This document shows, piece after piece, positions 1-64,000 of a DNA stretch of 64,000 nucleotides. The notes under the pieces were generated by a model. It searched no databases, had not been told where the DNA came from, and saw only the letters and a list, made by a program, of their open reading frames with translations. Positions within the stretch are counted from its first letter, which is position 1. Each line of letters starts with the position of its first letter. Both the position numbers and the translations under genes were made by a program. Source of the DNA: Ruegeria sp. YS9 (GTDB lineage Bacteria > Pseudomonadota > Alphaproteobacteria > Rhodobacterales > Rhodobacteraceae); the NCBI RefSeq assembly GCF_024628725.1, contig NZ_CP102409.1, positions 1,583,001 to 1,647,000 of the forward strand, given 5' to 3'.

Positions 1-1
1 G

Positions 2-97
2 CCGATCCGCGACTTCATCGAAAAGCGCCTGGGGCTAATGTTCACTTTGTTCATCATCCTCCTGTTTGGCGGATTCCTGGTGGTGAAATACTTATGA
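2..97 (+). CDS. C-terminal end of a small membrane protein (partial)
   Basis: Only the last 31 codons are in the window. They read as a short charged stretch (IRDFIEKRLG) followed by one strongly hydrophobic segment (LMFTLFIILLFGGFLVV) and a terminal KYL, so the product ends in a membrane helix. The stop codon overlaps the dsbB start as ATGA, so the two genes are translationally coupled. A YqaA/DedA-like membrane protein is possible from this tail and its position before dsbB, but that is a guess; the family cannot be fixed from so short a fragment. Confidence 0.55.
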   Translation, partial: PIRDFIEKRLGLMFTLFIILLFGGFLVVKYL

Positions 98-564
98 CGA
101 GACGTTCGCAACTTGTCGCGGTGGCAAGTCTAGGATCACTGGCCCTTCTTCTGGCCGCTTTTGGCTTTCAGCATCTCGGCGGGCTTGCGCCGTGCAAGAT
201 GTGCATCTGGCAGCGCTATCCACATGCAGTGGCCATCGCGATCGGCGCCGCGGCGCTGGCATTGCCAAGGCTGACCTTTCTTCCTTTGCTGGGCGCAGCG
301 GCGGCCGCGACGACATCGGCGGTGGGTTTATTTCACGCCGGCGTTGAACAAGGCTGGTGGGAAGGCCCAAGCAGCTGCACATCCGGCAGCATCAGCGGTC
401 TGTCCGCTGACGATCTGTTTGATCAAATCATGTCCGCGCCTTTGGTGCGGTGCGATGATATCCCCTGGGAGATGTTCGGCATCTCGATGGCAGGTTGGAA
501 CGCCATTGCTTCTGCCATTCTGGTACTGATCTGGCTGGCCGCGTGGAAATCCCGCGCGGCTTAG
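94..564 (+). CDS. dsbB: Disulfide bond formation protein B (DsbB family)
   Basis: This 156-residue inner-membrane protein should reoxidise periplasmic DsbA and pass electrons to quinone. The first redox pair is visible as C34-K-M-C37, followed by the IWQRYPH signature of the family. A second pair, C95 and C120, lies in the second periplasmic loop. About four hydrophobic segments are seen (near residues 7-24, 45-60, 62-80, 133-150). The length is a little short but normal for alphaproteobacterial members. It overlaps the upstream membrane gene by 4 bases, and its end overlaps the end of the convergent HNH gene by 4 bases. Confidence 0.9.
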   Translation: MTRRSQLVAVASLGSLALLLAAFGFQHLGGLAPCKMCIWQRYPHAVAIAIGAAALALPRLTFLPLLGAAAAATTSAVGLFHAGVEQGWWEGPSSCTSGSISGLSADDLFDQIMSAPLVRCDDIPWEMFGISMAGWNAIASAILVLIWLAAWKSRAA

Positions 565-1148
565 AACTGATCCAGTTCTGCATCCCAGTACAGGAAATCG
601 ATCCAGCTTTCATGCAGGTGGTTCGGCGGGAATTTCCGACCGATATTGCGCAACGCTTCGGCATCGGGTTGGCGCGGCGGCTTGCGCAAGGTCATCCGAG
701 CCTGGCGCAGCGATTTTGAACCTTTGCGCAAATTGCACGGGCTGCACGCCGCCACCACGTTCTGCCAGCTGGTCACACCACCGGCGGCCCGTGGTACCAC
801 ATGATCGAAGGTCAGGTTGTCACGGCTGCCGCAATACTGGCAGCGGAATTCATCCCGCAGAAATAAATTAAAGCGCGTGAAGGCCACGCGCTTTCTGGGT
901 TTTACATAGTCTTTCAAAACAACGACCGAGGGGATTCGGATCTCGGTGCTCGGGCTGCGGACGACCTCGTCATATTCAGCCACGATATCGACCCGATCCA
1001 GCCAGGCGGCCTTGATCGCTTCTTGCCAGGGCCACAGTGACAGCGGGTAATAGGACAAGGGGCGATAATCGGCGTTCAAAACCAGGGCCGGGTGTTGTTT
1101 GAGCGCACCCGGCTCCCTTACAAATTCGGCCCTGAAGTCTCCGTCCAT
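561..1148 (-). CDS. HNH endonuclease
   Basis: The 195-residue protein has a C-terminal HNH nuclease fold. Zinc-binding pairs are seen as C103-Q-Y-C106 and C135-S-P-C138, and between them lies the [10 protein letters not shown] core with the general-base His116. The N-terminal half contains [21 protein letters not shown], typical of the chromosomal HNH proteins common in Rhodobacterales and cyanobacteria. The open frame runs further upstream, but the ATG at 1146-1148 is where family-like sequence begins. The substrate is unknown; nothing nearby suggests a restriction system or homing element. Confidence 0.85.
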
Positions 1149-1361
1149 CACAGAATCGCTCCTCGCTCTCAGCTGCCCGTTTGTGACACCAGAGCGGGGA
1201 GCACCCGCCCCGGTCTTTTGATAACTATATATCGTGTTAAAACTCTGACAAGCCCTGAGTTTCCACAATATGTCGCAGACGGGGTAACGCGAATCGGTAA
1301 CAGGCACGTGACAGTTATCCACAGCTTGCACCGGGGGCGCCGTTCGGGCTATGCGCAGGTC

Positions 1362-1967
1362 ATGTCCTGGTTCATCCGCTTCAACAAACCTTATGATGTT
1401 CTGCCGCAGTTCACCGACCGCGCCAACGCGGACAGCCCACGCAGCACGCTGTCTGATTTCATTGATCTGCCCGGCGTCTATCCGGCAGGCAGGCTGGACC
1501 GTGACAGTGAAGGTTTGATGCTGCTGACGGATCATGGAAAGCTGCAATCCCAGATCTCTGACCCAAAGCACAAGATGGCCAAAACCTATTGGGTTCAAGT
1601 CGAAGGCACCCCCGACGAGGCTGCCCTGAAAACGCTTCGCAACGGGGTCGAATTGAAGGATGGTCTGACCCGCCCCGCCAAGGCCCGCCAGATCGACGAG
1701 CCCGAGGCGCTCTGGCCCCGAACCCCACCGATCCGCGAACGCAAGTCAGTCCCGGACAGTTGGCTTGAACTGACCATCCGCGAAGGCAAAAACCGGCAAG
1801 TGCGGCGGATGACGGCGGCAGTTGGCCTGCCGACCCTGCGCCTGATCCGGTACCGCATCGGAGACTGGACCCTGGATGATCTTGAGCCCGGGCACTGGGA
1901 CAGTCTGCCAATGCCGACACTGAACGCGTCCCCCCAACGCAAGCGCGACCGTCGCCCGCGACGGTGA
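1362..1967 (+). CDS. rRNA pseudouridine synthase, RsuA/RluE type
   Basis: The 201-residue protein converts uridine to pseudouridine in ribosomal RNA. The catalytic motif [10 protein letters not shown] is visible with Asp46, and later family blocks ([32 protein letters not shown]) follow in order. It lacks an N-terminal S4 domain, and with its short length this matches RluE (23S rRNA U2457) better than RsuA or RluB. The frame is open far upstream; the ATG at 1362 is chosen because [14 protein letters not shown] is the usual family start. It ends in a basic arginine-rich tail. Its neighbours do not extend the function. Confidence 0.85.
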
Positions 1968-1999
1968 CAGACCCTGCCCCGATCTGCTAAACTGGGGTC

Positions 2000-2425
2000 A
2001 TGAAGAAAACGCCTGACATCCCGGCCCCTTCGGCCATTCTGGAAGCGGCGCTCTATGTTGATGACCTGGACGCGGCAGAACAGTTTTACGGCGAAGTTCT
2101 TGGGCTCGAACGCATACAACGTGTCGCTGACCGCCATGTTTTCTATCGCATCGGCGGATCGGTCCTGCTGATTTTCAATCCCGACCAGACCGAACAACCG
2201 CCGCTTGACCCCGACATGCCGGTTCCGCCCCACGGCGCGCGCGGCCCCGGACATGTGTGTCTTGTGCTGTCACGAGAGGACATCGCGGCGATGCGCAAAC
2301 ACCTTCTGGACTGGAATATTCCGGTAGATGCCGAGTTTGACTGGCCCGGAGGCGCACGGTCTTTGTATGTGCGCGACCCGGCCGGAAACTCGGTCGAGTT
2401 CGCCGAAGGTCACTTGTGGGATTGA
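2000..2425 (+). CDS. VOC-family (glyoxalase/bleomycin-resistance fold) protein
   Basis: The 141-residue protein reads as one vicinal-oxygen-chelate domain: a first beta-alpha-beta unit (ALYVDDLDAAEQFYGEVLGL) and a second ending in YVRDPAGNSVEFAEG, where the Glu is a usual metal ligand. Members use a divalent metal for isomerase, dioxygenase or thiol-transferase chemistry, or only bind drugs; the substrate cannot be read from the sequence. It follows the pseudouridine synthase after 32 bases and may be co-transcribed with it. It faces the hydrolase at 2466-3131, and a GC-rich inverted repeat lies in the gap between them. Confidence 0.8.
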   Translation: MKKTPDIPAPSAILEAALYVDDLDAAEQFYGEVLGLERIQRVADRHVFYRIGGSVLLIFNPDQTEQPPLDPDMPVPPHGARGPGHVCLVLSREDIAAMRKHLLDWNIPVDAEFDWPGGARSLYVRDPAGNSVEFAEGHLWD

Positions 2426-2465
2426 ACCGGTGCGGAACGCATGGGCGCTCCGCAGGTTCCAAACA

Positions 2466-3131
2466 CTAAAGACTCAGCTTGTCGCGCATGAAGGCCAGCG
2501 CAACGCTCAGCCCATCCGGGGCGATACCGTGCCCGGTGCCTTTCATGACATGGGCATAGACCTCTTTGAAACCGGCAGCTTGCAAGGCTTCGGCCGCTTC
2601 CGGCAGGGATTGTGGCGGGACAACGTCATCAGCGTCGCCATGCACCAGCAAGACAGGCATCCGGCTGACGGTTTCATCCACCAGCAGATCGGGTTCCAGC
2701 AAACGGCCTGAAAAGGCTACGATCCCGGCCACGGGATCTTCCCGGCGTGGTGCGACATGCAGGCTCATCATCGTGCCCTGGCTGAAACCAAACAGAACAA
2801 CCTGTTCGGGCAGGACATCTTCGTCCACCATCAGCGCGTCCAGAAAGGCGTTGAAGTCCTCGACCGCCATTTCCATGCCCCGGCGGGCCTCTTCCTCGGA
2901 AGATCCATCGATCCACGGAATCGGGAACCACTGATACCCGTTGGGCATTCCGGGGATCTGCTCGGGGGCGTCGGGGGCCACGAACAACGTGTCAGGCAGG
3001 TGTTCGCCCAGCGGATCGGCCAATCCCAGCAGATCGGCACCGTTTGCGCCATAGCCATGCACGAACACCACGACCGAGCGCGTGTCGCCCGAAACAGGCT
3101 CTTTCCGGAGCGCATTCAAAACCCGTGTCAT
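2466..3131 (-). CDS. Phospholipase/carboxylesterase-type alpha/beta hydrolase
   Basis: The 221-residue serine hydrolase belongs to the acyl-protein thioesterase/carboxylesterase (Abhydrolase_2) family. The nucleophile elbow is GFSQG with Ser117, the acid is in HGDADDVVP (probably Asp169), and the His is in GTGHGI (about 201). The HGYGANG loop near residue 25 forms the oxyanion hole. It has no signal peptide, so it is cytoplasmic. The start codon overlaps the stop of the upstream glycosylase gene as ATGA, so the two are one transcription unit, though no shared function is evident. The natural ester is unknown. Confidence 0.87.
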   Translation of the reverse strand: MTRVLNALRKEPVSGDTRSVVVFVHGYGANGADLLGLADPLGEHLPDTLFVAPDAPEQIPGMPNGYQWFPIPWIDGSSEEEARRGMEMAVEDFNAFLDALMVDEDVLPEQVVLFGFSQGTMMSLHVAPRREDPVAGIVAFSGRLLEPDLLVDETVSRMPVLLVHGDADDVVPPQSLPEAAEALQAAGFKEVYAHVMKGTGHGIAPDGLSVALAFMRDKLSL

Positions 3132-3760
3132 CTGATCCCTTCTCTTTGCTTTGCAACCCGGTAATAGGCCCACAGAACCCGCGCCGCAACCGAACGCCAG
3201 GGCGACCAGGCCTCGGCCATTTTGCGCAGTTCCTTGTCTGTCGGACGTTCAGGCAGGTCATAGAGGATGCGCGCCGCCTCTTGCAGGGCCAGATCACCGG
3301 GTGCGATGACATCTGCGCGACCCAGCGAGAACATGGCATAGATTTCGGCTGTCCAGACACCGATTCCCGATACTTGCGTCAAAGTAGCGACAACATCTGC
3401 GTCAGTTGCATCGCGCAACGCCTTATAGTCGATGCGTGCCTCGGCCAGAGCCCGCGCATATCGGATCTTCTGACGGCTCAGGCCAACGGCCCGCAGATCA
3501 TCATCCGTCGCCCACAGGATCTTGCGCGGGCCGGTCAGCTTGGCATCCCGAAGCCGTTTCCAGATCGCATTGGCCGAAGCCACACTCACCTGCTGGCTGA
3601 CAATTGCACTCAGCAATTGCGCAAACCCGTCAGGGCGGCGGCGCAGCGGCAACGGGCCGGTCTGATCCATCGCGTAGGCCATTCGCGGACAGGATTGGGC
3701 CAGCCATTCGGCCCCTTCGGCAACACAGTCCGGTGTTTCGATGATGCGGCCTGCGGACAT
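3128..3760 (-). CDS. DNA-3-methyladenine glycosylase, AlkA-type HhH-GPD
   Basis: The 210-residue protein should remove alkylated purines from DNA to start base-excision repair. A helix-hairpin-helix is seen at LTQVSGIGVWTAEI (about 127-140), followed by the GPD element with catalytic Asp156 in IAPGDLALQ. The FAQLLSAIVSQQVS block before it is typical of this family. It lacks the N-terminal domain of E. coli AlkA and so resembles yeast MAG-type single-domain enzymes. The ATG at 3758-3760 is preferred to the long upstream extension, which overlaps the divergent transporter gene. Confidence 0.88.
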   Translation of the reverse strand: MSAGRIIETPDCVAEGAEWLAQSCPRMAYAMDQTGPLPLRRRPDGFAQLLSAIVSQQVSVASANAIWKRLRDAKLTGPRKILWATDDDLRAVGLSRQKIRYARALAEARIDYKALRDATDADVVATLTQVSGIGVWTAEIYAMFSLGRADVIAPGDLALQEAARILYDLPERPTDKELRKMAEAWSPWRSVAARVLWAYYRVAKQREGIR

Positions 3761-3857
3761 GCGGCCTCCCTGCTCTGCTATCTCGGGCACGTTAGGCGCA
3801 TGTGACGCAGATGCAACCCGCTTGTGCCGCAAACACTTAGCCGATAACCATTCGCCC

Positions 3858-5084
3858 ATGACCATGATTTCAACCCTTCCGGACGACCGGCAGGCCAAAC
3901 GCAATGTGGCCGTGCTGGTGGCTGCCCAAGCCATACTGGGCGCGCAGATGCCCATGATGTTCATCGTTGGCGGACTTGCAGGTCAGTCGCTGGCTTCGAA
4001 CCCCTGTTTGGCGACCCTGCCGATATCCCTGATCGTTCTGGGATCGATGCTGGCGGCCACGCCGATCTCGGCCATCATGCAAAAATGGGGCCGACGCGTG
4101 GGGTTTCTTGTCGGGGCAACCGCCGGCGCATTGGGCGGATTGATAGGAGCTTATGGCCTGTTCCTTGGTTCCTTCCCCATCTTTCTGGTCGGCAGCCTGC
4201 TGACCGGCATCTATATGAGCGCACACGGGTTCTATCGCTTTGCAGCAGCAGACACCGCTTCAGACGATTTCCGCCCCAAGGCGATTTCATATGTCATGGC
4301 GGGCGGATTGGCGGCCGCCATCATTGGGCCTCAGATCGTGAAGCTGACGTCTGAAGCTTACGTCATCCCTTTTCTGGGTACATATATGGCCGTAATCGGC
4401 ATCAACGTTCTGGGTTCGGTGCTGTTCTTCTTTCTCGACATTCCGACGCCTGCGAAACCTGCGGCTGATGAACCCAAGGGGCGGTCACGGATCGAGCTGT
4501 TGAAAACGCCCCGCATTGCCGTCGCGATAATCTGTGCCATGGTGTCTTATGCGCTGATGAATCTTGTCATGACCTCGACACCGCTTGCGGTTGTCGGATG
4601 TGGGTTTTCGGCCAATGACGCGGCGGATATCGTGACAAGTCACGTGCTGGCAATGTATGTTCCCAGCTTCTTCACCGGGCACCTGATCGCCCGGTTTGGC
4701 GTTGAAAAGATCGTCGCTCTGGGCCTGGCCATACTTGCCGCATCAGGAGTGGTTGCGCTGCAAGGCGTTGAATTGGGAAACTTTTTTGTTGCCCTCGTCC
4801 TTCTGGGCATTGGTTGGAATTTCGGCTTTATCGGCGCGACCACGATGCTGGCCGCATCTCATGAACCGCAAGAGCGTGGTCGGATGCAGGGCCTCAATGA
4901 CCTGCTGGTGTTTGGCGGTGTGACACTTGCATCGCTGGCCTCGGGTGGGTTGATGAACTGCTCGGGCGGATCCGCGATCGAGGGGTGGAATGCCGTTAAC
5001 CTTGCCATGATCCCCTTGCTGACACTGGCAGGTGGCGCATTGCTGTGGCTGGTTCTGCGCCCGGCCGATCCCGAAAGCGTCTGA
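3858..5084 (+). CDS. Major facilitator superfamily transporter
   Basis: The 408-residue protein is hydrophobic throughout, with about twelve predicted membrane helices. It has the MFS loop motif between helices 2 and 3 as MQKWGRRVGFLVGA, and a central hydrophilic stretch (about residues 190-215, PAKPAADEPKGRSR) dividing the two halves. It is presumably a proton-coupled transporter in the inner membrane; the substrate is unknown. The gene is divergent from the glycosylase with a 97-base gap and faces the phytoene-synthase-like gene, whose stop lies immediately next to its own stop. A second ATG two codons downstream could also serve as start. Confidence 0.85.
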   Translation: MTMISTLPDDRQAKRNVAVLVAAQAILGAQMPMMFIVGGLAGQSLASNPCLATLPISLIVLGSMLAATPISAIMQKWGRRVGFLVGATAGALGGLIGAYGLFLGSFPIFLVGSLLTGIYMSAHGFYRFAAADTASDDFRPKAISYVMAGGLAAAIIGPQIVKLTSEAYVIPFLGTYMAVIGINVLGSVLFFFLDIPTPAKPAADEPKGRSRIELLKTPRIAVAIICAMVSYALMNLVMTSTPLAVVGCGFSANDAADIVTSHVLAMYVPSFFTGHLIARFGVEKIVALGLAILAASGVVALQGVELGNFFVALVLLGIGWNFGFIGATTMLAASHEPQERGRMQGLNDLLVFGGVTLASLASGGLMNCSGGSAIEGWNAVNLAMIPLLTLAGGALLWLVLRPADPESV

Positions 5085-5867
5085 TCACCAGCGCCCGCTG
5101 CCGACGGTCCACATCAGGGACAGGCGCTGACGCATTTCGCTTGGGTCAAGCGTTCCTGCCGCCACCCGCTGGGGCTGGGCGATGGCCTGCTTCAGAACCC
5201 GTTCCGCCAGCCAGCCCGCATACAGCGCGGGACGCGCCTCAGGCGCTATGTCGCCTCGGTTTGATCGTGCGTTGCGCAATCGATCCAAAGCGGTTTGGGC
5301 CAATTGCTGAACGCCACCCGTCGTGCCATCAAGCAAAGGTACACGACCCCGCTTTTCCAGTTCGGGAATGGCGCGGAACCAATTTGCCACACCGACTCCG
5401 TACCCGAAATCGCGCAGCACGCTTTCCTCCGCCGCACCCAACGCCTGCGCTGAGGCCACGAAAAGCGACCCGGAACTGTGTTGGATATAGGCGTCAAAAT
5501 GCTCCTGATCCTCAAACGGGTCCTTATATATATCCCAACGCCTTACGGCGACAAATTCATCCAGAATACCTGCCAGATGCGGCGACAGGACCCGAGACAG
5601 AGGCGTCACCACCTCATGCCGCCGCACAGGGGCGCCTTCTGCAATCTCCTGCAACGCGTCGCGCCACCATTGCAGCCGCATTTCGGCAATCATGGGTTCT
5701 TGCGTCACCCACGGAGCGCGGGCGACTTCAACATTCAGCGCATAGACCGGAAACAACACCGACCGAGCCGACACCGGAGCCGCCATCGTCGCGCGGAATC
5801 GGTCAGGATCAGCCCGCTGCACCAGCGCGGCGCAGGCTTTGACATCGTCATCAAAAACCACGCTCAC
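5085..5867 (-). CDS. Squalene/phytoene synthase-family protein
   Basis: The 260-residue product matches the trans-isoprenyl diphosphate synthase head-to-head fold: an early YALNVEVARAPW block and MRLQWWRDAL. The second Asp-rich motif normally seen as DxxxD is poorly conserved (DFGYGVGVANWFRAI). It therefore looks more like the NDUFAF6-type branch, which in mitochondria helps complex I assembly, than a true phytoene synthase; that is inference. It is the third gene of cysS-cimA-this gene: the GTG start overlaps the cimA stop as GTGA. No carotenoid genes are nearby. Confidence 0.75.
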   Translation of the reverse strand: MSVVFDDDVKACAALVQRADPDRFRATMAAPVSARSVLFPVYALNVEVARAPWVTQEPMIAEMRLQWWRDALQEIAEGAPVRRHEVVTPLSRVLSPHLAGILDEFVAVRRWDIYKDPFEDQEHFDAYIQHSSGSLFVASAQALGAAEESVLRDFGYGVGVANWFRAIPELEKRGRVPLLDGTTGGVQQLAQTALDRLRNARSNRGDIAPEARPALYAGWLAERVLKQAIAQPQRVAAGTLDPSEMRQRLSLMWTVGSGRW

Positions 5868-7497
5868 TCGGCCGCTGCCTTTTGCGGATCACAATCACGG
5901 ACCAGTTTCCACTGGATCGCATCCAGCAGCGCCTCAAAGGACGCATCAACTATGTTCGCACTCACGCCAACGGTCGACCAGCGCCGCCCCTGACCGTCTT
6001 CGCTGTCGATGATGACGCGGGTCACCGCCTCGGTCCCGCCCTGGGTGATACGGACCTTGAAATCGACAAGGCGCATGTCTGACAGGACCTGCGAGTATTG
6101 ACCCAGATCCTTCGCCAACGCTTTGGCCAGCGCGTTCACAGGCCCCCTGTCGTTGCCGGACTCGTCCATGGATTCGCTGACCGACAGTTTCTTTTCACCG
6201 TCCACTTTCACCACGACGACAGCCTCGGACAGGCTGACCATCTTGTTGTATTTGTTCTTCCGACGCTCAACAGTGACCTTGTAGCGCTTGACCTCGAAGA
6301 ATTCTGGCAGTTGCCCCAGTTCATCCCGCGCCAACAGTTCGAAACTGGCCTGTGCGGTGTCATAGGAATACCCTTCAGCTTCACGGAGCTTGATCCGTTC
6401 AAGGATGCGGCCCAATGCGGGATCGCCGGATTCAACGCTCAGCCCTGCTTCGGTCAGACGTTTGCGCAAGTTCGACTGGCCAGCCTGGTTCGACATCGGA
6501 ATGATGCGTTCATTGCCAACGCTCGCCGGGTCCACGTGTTCATAAGTCGACGGGTCCTTGAGGATCGCGCTGGCGTGCAACCCAGCCTTATGCGCGAAGG
6601 CCGATGCGCCTACATAAGCCGCCTGCTTGCTGGGCACCCGGTTCAGAACATCATCCAACATGCGGCTGGTTCGGGTCAGCCCGGCCAACGCATCAAGGCT
6701 GACGCCTGTTGCAAACTGCGAGGCGTAGGGTTCTTTCAGCAGCAATGTCGGGATCAGCGCCGTCAGGTTTGCGTTGCCACAACGTTCACCCAGACCATTC
6801 AGCGTTCCCTGAATTTGCCGCGCACCTGCTTCGACAGCCGCCAGAGAACAGGCCACTGCGTTCTCGGTGTCGTTATGGGTGTGGATACCCAACCGTTCAC
6901 CCGGCAGGCCTGCCGCGATCACTTCGGACACGATCCGCCCGACCTCGGACGGCAACGCGCCACCGTTGGTATCGCATAGCACAACCCATCTCGCACCCGC
7001 CTCCAGTGCCGCACGGCAAACTTCGGTCGCGTATTCCGGGTTGTCCTTGTACCCGTCAAAGAAATGTTCCGCATCGAACAGCGCCTCGCGCCCTTGCGCA
7101 ACGATATGTGCCACCGAAGCACGAACGTTTTCCGTGTTCTCTTCAAGCGAAATACCAAGCGCGTGGGTCACGTGATAGTCATGCGACTTGCCAACCAGAC
7201 AAACGGCCTGCGTTCCCGCATTCATCACCGCAGCCAGCACATCGTCATTCTCGGCCGAGCGCCCCGCCCGCTTGGTCATGCCAAAGGCCGTCAACCGGGC
7301 CGCAGTCTTTGGGGCGGCGTCAAAAAACGCGCTGTCGGTGGGGTTGGCACCGGGCCAACCGCCTTCGATGTAATCCACCCCCAATGCGTCCAGCGCCTGT
7401 GCGATCTGCACCTTTTCAGCGGTCGAAAACTGCACGCCCTGGGTCTGCTGCCCGTCACGCAGCGTCGTGTCATAAAGATAGAGGCGTTCCCTGGTCA

Positions 7498-7498
<1 letters not shown>
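5864..7498 (-). CDS. cimA: (R)-citramalate synthase
   Basis: The 544-residue enzyme condenses pyruvate with acetyl-CoA to citramalate, the threonine-independent entry to isoleucine. The N-terminal HMGL-like TIM barrel carries LYDTTLRDGQQTQG and the metal-binding HTHNDTENAVA. A C-terminal LeuA allosteric domain (from about residue 390) closes with DGQGRRWSTVGVSANI, so isoleucine feedback is likely. The length matches the long CimA type rather than LeuA (which has GGxGxRxGN variants). The ATG at 7496-7498 is preferred; a TTG sits just before it. The cysS stop overlaps this ATG by one base (TGATG), and its own stop overlaps the next start. Confidence 0.92.
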
Positions 7499-8895
<1,397 letters not shown>

Positions 8896-9113
8896 CGGTC
8901 GGGCTCCTAGAAAACAGCAAAGGCTTGCGCGTTGGCGCGGGCTTAGCAACTTGTCTCAGGGATGAAAACGAAAGAAACCGGCCCGCTTGATAAATCAGCA
9001 GGTAATGCAGCAGATAATGATGCAGGTCACCGGGTTCATGCCTCTCGGTTAGCACGGGAACCCCGCCAAGCCAAGCGTTGAGTTTGCTCACCCGGTCCGG
9101 CAGAGTGCCAGCC

Positions 9114-9458
9114 ATGGATCGAGACTTCATCAATTCCATCTGCAAGGAATTTCCCGGAGCCGAGCTGTCAGACCCGTGGGGCGGCGGTCATGACGCGTGG
9201 AAGGTTGGCGGCAAGATGTTTGCCTGTATCGGAACTGCAAATGACGGCGTGTCGGTCAAAACACCCGACGTGGAAACGGCTCAGATGGTGATTGATGCCG
9301 GTGTCGCGGTGAAAGCCCCCTATTTTCACCGCAGCTGGGTCCGCCTGCCGTTTGATGCCGAGACCGAGGAGCTGCGCCATCGTTTGACGGTTTCATATGA
9401 TCTCGTTCGCGCTTCGTTGACTAAAAAGCTTCAGGCGAAGCTGCCACCGCGAAGCTGA
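9114..9458 (+). CDS. MmcQ/YjbR-family DNA-binding-like protein
   Basis: The 114-residue protein has the MmcQ/YjbR features: an N-terminal helix, the SDPWGGGHDAWKVGGKMFACI strands, and a C-terminal YDLVRASLTKKL helix. Family members have a CyaY-like fold and no settled function. The first ATG at 9114 gives the usual MDRDF start; the frame also has a TTG 12 codons earlier. It is followed after 56 bases by an aminotransferase in the same direction and may be co-transcribed. The neighbours do not suggest a specific role. Confidence 0.8.
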   Translation: MDRDFINSICKEFPGAELSDPWGGGHDAWKVGGKMFACIGTANDGVSVKTPDVETAQMVIDAGVAVKAPYFHRSWVRLPFDAETEELRHRLTVSYDLVRASLTKKLQAKLPPRS

Positions 9459-9514
9459 TTGACAAACGGCCACTGCTCTGCCCCATTCAGCGCAAGGCAA
9501 GCAGGGGCGATGGG

Positions 9515-10702
9515 ATGAAACTGTCTGAACGCATCACGCAGATCACCGGCGGCGGCAGCGATGGCTGGGACGTGTTTTATCGCGCCCGCCGGATGCAGAG
9601 CGAAGGACAAGCCGTAACAGAACTGACGATCGGTGAACATGACACCCGAACCGACCCTTCGATTCTTCAGGCGATGGAGCTGTCGGCCCGCAACGGCCAC
9701 ACAGGTTACGCGATGGTGCCCGGCACGGACCTGCTGCGCGACACGGTCGCCGCTCGAGTTCAGACCCGCACAGGTGTTCCGACCTCTCGGAACAACGTTC
9801 TGATCACCCCCGGCGGGCAAGCTGCCCTGTTCGCGGCACATATGGCCGTTTGCGATCCCGGTGATGTCGGATTGTATCTCGACCCCTACTACGCCACCTA
9901 TCCCGGCACGATTCGGGGCGTTGGCGCCATGGCCCGCGCGGTTCAAACCACCGCTGAAGGCGCTTTCCAGCCCCAGGCCGAACGGATCGATGCCGCCGCT
10001 GAAGGCGCGGTTTCGCTGTTGATCAACACGCCGAACAATCCGACCGGTGTGGTCTATTCCCGTCAATCGCTCGAGGCGGTCGCTGACGTGTGCAAACGGC
10101 GCGATCTTTGGCTGATTTCGGATGAGGTATACGACACCCAGGTCTGGGACGGCGAGCACATTTCGCCGCGTGCGCTGCCCGACATGGCAGAGCGAACGCT
10201 TGTGGTTGGATCCATGTCCAAGTCCCATGCCATGACCGGGTCTCGGTGTGGATGGGTCGTCGGCCCCGAGGATGTCATCGCCCATCTGATCAATCTGGCG
10301 ACCCACACCACCTACGGCGTTCCCGGGTTCGTACAGGACGCCTCCAGCTTTGCGCTGACCGCGGGTGTTGAACTGGAAGAAAAAATCGCCGCCCCGTTCC
10401 GCCGCCGGCGTGCCCTGGCAATGGACATTCTGGCCTCGCAAAACATCGTCGGCCTCGTCCCCGCGCAGGGTGCCATGTATCTGATGCTGGATATCCGCGC
10501 GACCGGGTTGTCGGGGGACGCGTTTGCCAACGCGCTGCTGGACGCACACAGAATTGCCGTCATGCCCGGCGAAAGCTTCGGCAAGGCCGCTGCCGGGCAC
10601 GTACGGGTGGCCATGACCGTGGCGGATGAACGCTTTGCGGATGCGCTGAAAACGCTGTGCAAATTCGCGTCGCAACTTGCGAGGAAGCACGCAGCTGAAT
10701 AA
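9515..10702 (+). CDS. PLP-dependent class I/II aminotransferase
   Basis: The 395-residue aminotransferase has all fold-type I landmarks: TPGGQAALFAAHMAV near residue 98, NTPNNPTGVVY with the cofactor-binding Asn (about 171-181), the ISDEVYD Asp and Tyr (201-207), and the Schiff-base lysine K236 in GSMSKSHAMTGSRCGWVVG. The substrate is not evident; arginine-succinylornithine types and aspartate types differ from this. A different aminotransferase of similar length lies at 21952-23127. A 419-residue open frame on the opposite strand is a GC-driven shadow. Confidence 0.87.
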   Translation: MKLSERITQITGGGSDGWDVFYRARRMQSEGQAVTELTIGEHDTRTDPSILQAMELSARNGHTGYAMVPGTDLLRDTVAARVQTRTGVPTSRNNVLITPGGQAALFAAHMAVCDPGDVGLYLDPYYATYPGTIRGVGAMARAVQTTAEGAFQPQAERIDAAAEGAVSLLINTPNNPTGVVYSRQSLEAVADVCKRRDLWLISDEVYDTQVWDGEHISPRALPDMAERTLVVGSMSKSHAMTGSRCGWVVGPEDVIAHLINLATHTTYGVPGFVQDASSFALTAGVELEEKIAAPFRRRRALAMDILASQNIVGLVPAQGAMYLMLDIRATGLSGDAFANALLDAHRIAVMPGESFGKAAAGHVRVAMTVADERFADALKTLCKFASQLARKHAAE

Positions 10703-10710
10703 GCCTGTTG

Positions 10711-11241
10711 TCAGAAACGGAACGTTGTACGCAGGTTGAAGACGTTGGATTCCAGACCACCGGTGGATCGGGTCACATCATCGAAGTCTTGCCGCAGCGC
10801 TTCACCGCTGATGACAAAATTCTCGCCAATCGGATAAGCGATGCCGATTCCGTAAACGGCGGCGGTATCGCTGTCGACGGATGTTTCGGCCCGTGCCGCG
10901 CCAACGACGACATACCCCAGCGCACTGCCGAAATCGTACCCGCCACGCAGTTTCAAGCGCGTCATGCTGTCCAAGCTTCCCTGAGATTGGCTGAGGTTCA
11001 GGGACAGGCGGTTGTATTCAAGTTCACCGCCCAGAACGAAAGCCCCGAAATCCTGGTCATAGCCTACATGCGCACCAAAGGCGGTGTCGTCCCCGCTTGA
11101 TCCACCCGGTCCATCCGCATCCGCGTACCCAAAGCTGAGCCCAACGTAACCTCCTGTCCAATCCTCTGCCATAACCGGACTGGCGCTGGCTGTCAGAGCC
11201 ACGACAATCAGGACAGAAAAAAGTTCAAAAGTCTGTTTCAA
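10711..11241 (-). CDS. Small outer-membrane beta-barrel protein
   Basis: The 176-residue protein starts with a signal peptide (hydrophobic to about residue 22, cleavage after VMA). The body is alternating aromatic/glycine beta-strand sequence beginning DWTGGYVGLSFGYA and ending VFNLRTTFRF; the terminal Phe is typical of outer-membrane barrels recognised by BamA. It resembles the OmpA-like/opacity (OMP_b-brl) family with eight strands. No ATG lies at the right place: the frame opens after a TGA at 11260-11262, and the only start giving a full signal peptide is the TTG at 11239-11241, with a weak GAGTGA before it. It ends 8 bases from the convergent aminotransferase. Confidence 0.8.
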   Translation of the reverse strand: MKQTFELFSVLIVVALTASASPVMAEDWTGGYVGLSFGYADADGPGGSSGDDTAFGAHVGYDQDFGAFVLGGELEYNRLSLNLSQSQGSLDSMTRLKLRGGYDFGSALGYVVVGAARAETSVDSDTAAVYGIGIAYPIGENFVISGEALRQDFDDVTRSTGGLESNVFNLRTTFRF

Positions 11242-11641
11242 CGCGATTTCACTCGGGATTCAGATCATGTCTAGCTTTGAATTCAACTGGGATCGCTTTT
11301 GTCAGAGTTCAATTCCTTGCACGCAAAGCTCAAGAGTAAGTGAATGCAGTATAACAGATTTCTGTCACCGCGGGAGAAAATCTGCCTCAGAATTCCGTCA
11401 GTGGACCGTTGGGCAAACATTTGCTGAAGTTAATTCCGTTGAGGTCGCAAACAGAACAGATTGCGTCGCCGTGTTTTGGAACTCTTGCGCCAAACGTTGA
11501 GAGGCGGAATGACTGACCACGACTGGAAAATCAGCCTGATCAGCCGCACCATTGGTGCGGACCGGGGGCGTGCAGCGAGAGGGCGGCCGTAAGCGGCCAC
11601 TTGCTAGTTCCCCAAACATCTCTCACAGATCGGAAAAAGAA
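11242..11641. other. Intergenic region with tandem hairpins upstream of the mttB-family gene
   Basis: These 400 bases carry no convincing gene; a 77-codon frame at 11267-11500 (+) has no ribosome site or family look. Two compact inverted repeats lie close to the downstream gene: CCGCACC-ATT-GGTGCGG at 11544-11560, and GGCCG-TAAG-CGGCC at 11585-11598. Neither is followed by a T-run, so they may be an mRNA leader or regulator-binding structures. The first part must hold the divergent promoter of the barrel-protein gene; I could not place a convincing -35/-10 pair. Confidence 0.45.
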
Positions 11642-13186
11642 ATGAACGACCAATCCCGCAACACATCGCGCAGCGGCGGTCGCGCTGCGCGTCGCGCTGC
11701 CCGTGCAACCGCATTGCCTGAACATCTGCGCCCCGTGCGCCCCGGTATGGAAGGCGGTGTCCTGAATGTCCTGACCCAGGCACAGATCGAACGTATCCAC
11801 GAGGCCGCCCTGACCGCATTGGAAACCATTGGTCTGGCAGACGCGCCGCAAAGCGGAATCGACTATCTGGTCGGTGCAGGCTGCATACTGGGCGACGATG
11901 GCCGCATCCGCTTTCCCCGTGCCCTTGTCGAAGACACGATCGCAAAGGCGAACCGCAAGGTCACTTTGTACAGCCGCGATGGAAAAACCGATCTGGACCT
12001 GACCGGTACAAAAGTACATTACGGCACGGCTGGTGCCGCCGTTTCCATGGTCGACGTGCATGGTCGCGAGTATCGTGATTCAACCGTTCAGGATTTGCAC
12101 GATGCCGCACGCATCTGCCAACAGCTTGACAATATTCACTTTGTTCAACGCCCCATGGTCTGTCGCGATATCGCCGACAACCTGGAAATGGACCTGAACA
12201 CGATCTACGCAAGTTGTTCGGGAACGTTCAAACATATCGGCACGTCCTTCACGGAACCCAGCCACGTCGCCCCCGCGATGGAGATGATCTACATGATCGC
12301 GGGCGGCGAGGACAAATATCGCGAGCGACCTTTCGTGTCGAACTCGAACTGCTTCGTCGTCCCTCCGATGAAATTCGCCACAGAAAGCTGCGAAGTGATG
12401 GAGGAGTGCATCAAGGCCGGGATGCCGGTGCTGTTGCTGTCAGCCGGGATGGCCGGTGCCACCGCGCCATCGACAATCGCCGGAGCAATCACCCAAGCCA
12501 CGGCGGAATGCCTTGCGGGATTGGTTTATGTAAACGCCGTAAGTCCCGGCGCACCCGCAGTTTTCGGCACCTGGCCTTTTGGTCTTGATCTGCGGACCGG
12601 CGCAATGTCCATCGGTTCCGGAGAACAAGCCCTGCTGACGGCAGGCTGCGCCCAGATGCACCGTTTCTACGACTTGCCTGGGGGTGCGGCGGCCGGTGCA
12701 TCAGATTCGAAGCTGCCCGACATGCAGGCCGGGTGGGAACAGATGTGCTCGAACGTGATGGCGGGGCTGTCCGGGTTGAACATGGTTTATGAAGCCGCTG
12801 GCATGCACGCCTCGCTGCTGGGTTTCTGCTTTGAAAGCCTCATCCTCAGCGACGACCTGATCGGTCAGGCACTGCGCTGTGTGCGCGGGATCGAAGTGAC
12901 CGATGAAACCCTGGCATTGGATCAGATCGCATCCGTATGCATGGGCGGCCCCGGTCATTATCTGGGCACCGATGCGACCCTCAGCCGGATGCAGGCCGAC
13001 TATGTCTATCCGACCTTTGGTGACCGCTCGTCCCCCAAGGAGTGGGTGGAGCTTGGCAAACCGGATCTGGTTGAAAAGGCAGTGGCCCGAAAGAATGAAA
13101 TCCTGTCCACCCCGTCGGCGGCCCGGTTCGACCCTCTTCTGGATGCTGAAATTCGGGAAAAATTCAACATTCACTTGCCGTTATAG
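11642..13186 (+). CDS. Trimethylamine methyltransferase-family (MttB superfamily) protein, non-pyrrolysine
   Basis: The 514-residue protein is a TIM-barrel methyltransferase of the MttB superfamily, which moves a methyl group from a quaternary or tertiary amine to a corrinoid protein. Family blocks seen include VLTQAQIERIHEAAL, HYGTAGAAVSMVD, FVSNSNCFVVPPMKF and CMGGPGHYLGT. The frame is continuous, with no in-frame amber, so pyrrolysine is absent; such members are known to act on glycine betaine, proline betaine or carnitine rather than trimethylamine. The N-terminus is unusually arginine-rich (residues 10-25). The ATG follows GGAAAAAGA. No corrinoid protein is adjacent; one is at 39532-40230. 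The substrate is unknown. Confidence 0.88.
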   Translation: MNDQSRNTSRSGGRAARRAARATALPEHLRPVRPGMEGGVLNVLTQAQIERIHEAALTALETIGLADAPQSGIDYLVGAGCILGDDGRIRFPRALVEDTIAKANRKVTLYSRDGKTDLDLTGTKVHYGTAGAAVSMVDVHGREYRDSTVQDLHDAARICQQLDNIHFVQRPMVCRDIADNLEMDLNTIYASCSGTFKHIGTSFTEPSHVAPAMEMIYMIAGGEDKYRERPFVSNSNCFVVPPMKFATESCEVMEECIKAGMPVLLLSAGMAGATAPSTIAGAITQATAECLAGLVYVNAVSPGAPAVFGTWPFGLDLRTGAMSIGSGEQALLTAGCAQMHRFYDLPGGAAAGASDSKLPDMQAGWEQMCSNVMAGLSGLNMVYEAAGMHASLLGFCFESLILSDDLIGQALRCVRGIEVTDETLALDQIASVCMGGPGHYLGTDATLSRMQADYVYPTFGDRSSPKEWVELGKPDLVEKAVARKNEILSTPSAARFDPLLDAEIREKFNIHLPL

Positions 13187-13197
13187 CATCTGAAAAA

Positions 13198-13226
13198 GCG
13201 GCCCGATGAGTGTCGGGCCGCCCTTT
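13198..13226. terminator. Bidirectional terminator between mttB-family and EF-hand genes
   Basis: A perfect 9-bp stem, GCGGCCCGA with TCGGGCCGC, encloses the loop TGAGTG. On the plus strand it is followed by CCTTTCTT; on the minus strand by CTTTTTCA. It lies between two convergent genes and can serve both. Confidence 0.85.
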
Positions 13227-13231
13227 CTTGT

Positions 13232-13477
13232 TTACCCGTTGCTGGGTGGAAGCAAACCTGCCTCTTGCGCAACGGCCACTTCATCAGCATCCAGCGCCCC
13301 GTCGCCGTTTGCGTCCATCGCCGAGAAAGTGTCGGCGTCGACGTTGGGCAACACGGCCTGGATTTCTTCGATGGTCAGAACGCCATCGCCATTGGCATCG
13401 GTTGAGGACTGCGCCGAGAGCACTCCCGGCAGGGTCAGAGCAGCGATGGAAATCCCAATCAAGTACTGCGGTTTCAT
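13232..13477 (-). CDS. Secreted EF-hand calcium-binding protein
   Basis: The 81-residue protein has a signal peptide (MKPQYLIGISIAALTLPGVLSA, cleavage after LSA) and two EF-hand loops, DANGDGVLTIEE (about 27-38) and DANGDGALDADE (about 55-66). Both keep the Asp/Asn/Asp ligands and the final Glu, so calcium binding is likely, in the periplasm or outside. Little else remains outside the paired EF-hands. It may buffer or sense calcium; no partner is encoded beside it. A GGAGG-type ribosome site (from the plus-strand tgcctcctgg) precedes the ATG. Confidence 0.85.
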   Translation of the reverse strand: MKPQYLIGISIAALTLPGVLSAQSSTDANGDGVLTIEEIQAVLPNVDADTFSAMDANGDGALDADEVAVAQEAGLLPPSNG

Positions 13478-14017
13478 TTTGGTGCCTCCTGGATAGGTTG
13501 ATTATGTCTTCGTCCGGACAGGCCCCAGAAACACCGCAACAGCCGCAGGCGTCACCCGTTTTGCGCGATCGGGAGGAAATCGCGCCAATCCTTGCGTGTT
13601 TGACCGAGTCGGAGTCGCGAAGCGCCGCCGGGCAAAACCTTGCCAGACCCATTTCGGCGGGACATGCCCGAAAGGCATGGCCCGATCCGGCAAGACTGCG
13701 CTTATCCGGGCAACCAGTCGCAAAAAAGAAAGGGGGCCGAAGCCCCCTGTCAGTTTCGCCATCCAGGCTCATTTCGTTGACCGCCCGGTGTTTTTTTGCC
13801 TGCGGCCTGGACGTCGCATGGAACGAGCGCACCCGTTCCGTGAAAGAGTGGGAGGGAGCAAATATTCCGCCCCACCCTGTTCCCGGCCAACACGGGCATG
13901 TCGGCCGAGTGAAGAAAGGACATCCGGTAAGTCTTGTATCCTTTCTTCGTATTCGTCGGGGTCGGTTACCTAGGGCAGCGTCCGACCCCTACGCCCCGGG
14001 GTGCCGGGGCGCTGTCC
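13478..14017. other. Hairpin-rich non-coding region between nrdJ and the EF-hand gene
   Basis: No credible coding frame is seen in these 540 bases. Several inverted repeats are packed in the half nearest nrdJ: GCCCCGG-GGTG-CCGGGGC at 13993-14010 directly after the nrdJ stop, GAAGAAAGGA at 13911-13920 with TCCTTTCTTC at 13939-13948, and a 10-pair stem at 13885-13906 that pairs fully, with two G-U wobbles, only as minus-strand RNA. A minus-strand terminator closes the run at 13721-13748. This could be a long structured 3' untranslated region of nrdJ or a separate small RNA. No SRP, 6S, RNase P or tmRNA signature was found. Confidence 0.5.
13721..13748 (-). terminator. Rho-independent terminator with UUCG loop
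   Basis: Read on the minus strand, AGGGGGC-TTCG-GCCCCCT forms a 7-bp stem with the very stable UUCG tetraloop, followed by TTCTTTTTTG. It lies 270 bases beyond the nrdJ stop and reads in nrdJ's direction, so it ends either nrdJ's message or an independent transcript in the interval. Confidence 0.88.
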
Positions 14018-17638
<3,621 letters not shown>

Positions 17639-17679
17639 GTCCGCAGCCCTGGTTAATACAGCTCAATTTCCGATTCCCG

Positions 17680-17695
17680 ACACCAAATCTTGTGT
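17680..17695. promoter_or_regulatory. NrdR-like box in the nrdJ leader
   Basis: ACACCAAATCTTGTGT is a 16-base imperfect palindrome with the ACAC...GTGT ends of the NrdR consensus. It lies 42 bases before the nrdJ start, far downstream of the promoter-proximal pair (157 bases, close to 15 helical turns). Confidence 0.6.
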
Positions 17696-17831
17696 TGCGG
17701 GGTGTCGCCCACAACGCCCTGAGACGCGTGCAAAAAGGTACTGTTCGCTGTCTGAGACAGCGCAAAGCCGCAAATGCGACCGCACGTAAAACGATTGTGC
17801 TTTTCCGACCCTCGCCCGCTGCCTTTTCCGG

Positions 17832-17883
17832 ATTATACACCAGATATTGTGGCAATCTCGTTGGCCCATACAATTTGACGTAT
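17832..17883 (-). promoter_or_regulatory. nrdJ promoter with paired NrdR-like boxes
   Basis: On the minus strand a perfect TATAAT lies at 17837-17832. Directly upstream and touching it is a 16-base box at 17837-17852 (plus strand ACACCAGATATTGTGG), near the NrdR consensus. A weaker dyad, ATACAATTTGACGTAT, is at 17868-17883. The two start 31 bases apart, the three-turn spacing known for NrdR box pairs. This suggests repression of nrdJ by NrdR when deoxynucleotides are plentiful; no nrdR gene is in the window. Confidence 0.72.
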
Positions 17884-18180
17884 GTTCCCATAGAAGGTCA
17901 ACGCCCTTTTTCGGTCATTTTCCAAATCTTTTTTGTTGACCTGATGGTTGCGTAAAGTCTTCTGCGCGCAGGCCGCGATTCCTCCACAGCTTCATCCACG
18001 GCGTATTTCCGCTGATGTTTTGAATTCTCAAAATGAATTCCCGTTTTTACCAGCATAGTTATCGGTATTTGATCAACCAATGACATGCTGGTTACCCTGA
18101 AGGGGAATCAATACCGCCCAGACAAACTGTCCCGCACCGTCTGCCGAACGGTCTACCCACGAGCGAGGGAGCTCAAGCGA

Positions 18181-18615
18181 ATGAAGTTGTTTCCTTTTGT
18201 CCCGGCCACAGCCTTCATCGTGGCGTGCGCACCACAGGATGTGCCCATCCCGTCACGCAGCGCACAGTTCGACTCCTTCCCTCAACGACTGTTCGATACG
18301 TTCGAGACCAGCTGCTCGGGCCCAGGCGAGTCTTTCAGGAAAACCGGGAACCAAATCTTTGAATGCAGTGAGTTCCTGCCCCCAAAGGCCACAGCTTATT
18401 TGATTCTGAACTATGACGGTCATCCGCAGGACCTGCCCCAAAGCGTCATGCGCCTGACGTCGACGAAGACAAGCGCAGGGTATCGCGTGGACGCGCGTGT
18501 TTTCTTCCACGTCCCGCAAAAATCCGGTGCGGCCGTCGAAGTTCCGGTTGAAAGCAAGCTTCTGAACCAAGCCATCAGCGAGCTCTACCAGTCAATGGGT
18601 GGCTCGCCGAATTAG
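18181..18615 (+). CDS. Putative small lipoprotein, unknown function
   Basis: I do not recognise the family. The 144-residue protein starts MKLFPFVPATAFIVACAPQ, a short signal sequence with a lipobox-like VAC-A (Cys16), so it is probably a lipoprotein. The rest is soluble, with two further cysteines (34 and about 61) that could form a disulfide. The ATG at 18181 is chosen because the signal begins there; the frame is open 32 codons upstream without hydrophobic sequence. It is transcribed away from nrdJ and is followed directly by the tRNA-Pro gene on the other strand. Confidence 0.65.
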   Translation: MKLFPFVPATAFIVACAPQDVPIPSRSAQFDSFPQRLFDTFETSCSGPGESFRKTGNQIFECSEFLPPKATAYLILNYDGHPQDLPQSVMRLTSTKTSAGYRVDARVFFHVPQKSGAAVEVPVESKLLNQAISELYQSMGGSPN

Positions 18616-18626
18616 CTTGATGGAAA

Positions 18627-18703
18627 TGGTCGGGGCGGCAGGATTCGAACCTACGACCCCCTGTACCCAAAACAGGTGCGCTACCAGACTGCGCCACGCC
18701 CCG
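18627..18703 (-). tRNA. tRNA-Pro (UGG)
   Basis: The minus strand folds as a full cloverleaf: acceptor CGGGGCG with CGCCCCG, a D-arm with GCGCAGTCTGGTAGCGC, an anticodon loop TTTGGGT giving UGG, and a T-arm GTAGG-TTCGAAT-CCTGC. The 3' ACCA is encoded. No variable-arm oddities are seen. Confidence 0.96.
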
Positions 18704-18746
18704 GACCGTGCGCCTTCCTAACGATGCCGTTCTGATTTGAAAAGCC

Positions 18747-19214
18747 CTAACAGGGCCAAATTGCAGGTCCTTGCGAAAAAATTTCGTGCTTCATCTGTGT
18801 CCCGGGCCCGATGGAGTAGCGCGCGGACAATCCTGCATTGATTTCCAGCACCGCAAATACGGAATCGCCCCCTTCAATCGGCGTAAGATCACCCGGAATC
18901 GCCCCTTCATGCACACGAGTCACCAAACCGGTGCGATCCAGAAAAATCATATCCAGCGGGATCAGGGTGTTCTTCATCCAGAAGGCAACAGGCTGCGGCG
19001 GGTCAAAGACGAACAGCATACCGGATCGGGTCGGCAACGATTCGCGAAACATCAAACCGCGGGATCGCTCTTGCGGTGTAACGGCGATTTCCACGTCAAA
19101 TTGCACCGTCGCACTGTCATTTCTGAGCGTGACACGGTCGGATCTGCATGCGGCAGCGGCAACTCCTGCCCACAACGTTAAGAATATGGTCAAGAGTATC
19201 CGAAGCCGTTTCAT
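18747..19214 (-). CDS. DUF192-family exported protein
   Basis: The 155-residue protein has a signal peptide (to about residue 22, GVAAAAC, which could also be processed as a lipoprotein). One DUF192 domain follows, with the signature pieces TPQERSRGLMFRESLP and FWMKNTLIPLDMIFLD. The function of DUF192 is not established. The start lies 5 bases after the end of the double cold-shock gene on the same strand, so the two are likely one transcript, a common pairing in Rhodobacterales. Cysteines occur only near the N-terminus and at the C-terminal WPC. Confidence 0.85.
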   Translation of the reverse strand: MKRLRILLTIFLTLWAGVAAAACRSDRVTLRNDSATVQFDVEIAVTPQERSRGLMFRESLPTRSGMLFVFDPPQPVAFWMKNTLIPLDMIFLDRTGLVTRVHEGAIPGDLTPIEGGDSVFAVLEINAGLSARYSIGPGTQMKHEIFSQGPAIWPC

Positions 19215-19219
19215 CCGGT

Positions 19220-19747
19220 TCAGCTGTCCAAAGCCGCTTCCCAGGCCAGAACCTGCGCGGCCATCCGACCCCGCTTGCCGTCGATCACCCTCATGGCCAG
19301 TGCTTCACCTGGTTGCAGATCGGCAAGCCCCGAACGGCGCAACACCTCGATATGAAGGAATACGTCTTCGCCGCGCCCGAAGACATTTGCAAATCCGAAA
19401 CCTTTGCCCTTGTCGAACCATTTCACCCGTGCGGCTTCCAACGGCGCTTCTGCGATGACCTCCGGATCCAGCTCGGCGAAATCAGCAAGCATCATCGAGT
19501 CGGTCCGCGCCGGCGGATCAATCGCGATGACCTCGACCGCCTGAACCCCTCGGTCCGTGCGATGAGTCATGATTTCAATGCTGGCACCGTCTGCGACCGA
19601 GCTCTGGCCGTAGTTGCGCAGAACATTCACGTGCAACAGAATATCCGGGCCGCCCTCTTCGGACACAACAAAGCCATACCCCTTGGCAGGGTCGAACCAT
19701 TTTACGTGTCCACGGACGCGGTACATGTTGTTCAGGTCTTCTGGCAC
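19220..19747 (-). CDS. Protein with two cold-shock domains
   Basis: The 175-residue protein contains two cold-shock (OB-fold) domains in tandem: residues 9-75 with VKWFDPAKGYGFV, and 104-172 with VKWFDKGKGFGFANV and DVFLHIEVLRR. Both keep the RNP1-like aromatic surface for single-stranded RNA or DNA; the first has LLHVNVL as RNP2. Most CspA proteins have one domain, but two-domain forms are usual in alphaproteobacteria. The start is a GTG at 19747; an in-frame ATG seven codons later (19726) would still include both domains. It precedes the DUF192 gene. Confidence 0.88.
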   Translation of the reverse strand: MPEDLNNMYRVRGHVKWFDPAKGYGFVVSEEGGPDILLHVNVLRNYGQSSVADGASIEIMTHRTDRGVQAVEVIAIDPPARTDSMMLADFAELDPEVIAEAPLEAARVKWFDKGKGFGFANVFGRGEDVFLHIEVLRRSGLADLQPGEALAMRVIDGKRGRMAAQVLAWEAALDS

Positions 19748-19868
19748 GGTTTTCCCATCGCGAATATCAACAGTTCGTTAAGGGTTTGTTGTTTAGGGGA
19801 ATGGCAGGCAAATTCAAGCTGAAAAAATCGTTTGTTTTCTGCTTGTTGCATTTCACGACACGTGAACG

Positions 19869-20474
19869 TCATGGATTCAACCTTTCAACATGCCATGCCG
19901 ATCCCGGCTCAATTCGTTGCCATCTGAACCGATCATGCAAGCGGAACGCTCCATCGGCCCAGAACTCAATCTCGGTGGGCGTCAATCTGTACCCGCCCCA
20001 AAATGGCGGACGCGGCGGATTTGGCCCTAGTTTCGCCGTCACTTTCGCGACTTCTGCCATCAAAGCTGTCCGGCTCGAAAGCGGTTGCGACTGCTTTGAA
20101 GCCCACGCGCCCAGCCGGCTTTTCAATGACCTTGATGCATAATACTCATCTGCCTGGGGCCCGTTTTCACGACTTATTGTACCACGAACGCGAAGTTGAC
20201 GCCGCAAAGATTTCCAATGCATCACAAATGCAGCTTTTCCGGCGGTGTCCAGTTCCCTGGCCTTGGCGCTTTCGTAGTTTGTATAGAAAACAAACGAGTC
20301 CGCTTCGATTTCCTTTAGCAACACCATGCGTGCATTGGGCAAGCCATCCGGGTCAACGGTTGCAAGCGCAATCGCATTCGGGTCGTTCATTTCGGTTTCT
20401 TCAGCCTCAGCCAACCACCGGGCCGCTATTTCAAACGGATCGGAGCCAGCAAAGATGCCATCACGCTCGGTCAT
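19869..20474 (-). CDS. pdxH: Pyridoxamine 5'-phosphate oxidase
   Basis: The 201-residue FMN enzyme oxidises pyridoxamine- or pyridoxine-phosphate to PLP, the cofactor of the two aminotransferases in the window. Characteristic parts are [39 protein letters not shown] (FMN binding), [17 protein letters not shown], and the C-terminal dimer segment [11 protein letters not shown]...[21 protein letters not shown]. The ATG at 20474 follows AGGGGATGGAA; an ATG two codons earlier is also possible. It is divergent from fabI. Confidence 0.95.
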
Positions 20475-20609
20475 TTCCATCCCCTGGAAAGTATTAACGA
20501 CGAACCTAAGGCGAGAACCCGCTGCGGGCAAGAGCGCACGGCCTTGATGCAACGCAACCAATGGCATAAACCAACTCAACATAACGCGAAGACAGGCGGA
20601 GAACCGAAC

Positions 20610-21416
20610 ATGTCAAATCAGTTGATGGCCGGCAAACGCGGCCTCATCATGGGACTGGCCAATGACAAATCAATCGCATGGGGAATCGCCCGCGCCTTGT
20701 CGAATGCCGGGGCCGAGCTGGCCTTTTCCTATCAGGGCGAGGCTTTGAAAAAGCGTGTCGACCCGCTGGCGGCGCAATTGGGCAGCGAAATCGTTCTGCC
20801 CTGCGACGTCAGTGACGAAGCATCCATCGACGCGCTCTTTGCAGCGCTGGAAGAGAAATGGGGCAAGATGGACTTCATCGTCCACGCCATCGGCTTTTCC
20901 GACAAGAACGAGCTGCGCGGTCGCTATGTCGACACCAGTCGCGCGAATTTCAAACTGACGATGGATGTGTCGGTCTATTCTTTCACGGCCGTGATGCAGC
21001 GTGCTGAAAAGATGATGTCCGAGGGCGGCAGCGCTGTGACCCTGACCTATTACGGCGCCGAGCAGGTCATGCCGCATTACAATGTTATGGGCGTCGCCAA
21101 GGCCGCGCTCGAGGCCTCGGTCAAATACCTGGCTGAGGATCTGGGCAAGGATGGCATCCGCGTGAACTCGATCTCGGCCGGTCCGATCAAAACCCTGGCC
21201 GCCAGCGGCATCGGCGATTTCCGCTATATCATGAAGTGGAACGAATATAACTCGCCACTGCGCCGCAACGTGACCATTGACGATGTCGGAAACTCGGCGC
21301 TGTATCTTCTGTCGGATCTGTCCAGCGGCGTAACCGGTGAAAACCTGCATGTGGATTCCGGGTATCATATCGTCGGCATGAAGGCCGTTGACGCCCCGGA
21401 CATGGAAAAAGGTTAA
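20610..21416 (+). CDS. fabI: Enoyl-[acyl-carrier-protein] reductase (NADH), FabI type
   Basis: The 268-residue enzyme performs the last reduction of fatty-acid elongation and is the triclosan target in sensitive bacteria. It is a short-chain dehydrogenase with the divergent nucleotide loop [13 protein letters not shown] and the FabI catalytic set Tyr147, Tyr157 and Lys164, matching E. coli Tyr146, Tyr156 and Lys163 by one-residue shift. [16 protein letters not shown] is the substrate loop. The ATG at 20610 follows GGCGGAGAACC. gpt starts 4 bases after its stop. Confidence 0.95.
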
Positions 21417-21420
21417 GAAC

Positions 21421-21930
21421 ATGAGCGCCAAGGACCGCCTGCCCCACGAAAAAGGCTTTCACATCAGCTGGGACCAGATTCATCGCGATTCGCGTGCACT
21501 GGCCTGGCGTCTTGACGGGCAAGGGCCCGATGATGGCAACTGGCGGGGTGTTGTCGCGATCACCCGCGGCGGCATGGCGCCTGCGATGATCGTCAGCCGC
21601 GAACTGGACATCCGTACGGTGGATACGATCAGCGTGCGTTCGTACCACCATCAGGAACAGGGTGAAGCAGAGGTGTTGAAATCTCCGGACGCCGACCTGA
21701 TGGGTGACGGAACCGGTATTCTGATCATCGACGATCTGGTCGACAGTGGAAAGACGCTGGAACTGGTGCGGGAAATGTACCCGAACGCACATTTCGCAAC
21801 GGTTTACGCCAAACCCAAGGGCCGTCCGATGGTGGATACCTTCATCACCGAGGTCAGCCAGGACACATGGATCTTCTTCCCATGGGATATGGCCCTTCAA
21901 TATGTCGAGCCGTATCGCGGCACCGATTGA
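21421..21930 (+). CDS. gpt: Xanthine-guanine phosphoribosyltransferase
   Basis: The 169-residue enzyme salvages xanthine and guanine to nucleotides with PRPP. The PRPP-binding motif is [14 protein letters not shown], and the ITRGGMAPA loop and [11 protein letters not shown] fit the XGPRT family. The WIFFPWD segment near the C-terminus is the purine-stacking region typical of this family. It follows fabI closely and precedes an aminotransferase by 21 bases, so all three may be one operon. Confidence 0.93.
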
Positions 21931-21951
21931 TTCCAGAACAGTAGACCGCAC

Positions 21952-23127
21952 ATGACGCTCAGCCGTACCGCCGCAACGTTCGCACCCCCGGTGATGGAGG
22001 CGCGCCGATGGGTCGAGGGCGTTTCCTTCCCATCCGACCGCCCGTTGATCAACGTAAGCCAGGCGGCCCCGGTCGATCCGCCGCCGCTGGCCTTGCGGCA
22101 GGCCATGGCCGAGTTCGCCGTTCGCGAAGACAGCGCGCATCTTTATGGCCCGGTTTTGGGCAATGACGATCTGCGCGCTGAACTGGCGGCGCAGATCAGT
22201 TCTCACTATGCAGCACGGGTAGATTCACCCCGGATCGCCATCACATCAGGCTGCAATCAGGCGTTTTCGGCCGTGATATCGGCGATCACCGGCGAAGCCG
22301 ATGAGGTCATTCTGCCAACCCCCTGGTATTTCAACCATAAAATGTGGCTGGACATGGCAGGGGTACAGGCCGTGGACCTGCCGACCGGCGATGACCTTCT
22401 ACCCGATCCAGAGCGTGCGCGCGGTTTGATTACGGACAAGACCCGCGCCATTGCGCTGGTCACGCCCAACAATCCGGGCGGCATCGAATACCCTGCCGAA
22501 CTTGTCAGGGCCTTTTACAACCTGGCCCGTGAAACCGGGATTCGCCTGATCGTCGATGAAACCTATCGCGATTTCGACAGCCGCAGCGGCCCTCCGCATG
22601 ATCTGTTTCAACAACCCGGATGGGACGAAACGCTTGTCCACCTGTACTCTTTTTCCAAGGCTTATCGTCTGACGGGCCACAGGGTTGGCGCCATCGCGAC
22701 AAGCCCGGAGCTGTCGTCCGAGGTTGAGAAATTTCTGGATACGGTCGCCATTTGCCCCGGCCAGATCGGCCAGTTCGCTGCGTTGTGGGGTATGCAAAAC
22801 CTGTCGCAATGGCTGGCCGGCGAGCGCGATGAAATTCTTGACCGCCGCGCAGCCATTGCAGAAGGGATGCCGGCGCTTGAAACCCGGGGTTGGCGGCTTT
22901 TGGGACTTGGGGCCTATTTTGCCTATCTCGAACATCCGTTCGACATGTCGTCAGACGAGCTTGCGCGCCGTCTGGTCAGCGAAGCCGGTGTGCTGCTGTT
23001 GCCCGGCACCATGTTCATGCCCGATCATGACCCGGATGGAAAACGGCAGGTGCGCATTGCTTTTGCCAATCTGGATCGGGCCGGGCTGGGCCAATTGTTC
23101 GACCGGTTGCAGGACCTGTCCTTCTAA
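21952..23127 (+). CDS. PLP-dependent class I/II aminotransferase
   Basis: The 391-residue aminotransferase is distinct from the one at 9515-10702. Landmarks are TSGCNQAFSAVISAITGE, TPNNPGGIEYPAELV, LIVDETYRDF, the Schiff-base lysine in YSFSKAYRLTGHRVGAIA, and the C-terminal VRIAFANLDRAGL. It is a proven fold-type I enzyme by motif, but the substrate is not evident. It lies 21 bases after gpt in the same direction, and the ppiD-like gene follows after 80 bases. Confidence 0.87.
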   Translation: MTLSRTAATFAPPVMEARRWVEGVSFPSDRPLINVSQAAPVDPPPLALRQAMAEFAVREDSAHLYGPVLGNDDLRAELAAQISSHYAARVDSPRIAITSGCNQAFSAVISAITGEADEVILPTPWYFNHKMWLDMAGVQAVDLPTGDDLLPDPERARGLITDKTRAIALVTPNNPGGIEYPAELVRAFYNLARETGIRLIVDETYRDFDSRSGPPHDLFQQPGWDETLVHLYSFSKAYRLTGHRVGAIATSPELSSEVEKFLDTVAICPGQIGQFAALWGMQNLSQWLAGERDEILDRRAAIAEGMPALETRGWRLLGLGAYFAYLEHPFDMSSDELARRLVSEAGVLLLPGTMFMPDHDPDGKRQVRIAFANLDRAGLGQLFDRLQDLSF

Positions 23128-23207
23128 GCTTGCCCCTCGGCGGTGTGCGTCGTATTCAGGGCCGCAACCGACAGGGCAGAACTCTGCCAAAAAAACAAGA
23201 GGGCATC

Positions 23208-25049
23208 ATGGCCGCAGGCGCTAAAAGTCTTTCGAAAACCTTTGTCTGGATTCTGATGGGCCTGCTGATGCTGGGCCTTGCGGGATTTGGCGCGGTCAAC
23301 CTCAGCGGGACGATCCGCACAGTTGCGCAAGTCGGCGACGAAAGCATCTCGGTCGATGACTATGTGCGCGAATTGCAGCGCGAAATCCGAGCGGTCGAAG
23401 CACAATCCGGGCAGCCTTTGCAGATGTCGCAAGCGCGCGAGCTGGGTTTGGATCGAAACGCCCTTGCCCGCCTGACCGCTTTGGCAGCGCTGGACAACGA
23501 GGTCCGTCAGCTTGGGATTTCCATCGGCGATGAGAACCTTCAGCAAGAGATCATCTCGATCCCGGCGTTTCAGGGTGTCAACGGAACTTTTGACCGAGAA
23601 TCCTATCGCTTTCAGCTGGAACAGGTCGGCATGACCGATTCCGAATTCGAATCCGATCTGCGCAAGGAATCCGCCCGAACCATCGTGCAGGGCGCTATCA
23701 TGGGCGGCGTGAAAATGCCCGCAACGATGACGGACACGATGGTCGACTACATCGGCGCGCGGCGCAGCTTTACGGTCGCAACTGTCGGGGCGGAAGCACT
23801 GGACACACCTGTGGCCGAACCAACGGACGCGCAGATCCAGGCATTCTACGATGACAATGGAGATCAGTTTACCCTGCCTCGCACCAAGCAGCTGACTTAT
23901 GCGATTCTGTCGCCTGCAATGTTGGTGGACACGGTCGAAATCGACGAAGACGCGTTGCGGAAGCTTTATGAAGAACGGTCCGACGAATACAACCAACCCG
24001 AACGCCGTCTGGTTGAACGTCTGAACTTCCCAAGCGAACAGGCCGCCAAGGACGCTTTGGCGCAGCTCGAGGTTGGCGGCACGACCTTTGAACAGTTGGT
24101 TCGGGATCGCGATCTGGAACTGAACGACATAGATCTGGGCGACGTGACGCGTGAGGATCTGGGCGAAGCTGCGGACGCCGTTTTTGCGGCCGAGCTTGAC
24201 GCTGTCGTGGGCCCGTTGCCTTCGGTGTTCGGTCCGGCCCTGTTCCGTGTCAACGGATCACTGGCCGCGAACAATGTTCCATATGACGAGGCCGAGCCGG
24301 CACTTCGGGAAGAGTTGGCGACTGAACGCGCCCGCCGCCTGATCGAGGCGCAATCCGAAGATATCAACGACATGCTGGCGGGCGGTGCCACTCTGGAAGA
24401 ACTGGCGGAAGAAACCGAAATGGAACTGGGTCAGATCGACTGGACCCGTGACAGCGACGAAGGCGTTGCGGCCTATGACGGGTTCCGAGCGGCCGCAGAA
24501 GCCGTGCAGGAAGGGGATTTTCCTGAAATTGCCTTCCTCGAAGACGGGTCAATTTTTGCCCTGCGCCTGGACGAGGTTCTGCCGCGCCGCCCGGAACCGC
24601 TGGAGAGCGCGCGCGACCGTGTCGCCGCGGCCTGGCAACAGGCCGAGACCAACAAAGCCCTGCGCGAAAAGGCGGATGCCATTCTGAACCAACTGGCCAC
24701 TGACGGTGATTTTGCCGCGACCGGCCTGCCCTTCCGCGTCGAAAACGCCCTGACCCGCACCGCGTTTCTGGATGACGTTCCCGCCGATTTCATGACCGAA
24801 GTATTCGCCATGGAACCGGGCGAGTTGCGCGTTATTGGCGGCAACGGTGCGGCCTGGATTGTGCGTCTGGACGAAATCCTGCCGCCGGCGGATACGGATG
24901 AACTGCGCCAGTTGCATGATGCCCTGAGCACACAGATGGATCAGGCTCTGGCACAGAATATTTTCAACGCCTATGTACGTGATGCCCAGACCCGGGCGCG
25001 CCCCGTCGTGGATCAGCAGGCTCTGAACGCCGTGCAGGCGAGCTTTTAA
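23208..25049 (+). CDS. PpiD-type membrane-anchored peptidyl-prolyl isomerase (SurA_N)
   Basis: The 613-residue protein has a short cytoplasmic N-terminus, one membrane anchor (about residues 11-33, FVWILMGLLMLGLAGFGAV), then a large acidic periplasmic part. The SurA_N-like helical domain spans about 35-190, followed by a parvulin-like region (about 250-370), which is weakly conserved, and a C-terminal helical section. PpiD is a chaperone at the SecYEG exit. The ATG at 23208 follows AAGAGGGCATC. It lies 11 bases before trpE, a conserved arrangement in this group though no functional link is known. Confidence 0.85.
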   Translation: MAAGAKSLSKTFVWILMGLLMLGLAGFGAVNLSGTIRTVAQVGDESISVDDYVRELQREIRAVEAQSGQPLQMSQARELGLDRNALARLTALAALDNEVRQLGISIGDENLQQEIISIPAFQGVNGTFDRESYRFQLEQVGMTDSEFESDLRKESARTIVQGAIMGGVKMPATMTDTMVDYIGARRSFTVATVGAEALDTPVAEPTDAQIQAFYDDNGDQFTLPRTKQLTYAILSPAMLVDTVEIDEDALRKLYEERSDEYNQPERRLVERLNFPSEQAAKDALAQLEVGGTTFEQLVRDRDLELNDIDLGDVTREDLGEAADAVFAAELDAVVGPLPSVFGPALFRVNGSLAANNVPYDEAEPALREELATERARRLIEAQSEDINDMLAGGATLEELAEETEMELGQIDWTRDSDEGVAAYDGFRAAAEAVQEGDFPEIAFLEDGSIFALRLDEVLPRRPEPLESARDRVAAAWQQAETNKALREKADAILNQLATDGDFAATGLPFRVENALTRTAFLDDVPADFMTEVFAMEPGELRVIGGNGAAWIVRLDEILPPADTDELRQLHDALSTQMDQALAQNIFNAYVRDAQTRARPVVDQQALNAVQASF

Positions 25050-25060
25050 ACGAGACCGAT

Positions 25061-26572
25061 ATGGCCCTGACACCCGAATTCGACACCTTCGCGCGCGCCT
25101 TTGAAGCGGGCGAAAACCAGGTTGTTTACACACGTCTGGCCGCCGATCTGGACACACCTGTGTCACTGATGCTCAAGCTGACGGGCGCGCAGAAAGACGC
25201 GTTCATGCTGGAATCGGTGACAGGCGGTGAGGTGCGTGGCCGCTATTCGATCATCGGTATGAAACCTGATCTGGTCTGGCGCTGTCGCGGCGAAACATCT
25301 GAGCTGAACCGCTCGGCCCGTTTCGATTCCGAGGCGTTCTCGCCTCAGGATGGCAACCCGATGGACAACCTGCGGGCGCTTCTGGCCGAAAGCCGTATAG
25401 AATTGCCCGATGACTTGCCGCAGGCCGCTGCCGGGCTGTTCGGGTATCTGGGATATGACATGGTTCGGCTGGTGGAACACCTTCCGAATGTGAACCCCGA
25501 TCCCCTGGGTCTGCCCGATGCGATCATGCTGCGCCCGTCTGTCATCGCGGTGCTGGATGGGGTCAAGGGTGAGGTAACAGTGGTGTCACCCGCCTGGGCC
25601 AGTGACGGTCAATCGGCCAAAGCTGCGTATGCGCAGGCGGCTGAGCGTGTAATGGATGCGGTCCGCGATCTGGAACGTGCCATGCCCGCAGAAACCCGCG
25701 ATCTGGGTGACGCGCGCGAAGTCGCCCCACCGGTGTCGAACTTCACCAAGTCCGGCTATATGAAGGCGGTTGAAAAGGCCAAGGAATACATCCGCGCGGG
25801 TGACATTTTCCAAGTTGTTCCTGCTCAGCGCTGGACGCAGGATTTTCCGCTGCCGCCATTTGCTCTCTACCGGTCCTTGCGGCGCACGAATCCGTCACCC
25901 TTCATGTTCTATTTCAACTTCGGCGGTTTCCAGGTCGTGGGCGCAAGCCCCGAGATTTTGGTGCGTGTGTTCGGCAATGAAGTCACCATTCGTCCCATCG
26001 CAGGCACCCGCCCCCGTGGCGCGACGCCAGAAGAAGACAAGGCGAATGAGCTTGATCTGCTGGCCGACAAGAAAGAACTGGCCGAGCATCTGATGCTGCT
26101 GGATCTGGGTCGCAACGATACCGGTCGCGTATCAAAGATCGGAACAGTACGCCCGACCGAAGAGTTCATCATCGAACGCTACAGCCACGTGATGCACATT
26201 GTGTCGAACGTGGTGGGCGAACTGGCCGAAGACAAAGACGCGCTGGACGCTTTCTTTGCCGGGATGCCTGCGGGCACCGTCTCGGGCGCGCCCAAAGTGC
26301 GCGCGATGGAGATCATCGACGAGTTGGAGCCTGAAAAACGCGGCGTTTATGGCGGCGGCGTCGGCTATTTCAGCGCGGGCGGCGACATGGACATGTGTAT
26401 CGCCCTGCGCACGGCCATCGTGAAAGATCAGAAACTCTATATCCAAGCCGGCGGTGGCGTCGTCTATGACAGCGATCCCGAAGCCGAGTTTATGGAAACC
26501 GTTCATAAATCCAACGCCATACGGCGCGCAGCAGCTGACGCAGCGCGGTTTACCGGGAACGGAAACGGCTAA
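25061..26572 (+). CDS. trpE: Anthranilate synthase component I
   Basis: The 503-residue large subunit makes anthranilate from chorismate with ammonia supplied by TrpG. Seen in order are the N-terminal regulatory region with LLESVTGGEVRGRYSIIG (Leu-Glu-Ser, the usual tryptophan-feedback site), the chorismate domain with DIFQVVPAQRW, PIAGTRPRGATPEED, DLGRNDTGRVS, and the C-terminal IQAGGGVVYDSDPEAEFMET. The length is normal. It is separated from trpG by the convergent polysaccharide deacetylase gene, with a terminator just after trpE. No attenuator leader is seen. Confidence 0.96.
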   Translation: MALTPEFDTFARAFEAGENQVVYTRLAADLDTPVSLMLKLTGAQKDAFMLESVTGGEVRGRYSIIGMKPDLVWRCRGETSELNRSARFDSEAFSPQDGNPMDNLRALLAESRIELPDDLPQAAAGLFGYLGYDMVRLVEHLPNVNPDPLGLPDAIMLRPSVIAVLDGVKGEVTVVSPAWASDGQSAKAAYAQAAERVMDAVRDLERAMPAETRDLGDAREVAPPVSNFTKSGYMKAVEKAKEYIRAGDIFQVVPAQRWTQDFPLPPFALYRSLRRTNPSPFMFYFNFGGFQVVGASPEILVRVFGNEVTIRPIAGTRPRGATPEEDKANELDLLADKKELAEHLMLLDLGRNDTGRVSKIGTVRPTEEFIIERYSHVMHIVSNVVGELAEDKDALDAFFAGMPAGTVSGAPKVRAMEIIDELEPEKRGVYGGGVGYFSAGGDMDMCIALRTAIVKDQKLYIQAGGGVVYDSDPEAEFMETVHKSNAIRRAAADAARFTGNGNG

Positions 26573-26579
26573 AAAAACA

Positions 26580-26613
26580 GGGGCGGCCGGTCAGATGATC
26601 ACCGCCCCTTTTC
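26580..26613. terminator. Terminator between convergent trpE and deacetylase genes
   Basis: GGGGCGG (26580-26586) pairs with CCGCCCC (26602-26608) around a 15-base loop, followed by TTTTC. The minus-strand exit reads CTGTTTTTTTAG after the stem, so the element can work for both converging genes. Confidence 0.85.
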
Positions 26614-26630
26614 GTTGCTTTCTGCACTGG

Positions 26631-28064
26631 TCACTGCACGTTTTTCATCATGACTGCCGAGATCGGAGCCATTGCCACGCGGTTGCCCCGATCTTCCAGC
26701 CCCCACAGCAACAGGGCTGAAATCGTCTCGGGACGCACGCGCCCCAGCATGACCACTGTCCCTTCCTGACCGGCACGGAAAGCGGCCTGATCCAGGAACC
26801 TGCGCATGATTTTGGGGTCCTGCCGTGCGCCGTCGATATCGCGGAAAACGACACTGGACGGAATTCCGTTTCGCGCCGCCAGTTTCTGAACGGTGTTGAG
26901 CCCATTGTCCTGCGTAATCAGCCCACGACCGGTTCCCGCAGCAATCGCGGCGACCTGATCGGCCAGTTTGCGATTGCCTTGAATCCCGCTGTTCACACCT
27001 TCCAGAATACCAACCGTTTCCGGCAGGGTATCCAGCCACACCGACAGCGACACCTCGGCGTCCTGTGCACTTGCCGCCTCGGGCAGATCCGCCAGTGCCA
27101 GCACCTCGAACCCGGCCTTGCGATGGCGTGCCATCTTTTCTGTCGCATCAGGGTCCGATGGGTTCACGGCGAAGCTGATCGGATACGGAAAGTCCTGCAA
27201 CGCTTCGGACCCGAATGAACCCTCGTCATCAATCAGAATGATGGACATCAGCGGCTTGGATTCGGGGTTTTCGAACTTTGCCGCAAAACGCTCGATCGGC
27301 TTGTCCGATTTCGGCTGTTCAGCCGAGGCCTGTTCCACGACGGGTTCATCATCGCGTTCCGTCAACGGTACGACGCGTTTCCCGATGATCGAGCTGGCAC
27401 TTGCTTTCTGCTCGCCCCCGATCTGGGGCAGCGCAGCGATGCGCGGCAGTTCACGTGGCATGGTGTCTTCATCGCCTTCCACGGCAATCGGGCTGTTTTC
27501 AAAGGGGTTCTGTTCTTCGGCCTCTGTCGACTCTGCCTCCGGTTCTGGCGCTGCCTGTGGCAGAGGGTCCGGTTCGGGCGCAAGCGCGGCCATCTCGGTG
27601 TTCTCGGGCTCGGCTGGCGGGGCCGGTGTTTCATCAATGACCGCAGGCAGCACATCGTCTGGCTGAATCGCGGGAACCTGACTTGGCTCTGGCAGGGCGG
27701 CGGGTGCTTCGATCACGAATGACACTTCATTTGCATCTGCTGATTCCGGTTGGATCAATTCGTCCGTTGCGGCGCCGACAACTGGCTGGGAATCGACTGA
27801 TGTTTCCAGACCCGACAGATCGGCCAGATCCTCGCTGGCCTCATCGGCGGCTTCTGGCGCACGCGGAGCCAGTTCCACCAGATCGGCGTCAGAACCGGCC
27901 TCAGCCACTTCAGCCGGAGCTTCGGGCGTTTCAGAAATCGTCGGTGCCGGTGCTTCGGTTGCGACAACCGGGGTATTCACCATCGGCGTCTTGAGAGACA
28001 CGACCGCGCCCAAGATCAAAACAACGATCGCGCCCGCGACCATTCCTCCGAAAAATCCGCCCAT
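26631..28064 (-). CDS. Divergent polysaccharide deacetylase-family protein with long acidic linker
   Basis: The 477-residue protein has an N-terminal membrane anchor (MGGFFGGMVAGAIVVLILGAVV), then about 220 residues rich in Pro, Ala and Glu with no predicted fold, and a C-terminal globular domain (about 260-477). That domain starts with MSIILIDDEGSFG and reads SFAVNPSDPDATEKMARHRKAGFEVLALADLPE, GLITQDNGLN and GTVVMLGRVRPETISAL, resembling the DUF610/YibQ divergent deacetylase family. Its usual metal-binding His and Asp are largely missing, so catalysis is doubtful. It is probably periplasmic, reaching across the envelope by the linker. It is convergent with trpE and divergent from trpG. Confidence 0.8.
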   Translation of the reverse strand: MGGFFGGMVAGAIVVLILGAVVSLKTPMVNTPVVATEAPAPTISETPEAPAEVAEAGSDADLVELAPRAPEAADEASEDLADLSGLETSVDSQPVVGAATDELIQPESADANEVSFVIEAPAALPEPSQVPAIQPDDVLPAVIDETPAPPAEPENTEMAALAPEPDPLPQAAPEPEAESTEAEEQNPFENSPIAVEGDEDTMPRELPRIAALPQIGGEQKASASSIIGKRVVPLTERDDEPVVEQASAEQPKSDKPIERFAAKFENPESKPLMSIILIDDEGSFGSEALQDFPYPISFAVNPSDPDATEKMARHRKAGFEVLALADLPEAASAQDAEVSLSVWLDTLPETVGILEGVNSGIQGNRKLADQVAAIAAGTGRGLITQDNGLNTVQKLAARNGIPSSVVFRDIDGARQDPKIMRRFLDQAAFRAGQEGTVVMLGRVRPETISALLLWGLEDRGNRVAMAPISAVMMKNVQ

Positions 28065-28262
28065 TTTCCTGCCTTTCGCCTCTTTCCTCTGCCTCGTCCA
28101 GCTCTGCGCCATCTGGTGTGGCGCTCGGCCAATTGAACGCGTCAGAAACGGTATGTCCTCTTGACGCTGCCGCTCAAGCCTGAGCATGTATGTGCGGACA
28201 TTATACCGTGGCCCGGGGCTGCATCGCCAGCCCGAAATGCCCAAGCGAAGATAAGTGCCCAA

Positions 28263-28840
<578 letters not shown>

Positions 28841-28844
<4 letters not shown>

Positions 28845-29860
28845 GCGACGCGCTTAAACCGCTGATCGGAGCCGCAGCCGATCGTCCTTTGACACGTGCC
28901 GAGGCCGAAAAGGCCTTTGCCATATTGTTCGATGGTGAAGCCACGCCCAGCCAGATCGGCGGTTTGCTCATGGCCATGCGAACACGCGGCGAGACGGTCG
29001 ATGAATACGCCGCGGCGGCGGCCGTGATGCGCGCGAAATGCAATGCCGTGAACGCACCCGAGGGGGCGATGGATATCGTCGGCACCGGTGGCGATGGCAA
29101 AGGCACCCTGAATATTTCGACCGCGACCGCTTTTGTCGTGGCCGGTGCCGGAGTCACGGTCGCGAAACACGGCAATCGCAACCTGAGCTCCAAATCCGGC
29201 GCGGCGGATGCATTGGGCCAGATGGGCATCAACGTCATGGTTGGCCCGCAAGTCGTTGAAAATGTGCTGAAAGACGTTGGAATCGGCTTCATGATGGCGC
29301 CAATGCACCACCCTGCCATCGCCCATGTGATGCCGTCCCGGCAAGAACTGGGAACGCGCACGATCTTCAATATTCTCGGCCCCCTGACCAACCCTGCTGG
29401 CGTCAAACGGCAATTGACCGGTGCCTTTAGCCGCGACCTGATCCGCCCGATGGCCGAAACGCTTGGCCTGCTGGGCTCGGACCGGGCCTGGCTGGTGCAT
29501 GGCTCGGACGGGACGGACGAGCTCACGATTACCGGCATCAGCTGGGTCGCCGCTCTGGAAGACGAGATGGTGAAAGAGGTCGAACTGCACCCAGAAGACG
29601 CTGGTCTTCCCGTGCATCCTTTCGAGGACATCATCGGAGGCACGCCCGAGGAAAACGCCGTTGCGTTCCGGGCTTTGCTGGACGGTGCCCCGTCAGCGTA
29701 TCGTGACGCGGTGCTGCTGAATTCGGCCGCCGCTCTGGTCGTCGCCGAAGCGGCAAATGATCTGCGCGAAGGCGTGGCCATGGCTGCTGAAAGCATCGAC
29801 AGTGGCAATGCCAAAAACAAAATCACGGCCTTGGCCGCCAAGACACAGGAAGCCGCATGA
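28841..29860 (+). CDS. trpD: Anthranilate phosphoribosyltransferase
   Basis: The 339-residue enzyme joins anthranilate to PRPP. The glycine-rich PRPP loop [17 protein letters not shown] is complete, with the [17 protein letters not shown] block and the FLGPLTNP-equivalent [14 protein letters not shown]. The C-terminal [13 protein letters not shown] is family typical. The length is normal for bacteria. It overlaps trpG by 4 bases upstream and trpC by 4 bases downstream. Confidence 0.96.
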
Positions 29861-30669
29861 CCGAAACCGTTCTGGACAGAATCAAAGCCTACAAACTGGA
29901 AGAGGTCGCGGCGGACAAGGCCCGGAAATCTTTGGAAACACTGGAAGGTGAGGCACGGGCCGCCTCGGAGCCCCGTGGCTTTGCCAATGCGCTGCAACAC
30001 GCCTCGCGGCAAGGCTATGGCCTGATCGCCGAGATCAAGAAAGCCAGCCCGTCCAAGGGGCTGATCCGGCCGGATTTCGACCCGCCCGTTCTTGCAAAGG
30101 CTTATGAAGATGGTGGCGCGACATGTTTGTCCGTCCTGACCGACACCCCCAGTTTTCAGGGCAAGAAAGAGTACCTGACGCAAGCACGCGAGGCGACATC
30201 CCTGCCCGCTTTGCGCAAGGATTTCATGTACGACCCGTATCAGGTGGTCGAAGCTCGCGCCCTGGGGGCGGACTGTATTCTGATCATCATGGCCTCGGTC
30301 AGTGATGATCAGGCGGCTGAACTGGAAAACACTGCATTCGATTGGGAGATGGACGTTCTGATCGAAGTCCACGACGAAGCAGAGCTTGAACGCGCGGCAC
30401 AGCTGAAAAGCCCGCTGATCGGTATCAACAACCGCAATCTGAAGACCTTCGAGACAACGCTCGACACGACGCGCCGCCTGTCCAAGCTGGTGCCCGCCGA
30501 TCGCACCATCGTTTGCGAAAGCGGATTGGGCACGCCAGACGATCTGAGGGACATAGCGCGGTATGGGGCCCGCTGCTTCTTGATCGGAGAAAGTCTGATG
30601 CGCCAGGACGATGTCGAAGCCGCAACGCGCCATATCCTGTCCAACCCGCTGATCCCCGGAGTGATGTGA
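29857..30669 (+). CDS. trpC: Indole-3-glycerol phosphate synthase
   Basis: The 270-residue TIM barrel closes the indole ring. It shows [21 protein letters not shown] with the catalytic lysine, [39 protein letters not shown], and the late [10 protein letters not shown] with [10 protein letters not shown]. It is single-function: no TrpF domain is attached. The gene starts in the trpD stop (ATGA) and its own stop shares a base with the moaC start (TGATG). Confidence 0.96.
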
Positions 30670-31142
30670 TGCCACTGACCCATTTCGATGCCCAAGGTCA
30701 GGCACATATGGTCGATGTCTCGGGCAAGGAGGTGACAGATCGTGTCGCCGTTGCCGAAGGTCACATCAGGATGGCGCCTGAAACCTTTGAAATCATTTCC
30801 GAAGGTCGCGCCAAGAAGGGCGATGTTCTGGGCATTGCCCGTTTGGCCGGCATCATGGGCGCAAAGAAGACGCCGGACCTCATTCCGCTGTGTCATCCTT
30901 TGCCGGTGACCAAAGTGGCGGTCGAGCTTACACTTGACCCGGACCTGCCCGGTGTTCGGATCCAGGCCACCGTAAAGACCTCGGGCCAGACCGGAGTCGA
31001 GATGGAAGCGCTGACCGCCGTATCGACAGCCGCCTTGACGGTATACGACATGACCAAGGCCGTCGATAAGGCGATGGAGATAGGCGGCATTCGCGTTCTG
31101 CTTAAAGATGGCGGCAAATCAGGGCGTTACGAGGCGAAATGA
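30669..31142 (+). CDS. moaC: Cyclic pyranopterin monophosphate synthase
   Basis: The 157-residue enzyme works after MoaA in molybdenum-cofactor synthesis. Family blocks: [46 protein letters not shown] (Cys and His of the active site), [18 protein letters not shown], and the YDMTKAVDK motif. The length is typical. The start is fixed by the one-base overlap with trpC, and its stop overlaps the moeA start, so trp and moa/moe genes are transcribed together. Confidence 0.96.
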
Positions 31143-32311
31143 TTACTGTCGAAGAGGCGCGCGCCCTGTTGTTCGATCTTGTGGGGCCATTGCCGGCGGA
31201 AGAGGTTCCACTGGCCCAGTCCGCAGGGCGCGTTCTGTCGCGGGACGTCACCGCCACGCGGGATCAACCGCCTTTTGCCGCCTCTTCCATGGATGGCTAT
31301 GCGGTCAAATCTGACGAGGTCGAACTGCACGCCATGTTCAAAGTCGTGGGCGAGTCAGCGGCCGGGCGTCGTTTTGAAGGCGCTGTAGGCCCAGGACAGG
31401 CCGTTCGCATCTATACCGGCGCCCCTGTACCCGAGGGTGCGGATTTCGTTGTGATTCAAGAGGATACGGACCGCCGCGGCGATCTTCTGACAATCACGGA
31501 CACACCCGGCGCCAAAACCAACATTCGGCCCGCTGGTGTGGATTTCAAGGCTGGCACGTCCATATCGGCCCCGCGTTTGATCCGCGCGGAAGATGTGGCC
31601 TTGATGGCCGCTATGAACATCCCCCGCGTCCCGGTTTCGCGCAAACCCGTGATCGCCCTCATCTCGACAGGAGACGAGTTGGTCATGCCCGGGGAAGAAC
31701 CCGGCCCGGATCAGATCATTGCGTCGAACACGTTTGGGCTGAAGGCAATGCTCGAAGGATTGGGGGCTGTGGTGCGCGTGCTTCCGATCGCGCGGGATAC
31801 TGTTTCGTCGCTCGAAACGGCCTTTGGCCTTGCGCAGGGGGCGGATCTGGTCGTGACGATCGGCGGGGCGTCGGTTGGCGATTATGACCTCGTGTCGGAC
31901 GTCTCGCAGGGGTTGGGAATGAAGCAATCCTTCTACAAGATCCGAATGCGCCCCGGAAAACCCCTGATGGCCGGTCGTCTCGGCAACGCGGCCATGGTCG
32001 GGTTACCGGGCAATCCGGTCAGCGCCATGGTCTGCGGCTATCTGTTTCTGGCTCCGATGGTGCGCCGGATGCTGGGGCTTGAACAGGTGCTGCCCTCCTT
32101 CCGCACGGCCCGGCTGAGTGGTCCTTTGCCCGAGAATGGCCCGCGCGAACATTATATGCGCGCCGTGGTGACGGATGCCGGTATCGAAGCTTGCGCAGAT
32201 CAGGACAGTTCGCTTCTCAGTGTACTGGCCCAGTCCAACGCGCTGTTGGTCCGCGCCCCAAACGATCCGGCGCGCGACATCGGGGAAATGGTCGAATACC
32301 TGCCGATCTGA
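31139..32311 (+). CDS. moeA: Molybdopterin molybdenumtransferase
   Basis: The 390-residue protein inserts molybdate into adenylated molybdopterin. The N-terminal blocks [20 protein letters not shown] and SSMDGYAV are clear, as is [17 protein letters not shown]. The MoCF-type domain is seen at [25 protein letters not shown] and [28 protein letters not shown]. The length is slightly short of the E. coli 411. It starts in the moaC stop (ATGA). lexA follows after a 78-base gap with its own promoter. Confidence 0.95.
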
Positions 32312-32327
32312 CCTGCCCTCAAATTCA

Positions 32328-32356
32328 TTGACACAAAACGTGAACATGCGTAGAAC
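32328..32356 (+). promoter_or_regulatory. lexA promoter with alphaproteobacterial LexA box
   Basis: A good -35 TTGACA is at 32328-32333, and 17 bases further lies TAGAAC as the -10. The SOS box GAAC-ATGCGTA-GAAC (32342-32356), the reverse complement of the alphaproteobacterial GTTC-N7-GTTC form, covers the spacer and the -10. LexA bound here would block its own promoter. Confidence 0.88.
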
Positions 32357-32389
32357 AAAAGAAAACGCATGAGCGACGAGGTGTGAGCG

Positions 32390-33088
32390 ATGCTGACCAA
32401 GAAGCAATTGGATTTGCTGGAATTCATCCACAAACGCGTGCAGGCGGACGGTGTTCCGCCCAGTTTTGATGAAATGAAGGCTGCTCTCGACCTGCGGTCG
32501 AAATCCGGCATTCACAGGTTGATCACCGCATTGGAGGAACGCGGGTTTATCCGCCGCCTTGCCCATCGCGCTCGGGCCATTGAGATTGTGAAACTGCCCG
32601 AAAGCCTTGGCGGCGAGCCAACGGCCGGCTTTACACCCCGCGTTATCGAAGGTGACAGGCCCAAGGGTCCCCGCCCTGCGAACGTGGAGCCTGTATCGGT
32701 GGACGCGCTGGAGCTGCCAGTCATGGGCCGGATCGCAGCCGGTGTTCCCATCGAAGCAATCAGCCATGTTTCGCATCACGTGGCCGTCCCCGGCCCCATG
32801 GTTTCGGGACAGGGTCAGCATTATGCATTGGAAGTTCGCGGTGATTCGATGATCGATGCCGGCATCAATGACGGTGATGTGGTCGTCATCCGGGAAACCT
32901 CGACCGCGGATAACGGCGACATTGTGGTTGCTCTGGTCGAAGATCAGGAAGCGACCCTCAAGCGGTACTTCCGCCGCGGCAATGCAATCGCGCTGGAGGC
33001 TGCAAACCCGGCCTATGAAACGCGCGTCCTGCCCGAAGAGAAGGTCAAGGTTCAGGGCCGGTTGGTCGGACTGATCCGCACCTATTGA
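32390..33088 (+). CDS. lexA: LexA repressor
   Basis: The 232-residue SOS repressor has an N-terminal winged helix (about 1-65, [39 protein letters not shown]) and a C-terminal S24 protease domain. The self-cleavage bond is Ala117-Gly118 (RIAAGVP), and the catalytic dyad is Ser153 (GDSMIDAGI) with Lys191. The linker between domains is longer than in E. coli, as in other alphaproteobacteria. Autoregulation is indicated by the LexA box over its promoter. Its stop codon overlaps the end of the convergent comEC by 7 bases. Confidence 0.97.
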
Positions 33089-35162
33089 GCCTGCTTGGAA
33101 TGACGGTCCCCGGCAGGTTTCGGGGACCAAAGCCGATGGCCGGTCATGTCTGCGCTTGAGGTCAGCTTTCCGTTCGAAACCGACAGGCTGCCGGTTTCGT
33201 ACAACCGTTCCGGATCGAACACCCCGCACGGACCTTGCAGGGCAAGCGCAACAGCCGAGATGATGATCTGGTTGTCCCGACATTCGTCAAACGCGCGCGC
33301 CGCCCTTTTTCCGGTGATATGGATGATCTCATAGTCCTTCAGCGGGTAACGTTGAACGATGCTGCCGTCCGGCCATCTGAGCGCCGCCTCGATCTGATCA
33401 ACGCCGTCCCCGTCATTTTCAAGCCAGACACCGGCGACAAACCCGCTGCCTTTGCTTTTACTGAGGGCCCGCCCCTTGTCGGTCATGACCCCTACCAATC
33501 CGCCGTTTTCAGCGATCAGAACATCCGGTCTGTGCCCCGAGTTCCAAAGCAGAAATGCCAGGACAACAGGCACTGCTCCGGCCCGCCGTGCATGTCCCTG
33601 CCACAAGGCCATCCACAAGGCGCCGAATGCGACCAGTGGCAGGATGTACCATGGCGGGCTGACCACAAAACCCTGCGCCCCCTCAAGGTTCGACACCCAG
33701 TCGGAAACCGTAAGGATCCAATGCAATGCCCACCCCATGACGGTCAGGGCAAGTGCCTCCAGTCCAAACGGGGCAAGAAATGCAGCGACGACGGCAGAGG
33801 GTACGACGAGAAGCCCCATGACGGGAACGGAAAGCAGGTTTGCCAGCAGACCGTAATGGGACATCGTATTGAAATGCGCCGCACCAATGGGGGCTGTCGC
33901 AAGACCTGCAATTGCCGATGACATCACCACGCCAACGACCGGTTTCAACCAGTTTGGGCCGGGTAACGGGCCTACCTCTCGCAACGCTCCGAAGACGGCG
34001 ACCAAGGCTGTGGTTGCGGCGAACGACATTTGAAATCCGGGGCTCAGCAGCGACTCGGGTCGAAGAACCAGAACGATCACGGCGGCAACAGCAACCGCAC
34101 GCAGCGAAATCGCGCGTCGGTCGATCAACACGGCCCCCAGCATGACGCTGACCATGACAAAGGCCCGTTCGGTTGCAACGTTCCCCCCGGACAACAACAG
34201 ATAAAGGGTTGCGGCACAAAGCGCGAGCACAGCGGCCACTTTCCGAACCGGAAGTCGCAACGCCACAGGAGGGCACAGCGACAGACCCAATCGGCAAGCC
34301 ACGAACACGAAACCGGTCAGAAGCCCCATGTGAAGCCCGGAAATGGCCAACAGATGCGCAAGGTTGGACGCCCGCAAGGATGAAAGCGTCTCCTGCCCCA
34401 TCCCGCTGCGATCTCCGGTGGTGACGGCCGCGGCAAATCCACCGATTTCTCCGGGCAGGATCTGCCTGACCCGCTGCGAAATGGCCATGCGGATCGCAGT
34501 GACCCGAATGCCGGCAATCCCCTCTGTCGCGGGTGCGATGGTCCGGCAATCCCCTCTGTCGCGGGTGCGATGGTCATGACCGGGACGCGGGTATAACCGA
34601 CCGCGCCCAATCGTTGAAACCAGGCATGGCGACGAAAGTCGAACCCTCCGGGCTCGACCGGGCCTTGCGGCGGCGAAAGATGACCGGTGGTCATAATGCG
34701 CTGCCCCGGTGCGATAGTGCCCGCCGGACCATGAACGGAAAGACGGATGCGCTGCGGCCTGCGCTCCTGAGGCACATCCCCTATGCGTACCTGATCAAGC
34801 GTCAACCGCAACGCATCCGAGGCAGACCGATCCATGGCGACGACCCTCCCCTCGACAGGGCCATAATATCGCCACGACAGAACCGGTTCCGCCACCATAT
34901 GGGCGCGAACGCCTGCCAGAATGAAACCGGCAGCGATCAGCGCCCCCCCGATTGCCAACGTTCCCACCCCCGGTGGCAGCCGGCGGCGCAAGGCGACTAG
35001 AGCAATTCCAAGACAGACAAGACCGGCATAAACTGACCGATCCGGCTCGACGCGGACGCCGAAATAAAGACCAATCCCCGTCGCCAGCAAAACCGGCGTC
35101 CAGGGGAAAAGGTAGCCTGTCTGGTGCAGCAGCGCGGCCTCGACCCGTGCAAGAACACGCAT
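33082..35162 (-). pseudogene. comEC: comEC/rec2 DNA-uptake channel gene, frameshifted
   Basis: Two overlapping frames together make one ComEC protein. The 5' part (from the ATG at 35162) has membrane segments and the DUF4131/OB-like domain up to residue 196 (YTRVPVMTIAPATEGIAG), then runs on in a wrong frame to 34317. The other frame carries the Competence domain (VRQILPGEIGGFAAAVTTGDRSGM, LLAISGLHMGLL) and the membrane bundle to 33082. The break coincides exactly with a 32-bp tandem repeat; deleting one copy restores one frame of 682 residues. ComEC carries single-stranded DNA across the inner membrane. An in-frame ATG at 34488 could allow reinitiation. A real mutation or an assembly error are both possible. 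Confidence 0.9.
34511..34574. repeat. Tandem 32-bp duplication inside comEC
   Basis: Bases 34511-34542 and 34543-34574 are identical copies of a unit beginning CCGGCAATCCCC and ending GTGCGATGGT. Since 32 is not a multiple of three, the second copy shifts the comEC frame at this point. Confidence 0.97.
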
Positions 35163-35240
35163 GGTTGCCCCCGTCCTTCGGGCTCGTTAGACAGGCGTCA
35201 AACTATGCCAGATACGGTTACCAAAAGGTTAATCCTCACC

Positions 35241-36641
35241 ATGACTGAACAGGTCGTCACTCGTTTTGCCCCCTCGCCCACCGGTTTCCTGCATATCGGC
35301 GGCGCGCGCACTGCATTGTTCAATTGGCTGTATGCGCGTGGTCGGGGTGGCAAATTCCTGCTGCGGATCGAAGACACCGATCGCGAACGTTCGACACCCG
35401 AGGCGACCGCCGCGATCCTTCAGGGCATGGCCTGGCTTGGCCTTGATCACGACGGTGATGTGATCAGCCAGTTCGAAGGGGCCGCCCGTCACGCCGAAGT
35501 CGCGCATCAGTTGCTGGCCGAGGGCAAAGCATACAAATGTTTCTCGTTTCAGGAAGAAATCGCGGCTTTCCGGGACCAAGCGCGCAGCGAAGGGAAATCA
35601 ACCCTGTTCCGCAGCCCATGGCGGGACGCCGATCCCTCGACACATCCGGATGCACCTTTTGCCATACGCATCAAGGCGCCTCAGGACGGGGTGACCGTGA
35701 TCCACGATCAGGTTCAGGGCGATGTGAGCATCCGCAACGACCAGTTGGACGACATGATTCTTCTGCGCTCGGACGGAACACCCGTCTACATGCTGGCAGT
35801 CGTCGTCGACGATCACGACATGGGCGTCACCCATGTCATCCGCGGCGACGATCACCTCAACAATGCCGCGCGGCAAATGATGATCTACGAAGCCATGGGC
35901 TGGGACGTTCCGGTCTGGGCGCATATCCCGCTGATTCACGGGCCTGATGGCAAGAAGCTGTCCAAGCGCCATGGTGCGCTTGGAGCGCAGGAGTATCAGG
36001 CCATGGGCTATCCCGCAGCCGGGATGCGCAATTACCTGGCCCGGCTGGGCTGGAGCCATGGCGACGATGAGTTTTTCACGGACGCGCAGGCAAAGGACTG
36101 GTTCGATCTGGATGGGATCGGCAAAAGCCCTGCACGGTTCGATCTGAAAAAGCTTGAAAACCTGTGTGGACAACATATCGCAATCTCGGACGATGCTGCA
36201 TTGCGGCAAGAGATCGAAGCATATCTGGCCGCAGCAGACCTTCCGCCCCTTACTGAGACACAATCCAGTGATCTGGAACGTGCGATGTATTGCCTCAAGG
36301 ACCGGGCGCGCACCTTCCCTGAACTGCTTGAAAAGGCTCATTTTGCACTGACAAGCCGCCCGATCGCTCCGGATGAAAAAGCCGCAAAGGCGCTGGCAAC
36401 TGTATCCGATGGTATACTGACGGAATTGACGCCGCATCTGCAAAATGTTAGCTGGTCGCGGAACGAACTGGAGGAGGCACTGAATTCCTTTGCCGAGTCA
36501 AAGGAGCTCAAGTTCGGCAAGCTGGCCGGTCCGCTGAGGGCCGCTCTGGCGGGTCGTGCCGTTACGCCTTCGGTTTTTGACATGATGCTTGTGCTGGGAC
36601 GGGAAGAAACCCTGGCGCGGCTTTCTGAAGCAGCGAAATAA
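35241..36641 (+). CDS. gltX: Glutamyl-tRNA synthetase
   Basis: The 466-residue class I synthetase charges tRNA-Glu. The HIGH motif is [18 protein letters not shown] near residue 15, and the KMSKS loop appears as [23 protein letters not shown] and [18 protein letters not shown] are family blocks. The C-terminal anticodon-binding domain reads KLKFGK-type sequence ending GREETLARL. The ATG at 35241 gives the usual start; an ATG 12 codons earlier (35205) exists. The 78-base gap to comEC's divergent start holds its promoter. Confidence 0.95.
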
Positions 36642-36683
36642 CCCAAGCTTCATAAACGGGTAACGCTGCTCCGCTTACACCCG

Positions 36684-36705
36684 GACTGCGCGTCCACGCG
36701 CAGTC
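36684..36705. promoter_or_regulatory. Perfect 10-bp inverted repeat upstream of gltA
   Basis: GACTGCGCGT and ACGCGCAGTC face each other around a two-base CC centre, 58 bases before the gltA start and 43 bases after the gltX stop. No T-run follows on the plus strand, so a simple terminator is unlikely; an operator for a dimeric regulator or an mRNA-leader hairpin is more likely. Confidence 0.6.
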
Positions 36706-36762
36706 ATTGCCCGTATCACCGGAGGTATCTCTGGCGTGCGCATGAATGAAGAAGGGACAACC

Positions 36763-38058
36763 ATGACTGAAAGCAACAAAACAGCCACTCTGACCGTTCA
36801 CGGCAAAGAGTACGAGTTGCCTGTTCATTCTCCGACCGCTGGTCCGGATGTCATTGATATCCGCAAGCTTTATGGTCAGGCCGGCGTCTTCACCTACGAT
36901 CCCGGCTTCACTTCGACCGCAAGCTGCGACAGCACCATCACCTATATCAACGGCGAAAAAGGCGAACTGCTGCACCGGGGCTATCCGATCGACCAACTGG
37001 CCGAGAAATCGCATTTCCTCGAAGTCTGCTATCTTCTGCTGTACGGAGAACTGCCGGCGGCAAAGGATCTTGAGAAATTCGAGACCACGATCACACGCCA
37101 CACCATGCTGCACGAGCAGATGCAGTATTTCTATCGCGGTTTCCGCCGCGACGCGCACCCGATGGCCATCATGGTCGGCGTCGTCGGCGCGATGTCGGCC
37201 TTCTATCACGATTCAACGGATATCTCGGACCCGCAGCAGCGTGAAATCGCATCGCATCGTCTGATCGCCAAGATGCCGACTATTGCTGCATGGGCCTACA
37301 AGTACCACACCGGTCAGCCTTTCGTGTATCCGCGCAACGATCTGGACTATGCGTCGAACTTCCTGCGCATGTGTTTCAGCGTTCCTGCCGAGGAATATGA
37401 GGTCAACCCGATCCTCAGCCGCGCCATGGACCGCATCTTTACGCTGCATGCGGATCACGAACAGAATGCCTCGACATCGACCGTGCGTCTGGCGTCGTCG
37501 TCGGGGGCAAACCCGTTTGCCTGTATCGCCGCCGGCATCGCTTGCCTTTGGGGTCCGGCTCATGGTGGCGCAAATCAGGCCTGCCTGGAAATGCTGGAAG
37601 AGATCGGCACAGTTGATCGCATTCCCGAGTTCATTGCCCGCGCCAAGGACAAGAACGATCCGTTCCGCCTGATGGGCTTTGGTCACCGCGTTTACAAGAA
37701 TTTCGACCCGCGCGCCAAAGTGATGAAGCAATCGGCAGACGAAGTTCTTGATCTGCTGGGCGTTGAGGACAACCCGAAATTGCAGGTTGCCAAGGAACTG
37801 GAACGCGAAGCGCTGGAAGACCCGTATTTCGCCGAAAAGAAGTTGTTCCCGAATGTCGACTTCTACTCGGGCATCATCCTCGAAGCGATGGGTTTCCCGA
37901 CTTCGATGTTCACGCCGATCTTCGCCCTGTCGCGCACCGTTGGCTGGGTCAGCCAGTGGAAAGAGATGATCGCCGATCCGCAAAACAAAATCGGCCGCCC
38001 GCGTCAGCTGTACTTGGGCGAAACGCTGCGCGATTACGTGGATATCGAAAATCGCTGA
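36763..38058 (+). CDS. gltA: Citrate synthase, type II
   Basis: The 431-residue enzyme joins oxaloacetate and acetyl-CoA in the citrate cycle. Blocks seen: [59 protein letters not shown] with the catalytic His residues, [16 protein letters not shown] with the second His, and the Asp in [16 protein letters not shown]. This is the Gram-negative hexameric, NADH-sensitive type by length. The ATG at 36763 follows GAAGGGACAACC; a GTG nine codons earlier is less likely. A strong terminator follows. Confidence 0.96.
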
Positions 38059-38086
38059 TACGCGCCTCACGAAGATCTGTTCCGAA

Positions 38087-38115
38087 GGCCCCGGTACTGC
38101 CGGGGTCTTTTTGTT
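38087..38115 (+). terminator. gltA terminator
   Basis: CCCCGG (38089-38094) and CCGGGG (38100-38105) enclose a five-base loop and are followed by TCTTTTTG, 30 bases after the gltA stop. Confidence 0.88.
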
Positions 38116-38193
38116 TGGGCTCAAGCAATGAGAGCGCGAAGACCCGGTATTTTCCCGCGCAAGACAGCAGCGGACATGCCGGGGCGCATGACC

Positions 38194-39261
38194 TCAGAAC
38201 AGGCTCAGTTGGTCTCCGGGCTGCGGCGGCACCGCAAACAAGTCGCAACGCAACGGGGCCGATCTTACGGACAGCCCCAGACGTTTGCAGGACTTCAAAA
38301 ACCTTTGAGCGATGATCCCGGCATACTCACCCTCGCCCCGCATTCTGTGCCCCCAACGCGGATCGTAATCCCGCCCCCCATGCATTTCCCGCAGTTTGGA
38401 CATGACCTTTTCCGCCCGCGAAGGCTCATGATCGGCAAGCCAGCCCTGCCAAAGCTGCGAAACCTCGCGCGGCAGGCGCAACATGATCCAGCTAGCGGCA
38501 TCCGCGCCAGCCTCTTTCCCGGCTTCCAGCAGGCTTTCAAGTTCATGATCCGTCAGCCCCGGCACGATGGGTGATGTCATAACGCGCACCGGAATGCCCG
38601 CTTCCGTCAGCGCTCGGATCACGCGCAGCCGCCGAAGTGGCGACGGTGCCCTTGGTTCCATCCGGCGGGACAAATCCGCATCCAGCGTGGTCAGCGAAAT
38701 GCCAACCCGTACCAGCCCCCGGCCTGCCATGTCGGCAAGCAACTCCAGATCCCGCTCTATCAGAGTACCCTTGGTGACGATTGCGACCGGGTGATTGAAC
38801 GCACTCAAAACCTCAAGGCAGGACTTTGTAATCATGTGCTTTTTCTCAATCGGCTGATACGGGTCCGTATTCGTGCCCATTGCAATCGGCGCGACTTTGT
38901 AGGATCTGGCGGACAATTCCTTGCGCAGAACATGTCCCATGTTGGGTCGTGCGATCAGGCGGGTTTCGAAATCCAACCCTGACGATAACCCCAGATACGC
39001 GTGGCTGGGCCGTGCAAAACAGTAAACGCAGCCATGTTCACATCCCCGGTACGGGTTGATCGACCGATCGAAGGGCAAGTCAGGGGATCGGTTGTAAGCA
39101 ATAGCGCTGCGCGCAACCTCTTCACGTGTCTCGGTACGCAGCGGCGGCAATTCTTCTTCAATGTCCCACCCGTCTTCGGTTGCCGTGGTGACAAAACGTT
39201 CAAACCGACCAGCTTCGTTCGTCGTTGTTCCTCTTGCCTTGATCGTCCGCGCGATGTTCAT
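38194..39261 (-). CDS. PA0069-type radical SAM protein (spore photoproduct lyase-like)
   Basis: The 355-residue protein is a radical SAM enzyme with the cluster motif C74-x3-C78-x2-C81 in GCEHGCVYCFARP. The SAM-related blocks TKGTLIERDLELL and SLTTLDADLSRRMEPRAPSP match the PA0069/Rv2578c family, a distant relative of spore photoproduct lyase that is widespread and uncharacterised. It may act on DNA lesions, but that is unproven. The ATG at 39259-39261 is chosen; a long frame upstream has no family sequence. It is divergent from the corrinoid gene. Confidence 0.88.
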   Translation of the reverse strand: MNIARTIKARGTTTNEAGRFERFVTTATEDGWDIEEELPPLRTETREEVARSAIAYNRSPDLPFDRSINPYRGCEHGCVYCFARPSHAYLGLSSGLDFETRLIARPNMGHVLRKELSARSYKVAPIAMGTNTDPYQPIEKKHMITKSCLEVLSAFNHPVAIVTKGTLIERDLELLADMAGRGLVRVGISLTTLDADLSRRMEPRAPSPLRRLRVIRALTEAGIPVRVMTSPIVPGLTDHELESLLEAGKEAGADAASWIMLRLPREVSQLWQGWLADHEPSRAEKVMSKLREMHGGRDYDPRWGHRMRGEGEYAGIIAQRFLKSCKRLGLSVRSAPLRCDLFAVPPQPGDQLSLF

Positions 39262-39417
39262 GTCAGCTTGTTCTTCTTTTGTTCCCTCCCGAACATAGAG
39301 GGGGCGCCAATTTGGCGCAAGCCCCGCCAAATCACCAACGGATTGAAGCGAGTTGAAAACTCCGCAGGATGATCTTGCAGACTTTTCTATCGAGCCCCCG
39401 CTTTTTTTGTCTTATAG

Positions 39418-39468
39418 GTCGGTCCCGAAACGACCGACGTCGCAATCGTCACAGTCAGGATGCGACGT
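39418..39468 (+). promoter_or_regulatory. Structured leader before the corrinoid-protein gene
   Basis: Two hairpins overlap by two bases: GTCGGTC (39418-39424) with GACCGAC (39432-39438), and ACGTCGCA (39437-39444) with TGCGACGT (39461-39468) around a 16-base loop. Just upstream is a T-rich stretch with TATAGG that could be a -10. The arrangement could let two folds compete. It does not match any riboswitch class I can recall. Confidence 0.5.
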
Positions 39469-39531
39469 TTTGGCCAAAACGGAAAAAATGCCACCACGGG
39501 CCGATTGCCCGCCCAGCACAGGGAACACCCC

Positions 39532-40230
39532 ATGTCCGACGAAGAAGACATCGTCCTGTCCGAACTGAATGATGACGAACTGGTCGAGCAGATGTTCGAC
39601 GATCTCTACGATGGCCTGAAGGAAGAGATCGAAGAAGGCACCAACATCCTGCTGGAACGCGGATGGACACCTTATGACATCCTGACCAAGGCTCTGGTTG
39701 GCGGTATGACCATCGTGGGCCATGACTTCCGCGACGGCATCCTGTTCGTCCCCGAAGTTCTGCTGGCCGCAAACGCGATGAAGGGCGGCATGTCCATTCT
39801 CAAGCCGCTGCTGGCCGAAACCGGAGCACCGCGCGTCGGCAAGATGGTCATCGGCACCGTGAAGGGCGACATCCACGACATCGGCAAGAATCTTGTTTCG
39901 ATGATGATGGAAGGCGCTGGCTTCGAAGTTGTCGATCTGGGCATCAACAACCCGGTCGAAAACTACCTGGAAGCGCTGGAAAACGAACAACCCGACATTC
40001 TGGGCATGTCGGCCCTGCTGACCACTACGATGCCTTACATGAAAGTGGTCATCGACACGATGGTCGAACAGGGCGTCCGCGACGATTACATCGTTCTGGT
40101 CGGCGGCGCGCCCCTGAATGAAGAGTTCGGCAAGGCCATCGGCGCGGATGCTTATTGCCGCGACGCAGCTGTTGCAGTGGAAACCGCCAAGGAATTCGTG
40201 GGCCGCAAGCACAACCAACTGGCTGGCTAA
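39532..40230 (+). CDS. Methyltransferase corrinoid protein (MtbC/MtaC-like)
   Basis: The 232-residue protein carries a methyl group on cobalamin between two methyltransferases. An N-terminal four-helix cap domain (about 15-95) is followed by a B12-binding Rossmann domain with the diagnostic D113-x-H115-x-x-G118 motif (KGDIHDIGKN), where His115 replaces the lower cobalt ligand, and LGMSALLTTTMPYM with the VGGAPLNEEFGKAIGADAY C-terminal part. It has no methyltransferase of its own; the MttB-family protein at 11642-13186 is a possible donor-side partner, by inference. A terminator follows. The start at 39532 gives the usual N-terminus. Confidence 0.92.
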   Translation: MSDEEDIVLSELNDDELVEQMFDDLYDGLKEEIEEGTNILLERGWTPYDILTKALVGGMTIVGHDFRDGILFVPEVLLAANAMKGGMSILKPLLAETGAPRVGKMVIGTVKGDIHDIGKNLVSMMMEGAGFEVVDLGINNPVENYLEALENEQPDILGMSALLTTTMPYMKVVIDTMVEQGVRDDYIVLVGGAPLNEEFGKAIGADAYCRDAAVAVETAKEFVGRKHNQLAG

Positions 40231-40250
40231 GACCCGGAGAATATTGATTG

Positions 40251-40279
40251 AAAGGCCGTCCGATCCGGGCGGCCTTTTC
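40251..40279 (+). terminator. Terminator after the corrinoid gene
   Basis: AAAGGCCG (40251-40258) and CGGCCTTT (40270-40277) form the stem and TTC follows. It lies 21 bases after the stop, so the downstream Hint gene likely has its own promoter. Confidence 0.85.
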
Positions 40280-40376
40280 GATTCTGAAGCGCTTTGTCAC
40301 CGGAAGATCCGGATTATCCAATTGTAAATCAAAGCAGGTCTAAAAGAACGAGGCATCCACATCGCAAGGGGGTCTC

Positions 40377-41414
40377 GTGCCGACTACGTTCACAGCCATC
40401 TCGCTCGGCAAGCTAGCCGATATCGACAGTTTCGAAGGCAACAACACAGCTGAAAACGCTTCGGCGCTTGTGGGGAAAACCTTTGGCGGGTCCGACGATC
40501 CGCTGGCTCACAACAGCGTCACCTGGAGCGCAGTCGGCAATCCGGGTTCGTACTACAACATGAACAACATGTCGGCCAATGATCGGTTTTCGATCGATGG
40601 CGGGCCGCCTCAGACATTCGATGGCACTTCGGTCTACAACGCCACGATCACCTATTTTGACGGATCAACTGCCAGGATTACCGCAGTTGTGGCGCAGGAT
40701 GTGGATGGCAACACCTATCTGATGCCGGAATTCTCGGACAATTCGGACCAAGCCGCTTTGGAGGCTGGCCCTGTCCGCTCGATCACGCTCAACAGCCTTG
40801 CCGGAAACCGGTATTCAGGCCTGACATCCCGCCGTGAGGATTGGGATCTGGTGCCCTGCTTTACCCCCGGAACGATGATCCGCACCGAGCAAGGCGCGCG
40901 GCCGATTGATACCCTGTCCGTTGGCGACCGGATCGAAACCCATGATCATGGGCTGCAAACCCTGCGTTGGATGGGGCGACGAACCGTCAAGGCAACGGGT
41001 CCGCATGCGCCTGTTCTTTTCAAAGCGGGCGCCATCGGAAACACGCGCGACCTTATGGTGTCACAACAGCACCGCATGCTGATTGGGGATTGGCGTCTCG
41101 AGCTGCACACCGGACATAGCGAAGCCCTGGCGCCTGCCAAACATCTCGTGAACGGGTCCGACATCATGCTGCGGCCCGGAGGGTTGGTGACCTACATCCA
41201 CCTGCTGTTCGATCACCACGAGCTGCTCTGGGCCGAAGATTGCCTGAGCGAGAGCTTTCATCCCGGCGCGCAAATCTGGGACAGTCTCGGTTCCGCCGCA
41301 CGGCAGGAAATCCAGTCGCTGTTTCCGGAACTGACGTTGAATGGGCTTGCCGCGTACGGCCCGCTGGCCCGGCCCCTGTTGACCGCGTTCGAAGCGCATG
41401 CGTCGGCAGCCTGA
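40377..41414 (+). CDS. Hint-domain protein (hedgehog/intein autoprocessing fold)
   Basis: The 345-residue protein has an N-terminal part of unknown fold (1-158) with short repeated aromatic/glycine stretches, then a Hint domain starting at Cys161: CFTPGTMIRTEQGARPIDTLSVGDRIETHDHGLQ-type block A/B, VSQQHRMLI and LVTYIHLLFDHHELLWAEDCLSESFHPG with late His residues. Hint domains cleave or transesterify the bond before the Cys. There is no obvious splice acceptor after it, so it is more like hedgehog-type cleavage than intein splicing. Such proteins are numerous in Rhodobacterales but poorly understood. The start is GTG, with a good AAGGGGG site eight bases upstream. Confidence 0.85.
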   Translation: MPTTFTAISLGKLADIDSFEGNNTAENASALVGKTFGGSDDPLAHNSVTWSAVGNPGSYYNMNNMSANDRFSIDGGPPQTFDGTSVYNATITYFDGSTARITAVVAQDVDGNTYLMPEFSDNSDQAALEAGPVRSITLNSLAGNRYSGLTSRREDWDLVPCFTPGTMIRTEQGARPIDTLSVGDRIETHDHGLQTLRWMGRRTVKATGPHAPVLFKAGAIGNTRDLMVSQQHRMLIGDWRLELHTGHSEALAPAKHLVNGSDIMLRPGGLVTYIHLLFDHHELLWAEDCLSESFHPGAQIWDSLGSAARQEIQSLFPELTLNGLAAYGPLARPLLTAFEAHASAA

Positions 41415-41491
41415 CATGAGATGTCGGATCGGGGCTTGCCCAATGGCCGCAATCATCCTCCTATGGGAACAGCCCCGTAGGATACCAAGTG

Positions 41492-42151
41492 ATGTCAAAC
41501 GAATCCCTGCCAGATGATGCAAGCCTGACCACGAAAGGTTATGACGATACAGGCAAGGGAAGCATCCTGTTGATTGCCTGCGGCGCTCTTGCGCGCGAAA
41601 TACTGGACATCAAAACAAGGAATGGCTGGGATCACATGGCTCTGACCTGCCTGCCGGCGATCCTGCACGTTCACCCGGAACGGATCACCCAGGCCGTGGA
41701 AGACGCCGTAGCCAGGCATCAAGGCAATTTTGACAAGATCTACATCGTTTACGCCGATTGCGGGACCGGGGGGCTGCTTCAGACCGCCTGCGAAAAACTT
41801 GGGGTCGAAATGGTGAAGGGCCCCCATTGCTATTCCTTCTTCGAAGGAAACCAGGCCTTTGAGGACCGCAGAGAAGACGAAACAACCGCTTTCTATCTGA
41901 CAGATTTCCTGGCCCGGCAATTCGACGCTTTTGTCTGGAAGCCCCTTGGCCTGGACCGCCACCCGGAACTGCGTGACATGTATTTCGGCAATTACACCAA
42001 ACTTGTCTATCAGGCCCAGATCGACAGCCCAGAGCTGACGGAACGCGCGCGCGAATGCGCAGACCGGATGGGGCTTGAATTCGAACGCCGGTTCACCGGT
42101 TACGGCGATCTGGAAAACACGCTGTCGGACTGGGCAAACCGCCCAAAATGA
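41492..42151 (+). CDS. DUF1638-family protein
   Basis: The 219-residue protein is DUF1638: ILLIACGALAREILDI near the start, the LTCLPAILHVHPERI block, YADCGTGGLL in the middle (Cys92-like), and FVWKPLGLDRHPELRDMYFGNYTKLVY near the end. Conserved Cys residues suggest metal or corrinoid binding, but no function is established. DUF1638 genes are often found near corrinoid-dependent methyltransferases in methanogens and Rhodobacterales; here the corrinoid gene is one gene upstream, separated by the Hint gene. A GTG lies just before the ATG start at 41492. It is convergent with sufE, 2 bases apart. Confidence 0.83.
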   Translation: MSNESLPDDASLTTKGYDDTGKGSILLIACGALAREILDIKTRNGWDHMALTCLPAILHVHPERITQAVEDAVARHQGNFDKIYIVYADCGTGGLLQTACEKLGVEMVKGPHCYSFFEGNQAFEDRREDETTAFYLTDFLARQFDAFVWKPLGLDRHPELRDMYFGNYTKLVYQAQIDSPELTERARECADRMGLEFERRFTGYGDLENTLSDWANRPK

Positions 42152-42153
42152 GG

Positions 42154-42564
42154 TCAGGCGTTCTCCTGTGCGACCTGCCGTATGCGTTCGATCATCGACC
42201 GCAGGCCGTTTGAGCGCTGAGCGGACAGGTGATCGTTCAGCCCAAGGCGTGCCAGTTCAGCCCCCGCATCGACTTTGGGAACTTCGGCCACGGGCAAACC
42301 GTTGTACAAGGCCCGAAGAACAGCGATCAGGCCACGCACGATCAGTGCGTCGCTGTCACCATCGAACTTGAAAACGCCGGAATCGATCATCGGATGCAGC
42401 CAGACCTGACTGGCGCATCCATGCACTTTTGTCGCCGGAACCTTGAATGCGTCGTCCAACGGCTCCATTGCCTTGCCCTGCTCGATGACATGGCGATACC
42501 GATCTTCCCAATCCTCGAGAAACTCGAAATCCTCGACAATCTCTTCAAAGGCGGGCGTGGCCAT
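42154..42564 (-). CDS. sufE: SufE-type cysteine desulfuration protein
   Basis: The 136-residue protein takes sulfur from the SufS cysteine desulfurase for Fe-S cluster assembly. The sulfur-accepting Cys50 is in KVHGCASQVW, and the FLEDWEDRYRHVIEQGKAMEPL and SALIVRGLIAVLRALYNG-type blocks fit. The length is standard. It is away from any suf operon in this window. The ATG at 42562-42564 is chosen over an upstream start nine codons earlier (near 42588). It is convergent with DUF1638. Confidence 0.92.
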   Translation of the reverse strand: MATPAFEEIVEDFEFLEDWEDRYRHVIEQGKAMEPLDDAFKVPATKVHGCASQVWLHPMIDSGVFKFDGDSDALIVRGLIAVLRALYNGLPVAEVPKVDAGAELARLGLNDHLSAQRSNGLRSMIERIRQVAQENA

Positions 42565-42703
42565 GATGCGGTGATCCTTTGATTGCATTCACAATTGTGA
42601 CCTAAGCCGGTCGCTGGCCACTGTCCAGCCCCCGCGGTGGCTTTTCAACGCGAAGAAATTGCGCTAACCCATTGCCTGAACTCGTGTGAAAGTCTGTGGG
42701 TCC

Positions 42704-43234
42704 ATGCAAAAACCTCTGTCCGTTCTCATCATCGCCACGCTGACCCTGACTGCATGCAGCAGCTGGCGTGACTCTCGGGTGAACCCGTCAAACTGGTTCG
42801 GATCCAGCAGATCTGTCGAAGCCGAAACACCGCCCGACCCAAATGCCGCCGACGCGCTGGTTCCGAAGCAAAGCGAAGGTACCGGTCTGTTTTCACGCCC
42901 CGATGCCGAAGACACCAGCATTCCAATTGGTCAGATCGACGAATTGCGTATCGACCCGACCCCCTCCGGCGCGATCATCTATGCGTCCGGCACGGCTGTC
43001 CGACAGGGGGCGTACAATGCGCGTCTGGTTCCTGTTGAAAAGGAAGAAAACCAGAAGAACGGAACTTTGGAATTTGTGTTCCGCGTGAACTACCCCAGCT
43101 ATGAGACACCGCAAGGGTCGGAACGTACTCGGATGGTATCGGACGCCATCAATATCTCGAATCAGGAACTGCAAGGTATTCGGCTGGTCCGCGTGGTCGG
43201 ACAGCAGAACGCACTGGAATCACGGCGCCGGTAA
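42704..43234 (+). CDS. Hypothetical lipoprotein
   Basis: I do not recognise the family. The 176-residue protein has a signal peptide with a lipobox LTAC-S (Cys18), a Pro/Ala/Asp-rich linker, and a compact C-terminal region (about 75-176) of mixed strands with no cysteine. It is probably anchored to the outer membrane or periplasmic face. The ATG at 42704 is chosen; a GTG six codons earlier (42686) also starts the frame. It is convergent with rnd, 6 bases away. Confidence 0.75.
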   Translation: MQKPLSVLIIATLTLTACSSWRDSRVNPSNWFGSSRSVEAETPPDPNAADALVPKQSEGTGLFSRPDAEDTSIPIGQIDELRIDPTPSGAIIYASGTAVRQGAYNARLVPVEKEENQKNGTLEFVFRVNYPSYETPQGSERTRMVSDAINISNQELQGIRLVRVVGQQNALESRRR

Positions 43235-43240
43235 GCGCCG

Positions 43241-44398
43241 TTACAGGGACACGACCTTGACCGACTGTCCTTTGGCCGCCAGGGCAATCTTGCCTTCGCA
43301 CAGCTTGAGAGCATCCTCGCCAAAGACCTCGAACCGCCATCCCGACAAGGCTGGAACATCCCGCTCGCCGGCCGCAATCTGATCCAGGTCCGAACTTGTG
43401 GCGATCAATTTCGCCGCCACACCTGAACTTTCGGTCTTGGACTTCAGCAGAACCCTCAGCAGGTCAGCCAGCGCCGGATTGACCTTGAGCTTGTCGCGCG
43501 AAGTGTCGACCTTGGGCAATTTGTCGGGCGGGCAATTCACGCCACGCTGGACTGCGGCCAGAATACCTTCGGCGATCGCCCCCTTGCGGGCTTCGCGCAA
43601 CAACAGGCGGGATCCGCCCAAATCCGAATGTGTTTTGGGTTTGGTCGATGCCAGCTCGATCAGCGCGTCGTCTTTGAATACGCGGTTCCGTGGCACGTTG
43701 TTTTCCTGCGCATAGGCTTCGCGAAACTGCGCCAATTCCCGCACTACGGCCAGAAACTTGGCCGAGTTCGTACGCGTCTTTACCCGCTTCCATGCGTCCT
43801 CAGGGCGGATGTCATATGTGGCAGGCTGTGTCAGCGTCCGCAATTCTTCGGCAACCCAATGGCTGCGCTGCGTCTTTTCAAGTTCTGCGGCCAGGTATTC
43901 ATAGATCCCGCGCAGATGCGTCACGTCTGCCAGAGCATAGTTTTTTTGAGCATCGGTGAGAGGACGCCGGGACCAGTCGGTGAACCGAGAGGTCTTGTCA
44001 ACGCCTTGTTTGCAGATTTTCCGGACCAGAGTTTCATAGCCAACCTGTTCGCCAAACCCGCACACCATCGCTGCGACCTGTGTGTCAAACAGCGGCTTGG
44101 GAAAGACGCCGGCCTCGACCCAGAAAATCTCAAGGTCCTGGCGGGCGGCATGGAACACCTTGACCACGCTTTCGTTCCGGAAAAGATCGTAAAGCGGGTC
44201 AAGCGACAAGCCATCGGCAAGCGGATCAACCAGAACAGCGCTGTCTTCATCCTCGGACGGAACCGCCAGCTGCACCAGGCACAGCTTGGAGTAATACGTC
44301 CGCTCGCGCAGGAATTCGGTGTCGACCGTAATATAGGGATAGCCTTCGGCGGCCTTGCAGAAATCGGCCAGCTCTTGCGTCGTCGTCAGGGTTTTCAT
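43241..44398 (-). CDS. rnd: Ribonuclease D
   Basis: The 385-residue 3'-5' exoribonuclease trims tRNA ends. The DEDD exonuclease domain is present: VDTEFLRE (Asp, Glu), VFHAARQDLEIF (Asp) and the YALADVTHLR (Tyr, Asp) block, followed by one HRDC domain (about 215-295, RELAQFREAYAQENNVPRNRVFKD) and a second weaker HRDC-like end. The length matches E. coli RNase D. It is transcribed on its own; no terminator is obvious after its stop. Confidence 0.95.
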   Translation of the reverse strand: MKTLTTTQELADFCKAAEGYPYITVDTEFLRERTYYSKLCLVQLAVPSEDEDSAVLVDPLADGLSLDPLYDLFRNESVVKVFHAARQDLEIFWVEAGVFPKPLFDTQVAAMVCGFGEQVGYETLVRKICKQGVDKTSRFTDWSRRPLTDAQKNYALADVTHLRGIYEYLAAELEKTQRSHWVAEELRTLTQPATYDIRPEDAWKRVKTRTNSAKFLAVVRELAQFREAYAQENNVPRNRVFKDDALIELASTKPKTHSDLGGSRLLLREARKGAIAEGILAAVQRGVNCPPDKLPKVDTSRDKLKVNPALADLLRVLLKSKTESSGVAAKLIATSSDLDQIAAGERDVPALSGWRFEVFGEDALKLCEGKIALAAKGQSVKVVSL

Positions 44399-44512
44399 GC
44401 GCCGTACTAGTATCGCTCTTGTTTTTGTGCCTGCCCGTTTTTGTCCTCGTCCCGAGCGTTGTCGACGACCATAGGCCGATTATTGCACGGGTGTAAATCA
44501 CCCACCGAGCGT

Positions 44513-45109
44513 TCACGGCAACAGGACGGGCGACCTGTTGCCTTCTGCAAAGCGCCGCAGCACCTCGGGGTAGAGTTTGTGTTCCCACACCAGCACCCGC
44601 GCAGCCAGCGATTCCGGTGTATCATCGGCTTGGATCGGAACCCGTGCCTGGCCCAGAATCGGGCCGTCATCCAGTGCCGCCGTCACTTCGTGCACCGAGC
44701 AGCCGTGTTCGGAATCTCCGGCCTCAATCGCGCGCGCATGAGTGTGTAACCCTTTGTATTTTGGCAATAATGAAGGATGGATATTCAGCATCCGACCTTG
44801 AAACCGAGACACGAAATCCGCTGTCAGCACCCGCATGAAACCAGCCAGACAGACAATGTCGGGTTGCGCCTCTTGCAGGGGCTTCAAAAGCTCGGCCTCA
44901 AAGGCGGCGCGGTCCCCCTTGAAGGGGCGATGATCAACCACTGCGGTCGGAATGCCACGGTCCGCAGCTTTTTTCAGCCCGCCTGCCTGCGCATCATTGG
45001 ACAGCACCAAACAGGGCCGCGCCGGATGATCTTTGGTCATGCTGTCAACCAGCGACACCATGTTCGATCCGCCCCCGGAGATCAGGATCGCGACGCGCTT
45101 GTGACTCAC
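44513..45109 (-). CDS. purN: Phosphoribosylglycinamide formyltransferase
   Basis: The 198-residue enzyme formylates GAR with 10-formyl-THF in purine synthesis. The N-terminal [12 protein letters not shown] (substrate loop) and the catalytic block [30 protein letters not shown] with its Asn-His are seen; the catalytic Asp is in [12 protein letters not shown]. The start is GTG at 45107-45109, overlapping the purM stop as GTGA, so purM and purN are coupled. Confidence 0.95.
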
Positions 45110-46152
45110 AGCAGTTTGCCCGAATAAGCAACGCCGGGCGTTTCCGTGACGGTACCGATCCGAGCGACGGTTTCACCGGCATCCGCCAGCAGGGCCGACA
45201 GGTCATCCGCCTTGTCTGCGGCGCACACGACGATAAGGCCGATTCCGCAATTGAAGGTCTTGAGCATTTCCGCCTCAACGATACTGCCGGTCTTCGCCAT
45301 CCAGCCAAAGACAGGGGGCAGATTCCAGCTGTCCAGATCGATCCGGGCCCCCAGCCCTTGGGGCAGCACGCGCGGAAGATTTTCGGTCAACCCACCACCG
45401 GTGATATGCGCCAGCGCGTGCACACCACCCGCACGAACCGCTGCCAAAGCCGGTTTCACGTAGAGGCGTGTGGGCGTCAGCAACGCCTCACCCAGGTTGC
45501 CCTCACCAAAGGGTGATGGCGCGTCCCAGCCCAGACCGGACAGTTCGACCAGCTTGCGCACAAGCGAATAGCCGTTGGAATGCACCCCGTTCGAGGCCAG
45601 ACCCAAAAGGACGTCGCCGGCTTGAACGCCCGCGGGCAGTTCTGCGCCGCGTTCCATCGCACCGACCGCAAAACCGGCCAGATCAAAATCGCCATCGGGA
45701 TACATTCCCGGCATCTCGGCGGTTTCACCACCGATCAGGGCGCAGCCAGACTGCGCACAGCCTTCGGCAATCCCTTCGATGATCCGTGCCGCCGTATCGG
45801 TATCCAGCCTGCCGGTCGCGAAATAGTCGAGGAAGAACAGCGGCTCGGCCCCCTGGCAGATCAGGTCATTGACGCACATGGCCACCAGATCGACCCCGAC
45901 CCCGTCCACGACACCGGTATCAATCGCGATCCGCAGCTTGGTGCCTACACCATCCGTCGCACCGACCAGGATCGGGTCCTGGTACCCGGCAGCCTTCAGA
46001 TCGAACAGCGCGCCGAATCCACCCAGGCCACTCATCACACCGGGGCGGTTGGTCCGCTTGGCGGCGGGTTTGATCCGATCGACCAGGGCGTTGCCCGCGT
46101 CGATATCCACACCTGCATCGGCATAGGTGATTCCGTTTTTACCCGCTGTCAT
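45106..46152 (-). CDS. purM: Phosphoribosylformylglycinamidine cyclo-ligase
   Basis: The 348-residue AIR synthetase closes the imidazole ring with ATP. N-terminal blocks [49 protein letters not shown] are typical, as are [24 protein letters not shown] and the late [12 protein letters not shown]. The ATG at 46150-46152 is chosen (MTAGKNG); the frame is open 32 codons further. purN starts inside its stop. The 107-base gap to the tRNA at 46260 must hold the promoter. Confidence 0.96.
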
Positions 46153-46259
46153 GTTCGATCCCTCAAGAAAGCTTTGCGGGCGGGTTAGTCGATTGTGGCG
46201 TTTGTTGCAACGGTCAGGCTTGACGCGGCTGTTCACCGTGATACCCAAGGCGCCGAGGC

Positions 46260-46336
46260 GGGCCTGTAGCTCAATTGGTTAGAGCAGAGCGCTCATAACG
46301 CTTTGGTTGGGGGTTCGAGTCCCTCCGGGCCTACCA
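46260..46336 (+). tRNA. tRNA with CAU anticodon (probably Ile2; Met also possible)
   Basis: The plus strand folds as a cloverleaf: acceptor GGGCCTG with CGGGCCT (two G-U pairs), D-arm GCTC-AATTGGTTA-GAGC, anticodon stem AGCGC-TCATAA-GCG-type with CAU, T-arm GGGGG-TTCGAGT-CCCTC, and encoded ACCA. The body resembles the alphaproteobacterial tRNA-Ile with lysidine-modified CAU rather than elongator or initiator Met, but I cannot be certain. Confidence 0.85.
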
Positions 46337-46388
46337 TTTCGCCGAAACATCCGGGTGGGTTGTTGCCGTCTGGATGTTATGCGCAGGC

Positions 46389-46946
46389 TTATCCGTCCGA
46401 ATCTTCCAACCCAAAATAGGCGTCGAGCTCCTCTTGGGTTACTTGCCATTCATAGGAATAGCCGTCGCGCCCACCAAAGCTGTAATCCTCGTAACTGCCG
46501 GACAGGCCCGGATCTTGATGCACCGCCTCCAAATACGTCTCGAATTCAGCAGGATCGACCCAGAACGAAGCATCCATGATCATCATGTAATAATCATAGG
46601 CGAGAGGCTCATCGAACTTGCCGAAGTCATTCTGCAAATAGTCCAGCATTTCAGCGCAAAATATCGCCATATTGGCACGCACCTGAACCGGAAGAGGTGC
46701 CAGATCCTCGTCGCCATCCACCACGTCTTGCTGCGACGCATGCCACAACTCGGATGCCAACGACTCGATCAGGTCGGACCGCAACCATTTCAGACATGTA
46801 TCGCCTGCCCCGATAAAACCGGTCAGACGCTCCACCCGTCTTTCATCGGTTTCGTCATACCACTGCCAAAGAGGCAGCAGGGCCGCAAGTGTCGCGCACC
46901 CGACAAACCCCCTTTCGGCCAATTTCACGAATCCTGCGATAACCAT
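46389..46946 (-). CDS. Hypothetical protein, unknown family
   Basis: I do not recognise this 185-residue, strongly acidic protein. It has an N-terminal hydrophobic stretch (MVIAGFVKLAERGFVGCATLAALLPLW), which is too polar for a sure signal or membrane anchor, then predicted helices with many Trp, Tyr and Asp residues (WLRSDLIESLASELWHASQQD, YDYYMMIMDASFWVDPAEF) and a C-terminal acidic tail. By eye it is less GC-rich than its neighbours. It lies 52 bases past the tRNA on the opposite strand; tRNA 3' sides are common entry points for mobile DNA, but no integrase or repeat is seen here. Confidence 0.55.
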   Translation of the reverse strand: MVIAGFVKLAERGFVGCATLAALLPLWQWYDETDERRVERLTGFIGAGDTCLKWLRSDLIESLASELWHASQQDVVDGDEDLAPLPVQVRANMAIFCAEMLDYLQNDFGKFDEPLAYDYYMMIMDASFWVDPAEFETYLEAVHQDPGLSGSYEDYSFGGRDGYSYEWQVTQEELDAYFGLEDSDG

Positions 46947-47044
46947 CTTATGCGCCCCCCAAAAAGCAAAAAACTATTGGGACAGGATGCCATGGTCAGA
47001 CAAATTAACAAAATTGAACCCAATGCGAAGACATAACAGGGGGT

Positions 47045-48364
47045 CTATCGTCCGATAATAATGTCCGCGCAGAGCCCGCCGAGACGTTCGCTTTTGCCCA
47101 GACGCAAAGTACCGCCATGCGCGCGCGCGACATCCGCCACGATCGCAAGGCCCAGGCCCACGCCACTGCCCTTGTTCTGATTGCGTGCCGGGTCGAGTCG
47201 CGTGAAAGGCTTTACCGCCTCGGCGCGTTGGTCGGCAGGTATTCCGGGGCCGTCATCCTCAACGCGGATGCGCATCGATTTCGCGTTCAGAAACAGGCTC
47301 AGCTCGGCCCGGCTGCCATAGCGCATGGCATTACCAATCAGGTTTTCCACCGCCCGGCGTACAGCCATGGGGCGTATCATGACCGTCCCCTGCCCCTCGA
47401 CCGCGATCAGCTCTGCCTGATGTCCGGCCCGTTTTGCGTCATCCACGATCTGGCGGAGAAATTCATCCGGCTGGACCTCTTCCGCCGATCCCTCGGCAGC
47501 CCCACGCGAAAAATCCAGAAACGCATCCAGCAAGGACTGCATTTCCGTGACATCCTTTTGCAACGGTGCGGCCTCGTCTTCCGGCAACATCGACAGCCCA
47601 AGCTTCAGACGCGTCAGCGGGGTGCGCAGATCGTGGCTGACACCCGACAGCATCAACGTCCGCTGCTCGATCTGGCGTTCGATCCGGGACCGCATGTCCA
47701 GAAACGCATTTCCCGCCGCGCGCACCTCGATGGCTCCACCGGGTGAATACGGAACGATTCGTCCCCGCCCGAATGCCTGGGCCGCATCAGCAAGGCGCGT
47801 GATGGGGCGCAATTGATTCCGCATGTAAAGAAACGAGATCGTCGTCATGATGACCGCAAAGAACACCATGGTGACGATCAATTGATGCGGGGCCGCGGGC
47901 GACAACCTGCGCCGATCGAACGTCAATTGCAGCAGCCCCAGATGCGTCTTCAGATAGACCCGCGCCTCTTTGCTGCTGGGCAAAGCCACAGCGTCAAGAT
48001 TGGGCAATCTGGCATACAGTTCGGATTCGACCTGCGGTGCGATGAAATCATACCATCGCCGCGCGCCGATCTCGGGCTGTTCGTTGACGCCCAGAAACCT
48101 GGCCTTTATTTCAAGGGCCTGCAAATCCGGACGAATCGACGCCAGCGCCTGTTGTTGCGTTTCCGCGTCCTCGATCATTGTCGTGATCAGCATCACCTCG
48201 CGGGATGCCGCGCGCGTCATCTGGCCGGTGACATCCTCAAGATGCCTTTGAAGGAAAGCGTTTCCCACGACCAGCAACAGCACGATCACAGGTAAAACCA
48301 GGATCAGCGCTGCCCGGGCGTAGAGACTGCGAGGCATATAAGGTTTGAGCCAGTGCGAAGACAT
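47045..48364 (-). CDS. Sensor histidine kinase (EnvZ-like)
   Basis: The 439-residue kinase has two membrane helices (about 18-36 and 161-181) enclosing a 125-residue periplasmic sensor, then a HAMP linker (about 182-235), the phosphorylated His244 in GVSHDLRTPLTRL, and the ATPase domain with N box VENLIGNAMRYG, G1 VEDDGPGIP and G2 GSGVGLGLAIV. EnvZ-type kinases of this class usually pair with an OmpR-family regulator, which is not adjacent; this is an orphan gene here. The stimulus is unknown. It is divergent from the MBL hydrolase with a 44-base gap. Confidence 0.88.
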   Translation of the reverse strand: MSSHWLKPYMPRSLYARAALILVLPVIVLLLVVGNAFLQRHLEDVTGQMTRAASREVMLITTMIEDAETQQQALASIRPDLQALEIKARFLGVNEQPEIGARRWYDFIAPQVESELYARLPNLDAVALPSSKEARVYLKTHLGLLQLTFDRRRLSPAAPHQLIVTMVFFAVIMTTISFLYMRNQLRPITRLADAAQAFGRGRIVPYSPGGAIEVRAAGNAFLDMRSRIERQIEQRTLMLSGVSHDLRTPLTRLKLGLSMLPEDEAAPLQKDVTEMQSLLDAFLDFSRGAAEGSAEEVQPDEFLRQIVDDAKRAGHQAELIAVEGQGTVMIRPMAVRRAVENLIGNAMRYGSRAELSLFLNAKSMRIRVEDDGPGIPADQRAEAVKPFTRLDPARNQNKGSGVGLGLAIVADVARAHGGTLRLGKSERLGGLCADIIIGR

Positions 48365-48408
48365 GCGCTAAACCTAACGGGCTGCCCGGACAAGAGAAAG
48401 AGCACAGA

Positions 48409-49323
48409 ATGCAGGCATCAGATGATTTCGATCCGCCCGTCGGCAAGCCAGAGGAACTGCATCCGGGTTTGCGGCGTATTCTGGCTCCGAATCCCTCTCC
48501 GATGACCTATCGTGGCACCAACACGTACCTGCTGGGTGATCGCGACCTTGCCGTCATCGATCCAGGCCCCGCAAGCGAGGCACATCTGAACGCAATTCTG
48601 GAGTCGTTGGCGCCGGATCAAAGGATCAGCCATATCATTGTCACGCATACGCATGTGGACCATTCCCCCCTGGCGGCTCCGCTGGCGGCGCGCACAGGGG
48701 CGACGATTTATGCTTATGGTGGGCCTGCGGCGGGGCGCAGCGCCGTCATGACCGATCTTGCCGCGCAGGGGCTGACCGGCGGCGGCGAAGGCATCGACAC
48801 CACGTTTCGCCCTGATGTCGAAGTGGTGGATGGTGAGTTTATCAATGGCGACGGGTGGCAGCTTGAGGTCATTCACACTCCGGGCCATCTGGGCAATCAC
48901 ATTGCCCTGGCCTGGCAGAACATCTGTTTCACGGCGGATCATGTCATGGGTTGGGCCAGCTCGTTGGTGTCTCCTCCGGATGGTGATCTGACCGACTTCA
49001 TGGCTGCCTGCCATCGGCTGCGCGCGCGCGACTGGTCGGTTTTCCACGCCGGCCATGGCGCACCGATCACCAGCCCTGCCGAACGTTTGGACTGGCTGAT
49101 TGCACATCGCCAGACCCGCGAGGCCCAGATCTTGAGCGCACTGGAAGATGCAGACGGCACGGCACGGCATCTGGCTGAGCGTATCTATACGGATACGCCA
49201 GCGGCATTGCTGCCTGCGGCCGAGCGGAATGTTTTCGCTCATCTCGTTGATCTGAATGGAAAAAACAAAGTGGCGCCCATTGGCCCACTGTCAGTTTCAT
49301 CTGTTTTTCGACGGGTTTGCTAA
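48409..49323 (+). CDS. Metallo-beta-lactamase-fold hydrolase (LACTB2-like)
   Basis: The 304-residue MBL-fold protein has the metal-binding HTHVDHS (about 84-90), GHLGNHIAL with the next His, FTADHVMGWASSLVSPPDGDL as the last part, and a C-terminal winged region (AERIYTDTPAALLPAAERNVFAHLVDLNGKNKV). It resembles LACTB2-like RNA-processing or thioesterase members, but the substrate cannot be set. The ATG at 48409 follows AGAGAAAGAGC. Two identical tRNA-Asn genes follow on the same strand. Confidence 0.85.
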   Translation: MQASDDFDPPVGKPEELHPGLRRILAPNPSPMTYRGTNTYLLGDRDLAVIDPGPASEAHLNAILESLAPDQRISHIIVTHTHVDHSPLAAPLAARTGATIYAYGGPAAGRSAVMTDLAAQGLTGGGEGIDTTFRPDVEVVDGEFINGDGWQLEVIHTPGHLGNHIALAWQNICFTADHVMGWASSLVSPPDGDLTDFMAACHRLRARDWSVFHAGHGAPITSPAERLDWLIAHRQTREAQILSALEDADGTARHLAERIYTDTPAALLPAAERNVFAHLVDLNGKNKVAPIGPLSVSSVFRRVC

Positions 49324-49399
49324 AACAGCAAAAAATTTTGATGGTTCTCGTACTTAACCACTGGACGTCCGGAATCGGGGTTGCTATATGCGCCTCAGT

Positions 49400-49474
49400 T
49401 CCGGCGTAGCTCAGCGGTAGAGCAGTTGACTGTTAATCAATTGGTCGTAGGTTCGATCCCTACCGCCGGAGCCA
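49400..49474 (+). tRNA. tRNA-Asn (GUU), copy 1
   Basis: The cloverleaf is complete: acceptor TCCGGCG with CGCCGGA, D-arm GCTCAGCGGTAGAGC, anticodon loop CTGTTAA giving GUU, T-arm GTAGG-TTCGATC-CCTAC, and encoded GCCA. Copy 2 at 49602-49676 is identical. A likely promoter sits 10-30 bases upstream (CTGGAC, 18 bases, TATATG). Confidence 0.96.
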
Positions 49475-49601
49475 AATTCCCCTTTCGTCCAAACCCGCAT
49501 TGACGTTCAAAATCGCATCGGTTTCTGCCGGATTTTTTCGTTGAAAAACACACGCACCCTCTGGACGTTGGGAAACCGGATTGCTATACGGCGCGAACCG
49601 T

Positions 49602-49676
49602 TCCGGCGTAGCTCAGCGGTAGAGCAGTTGACTGTTAATCAATTGGTCGTAGGTTCGATCCCTACCGCCGGAGCCA
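49602..49676 (+). tRNA. tRNA-Asn (GUU), copy 2
   Basis: This is an exact copy of the tRNA-Asn at 49400-49474, 202 bases apart start to start. The upstream promoter-like sequence (CTGGAC, 18 bases, TATACG) is similar but not identical, so the pair arose by duplication of gene and promoter together. Confidence 0.96.
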
Positions 49677-49697
49677 TTTTTCCAAGATCCGCACGCG

Positions 49698-51317
49698 CTA
49701 CCCTGTCAGGGCGTCTCCGAACTCTGCCCGAAGCTTGCGTTTCAATACCTTTCCGGTCGCGCTCAGTGGCAGCGCATCGACAAAGACAACCTTGTCCGGG
49801 ATCTGCCACTTGGCGATTTTGCCTTCGAAAAAGGCAAGCAAATCCTCTTCGCCGGGCTCTTCACCGTCGGCTTTCACTGCAACCAGCAAGGGGCGTTCAT
49901 CCCATTTCGGATGCGGAACACCGATCACGGCGGCCGTCGCAAGCTGGGGGTGGGCCACGGCGATGTTTTCCAGCTCGACCGAACTGATCCATTCCCCACC
50001 GGATTTGATGATGTCCTTGGATCTGTCGCGAATGGTCATGTAGCCATCCGGGTCCAAAGTGGCCACATCCCCGGTGGCGAACCAGCCATCCTGCAACAAA
50101 TTCTGATCCTGCAACTGGAAGTAGCTGTCCAGAACCCAGTGGCCCCGCACCAGCAAGTCACCCTGGGTTTCACCGTCATGCGGCAGATCATTCCCATCTT
50201 CGTCCACGATTTTCAATTCGACCCCAAAGGGTGGTCTGCCCTGGCTCAGGCGGATCTTGTGCTGTTCTTCCGGCGGCAGCTTCAGGTGTTTGGCCAAGGG
50301 ATAATTCGTCGTGCCCAGCGGGCTCATCTCGCTCATGCCCCAGGCGTGGACCGTGTCAACGCCATAGGTTTCGCGGAACGTTTCGATCATCGACGGCGGG
50401 CACGCGGCGCCGCCGATAACCGTGCGTTCAAGGCTTTTGAGTTCGGTTCCGCATGCCGCGGCATGGGCCAGCAAGCCCTGCCAGATGGTCGGCACACCCA
50501 TGGCCAAGGTCACGCCATAGGTGTCGATCAGATTGACCAGCGCTTCGCCGTGCAAATCCGGCCCGGGCAACACAAGCCGCGATCCCGACATGGCGCAGGC
50601 GTAGGGCGACCCCCAGGCGTTGACGTGGAACATCGGCACAACCGGCATGACAACATCCATCGCTGAATATCCAATCACATCCCGTGTGTTCGATGCAAAA
50701 CTGTGCAGCAGTGTTGACCGATGGGAATACAACACGCCCTTAGGGTTGCCCGTGGTTCCCGACGTATAGCACAGACCGCAGGCCGTCTTTTCATCCAGCT
50801 CAGGCCATTGGAAACCTGCATCCCCGGTCTCCAGCAACTCGTCATAGAACTTCAGATCAGGAACCTGAGCCGCAGCCTCTTCATTGCGCGGCCCCATGAG
50901 GACAAAATGCTGAACTTCGGACAAAGCGTCATGCAGCGCGGCGACCAGCGGAACAAAAGTCGCATCAAAGAACAGAACCCTGTCCTGGGCATGATTGATG
51001 ATAAAGGTCAGCTGCTCGGGGAACAGGCGGGGATTGACCGTGTGACAGACATAGCCGGCACCCGACGTGGCAAAGTAGATCTCAAGATGCCGCCGATTGT
51101 TCCAGGCCAGTGTCCCGATCCTGTCCTGCGGTTCCAGCCCCAGATTCGTCAAGGCCGACGCCATCCGTCGGGCATTCACCGCAATCTCGGACCAGTTGGT
51201 TTCAGTGACCGTTCCGTCCGTTTCAACCGAAACAATCTCGGTCTGGCCGTGACAGCGGTCTGCGTGATCGATCAGCGACGAAACCAGCAGGGGCTGCGTC
51301 ATCATCTGTCCTAGCAT
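49698..51317 (-). CDS. Medium/long-chain acyl-CoA ligase, DmdB-like
   Basis: The 539-residue ANL-superfamily ligase makes acyl-CoA thioesters via an acyl-AMP. ATP-binding CYTSGTTGNPKGVLYSHRS (P loop), HAWGMSEMSPLG, the GWFATGDVATLDPDGYM block and the catalytic lysine in PLSATGKVLKRKLR are all present. It begins MLGQMM like DmdB, the 3-methylmercaptopropionate-CoA ligase of DMSP catabolism, and the length also fits. Paralogs in this group act on fatty acids, so either role is possible. The start is taken at the ATG after GGGAGGATGTCC (51317); an ATG 17 codons earlier (51368) is a weaker candidate. A FadR-type operator lies upstream. Confidence 0.85.
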   Translation of the reverse strand: MLGQMMTQPLLVSSLIDHADRCHGQTEIVSVETDGTVTETNWSEIAVNARRMASALTNLGLEPQDRIGTLAWNNRRHLEIYFATSGAGYVCHTVNPRLFPEQLTFIINHAQDRVLFFDATFVPLVAALHDALSEVQHFVLMGPRNEEAAAQVPDLKFYDELLETGDAGFQWPELDEKTACGLCYTSGTTGNPKGVLYSHRSTLLHSFASNTRDVIGYSAMDVVMPVVPMFHVNAWGSPYACAMSGSRLVLPGPDLHGEALVNLIDTYGVTLAMGVPTIWQGLLAHAAACGTELKSLERTVIGGAACPPSMIETFRETYGVDTVHAWGMSEMSPLGTTNYPLAKHLKLPPEEQHKIRLSQGRPPFGVELKIVDEDGNDLPHDGETQGDLLVRGHWVLDSYFQLQDQNLLQDGWFATGDVATLDPDGYMTIRDRSKDIIKSGGEWISSVELENIAVAHPQLATAAVIGVPHPKWDERPLLVAVKADGEEPGEEDLLAFFEGKIAKWQIPDKVVFVDALPLSATGKVLKRKLRAEFGDALTG

Positions 51318-51446
51318 GGACATCCTCCCGTCCTTGGCGAGACCTTGGATGGCCTCTGCCTTATCCATCTTGCATTGACGGCTTGGGGTGTGACCCGACG
51401 CGTCAATACAGTCGTTTCCTACGGAGGAACCCTGCCAATCATTTAA

Positions 51447-51457
51447 TTGTCTGACAA
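51447..51457. promoter_or_regulatory. FadR/GntR-type operator upstream of the acyl-CoA ligase
   Basis: TTGTCTGACAA fits the TNGTNNNACNA consensus of FadR-subfamily GntR regulators, and the flanks extend the dyad to ATTGTC-T-GACAAT. It is 130 bases before the ligase start, in the gap to pgi. No GntR gene is in the window. Confidence 0.6.
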
Positions 51458-51503
51458 TAAAAGAATGCAGCCCAACACGGCCGTGGGCGGCATTTTTTCG
51501 CTC

Positions 51504-53108
51504 TTAGTTTCGGTGTTTCAGCGCATAGGCGACCAATGCGGCTGTTGATCCGTCTTTACCTTCAGCGCTCGCAACACCTTCCACGACAGGACCAAGCGAG
51601 TTGGCAAGCTCTTTGCCCAACTCCACCCCCCACTGATCAAAGGAATTGATGCCAAGCAGAACGCCTTCGACAAACACGCGATGCTCGTACAGCGCGATAA
51701 TCTGCCCCAGAACGAACGGTGTGAGTTTCGGATACATCAGCGTTGTAGAGGGGCGGTTGCCCGGGAACACCCGGTGTCGCGCCTGCCGATCAAGTTCGTC
51801 GCCATCAAGGCCTTTCTCCGCCATACGCTCACGGGCTTCATCCAAAGAGCGACCACGCATCAAAGCCTCTGACTGGGCCAGACAGTTGGCCAAAAGCAGG
51901 CGGTGATGGTGGGTCAACTCGGGTTCGTGCCCTTCGGCGGCGACCATGAATTCGCAGGGAATGACATCCGTGCCCTGATGGATCAGCTGATAGAACGCAT
52001 GCTGACCGTTGGTGCCCGGCTCACCCCAGACCACTGGCCCCGAAGGGACGGCCAGCGAAGATCCGTCCATCGCGACGGATTTGCCGTTCGATTCCATTTC
52101 CAACTGCTGGAGATATGCGGGCAGACGCAACAGACGCTGATCATAGGGCAGCACGGCCCGGCTGGTGCAACCCAGAACCTGACGGTGCCATATACCGACG
52201 AGCGCCAGCATCACAGGCATGTTTTCAACCCAATCCGCCGAGCGGAAATGCAGATCCATCGCCTGCCCGCCCCGCAGAAACGCATCAAATGCATTCGAAC
52301 CGACGGCAATCATGACCGGCAATCCGACCGGCCCCCAGACCGAATAGCGCCCGCCCACCCAATCGGCGAAACCAAAAACATGCGCCTCGGGAATGCCGAA
52401 GGCCTGCGTCTTGTCCAGCGCGCTGGATACGGCCGCAAACTGGCGGGACGGATCACCTCCGCCTTCGGACATCCAGGCGCGGGCCGTTCGCGCATTGGTC
52501 ATCGTTTCGATCGTGGTGAATGTCTTCGACGCGACAATCACCAGCGTCCGTGTCGGGTCCAGCTGGCGCAACGTATCAGCGATATGGGCCCCATCCACGT
52601 TCGAGACGTAGTGCACCCGCGGACCATCGTGATAAGGGGCCAGTGCGTGCGTGGCCATCACCGGGCCAAGGTCGGATCCCCCGATGCCGATATTCACCAC
52701 GTCGGTGAAACTGCCCCCTGCCCCTGCAATGGCGCCGCCACGCACCTCCTCGGCAAAGACGCGCATCCGTTGCAGCGTGTCCAGAACCCCGGGCATGACA
52801 TCCTGACCGTCCACCTCGACGGGCCCGCCATCCAGGTTGCGCAGGGCGGTGTGCAGCACCGCGCGCCCTTCGGTTTCGTTGATCTTTTTCCCGGCAAACA
52901 TGGCGTCGCGCCGCGTCGCTAGCCCGGCATCTTCGCACAATTGCAGCAGCGCCGCGCGCACGTCTTCATCGATCTGCGTTTTCGAATAATCGAACAGCAT
53001 ATCCCCTGTTGAGGCTGAAAACGACCCGGCCCGGCTTGCATCCTTTGCGAACAAATCGACGATACGGCGGTCAGCCGCTGCAAGCGCCTTCAAAGCATTC
53101 AGATGCAT
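51504..53108 (-). CDS. pgi: Glucose-6-phosphate isomerase
   Basis: The 534-residue enzyme interconverts glucose-6-phosphate and fructose-6-phosphate. It has [31 protein letters not shown], the [19 protein letters not shown] block, the active-site Glu in EMESNGKS and [18 protein letters not shown], and the late GVELGKELA with the catalytic Lys. The length is a little short of E. coli's 549, normal for alphaproteobacteria. It is the third gene of zwf-pgl-pgi and starts 4 bases after pgl. Confidence 0.96.
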
Positions 53109-53112
53109 TGCC

Positions 53113-53784
53113 TCACTCCGCCCAATGAACCGTCATGCCACTGAGAACGGCGGCGATCGGTGCTTCTTCCGGCGGCATCGACATGGCCTTTTCCAAAACG
53201 TCTCGTTTTGCCTGCCCGTAGATGACCAAGTGTTTCGACAAAGCCCCGTCCAGAACAGGGGCCGTCAAAGAAATCCGGGGCTCTGGCTGAACATCGGTCC
53301 GGGCAACGATCAGGGTCGGCGCCTGGCTGTCGAGGGCCTTATCCAGCCCGTCCATTCCGGGGAACAATGAGGCCGTGTGCATGTCTTCGCCCATCCCGAG
53401 GACCAGAACCGACAATGGCAGTACCGGCGCGATCAGCGATTCAACCTCTGGCAAAGCCGCTTCAGGCTCTGCGCCCGGTACATAGAGTGGAATGTACTGC
53501 GCCACGGATGCCCGGTTGGTCAGCAGTCTCTCCCGGATCAGCCGTTCGTTCGAACGTTCGTGATCAGCCGGTACGCAGCGCTCATCCGTAGGCAGAACGC
53601 GCACGCGGTCCCACTCGAGATCAGCGGCGCACAGACTGTCAAAAATCGGCCCCGGTGTTGTCCCGCCGGGGACAGCCAACGCAACCGTGTCGTTGTGCAA
53701 CAAAGCGGTCTCAAGCTCACCCGCCAACGCGTTTGCCACATCGATGGCAAGCATTTCCCGATCGGCATATTCCTGAATGTTCAT
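53113..53784 (-). CDS. pgl: 6-Phosphogluconolactonase
   Basis: The 223-residue enzyme hydrolyses 6-phosphogluconolactone to 6-phosphogluconate. It is the DevB/NagB-fold type: [43 protein letters not shown], and [16 protein letters not shown] with the catalytic His. It overlaps the zwf stop by 4 bases (ATGA) and leads into pgi, so the three steps are co-expressed. Confidence 0.95.
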
Positions 53785-55235
53785 GGCTTTATTCCTTGCC
53801 AGCGGCGACCATCGCGTTTCATCAGCAGCTCGGCGTCGCCCGGTCCGGTGCTGCCGCTGTCATAAGGTTTGGGCACGTCCCCACGCGCCAGCCATCCGGC
53901 GATGATCGGATCAGTCCAGGCCCATGCGGCCTCGACCTCGTCCCCACGCATGAACAGCGTCTGGTTGCCCCGGATCACGTCCATGACGAGGCGTTCGTAA
54001 GCATCTGGCGGGTCTTGATTCTCGGGCCCCAGCGCTTCGGCAAAACTCATGTCCAAAGGCACGTCGATCAACCGCATCCCGCCCGGCCCCGGTTCCTTGA
54101 TCGTCACTTTAAGTGTGATTCCCTCATTGGGTTGCAACCGGATCGACAGTGCATTGGCGTGACGCCCGGCTTCTTCCCCGAAAATCGAATGCGGTGCGTC
54201 CTTGAACATCACATTGATAATCGAAGATCGCGCCACCAGCCGTTTACCCGTACGCAAATAAAACGGCGTACCCGCCCATCGCCAATTGCTGACATGCGCC
54301 TTCAACGCCACGTAGCTTTCGGTGGTCGAGCGTGGATTGCCGACACATTCGCGGTATCCCGGCCCGTCCGGCCCTGCCGAAAACTGGCCGCGCACGATGT
54401 GATGCGGTTCCACCGGATCAAGCGCCCGGATCACCTTGAGCTTTTCATCCCGCACCGCGTCCGGATCGAACTTTGCCGGGGGTTCCATTGCAATCAGACA
54501 CAGCAGCTGCATCAGGTGGTTCTGCACCATGTCCCGCATCGCACCCGCGCGCTCATAGTATTCTTCGCGCCCTTCGATACCGACGGTTTCCGCAACCGTG
54601 ATCTGGATGTGGTCGACATACTGGCTGTTCCACAGCGGTTCGAACAGCATATTGCCAAACCGCACAGCCATCAGGTTCTGGACGGTTTCCTTGCCCAGGT
54701 AATGATCGATCCGGTAAATCTGGCTTTCATCAAAATGCGCAGCCAGTGTGGCATTCAGCTCTCGCGCGCTGTTCAGGTCATGCCCGAACGGCTTTTCCAC
54801 CACGATGCGCGTATCTTCGGTTGCCAGATCATAGGCCCGGACCCGCTCGGCCAGGGGGCCGAACAGACTGGGGCCGACCGAGAAATAGAACGCGCGCACA
54901 CGGTTGGGTGACAGTTTTTCACCCAGCAGATCCCATCCTTCGGTTGATACTGCATCCAGCGGGACATAGTCGACCCGCTGTAGAAAACGCGACACCCCCT
55001 GGGACTCCGAAGCGCAGACCGCAGCATGCCGGTGAAGCGATTCTGCGACCATCCGTCGGAAATCTTCCGCGGAATGGCCCGCGCGCGCGGCGGCGATAAT
55101 CCTTGCATCCTCATGCCATTGCCCGGCGCAAAAGCGACGGTAAAGCGCAGGCAGGATCTTGCGCTGCGCCAGATCGCCGGTGCCGCCGAAAATGATCAGA
55201 TCAAAGGGATCAACTGGTATGACGCGTGAAACCAT
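53781..55235 (-). CDS. zwf: Glucose-6-phosphate 1-dehydrogenase
   Basis: The 484-residue enzyme oxidises glucose-6-phosphate with NAD(P)+ to start the oxidative pentose and Entner-Doudoroff routes. Nucleotide motif IFGGTGDLAQRK, the catalytic RIDHYLGKETVQN with its His, and VVEKPFGHDLNSA are seen. The length is normal. It begins the zwf-pgl-pgi unit; edd and eda are not in the window, but the organism group generally uses the Entner-Doudoroff route. It is divergent from the radical SAM gene, which gives a shared promoter region. Confidence 0.96.
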   Translation of the reverse strand: MVSRVIPVDPFDLIIFGGTGDLAQRKILPALYRRFCAGQWHEDARIIAAARAGHSAEDFRRMVAESLHRHAAVCASESQGVSRFLQRVDYVPLDAVSTEGWDLLGEKLSPNRVRAFYFSVGPSLFGPLAERVRAYDLATEDTRIVVEKPFGHDLNSARELNATLAAHFDESQIYRIDHYLGKETVQNLMAVRFGNMLFEPLWNSQYVDHIQITVAETVGIEGREEYYERAGAMRDMVQNHLMQLLCLIAMEPPAKFDPDAVRDEKLKVIRALDPVEPHHIVRGQFSAGPDGPGYRECVGNPRSTTESYVALKAHVSNWRWAGTPFYLRTGKRLVARSSIINVMFKDAPHSIFGEEAGRHANALSIRLQPNEGITLKVTIKEPGPGGMRLIDVPLDMSFAEALGPENQDPPDAYERLVMDVIRGNQTLFMRGDEVEAAWAWTDPIIAGWLARGDVPKPYDSGSTGPGDAELLMKRDGRRWQGIKP

Positions 55236-55398
55236 GAGTTGTCCTTACCTCGCCCCTTCCGGCATGTCCAATGTTAGCGCAACCATTCGGCAAGAAATCA
55301 CTCTGTTCAAAACTCTGTCAGAACCGCTGCGTCACCCTTACCAAATCCGCGACAAAGGGCTAGATCAGATCGACGACCTCAAAGAACCGGATGCGGGA

Positions 55399-56352
55399 AT
55401 GAAAGACAACGCCCCTCAGCTTGCCAATATCGGCAAGTTTCAAAACAAATCGGTGACAGCTGACGGCCAGGCCCGCGCAAAGGTTTCCCTGACACGGCCC
55501 GAAACCCTTTGGTTCAATACGGGCACTTTGTGCAATATCGAATGCGTGAACTGCTATATCGCCAGCAGCCCGACCAATGACGCGTTGGTTTACATCTCGG
55601 CTGACGAGGTCCGGAACTACCTGGATCAGATCGAAGACCGCAACTGGCCCGTGCACGAAATCGGGTTCACGGGCGGTGAGCCGTTCATGAACCCTGACAT
55701 GATCGACATGACACACGCCGCGCTGGAACGCGGGTACAAGGTTCTGATCCTGACCAACGCAATGGCGCCGATGATGCGCCGCAAAATGCGCGAAGGGTTG
55801 CTGGGGTTGCAAAAGGAATTCAACCACATGTTGACTCTGCGCATTTCGGTCGATCACTTCCGCCCGGCCCTGCACGATGAAGAACGCGGCGACGGCAGTT
55901 TCGACAAAACCCTGGCCGGGATGGAATGGTTGCGCGACCACGGATTCAACATGGCCATCGCCGGGCGTACGGTCTGGGGGGATTCAGATGCGGAAAGCCG
56001 TGCGGGCTATGCCAGGTTCTTTGCCGAGCACGGATTTGATATTGACCCGCAGAACCCGGCTCGGACCGTTCTGTTCCCCGAAATGGACGAAACTGTCGAG
56101 GTTCCCGAAATCACCTCCGCTTGCTGGGGAATTCTGGACAAATCCCCCAACGACGTCATGTGCGCCAGCGCCCGTATGGTGGTCAAACGCAAGGGGGCCG
56201 AAAAACCTGCTGTCCTGGCCTGCACCCTGCTGCCCTACGAGCCCGAGTTCGAGATGGGCCATACCCTGGCCGAGGCCGAGGTGGACGTGTATCTGAACCA
56301 CCCTCATTGCGCAAAGTTCTGCGTTTTGGGCGGGGCCAGTTGTTCTGGCTGA
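55399..56352 (+). CDS. Uncharacterised radical SAM protein with extra C-terminal cysteines
   Basis: The 317-residue protein has the cluster motif C45-x3-C49-x2-C52 in GTLCNIECVNCY, the glycine motif FTGGEPFMNP, and six further cysteines (242, 255, 275, 304, 308 and 315), the last three in HCAKFCVLGGASCSG. This is like the SPASM/twitch cysteine sets that bind auxiliary clusters in peptide-modifying enzymes. No small precursor peptide is nearby, so the substrate is unknown. The start is taken at the ATG at 55399; earlier ATG/GTG codons in the frame lie within the zwf promoter. Its stop abuts the SYLF gene's stop. Confidence 0.75.
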   Translation: MKDNAPQLANIGKFQNKSVTADGQARAKVSLTRPETLWFNTGTLCNIECVNCYIASSPTNDALVYISADEVRNYLDQIEDRNWPVHEIGFTGGEPFMNPDMIDMTHAALERGYKVLILTNAMAPMMRRKMREGLLGLQKEFNHMLTLRISVDHFRPALHDEERGDGSFDKTLAGMEWLRDHGFNMAIAGRTVWGDSDAESRAGYARFFAEHGFDIDPQNPARTVLFPEMDETVEVPEITSACWGILDKSPNDVMCASARMVVKRKGAEKPAVLACTLLPYEPEFEMGHTLAEAEVDVYLNHPHCAKFCVLGGASCSG

Positions 56353-57015
56353 TCAGTTCAACTCGGGCGATTTCCAGAACTTGGTGCCCGACGCGCCAGC
56401 CGATACGCGCCAGCCTTTTTTGTTGAGAACGAAGAACGAGCGTCCGTCCGTAAAACGCAGGGTTTCGCCCGTTTTGTCCTCGCCATACATGGCCCCTGTT
56501 TCTGCGGTCGCGTCATAGCCCTGGTTTATGAACTTATCCAGATCAGCAGGGGTTTCGAACAGGATCACGAATTTGGTCTCGAAACCGCCGATGCCGATGG
56601 CACCGCCAACACCGCCTGTTCCCATGTTCATGTATGTGTGTTGCCCGGTGTCTTTCGACACCGCCACACCCCGGCCATAGCCCGCCGACACAGGGAATAC
56701 TGTAACCTTACGAGAGTCGAACACCGCATATCCGGAACTGACGTCATAGAGTGGCCGCGCATCGGGGTTTTCCGCCAAAAGCTGATCCAAAATCTCGCCT
56801 GCCATCGCGTCAAGCTTTGCGCGCGTCTCTTCGGGCGTTGCCTCGTTGGACAGCAGCTCCGAGGTGGACGTGATCGTATCGTCAACCGCCTCGGCGCCTT
56901 TGTCGATCGTCTTCCCGACGCTCTCGGCACCTTTCTTGATCTTGTCCAGAACACCCTCGGCCAAAACAGGGCTGCTTATGCAAAGCGCGGCAACAAAGAG
57001 AATGGCTCTGGTCAT
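56353..57015 (-). CDS. SYLF-domain (YSC84-like) lipid-binding exported protein
   Basis: The 220-residue protein has a signal peptide (MTRAILFVAALCISSPVLA), a helical coiled segment (EGVLDKIKKGAESVGKTIDKGAEAVDD) and a SYLF domain (about 75-220: YDVSSGYAVFDSRKVTVFPVSAGYGRGVAV, GAIGIGGFETKFVILFETPADLDKFIN). SYLF domains bind phosphoinositide or other lipids in eukaryotes; the bacterial role is unclear. The ATG at 57013-57015 is chosen. It is convergent with the radical SAM gene and followed upstream by usg. Confidence 0.85.
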   Translation of the reverse strand: MTRAILFVAALCISSPVLAEGVLDKIKKGAESVGKTIDKGAEAVDDTITSTSELLSNEATPEETRAKLDAMAGEILDQLLAENPDARPLYDVSSGYAVFDSRKVTVFPVSAGYGRGVAVSKDTGQHTYMNMGTGGVGGAIGIGGFETKFVILFETPADLDKFINQGYDATAETGAMYGEDKTGETLRFTDGRSFFVLNKKGWRVSAGASGTKFWKSPELN

Positions 57016-57113
57016 GGTTTTTCCTGTGATACCATCAGATTGGCAGTCACCATACGCGACTTGCCTCAAATGGGAACAGGAATTCCGAAACGCAGTCGGA
57101 CCTGGCCGGTCAC

Positions 57114-57383
57114 TCAGTTCACGCGAAACTCGCCAACCATGTTGCGCCACTCGCCCGGTGCGATCATCTTGCGGTGCGTGAATTTCACGGAATGCAGCGG
57201 CCCTTCGATTTCTCGTTGCCAAAACTCGATGAATTCGAACAGTTTGGGATGATCCGGCGCAAGGTCATATTCCTGCCAAATGAAGGTATTCAGGACGTGG
57301 ACGTAATCGGGCATGTGATAGAAAAACTCGGCCGTTGTCAGGCCATAGCCCTTGAGCATCAATTCGGTTTCACTTGTCTTCAT
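57114..57383 (-). CDS. usg: Usg-family protein
   Basis: The 89-residue protein matches the alphaproteobacterial Usg family: GYGLTTAEFFYHMPDYVHVLNTFIWQEYDLAPDHPKLFEFIEFWQREIEG-type sequence and VKFTHRKMIAPGEWR. Usg was named from a trp-associated position in other alphaproteobacteria, but its function is unknown. Here it is near gyrA, not near trp. A strong GGAGG ribosome site precedes the ATG. It may share transcription with the SYLF gene 98 bases downstream. Confidence 0.85.
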   Translation of the reverse strand: MKTSETELMLKGYGLTTAEFFYHMPDYVHVLNTFIWQEYDLAPDHPKLFEFIEFWQREIEGPLHSVKFTHRKMIAPGEWRNMVGEFRVN

Positions 57384-57576
57384 ACAGACCTCCGGTTTGT
57401 TGCACGGTATTCTCAGGCTAGCACGAAAACCCCCTAATACTTAGATAACAATATGTTACTTGGATGTTACCAAGGATTCGGACCTCGGGAAGCGCTGCTT
57501 GCTTGCACCTTATGTGCCGGGTCTGATAAGGTGCATCCACAAGATATAGACCCAGCACAAAATACGGGCAGTTTAC

Positions 57577-60303
57577 GTGAGCGATACGCCAGAAATCCCA
57601 GAAAACATGGATGAAACCCCGCCCGAGCGCCCTGTCTATGACGGCCCGACGGTCTCGATCGAATCCGAGATGCGCACGTCCTATCTGGACTATGCGATGT
57701 CGGTCATCGTGTCCCGCGCGATCCCCGATCTGCGCGACGGTTTGAAACCGGTACATCGGCGCATCCTCTATGCGATGCACGAGACCGGAAACACCCATGA
57801 CAAACCCTATCGAAAATCGGCCCGTCCGGTGGGTGACGTGATGGGTAAGTATCACCCGCACGGCGACAGCGCGATCTATGACGCGCTGGTGCGGATGGCT
57901 CAGGATTTCTCGATGTCGCTGCCGCTGCTGGATGGTCAGGGCAATTTCGGCTCGATGGACGGCGACAACCCGGCGGCCATGCGTTACACCGAGGTCCGCA
58001 TGGACAAGCCCGCCGCCGCCCTGCTGGCGGATATCGAGAAAGAAACGGTCGATTTCCAGGACAATTATGACGGCAAGGACAAGGAACCTACCGTCCTGCC
58101 CGCGCGGTTCCCCAACATGCTGGTCAACGGCGCCGGCGGTATCGCGGTCGGCATGGCCACCAACATCCCGCCGCACAATCTGGGCGAAGTGGTCGACGCG
58201 ACGCTGGCGCTGATCGACGATCCGGACCTGACCAGCGAACAGCTGATCGAATACGTCCCCGGCCCCGATTTCCCCACAGGCGGCGTGATGCTGGGCCGAT
58301 CCGGCGCGCGCAAGGCCTATCTGGAAGGCCGCGGCAGCGTCATCATCCGTGCCAAGACCCGCGTCGAGGAGTTGCGCAAGGACCGCTATGCCATCGTCGT
58401 GGACGAGATCCCCTATCAGGTGAACAAGGCCTCGATGATCGAGAAGATCGCCGAAGCGGTGCGTGAAAAGCGCATCGAAGGTGTCAGCCATGTTCAGGAC
58501 GAATCCGACCGCAACGGCGTACGGGTGGTGGTCGAGCTGAAGCGCGACGCGACACCCGAGGTGGTGCTGAATCAGCTGTACCGCTTCACGCCGATGCAGA
58601 CCTCGTTCGGCTGCAACATGCTGGCGTTGAACGGCGGCCGCCCCGAGCAGCTGACCCTGCGCCGCTTCCTGACCAGCTTCATCGACTTCCGCGAAGATGT
58701 CGTTGCCCGCCGCACCGCATACGACCTGCGCAAGGCGCGGGAACGCAGCCATGTCCTGTGCGGTCTGGCCGTTGCGGTCTCGAACGTGGACGAGGTCGTG
58801 GCCACGATCCGGTCCTCGGCCGACGCGGCCGAGGCGCGCGAAAAGCTGATGACCCGCCGCTGGCCCGCGGCCGAGATCGAAAGCTATCTGCGCCTGATCG
58901 ACGACCCGCTTTCCAAGATGAACGACGACGGCACCTACAACCTGACCGAGGTTCAGGCCCGTGCCATCCTTGACCTGCGCCTGCAACGCCTGACGCAACT
59001 GGGCGTCAAAGAGGTCACGGACGAGTTGGAAGAGCTGGCCGCCAAGATCAAGGAATACCTGGATATCCTGTCCTCGCGCGAACGCATCATGGGCATCATC
59101 GCTGATGAACTGCGCAGCGTCCGCGAACAGTTCGCGGTACCGCGCCGCACCGAGATCGTCGACTGGTCCGGCGACATGGAAGACGAGGACCTGATCGAAC
59201 GCGAAGACATGGTCGTGACCGTCACTTCCGGCGGCTATATCAAACGAACCCCGCTGGCCGATTTCCGCGCGCAAAAGCGCGGCGGCAAGGGGCTGTCGGG
59301 CATGCAGACCAAGGAAGAGGACGTGGTCACCACCCTCTTCGTGGCCAACACGCATACCCAGCTTCTGTTCTTCACCACCGACGGGATGGTCTACAAGCTC
59401 AAGACCTGGCGCCTGCCCCAATCGGGGCGCACCGGCAAGGGCAAGGCGATCGTCAACATCCTGCCGATACCCACGGGTGTTTCGATTGCGGCGATCATGC
59501 CGGTCGATGTGCCGGATGAGGAATGGGAAAACCTTCAGATCGTCTTCGCCACCAGCGCCGGCGACGTGCGCCGCAACGCGCTGAGCGACTTCACCAACGT
59601 CAAGCGCAACGGCAAGATCGCGATGGACCTGCCCGAGGGCGTGGAACTGGTCAACGCGCGCATCTGCTCGGACGATGACGACGTGATGCTGGTCACCAAT
59701 TCCGGCCGGGCGATCCGTTTCTCCACAACCGACGTGCGGGTGTTCAAGGGGCGCAAATCGACCGGCGTGCGCGGCATCCGGTTGAACGCGGGCGACCGTG
59801 TGGTCTCGATGTCGGTGATCCGCCATTTCGAGGCCACCCCGGACGAGCGCGCCGCCTATCTGAAGATGCGTCGCCTGATGGCCGGCGTGACCGATGACAC
59901 CGAAACCGACGAGGATGGCGGCAATGCCGACAGCATCCTGCCGCAGGAACGCTATGCCGAGATGTCGGCGGCCGAGAACCTGATCCTGACCATCACGGCC
60001 AAAGGATCGGGCAAGCTCAGCTCGTCGCATGACTACCCGGTGCGCGGTCGTGGCGGCATGGGCGTGATGGCGATGGACAAGGCGATGCGGGGCGGCCCGC
60101 TGGTGGCCTCGTTCCCGGTCGAAATCGACGACCAGATCATGCTGGCCACCTCCAAGGGTCAGTCGATCCGGGTTCCGGTCGACGGCATCTCGTTCCGGTC
60201 CCGCAGTGCCGGCGGGGTCAAGGTGTTCAACACCGGCAAGGGCGAAGAGGTCGTCAGCGTCGCCCGGATCGCCGATCAGGGTGATGAGGAAACCGAAGAA
60301 TAG
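57577..60303 (+). CDS. gyrA: DNA gyrase subunit A
   Basis: The 908-residue subunit cuts and rejoins DNA in negative supercoiling. The quinolone-determining region is [20 protein letters not shown] with Ser98 and Asp102 (E. coli Ser83 and Asp87), and the active-site tyrosine Tyr137 is in AMRYTEVRM. The C-terminal beta-pinwheel has repeated GGYIKRT-, GRAIRFS- and GQSIRVP-like blades and the GyrA box as QKRGGKG. The wild-type Ser and Asp imply no target-site quinolone resistance. The GTG at 57577 is the start; an ATG at 57607 would drop ten residues. The opposite-strand frames are shadows. Confidence 0.97.
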
Positions 60304-60331
60304 CCCTCACGCTCAATTACGGATCTGAAAC

Positions 60332-60357
60332 AAAACGCTCGCCCTGCGGGCGTTTTG
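60332..60357 (+). terminator. gyrA terminator
   Basis: CGCCC-TGC-GGGCG (60340-60352) is flanked by AAAACG and CGTTTT, giving a stem followed by a T-run, 28 bases after the gyrA stop. Confidence 0.82.
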
Positions 60358-60434
60358 TCATTCTGGATCACGATATCGACAACTCTCGGGATGATCTGCT
60401 TGCCCGAAGCCATTCTGCCGCCTAGCCTTTTCAT

Positions 60435-61097
60435 ATGTGGTCTTTTGCGCATATCCGACCAGCTTACAGTCGCACGGAACGGATCAGCGACGGTGTGGTC
60501 CATGTGCTCGGTGTCTCAAGTGCGTTGGTTGCCGTACCCCTGCTGATCACAATGACCATCTATTACCGGTATGATCAATCTGCGGTTCTGGGTGCCTCGG
60601 TTTACGGGGTGACGCTGATACTCATGCTCACGTTTTCCGCCTTGTACAACATGGTCGAAAACGAGGAATGGCGCGGGTTTCTGCAGCGCCTCGATCATTC
60701 TGGCATCTACGTCAAGATCGCTGGGACCTATACGCCGTTTCTTCTGTTGTCCGGTGCTCAGCCCCCGGGGCTGCTACTCGGATTGTGGTCTTCGGCGACG
60801 CTTGGGTCGGTTCTCAAGATGCTGGACCCAAACCGGTTCCGTTGGTTCGGGCTTGCGTTATACCTATTGATGGGTTGGGCGGTGGTCTGGGCCGGGCAAT
60901 CCATGTTGGCTGACCTGTCCCCCACAATCGTCACGCTGATGATTGCCGGAGGGCTCGTGTACACGGCCGGGGTCGCCTTCTACCTGCTGGACTGGCTGCC
61001 GTTCCACAACACGATCTGGCACGTATTTGTGCTGCTGGGCAGCGTATTGTTTTTTGCGGCGGTCGCGGCCCGAATCGAACTGGTTCAGGTCGTTTAG
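60435..61097 (+). CDS. Hemolysin III-family (PAQR) membrane protein
   Basis: The 220-residue protein has seven predicted membrane helices and the PAQR/hemolysin III pattern: LDHSGIYVKIAGTYTPFLLL with the Ser-Asp-His set and WHVFVLLGSVLFFAAVA with a late His. Bacterial members are called hemolysin III by homology; adiponectin-receptor relatives are zinc hydrolases acting on ceramide, so a lipid-amidase role is possible. The conserved His and Asp form the presumed zinc site. It is transcribed alone after gyrA's terminator. Confidence 0.88.
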   Translation: MWSFAHIRPAYSRTERISDGVVHVLGVSSALVAVPLLITMTIYYRYDQSAVLGASVYGVTLILMLTFSALYNMVENEEWRGFLQRLDHSGIYVKIAGTYTPFLLLSGAQPPGLLLGLWSSATLGSVLKMLDPNRFRWFGLALYLLMGWAVVWAGQSMLADLSPTIVTLMIAGGLVYTAGVAFYLLDWLPFHNTIWHVFVLLGSVLFFAAVAARIELVQVV

Positions 61098-61243
61098 GAT
61101 AACCTGCGCGCATTTGTTCAGTAAAAAATTTTGGTCAGAATGAAAGAAAGCGGCCCCCCAAAGATAGAGTCGCGAGTGAAGCCGTAGACCCTCCCGCGTC
61201 CACCTCTCCATATCCACCAGACCAGTTTTGCGTTGGAAGCCCC

Positions 61244-62089
61244 CTATTCCAAAGCATTCACCGTCTCAAACCAGTCAAGCATCAGATCGCTCCGGCCACT
61301 TGGAACGCCATGCCCGGCCTCATAACCGATCACCGAAACGGTCGAACCGGTTTTACAACCGCTTAGAATGCGCTGATCATGGCTATCTGTCTCAACAACT
61401 TCATCCTTTTGGCAGCCTGCAGAAGATGCGAGCGTTAACGTAGCCTCAACTGCACCCATATATCCCGGATCGGACCACGAAGACCCGGAACCGGCGAATG
61501 GAATAACCGTGTCGTCATGACCATGGCTATAGAACATATCGAAATCGAAGTCCGCTGAAGCACAATCCCCAGGCTTGCCACGCACCGGTGTTCCAGCAAT
61601 AGGGGCGAATGCTTTTAAACGTGGGTCAATATCTGCAAAGGCAAGATACCAAGCGAAGGATCCGCCTCGGGAATGGCCAGTGGTTACGATCTGCGCCGGA
61701 TCAACGGGGAATCGAGCTAACACGTCCTCAAGCATATTGGCAATGAACTCAAAATCATCCCGGCCATAATATGCGTCATTCCAAACCCACCTTGTACCCG
61801 GGCCGTTTCGGTATTCAATTTCCAGCGCGGTCGGAACGACAATGGCATACCCGCGCTCCAGTATCGGCTTGACAAGAAATGCACTCTGAATCACCCGCTG
61901 CCCCGTTCCGCGCGATCCATGAAGAAAGATCACGGCCGGAAATGGTCCTTCGCCCTTCGGAAACAATACACTGTATTGCCGCCCTGAAACCATACATGGG
62001 GCACCCACGCCGCCACATTCCTGTGCTCGGTACAGATGTGAAAAGCTCTCCGCAGGTCGCGCTGGTTTGAGTGCCAAAACCAGAGCCAT
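61244..62089 (-). CDS. Secreted PHB-depolymerase/LpqC-like esterase
   Basis: The protein (281 residues from the first ATG) is an alpha/beta hydrolase with nucleophile elbow TTGHSRGGSFAWYLA (Ser in GHSRG), oxyanion loop IFLHGSRGTGQ, and His in AGHGVPSG; DDTVIPFAGSGSSW carries an acid. It resembles LpqC/feruloyl-esterase-like enzymes acting on polyesters or plant esters. The ATG at 62087-62089 lies inside hydrophobic signal-peptide-like sequence, which continues upstream in frame to a GTA-AGG-CTC, so the true start may be 10 codons further upstream at an unusual codon. By eye it is less GC-rich than its neighbours, and its context gives no partner. Confidence 0.75.
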   Translation of the reverse strand: MALVLALKPARPAESFSHLYRAQECGGVGAPCMVSGRQYSVLFPKGEGPFPAVIFLHGSRGTGQRVIQSAFLVKPILERGYAIVVPTALEIEYRNGPGTRWVWNDAYYGRDDFEFIANMLEDVLARFPVDPAQIVTTGHSRGGSFAWYLAFADIDPRLKAFAPIAGTPVRGKPGDCASADFDFDMFYSHGHDDTVIPFAGSGSSWSDPGYMGAVEATLTLASSAGCQKDEVVETDSHDQRILSGCKTGSTVSVIGYEAGHGVPSGRSDLMLDWFETVNALE

Positions 62090-62142
62090 TGCTGCAATGC
62101 AAAGAGCAATGAGCCTTACCGTTCAGTTGCCGCTCCGTGCTT

Positions 62143-63612
62143 TCACAGCCCATATATCGCGCTGAATTTCTGTTCCAGATATCCCAGCAAAGGTTCGGGA
62201 CCCGGCTCAATGCCGCTTGCCCGTCGGATAATCTCGCGCGGGGCATAAAGCCCGCCGTGCTGCTGGACGTGTTCGCGCAGCCAAGCAGTTGCGCCAGATG
62301 TGTCGCCGTCTGCCAGTTGGTCATCCAGCCCCGGCACCGCCGCTCGCAGGGCCTGATACAGACATCCTGCATAGACATTGCCCAGCGAATAGGTCGGGAA
62401 GTACCCGAACAGCCCGACCGACCAGTGCACATCCTGCAAGCAGCCGTTCGACGGTTTGTCGACCGCATAACCGAAGTCAGCCTTGAAGCGGTCATTCCAG
62501 GCCGCCTCAAGTTCGTTGACCTGCAAGTCTCCGGCCATCAAAGCGCGCTCAAGATCGAAGCGAAGCATGATGTGCAGATTGTATTGCACTTCATCGGCTT
62601 CGGTGCGGATATAGCCGTTGTGAACCCGGTTGACGGTGGCATAGAACGCGTCTGCATCGGCAATTCCGAAATCGCCGAATGCGACTTTCATCTGATCGAA
62701 CAACCAGCCCGTAAACGCACGCGAACGGCCAAGCTGGTTTTCATAGATCCGACTTTGGCTTTCATGCACACCCATGGATACGCCACGCCCCAGTGGCGTC
62801 AGCAGGTAGTCGCGGTCGATCCCCTGTTCGTAAGCGGCGTGGCCGACCTCGTGAATGGTGGAATAAAAGCAGTTGAACGGGTCCGTTTCGCTGGTTCGCG
62901 TGGTGATGCGCACATCCAGACCCGAACCCGAGCTGAACGGATGAACCGCCTTGTCCACACGGCCGTTGTTCAGGTCATAGCCGAAGGTAATCGCCAGTTT
63001 TTGCGCAAGCTGCATCTGGATCAGCTCATCAAAGCTGCCGCTCAGCGCGGCAGGTTCCGGGCGATCCAGTACGGCCGCGCGCAAGGCCACCAGACGTGGG
63101 CGCATCTCATCGAAAATGGCCGCGATCTGAGCGCCGGTCGTATAGGGTTCATAATCCTCGACCATGGCGTCATAGACGTCTCCGCCCTGTGCCAGCGCCT
63201 CACCTTCCTGACGCTTCAGCGATACGACCTCTTCCAGCACCGGAAGGAACGCCGAGACATCTTCATCCGCGCGCGCCTGGGCCCATGTTCCCTGTGCGGC
63301 GGACGTAATTCGGGCAATCGCCGTAGCCAGATCGGCAGGCACCTTGACCGCCCGATCATAGGCGCGCCGGATTTCCCGAAGCTGCGCCTTTCCGACTTCA
63401 TCCTGTGGGGCCGCCTGATCCAGCCACTCTGCCACGCGTGGATCTGCACGACGCGCATGAAGGACCGCCTCGATAGCGGCCATTTCTTCGGCACGTTGAG
63501 GTGCGGCCCCACGCGGCATGACGGTTTCCTGATCCCAGCCAAGCCGACCGGCAATCTGGCCCAATGCCGAGGTGTCACGCTGAAAAGCCATCAGTTCATC
63601 GAAAGCGGTCAT
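62143..63612 (-). CDS. M32-family carboxypeptidase Taq
   Basis: The 489-residue metallocarboxypeptidase carries the zinc motif H254-E-V-G-H258 (IHEVGHAAYEQG) and the family's DPFNCFYSTIHE lead-in and MGVHESQSRIYENQLGRS block, which supplies the third ligand Glu. It removes C-terminal residues from peptides in the cytoplasm; no signal peptide is present. The length is normal. It begins one base after the ctaA stop, so the two are one transcription unit. The opposite-strand frame is a shadow. Confidence 0.94.
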   Translation of the reverse strand: MTAFDELMAFQRDTSALGQIAGRLGWDQETVMPRGAAPQRAEEMAAIEAVLHARRADPRVAEWLDQAAPQDEVGKAQLREIRRAYDRAVKVPADLATAIARITSAAQGTWAQARADEDVSAFLPVLEEVVSLKRQEGEALAQGGDVYDAMVEDYEPYTTGAQIAAIFDEMRPRLVALRAAVLDRPEPAALSGSFDELIQMQLAQKLAITFGYDLNNGRVDKAVHPFSSGSGLDVRITTRTSETDPFNCFYSTIHEVGHAAYEQGIDRDYLLTPLGRGVSMGVHESQSRIYENQLGRSRAFTGWLFDQMKVAFGDFGIADADAFYATVNRVHNGYIRTEADEVQYNLHIMLRFDLERALMAGDLQVNELEAAWNDRFKADFGYAVDKPSNGCLQDVHWSVGLFGYFPTYSLGNVYAGCLYQALRAAVPGLDDQLADGDTSGATAWLREHVQQHGGLYAPREIIRRASGIEPGPEPLLGYLEQKFSAIYGL

Positions 63613-63613
63613 G

Positions 63614-64000
63614 TTATTTTACTCCGCGCACAGATGTTGCGATTGGATATGCAGTCAGGAACCGTGCGCGCAGGATCAGAGTCCAGACGACGACGGCCAT
63701 GAACTGGTGGAAGATGGCGATCTGCCAGGGCGCTCCGTAGACGACGGTTACGATACCGACGACAAACTGCACCGACAGGGCCGCAAAAGCCGCATTGACG
63801 GCGAAGCGCGTCTGAGGATGCGCGCTGCTGCTGCCGCGGCGCCAGACGAAGATGCCAAAGGCGAACAAGGCATAGCCCACGCAGCGGTGGATGAACTGTA
63901 CCAGCCCCGGGCTTTCGAAGAAATTGCGCCACATCGGTTCAAGTGCGGTGGCGTCCGGCGGCAGCAGCTGCCCGCCGATCAGCGGCCAGTCGGTATAAGA
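63614..64000 (-). CDS. ctaA: Heme A synthase (CtaA/COX15), C-terminal part (partial)
   Basis: The visible 128 residues are the C-terminal end of a COX15-type heme A synthase, which oxidises heme O to heme A for cytochrome oxidase. Seen are YTDWPLIGGQLLPP, FIHRCVGYALFAFGIFVW with the conserved His, and VVYGAPWQIAIFHQFMAVVVWTL with the second His, on membrane helices. The gene enters from the right edge, so its start is outside the window. The carboxypeptidase gene follows one base after the stop. Confidence 0.93.
   Translation of the reverse strand, partial: SYTDWPLIGGQLLPPDATALEPMWRNFFESPGLVQFIHRCVGYALFAFGIFVWRRGSSSAHPQTRFAVNAAFAALSVQFVVGIVTVVYGAPWQIAIFHQFMAVVVWTLILRARFLTAYPIATSVRGVK

Follow-up and report, generated by a model that had tools for sequence, protein, structure and literature searches.

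The window, by which we refer to the whole 64-kb stretch of DNA that was analysed, belongs to a genome of 4,297,788 bp in 6 contigs. On its minus strand it carries the comEC gene, flanked by two genes which we take, from their translations, to be lexA and gltX (Table 1). Within comEC there is an exact tandem duplication of 32 bp, whose two copies lie head to tail, and as the 33rd base also matches, the array covers positions 34511-34575. When this unit was searched for with up to 3 mismatches allowed, there were 2 matches in the window, both of which are the copies in this array, and 0 in 100 shuffled windows; no exact match to the unit was found outside the array in the whole 4,297,788-bp genome. 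The tails of lexA and comEC overlap by 7 bp (window positions 33082-33088).

Table 1. Features at the comEC locus (positions are those of the window).
Feature	Position	Strand	Basis and remarks
lexA	32390..33088	+	Open; convergent with comEC; presumed from translation; constraint control
comEC 3' fragment, 468-aa ORF	33082..34488	-	Competence (PF03772) channel domain
comEC 5' fragment, 281-aa ORF	34317..35162	-	Residues 1-207 of ComEC (DUF4131), remaining 74 out of frame
Copy 1 of 32-bp unit	34511..34542	.	Sequence search of window and genome
Copy 2 of 32-bp unit, identical	34543..34574	.	Sequence search; 33rd matching base at 34575
gltX	35241..36641	+	Open; divergent from comEC; presumed from translation; constraint control; start codon chosen by us

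Since 32 bp do not make up a whole number of codons, the duplication shifts the reading frame after residue 207. The effect of this is seen by comparison with P0001, a whole ComEC protein of 682 aa. The 281-aa ORF corresponds to residues 1-207 of P0001 (206/207 identical) and then runs through its out-of-frame tail, while the 468-aa ORF corresponds to residues 215-682 (463/468 identical), and over both pieces 669 of the 675 compared residues are identical. In a tblastn search with P0001, the locus in the window is matched in two different frames, by residues 1-207 and 197-682, and the overlap between the two matches consists of the duplicated residues. The downstream frame is open upstream as far as 34794, and the earliest ATG, GTG or TTG in it is at 34488. 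In P0001 the DUF4131 and Competence domains of Pfam, whose presence together in one protein marks the ComEC/Rec2 family, are both found, whereas in the window both score over their cut-offs on separate ORFs, DUF4131 on the first piece and PF03772 on the second. Judged from these domains and frames, the comEC of the window is a broken member of ComEC/Rec2. The genome holds one match to PF03772, and a second copy of comEC compensating for the loss is thereby ruled out. The original prediction, viz. that comEC is split by an exact 32-bp tandem duplication, is borne out by the two copies, the two frames and the whole, near-identical P0001.

The distribution of the two-copy state was determined from related proteins and loci. 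In the protein search 8000 candidates were scored, 6580 passed and the best 120 were listed; the best match among those listed is P0001, which is whole, 99% identical and represents a cluster of 29 sequences, with 2 contigs. As this cluster was drawn at 90% identity, its 29 members do not equal 29 isolates of the same species; P0001 itself would belong to the same species as the strain, judging by its 99% protein identity. The nearest named relatives of this comEC are from Ruegeria. The broken 281-aa form (P0121) is, in contrast, a singleton: its one sequence comes from a single contig of 3,244,635 bases, which is also the length of the contig that holds the window. Among related comEC loci, 80 of 80 (the best 80 of 260 found) have a frame of at least 670 codons open across the site; as these are the best matches, broken alleles could be under-represented among them, and one interrupted gene, that of G012 described below, falls outside this set. 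In an alignment of the site from the window and 8 of these loci, the extra 32-bp copy is present in the window alone. Further, a 501-base query around the site found matches in 36/36 same-genus relatives, and in the 7 of them that matched it end to end the corresponding stretch is 466-469 bases long. It had been proposed that sister genomes be searched for one versus two copies, and this comparison places the two-copy state in this genome only. The two allele states are thus seen between this genome and P0001, i.e. across sequences and not inside one clone.

Other interrupted or shortened forms of comEC were also encountered. In a genus search of 37 genomes, 23 of which (this one included) are from this genus, the frame is open for at least 684 codons in 21 of the 23, the exceptions being this genome (570 codons) and G012 (591 codons). 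In G012 (locus L159) an in-frame stop lies late in comEC, near residue 587 of P0001, and the rest is aligned end to end. In the family sample, a comEC match was found in 277 of 296 genomes and 19 were without one; among the matches listed (150 of 277), 4 are under 600 codons, viz. this genome, G188, G339 and G273. The short match in G339 is due to a contig end and that in G273 lies near a contig start, while in G188 (locus L160, contig of 4.3 Mb) P0001 is matched in three different frames, which could be real decay or sequencing error. As in the window, comEC is thus interrupted in G012 and, unless by sequencing error, in G188; however, the interruption is a stop codon in G012, a set of frame changes in G188 and a tandem duplication in the window. 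Based on the few broken genes among the genus and family genomes, loss of comEC occurs now and then.

Of the shortened proteins, P0123 (227 aa, metagenomic, from a contig of 8,734 bases) follows P0001 to residue 204 and is then out of frame, so that its break lies 3 residues before that in the window. However, the ten extra residues expected from the duplication are not seen before the loss of frame in the protein comparison, and due to this it is apparently not the same event; the break could stem from fragility of the site, from an unrelated indel or from a sequencing error. P0122 (272 aa) and P0125 (300 aa) keep to P0001 as far as residues 249 and 288, respectively. None of P0122, P0123 and P0125 carries the out-of-frame tail of the window, by which they are ruled out as sisters of the same event. 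P0126, from Ruegeria sp. HKCCD7221, is a ComEC of 475 aa that ends near residue 477 and belongs to a cluster of 18 members, and it is possibly a naturally shortened comEC common to several strains. P0125 and P0112 are complementary pieces (residues 1-288 and 263-674 of P0001) from contigs that are each 62,848 bases long, which suggests another split comEC, perhaps through insertion.

The age of the break was examined by assigning changes by parsimony, piece by piece, to the branch of the window or to that of L031, its nearest relative from a named collection; ambiguous changes, which numbered 18-21 in the 5' piece and 68-72 in the 3' piece, were left out of the counts. With L032 as outgroup, the nonsynonymous/synonymous counts for the 3' piece are 29/65 on the window branch and 32/69 on the L031 branch, and those for the 5' piece are 9/22 and 17/31; with L037 as outgroup they are 30/65 and 29/67 for the 3' piece, and 10/23 and 16/27 for the 5' piece. 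The four flanking genes likewise give no consistent difference between the window and L031 branches, the respective counts being 15/59 and 17/66 for gltX, 21/65 and 22/55 for moeA, 5/34 and 3/42 for lexA, and 4/49 and 7/61 (L032) or 9/59 and 3/49 (L037) for gltA, whose reading frame in this count began one codon early. Hence, in parsimony counts with two outgroups, the window branch shows no sign of decay or relaxed constraint in comEC, from which it follows that the break is recent, and a long-standing pseudogene is ruled out by the unchanged constraint. At residue 516 the window has R where P0001 has W, as do 45 of 54 relatives (gaps excluded); either constraint may here be starting to relax, or the difference may be a plain polymorphism. 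The window thus presents the features of a recent pseudogene: an exact duplication breaks the frame, the relatives are without it and the gene is otherwise undecayed. With the whole, near-identical P0001 and the absence of relaxed constraint, the earlier suggestion of a recent loss by duplication is supported.

The explanation that we consider likely is a recent, strain-private loss of comEC function through an illegitimate tandem duplication, which would be revertible without being an evolved switch and would leave the strain a donor, not a recipient, of DNA carried by gene transfer agents (GTA). A 32-bp segment of comEC would have been copied in tandem as the DNA was replicated or repaired, probably through illegitimate slippage. 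The frame would then shift after residue 207. The 281-aa product would be without the channel and an internal ATG would be the sole start of the 468-aa piece, from which we infer that the gene yields no working ComEC. The two ends of the unit have 1 bp in common, and its folding is no better than that of shuffles. Due to these features the origin is probably illegitimate slippage and not an evolved repeat, and hairpin-driven instability of the unit is ruled out by its folding. A deletion between the two 32-bp copies, by slippage or recombination, would be expected to restore comEC, and by precedent reversion through the loss of one copy is plausible. Reversion of a capsule-gene duplication in pneumococci reportedly restores the gene. 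Against this explanation, an assembly error at this single place and ribosomal frameshifting inside the array are both possible.

If the first of these possibilities were correct, the genome would be truly single-copy and its comEC whole, and the duplication would be an assembly or sequencing error. Such an error would agree with the facts that the near-identical P0001 is whole, that the frame is open in all of the 80 best related loci of the 260 found and that the broken 281-aa form is known from a single sequence. However, the assembly has the look of a finished genome, with 6 contigs, a completeness of 100 and a contamination of 0.06; contig 1 starts on the first base of an ORF which we take to be dnaA-like, and contig 2 and the Ruegeria sp. 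THAF33 plasmid NZ_CP045385.1 match each other over their first 2.7 kb. Further, exact tandem arrays with units of 12-300 bp were scanned for in a 400-kb sample of the genome, which contains no N, and in the 64-kb window. The sample gave 8 array rows, whose units (12, 18, 21, 54 and 72 bp) are all divisible by 3, and the comEC array is the only exact array in the window; it is hence the sole one in these 464 kb whose unit is not so divisible, and an assembly prone to duplications was not seen over this length. The control genome G001 gave 0 arrays in 397.5 kb of unmasked sequence, after 73 rows arising from a masked run of N were dropped, and the 80 related loci (891,619 bases) gave 1, a unit of 14 bp present three times, outside comEC. 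These signs of quality, which concern the genome at large, lower the likelihood of an artefact at this site, and we regard it as unlikely. Among the arrays themselves, the 14-bp one (L109:6424-6465) lies just past comEC, and its sequence appears to be the same as that at the end of lexA in the window. Exact 18-bp repeats lie densely at another place in this genome (L127:8864-9161); their units are multiples of 3, and they are perhaps part of a repetitive coding region.

In the original prediction the duplication was offered either as a reversible, phase-variable switch or as a recent loss. The latter part agrees with our results, whereas an evolved switch does not, since the two-copy state was found in this genome only and the frame is open in the 80 best related loci. 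According to passages of a review (PMC11868660), a phase-variable locus is recognized by a high switching rate and reversibility, and such a switch would here mean that cells gain and lose the second copy at high frequency and benefit from either state. Identical tandem copies can indeed slip away, P0123 leaves the frame near the same residue, and passages of published work report that duplications in pneumococcal capsule genes control phase variation (PMC4022640) and that a reversible tandem duplication turns competence on in S. aureus (PMC3486894). However, the two-copy state is found in one genome only, the repeat is not conserved at the site in the relatives, of which the 8 that were aligned carry no older repeat, the folding of the unit does not exceed that of shuffles, and P0123, without the extra ten residues, apparently records a different event. 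Further, with 1 bp shared between the ends of the unit, nothing points to an older repeat on which a switch could act. Phase variation of comEC is absent from the titles of the papers found to mention comEC and phase variation. A phase-variable switch is thus very unlikely, and it is highly improbable that the duplication serves in nature to turn the receipt of GTA DNA on and off, by which clones would alternate between full participants and donors only. A split but working ComEC, with the DUF4131 and channel pieces made separately or joined by ribosomal frameshifting, is extremely improbable, as, although the break lies between the two Pfam domains and the downstream frame is open throughout the array, this frame has no start codon before 34488, promoter-like sites in 34300-35400 number 0 against 0.3 expected by chance (a weak point), the first piece bears 74 out-of-frame residues and the same arrangement is seen in 0 of 80 relatives (the best 80 of 260).

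Returning to a recent loss of function, its consequence is best considered in relation to GTA. In Rhodobacter capsulatus, according to passages of PMC10883770, PMC6473078 and PMC6209664, ComEC, ComF, ComM and DprA serve the receipt of GTA DNA, the ComEC dependence of RcGTA DNA receipt being cited there to Brimacombe 2015. In this genome dprA and a ComM-family gene are open and over their cut-offs; the comF match (75.3 bits) is below the curated cut-off of 233.55, which only 2 of 14 control genomes pass. A GTA cluster, in which 10 ORFs were scanned of 19 listed, contains a TIM-barrel gene, a tape-measure gene identified with PHROGs, and open genes identified with Pfam for terminase, portal, capsid, adaptor and tail. 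The terminase, portal, capsid, tail and TIM-barrel genes of an RcGTA-type element are thus present and open in one cluster. Between its terminase and portal genes lies a 322-aa plus-strand ORF (L163:16395-17363) that runs against the direction of the cluster. Based on the role of ComEC in GTA receipt, which presumably extends to Rhodobacterales in general, and the retention of the main GTA genes, the strain is predicted to be able to give but not to receive GTA DNA. For the earlier wording, a loss of competence, a better description in this group is probably that the ability to receive DNA from gene transfer agents is lost. Competence in Ruegeria is absent from the titles of the papers found to mention Ruegeria, natural transformation and competence.

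The inactivation of comEC is thus real-looking, recent and probably revertible, ordinary as a mutation and mildly interesting for GTA biology. If real, it makes a marine roseobacter with GTA genes into a comEC mutant of natural origin that could probably revert, in which giving would be separated from receiving GTA DNA and which could be used to test whether it is receipt that selection maintains. It also serves as a reminder for annotators that a "split comEC" can be one mutation deep.

Three known systems can be compared with this case, each as described in passages of the cited work. The RcGTA system of R. capsulatus shares with it the same gene family, related bacteria and the presence of GTA genes in the genome; however, the role of ComEC was established there through gene deletion, whereas here it is inferred (PMC10883770, PMC6473078, PMC6209664). 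In pneumococcal capsule genes, spontaneous duplications control phase variation (Waite 2001, 2003, via PMC4022640), and as in comEC, a short spontaneous duplication within a reading frame turns a gene off; however, high-frequency phase variation is reported for the capsule, whereas comEC, a DNA-uptake gene, is represented here by a single sequence. In S. aureus, about 1e-2 to 1e-3 of the cells lost the activity from a sigH duplication during one overnight culture, some of these losses lying in the reporter plasmid, and a short-junction duplication was lost more often than it formed (PMC3486894). Since the duplicated segment is far longer there (1,888 bp in one case), this loss rate is not transferable to comEC. 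The sigH and comEC cases are alike in that a spontaneous tandem duplication alters DNA uptake, but in S. aureus the duplication creates a gene fusion by which competence is turned on, whereas here 32 bp turn comEC off.
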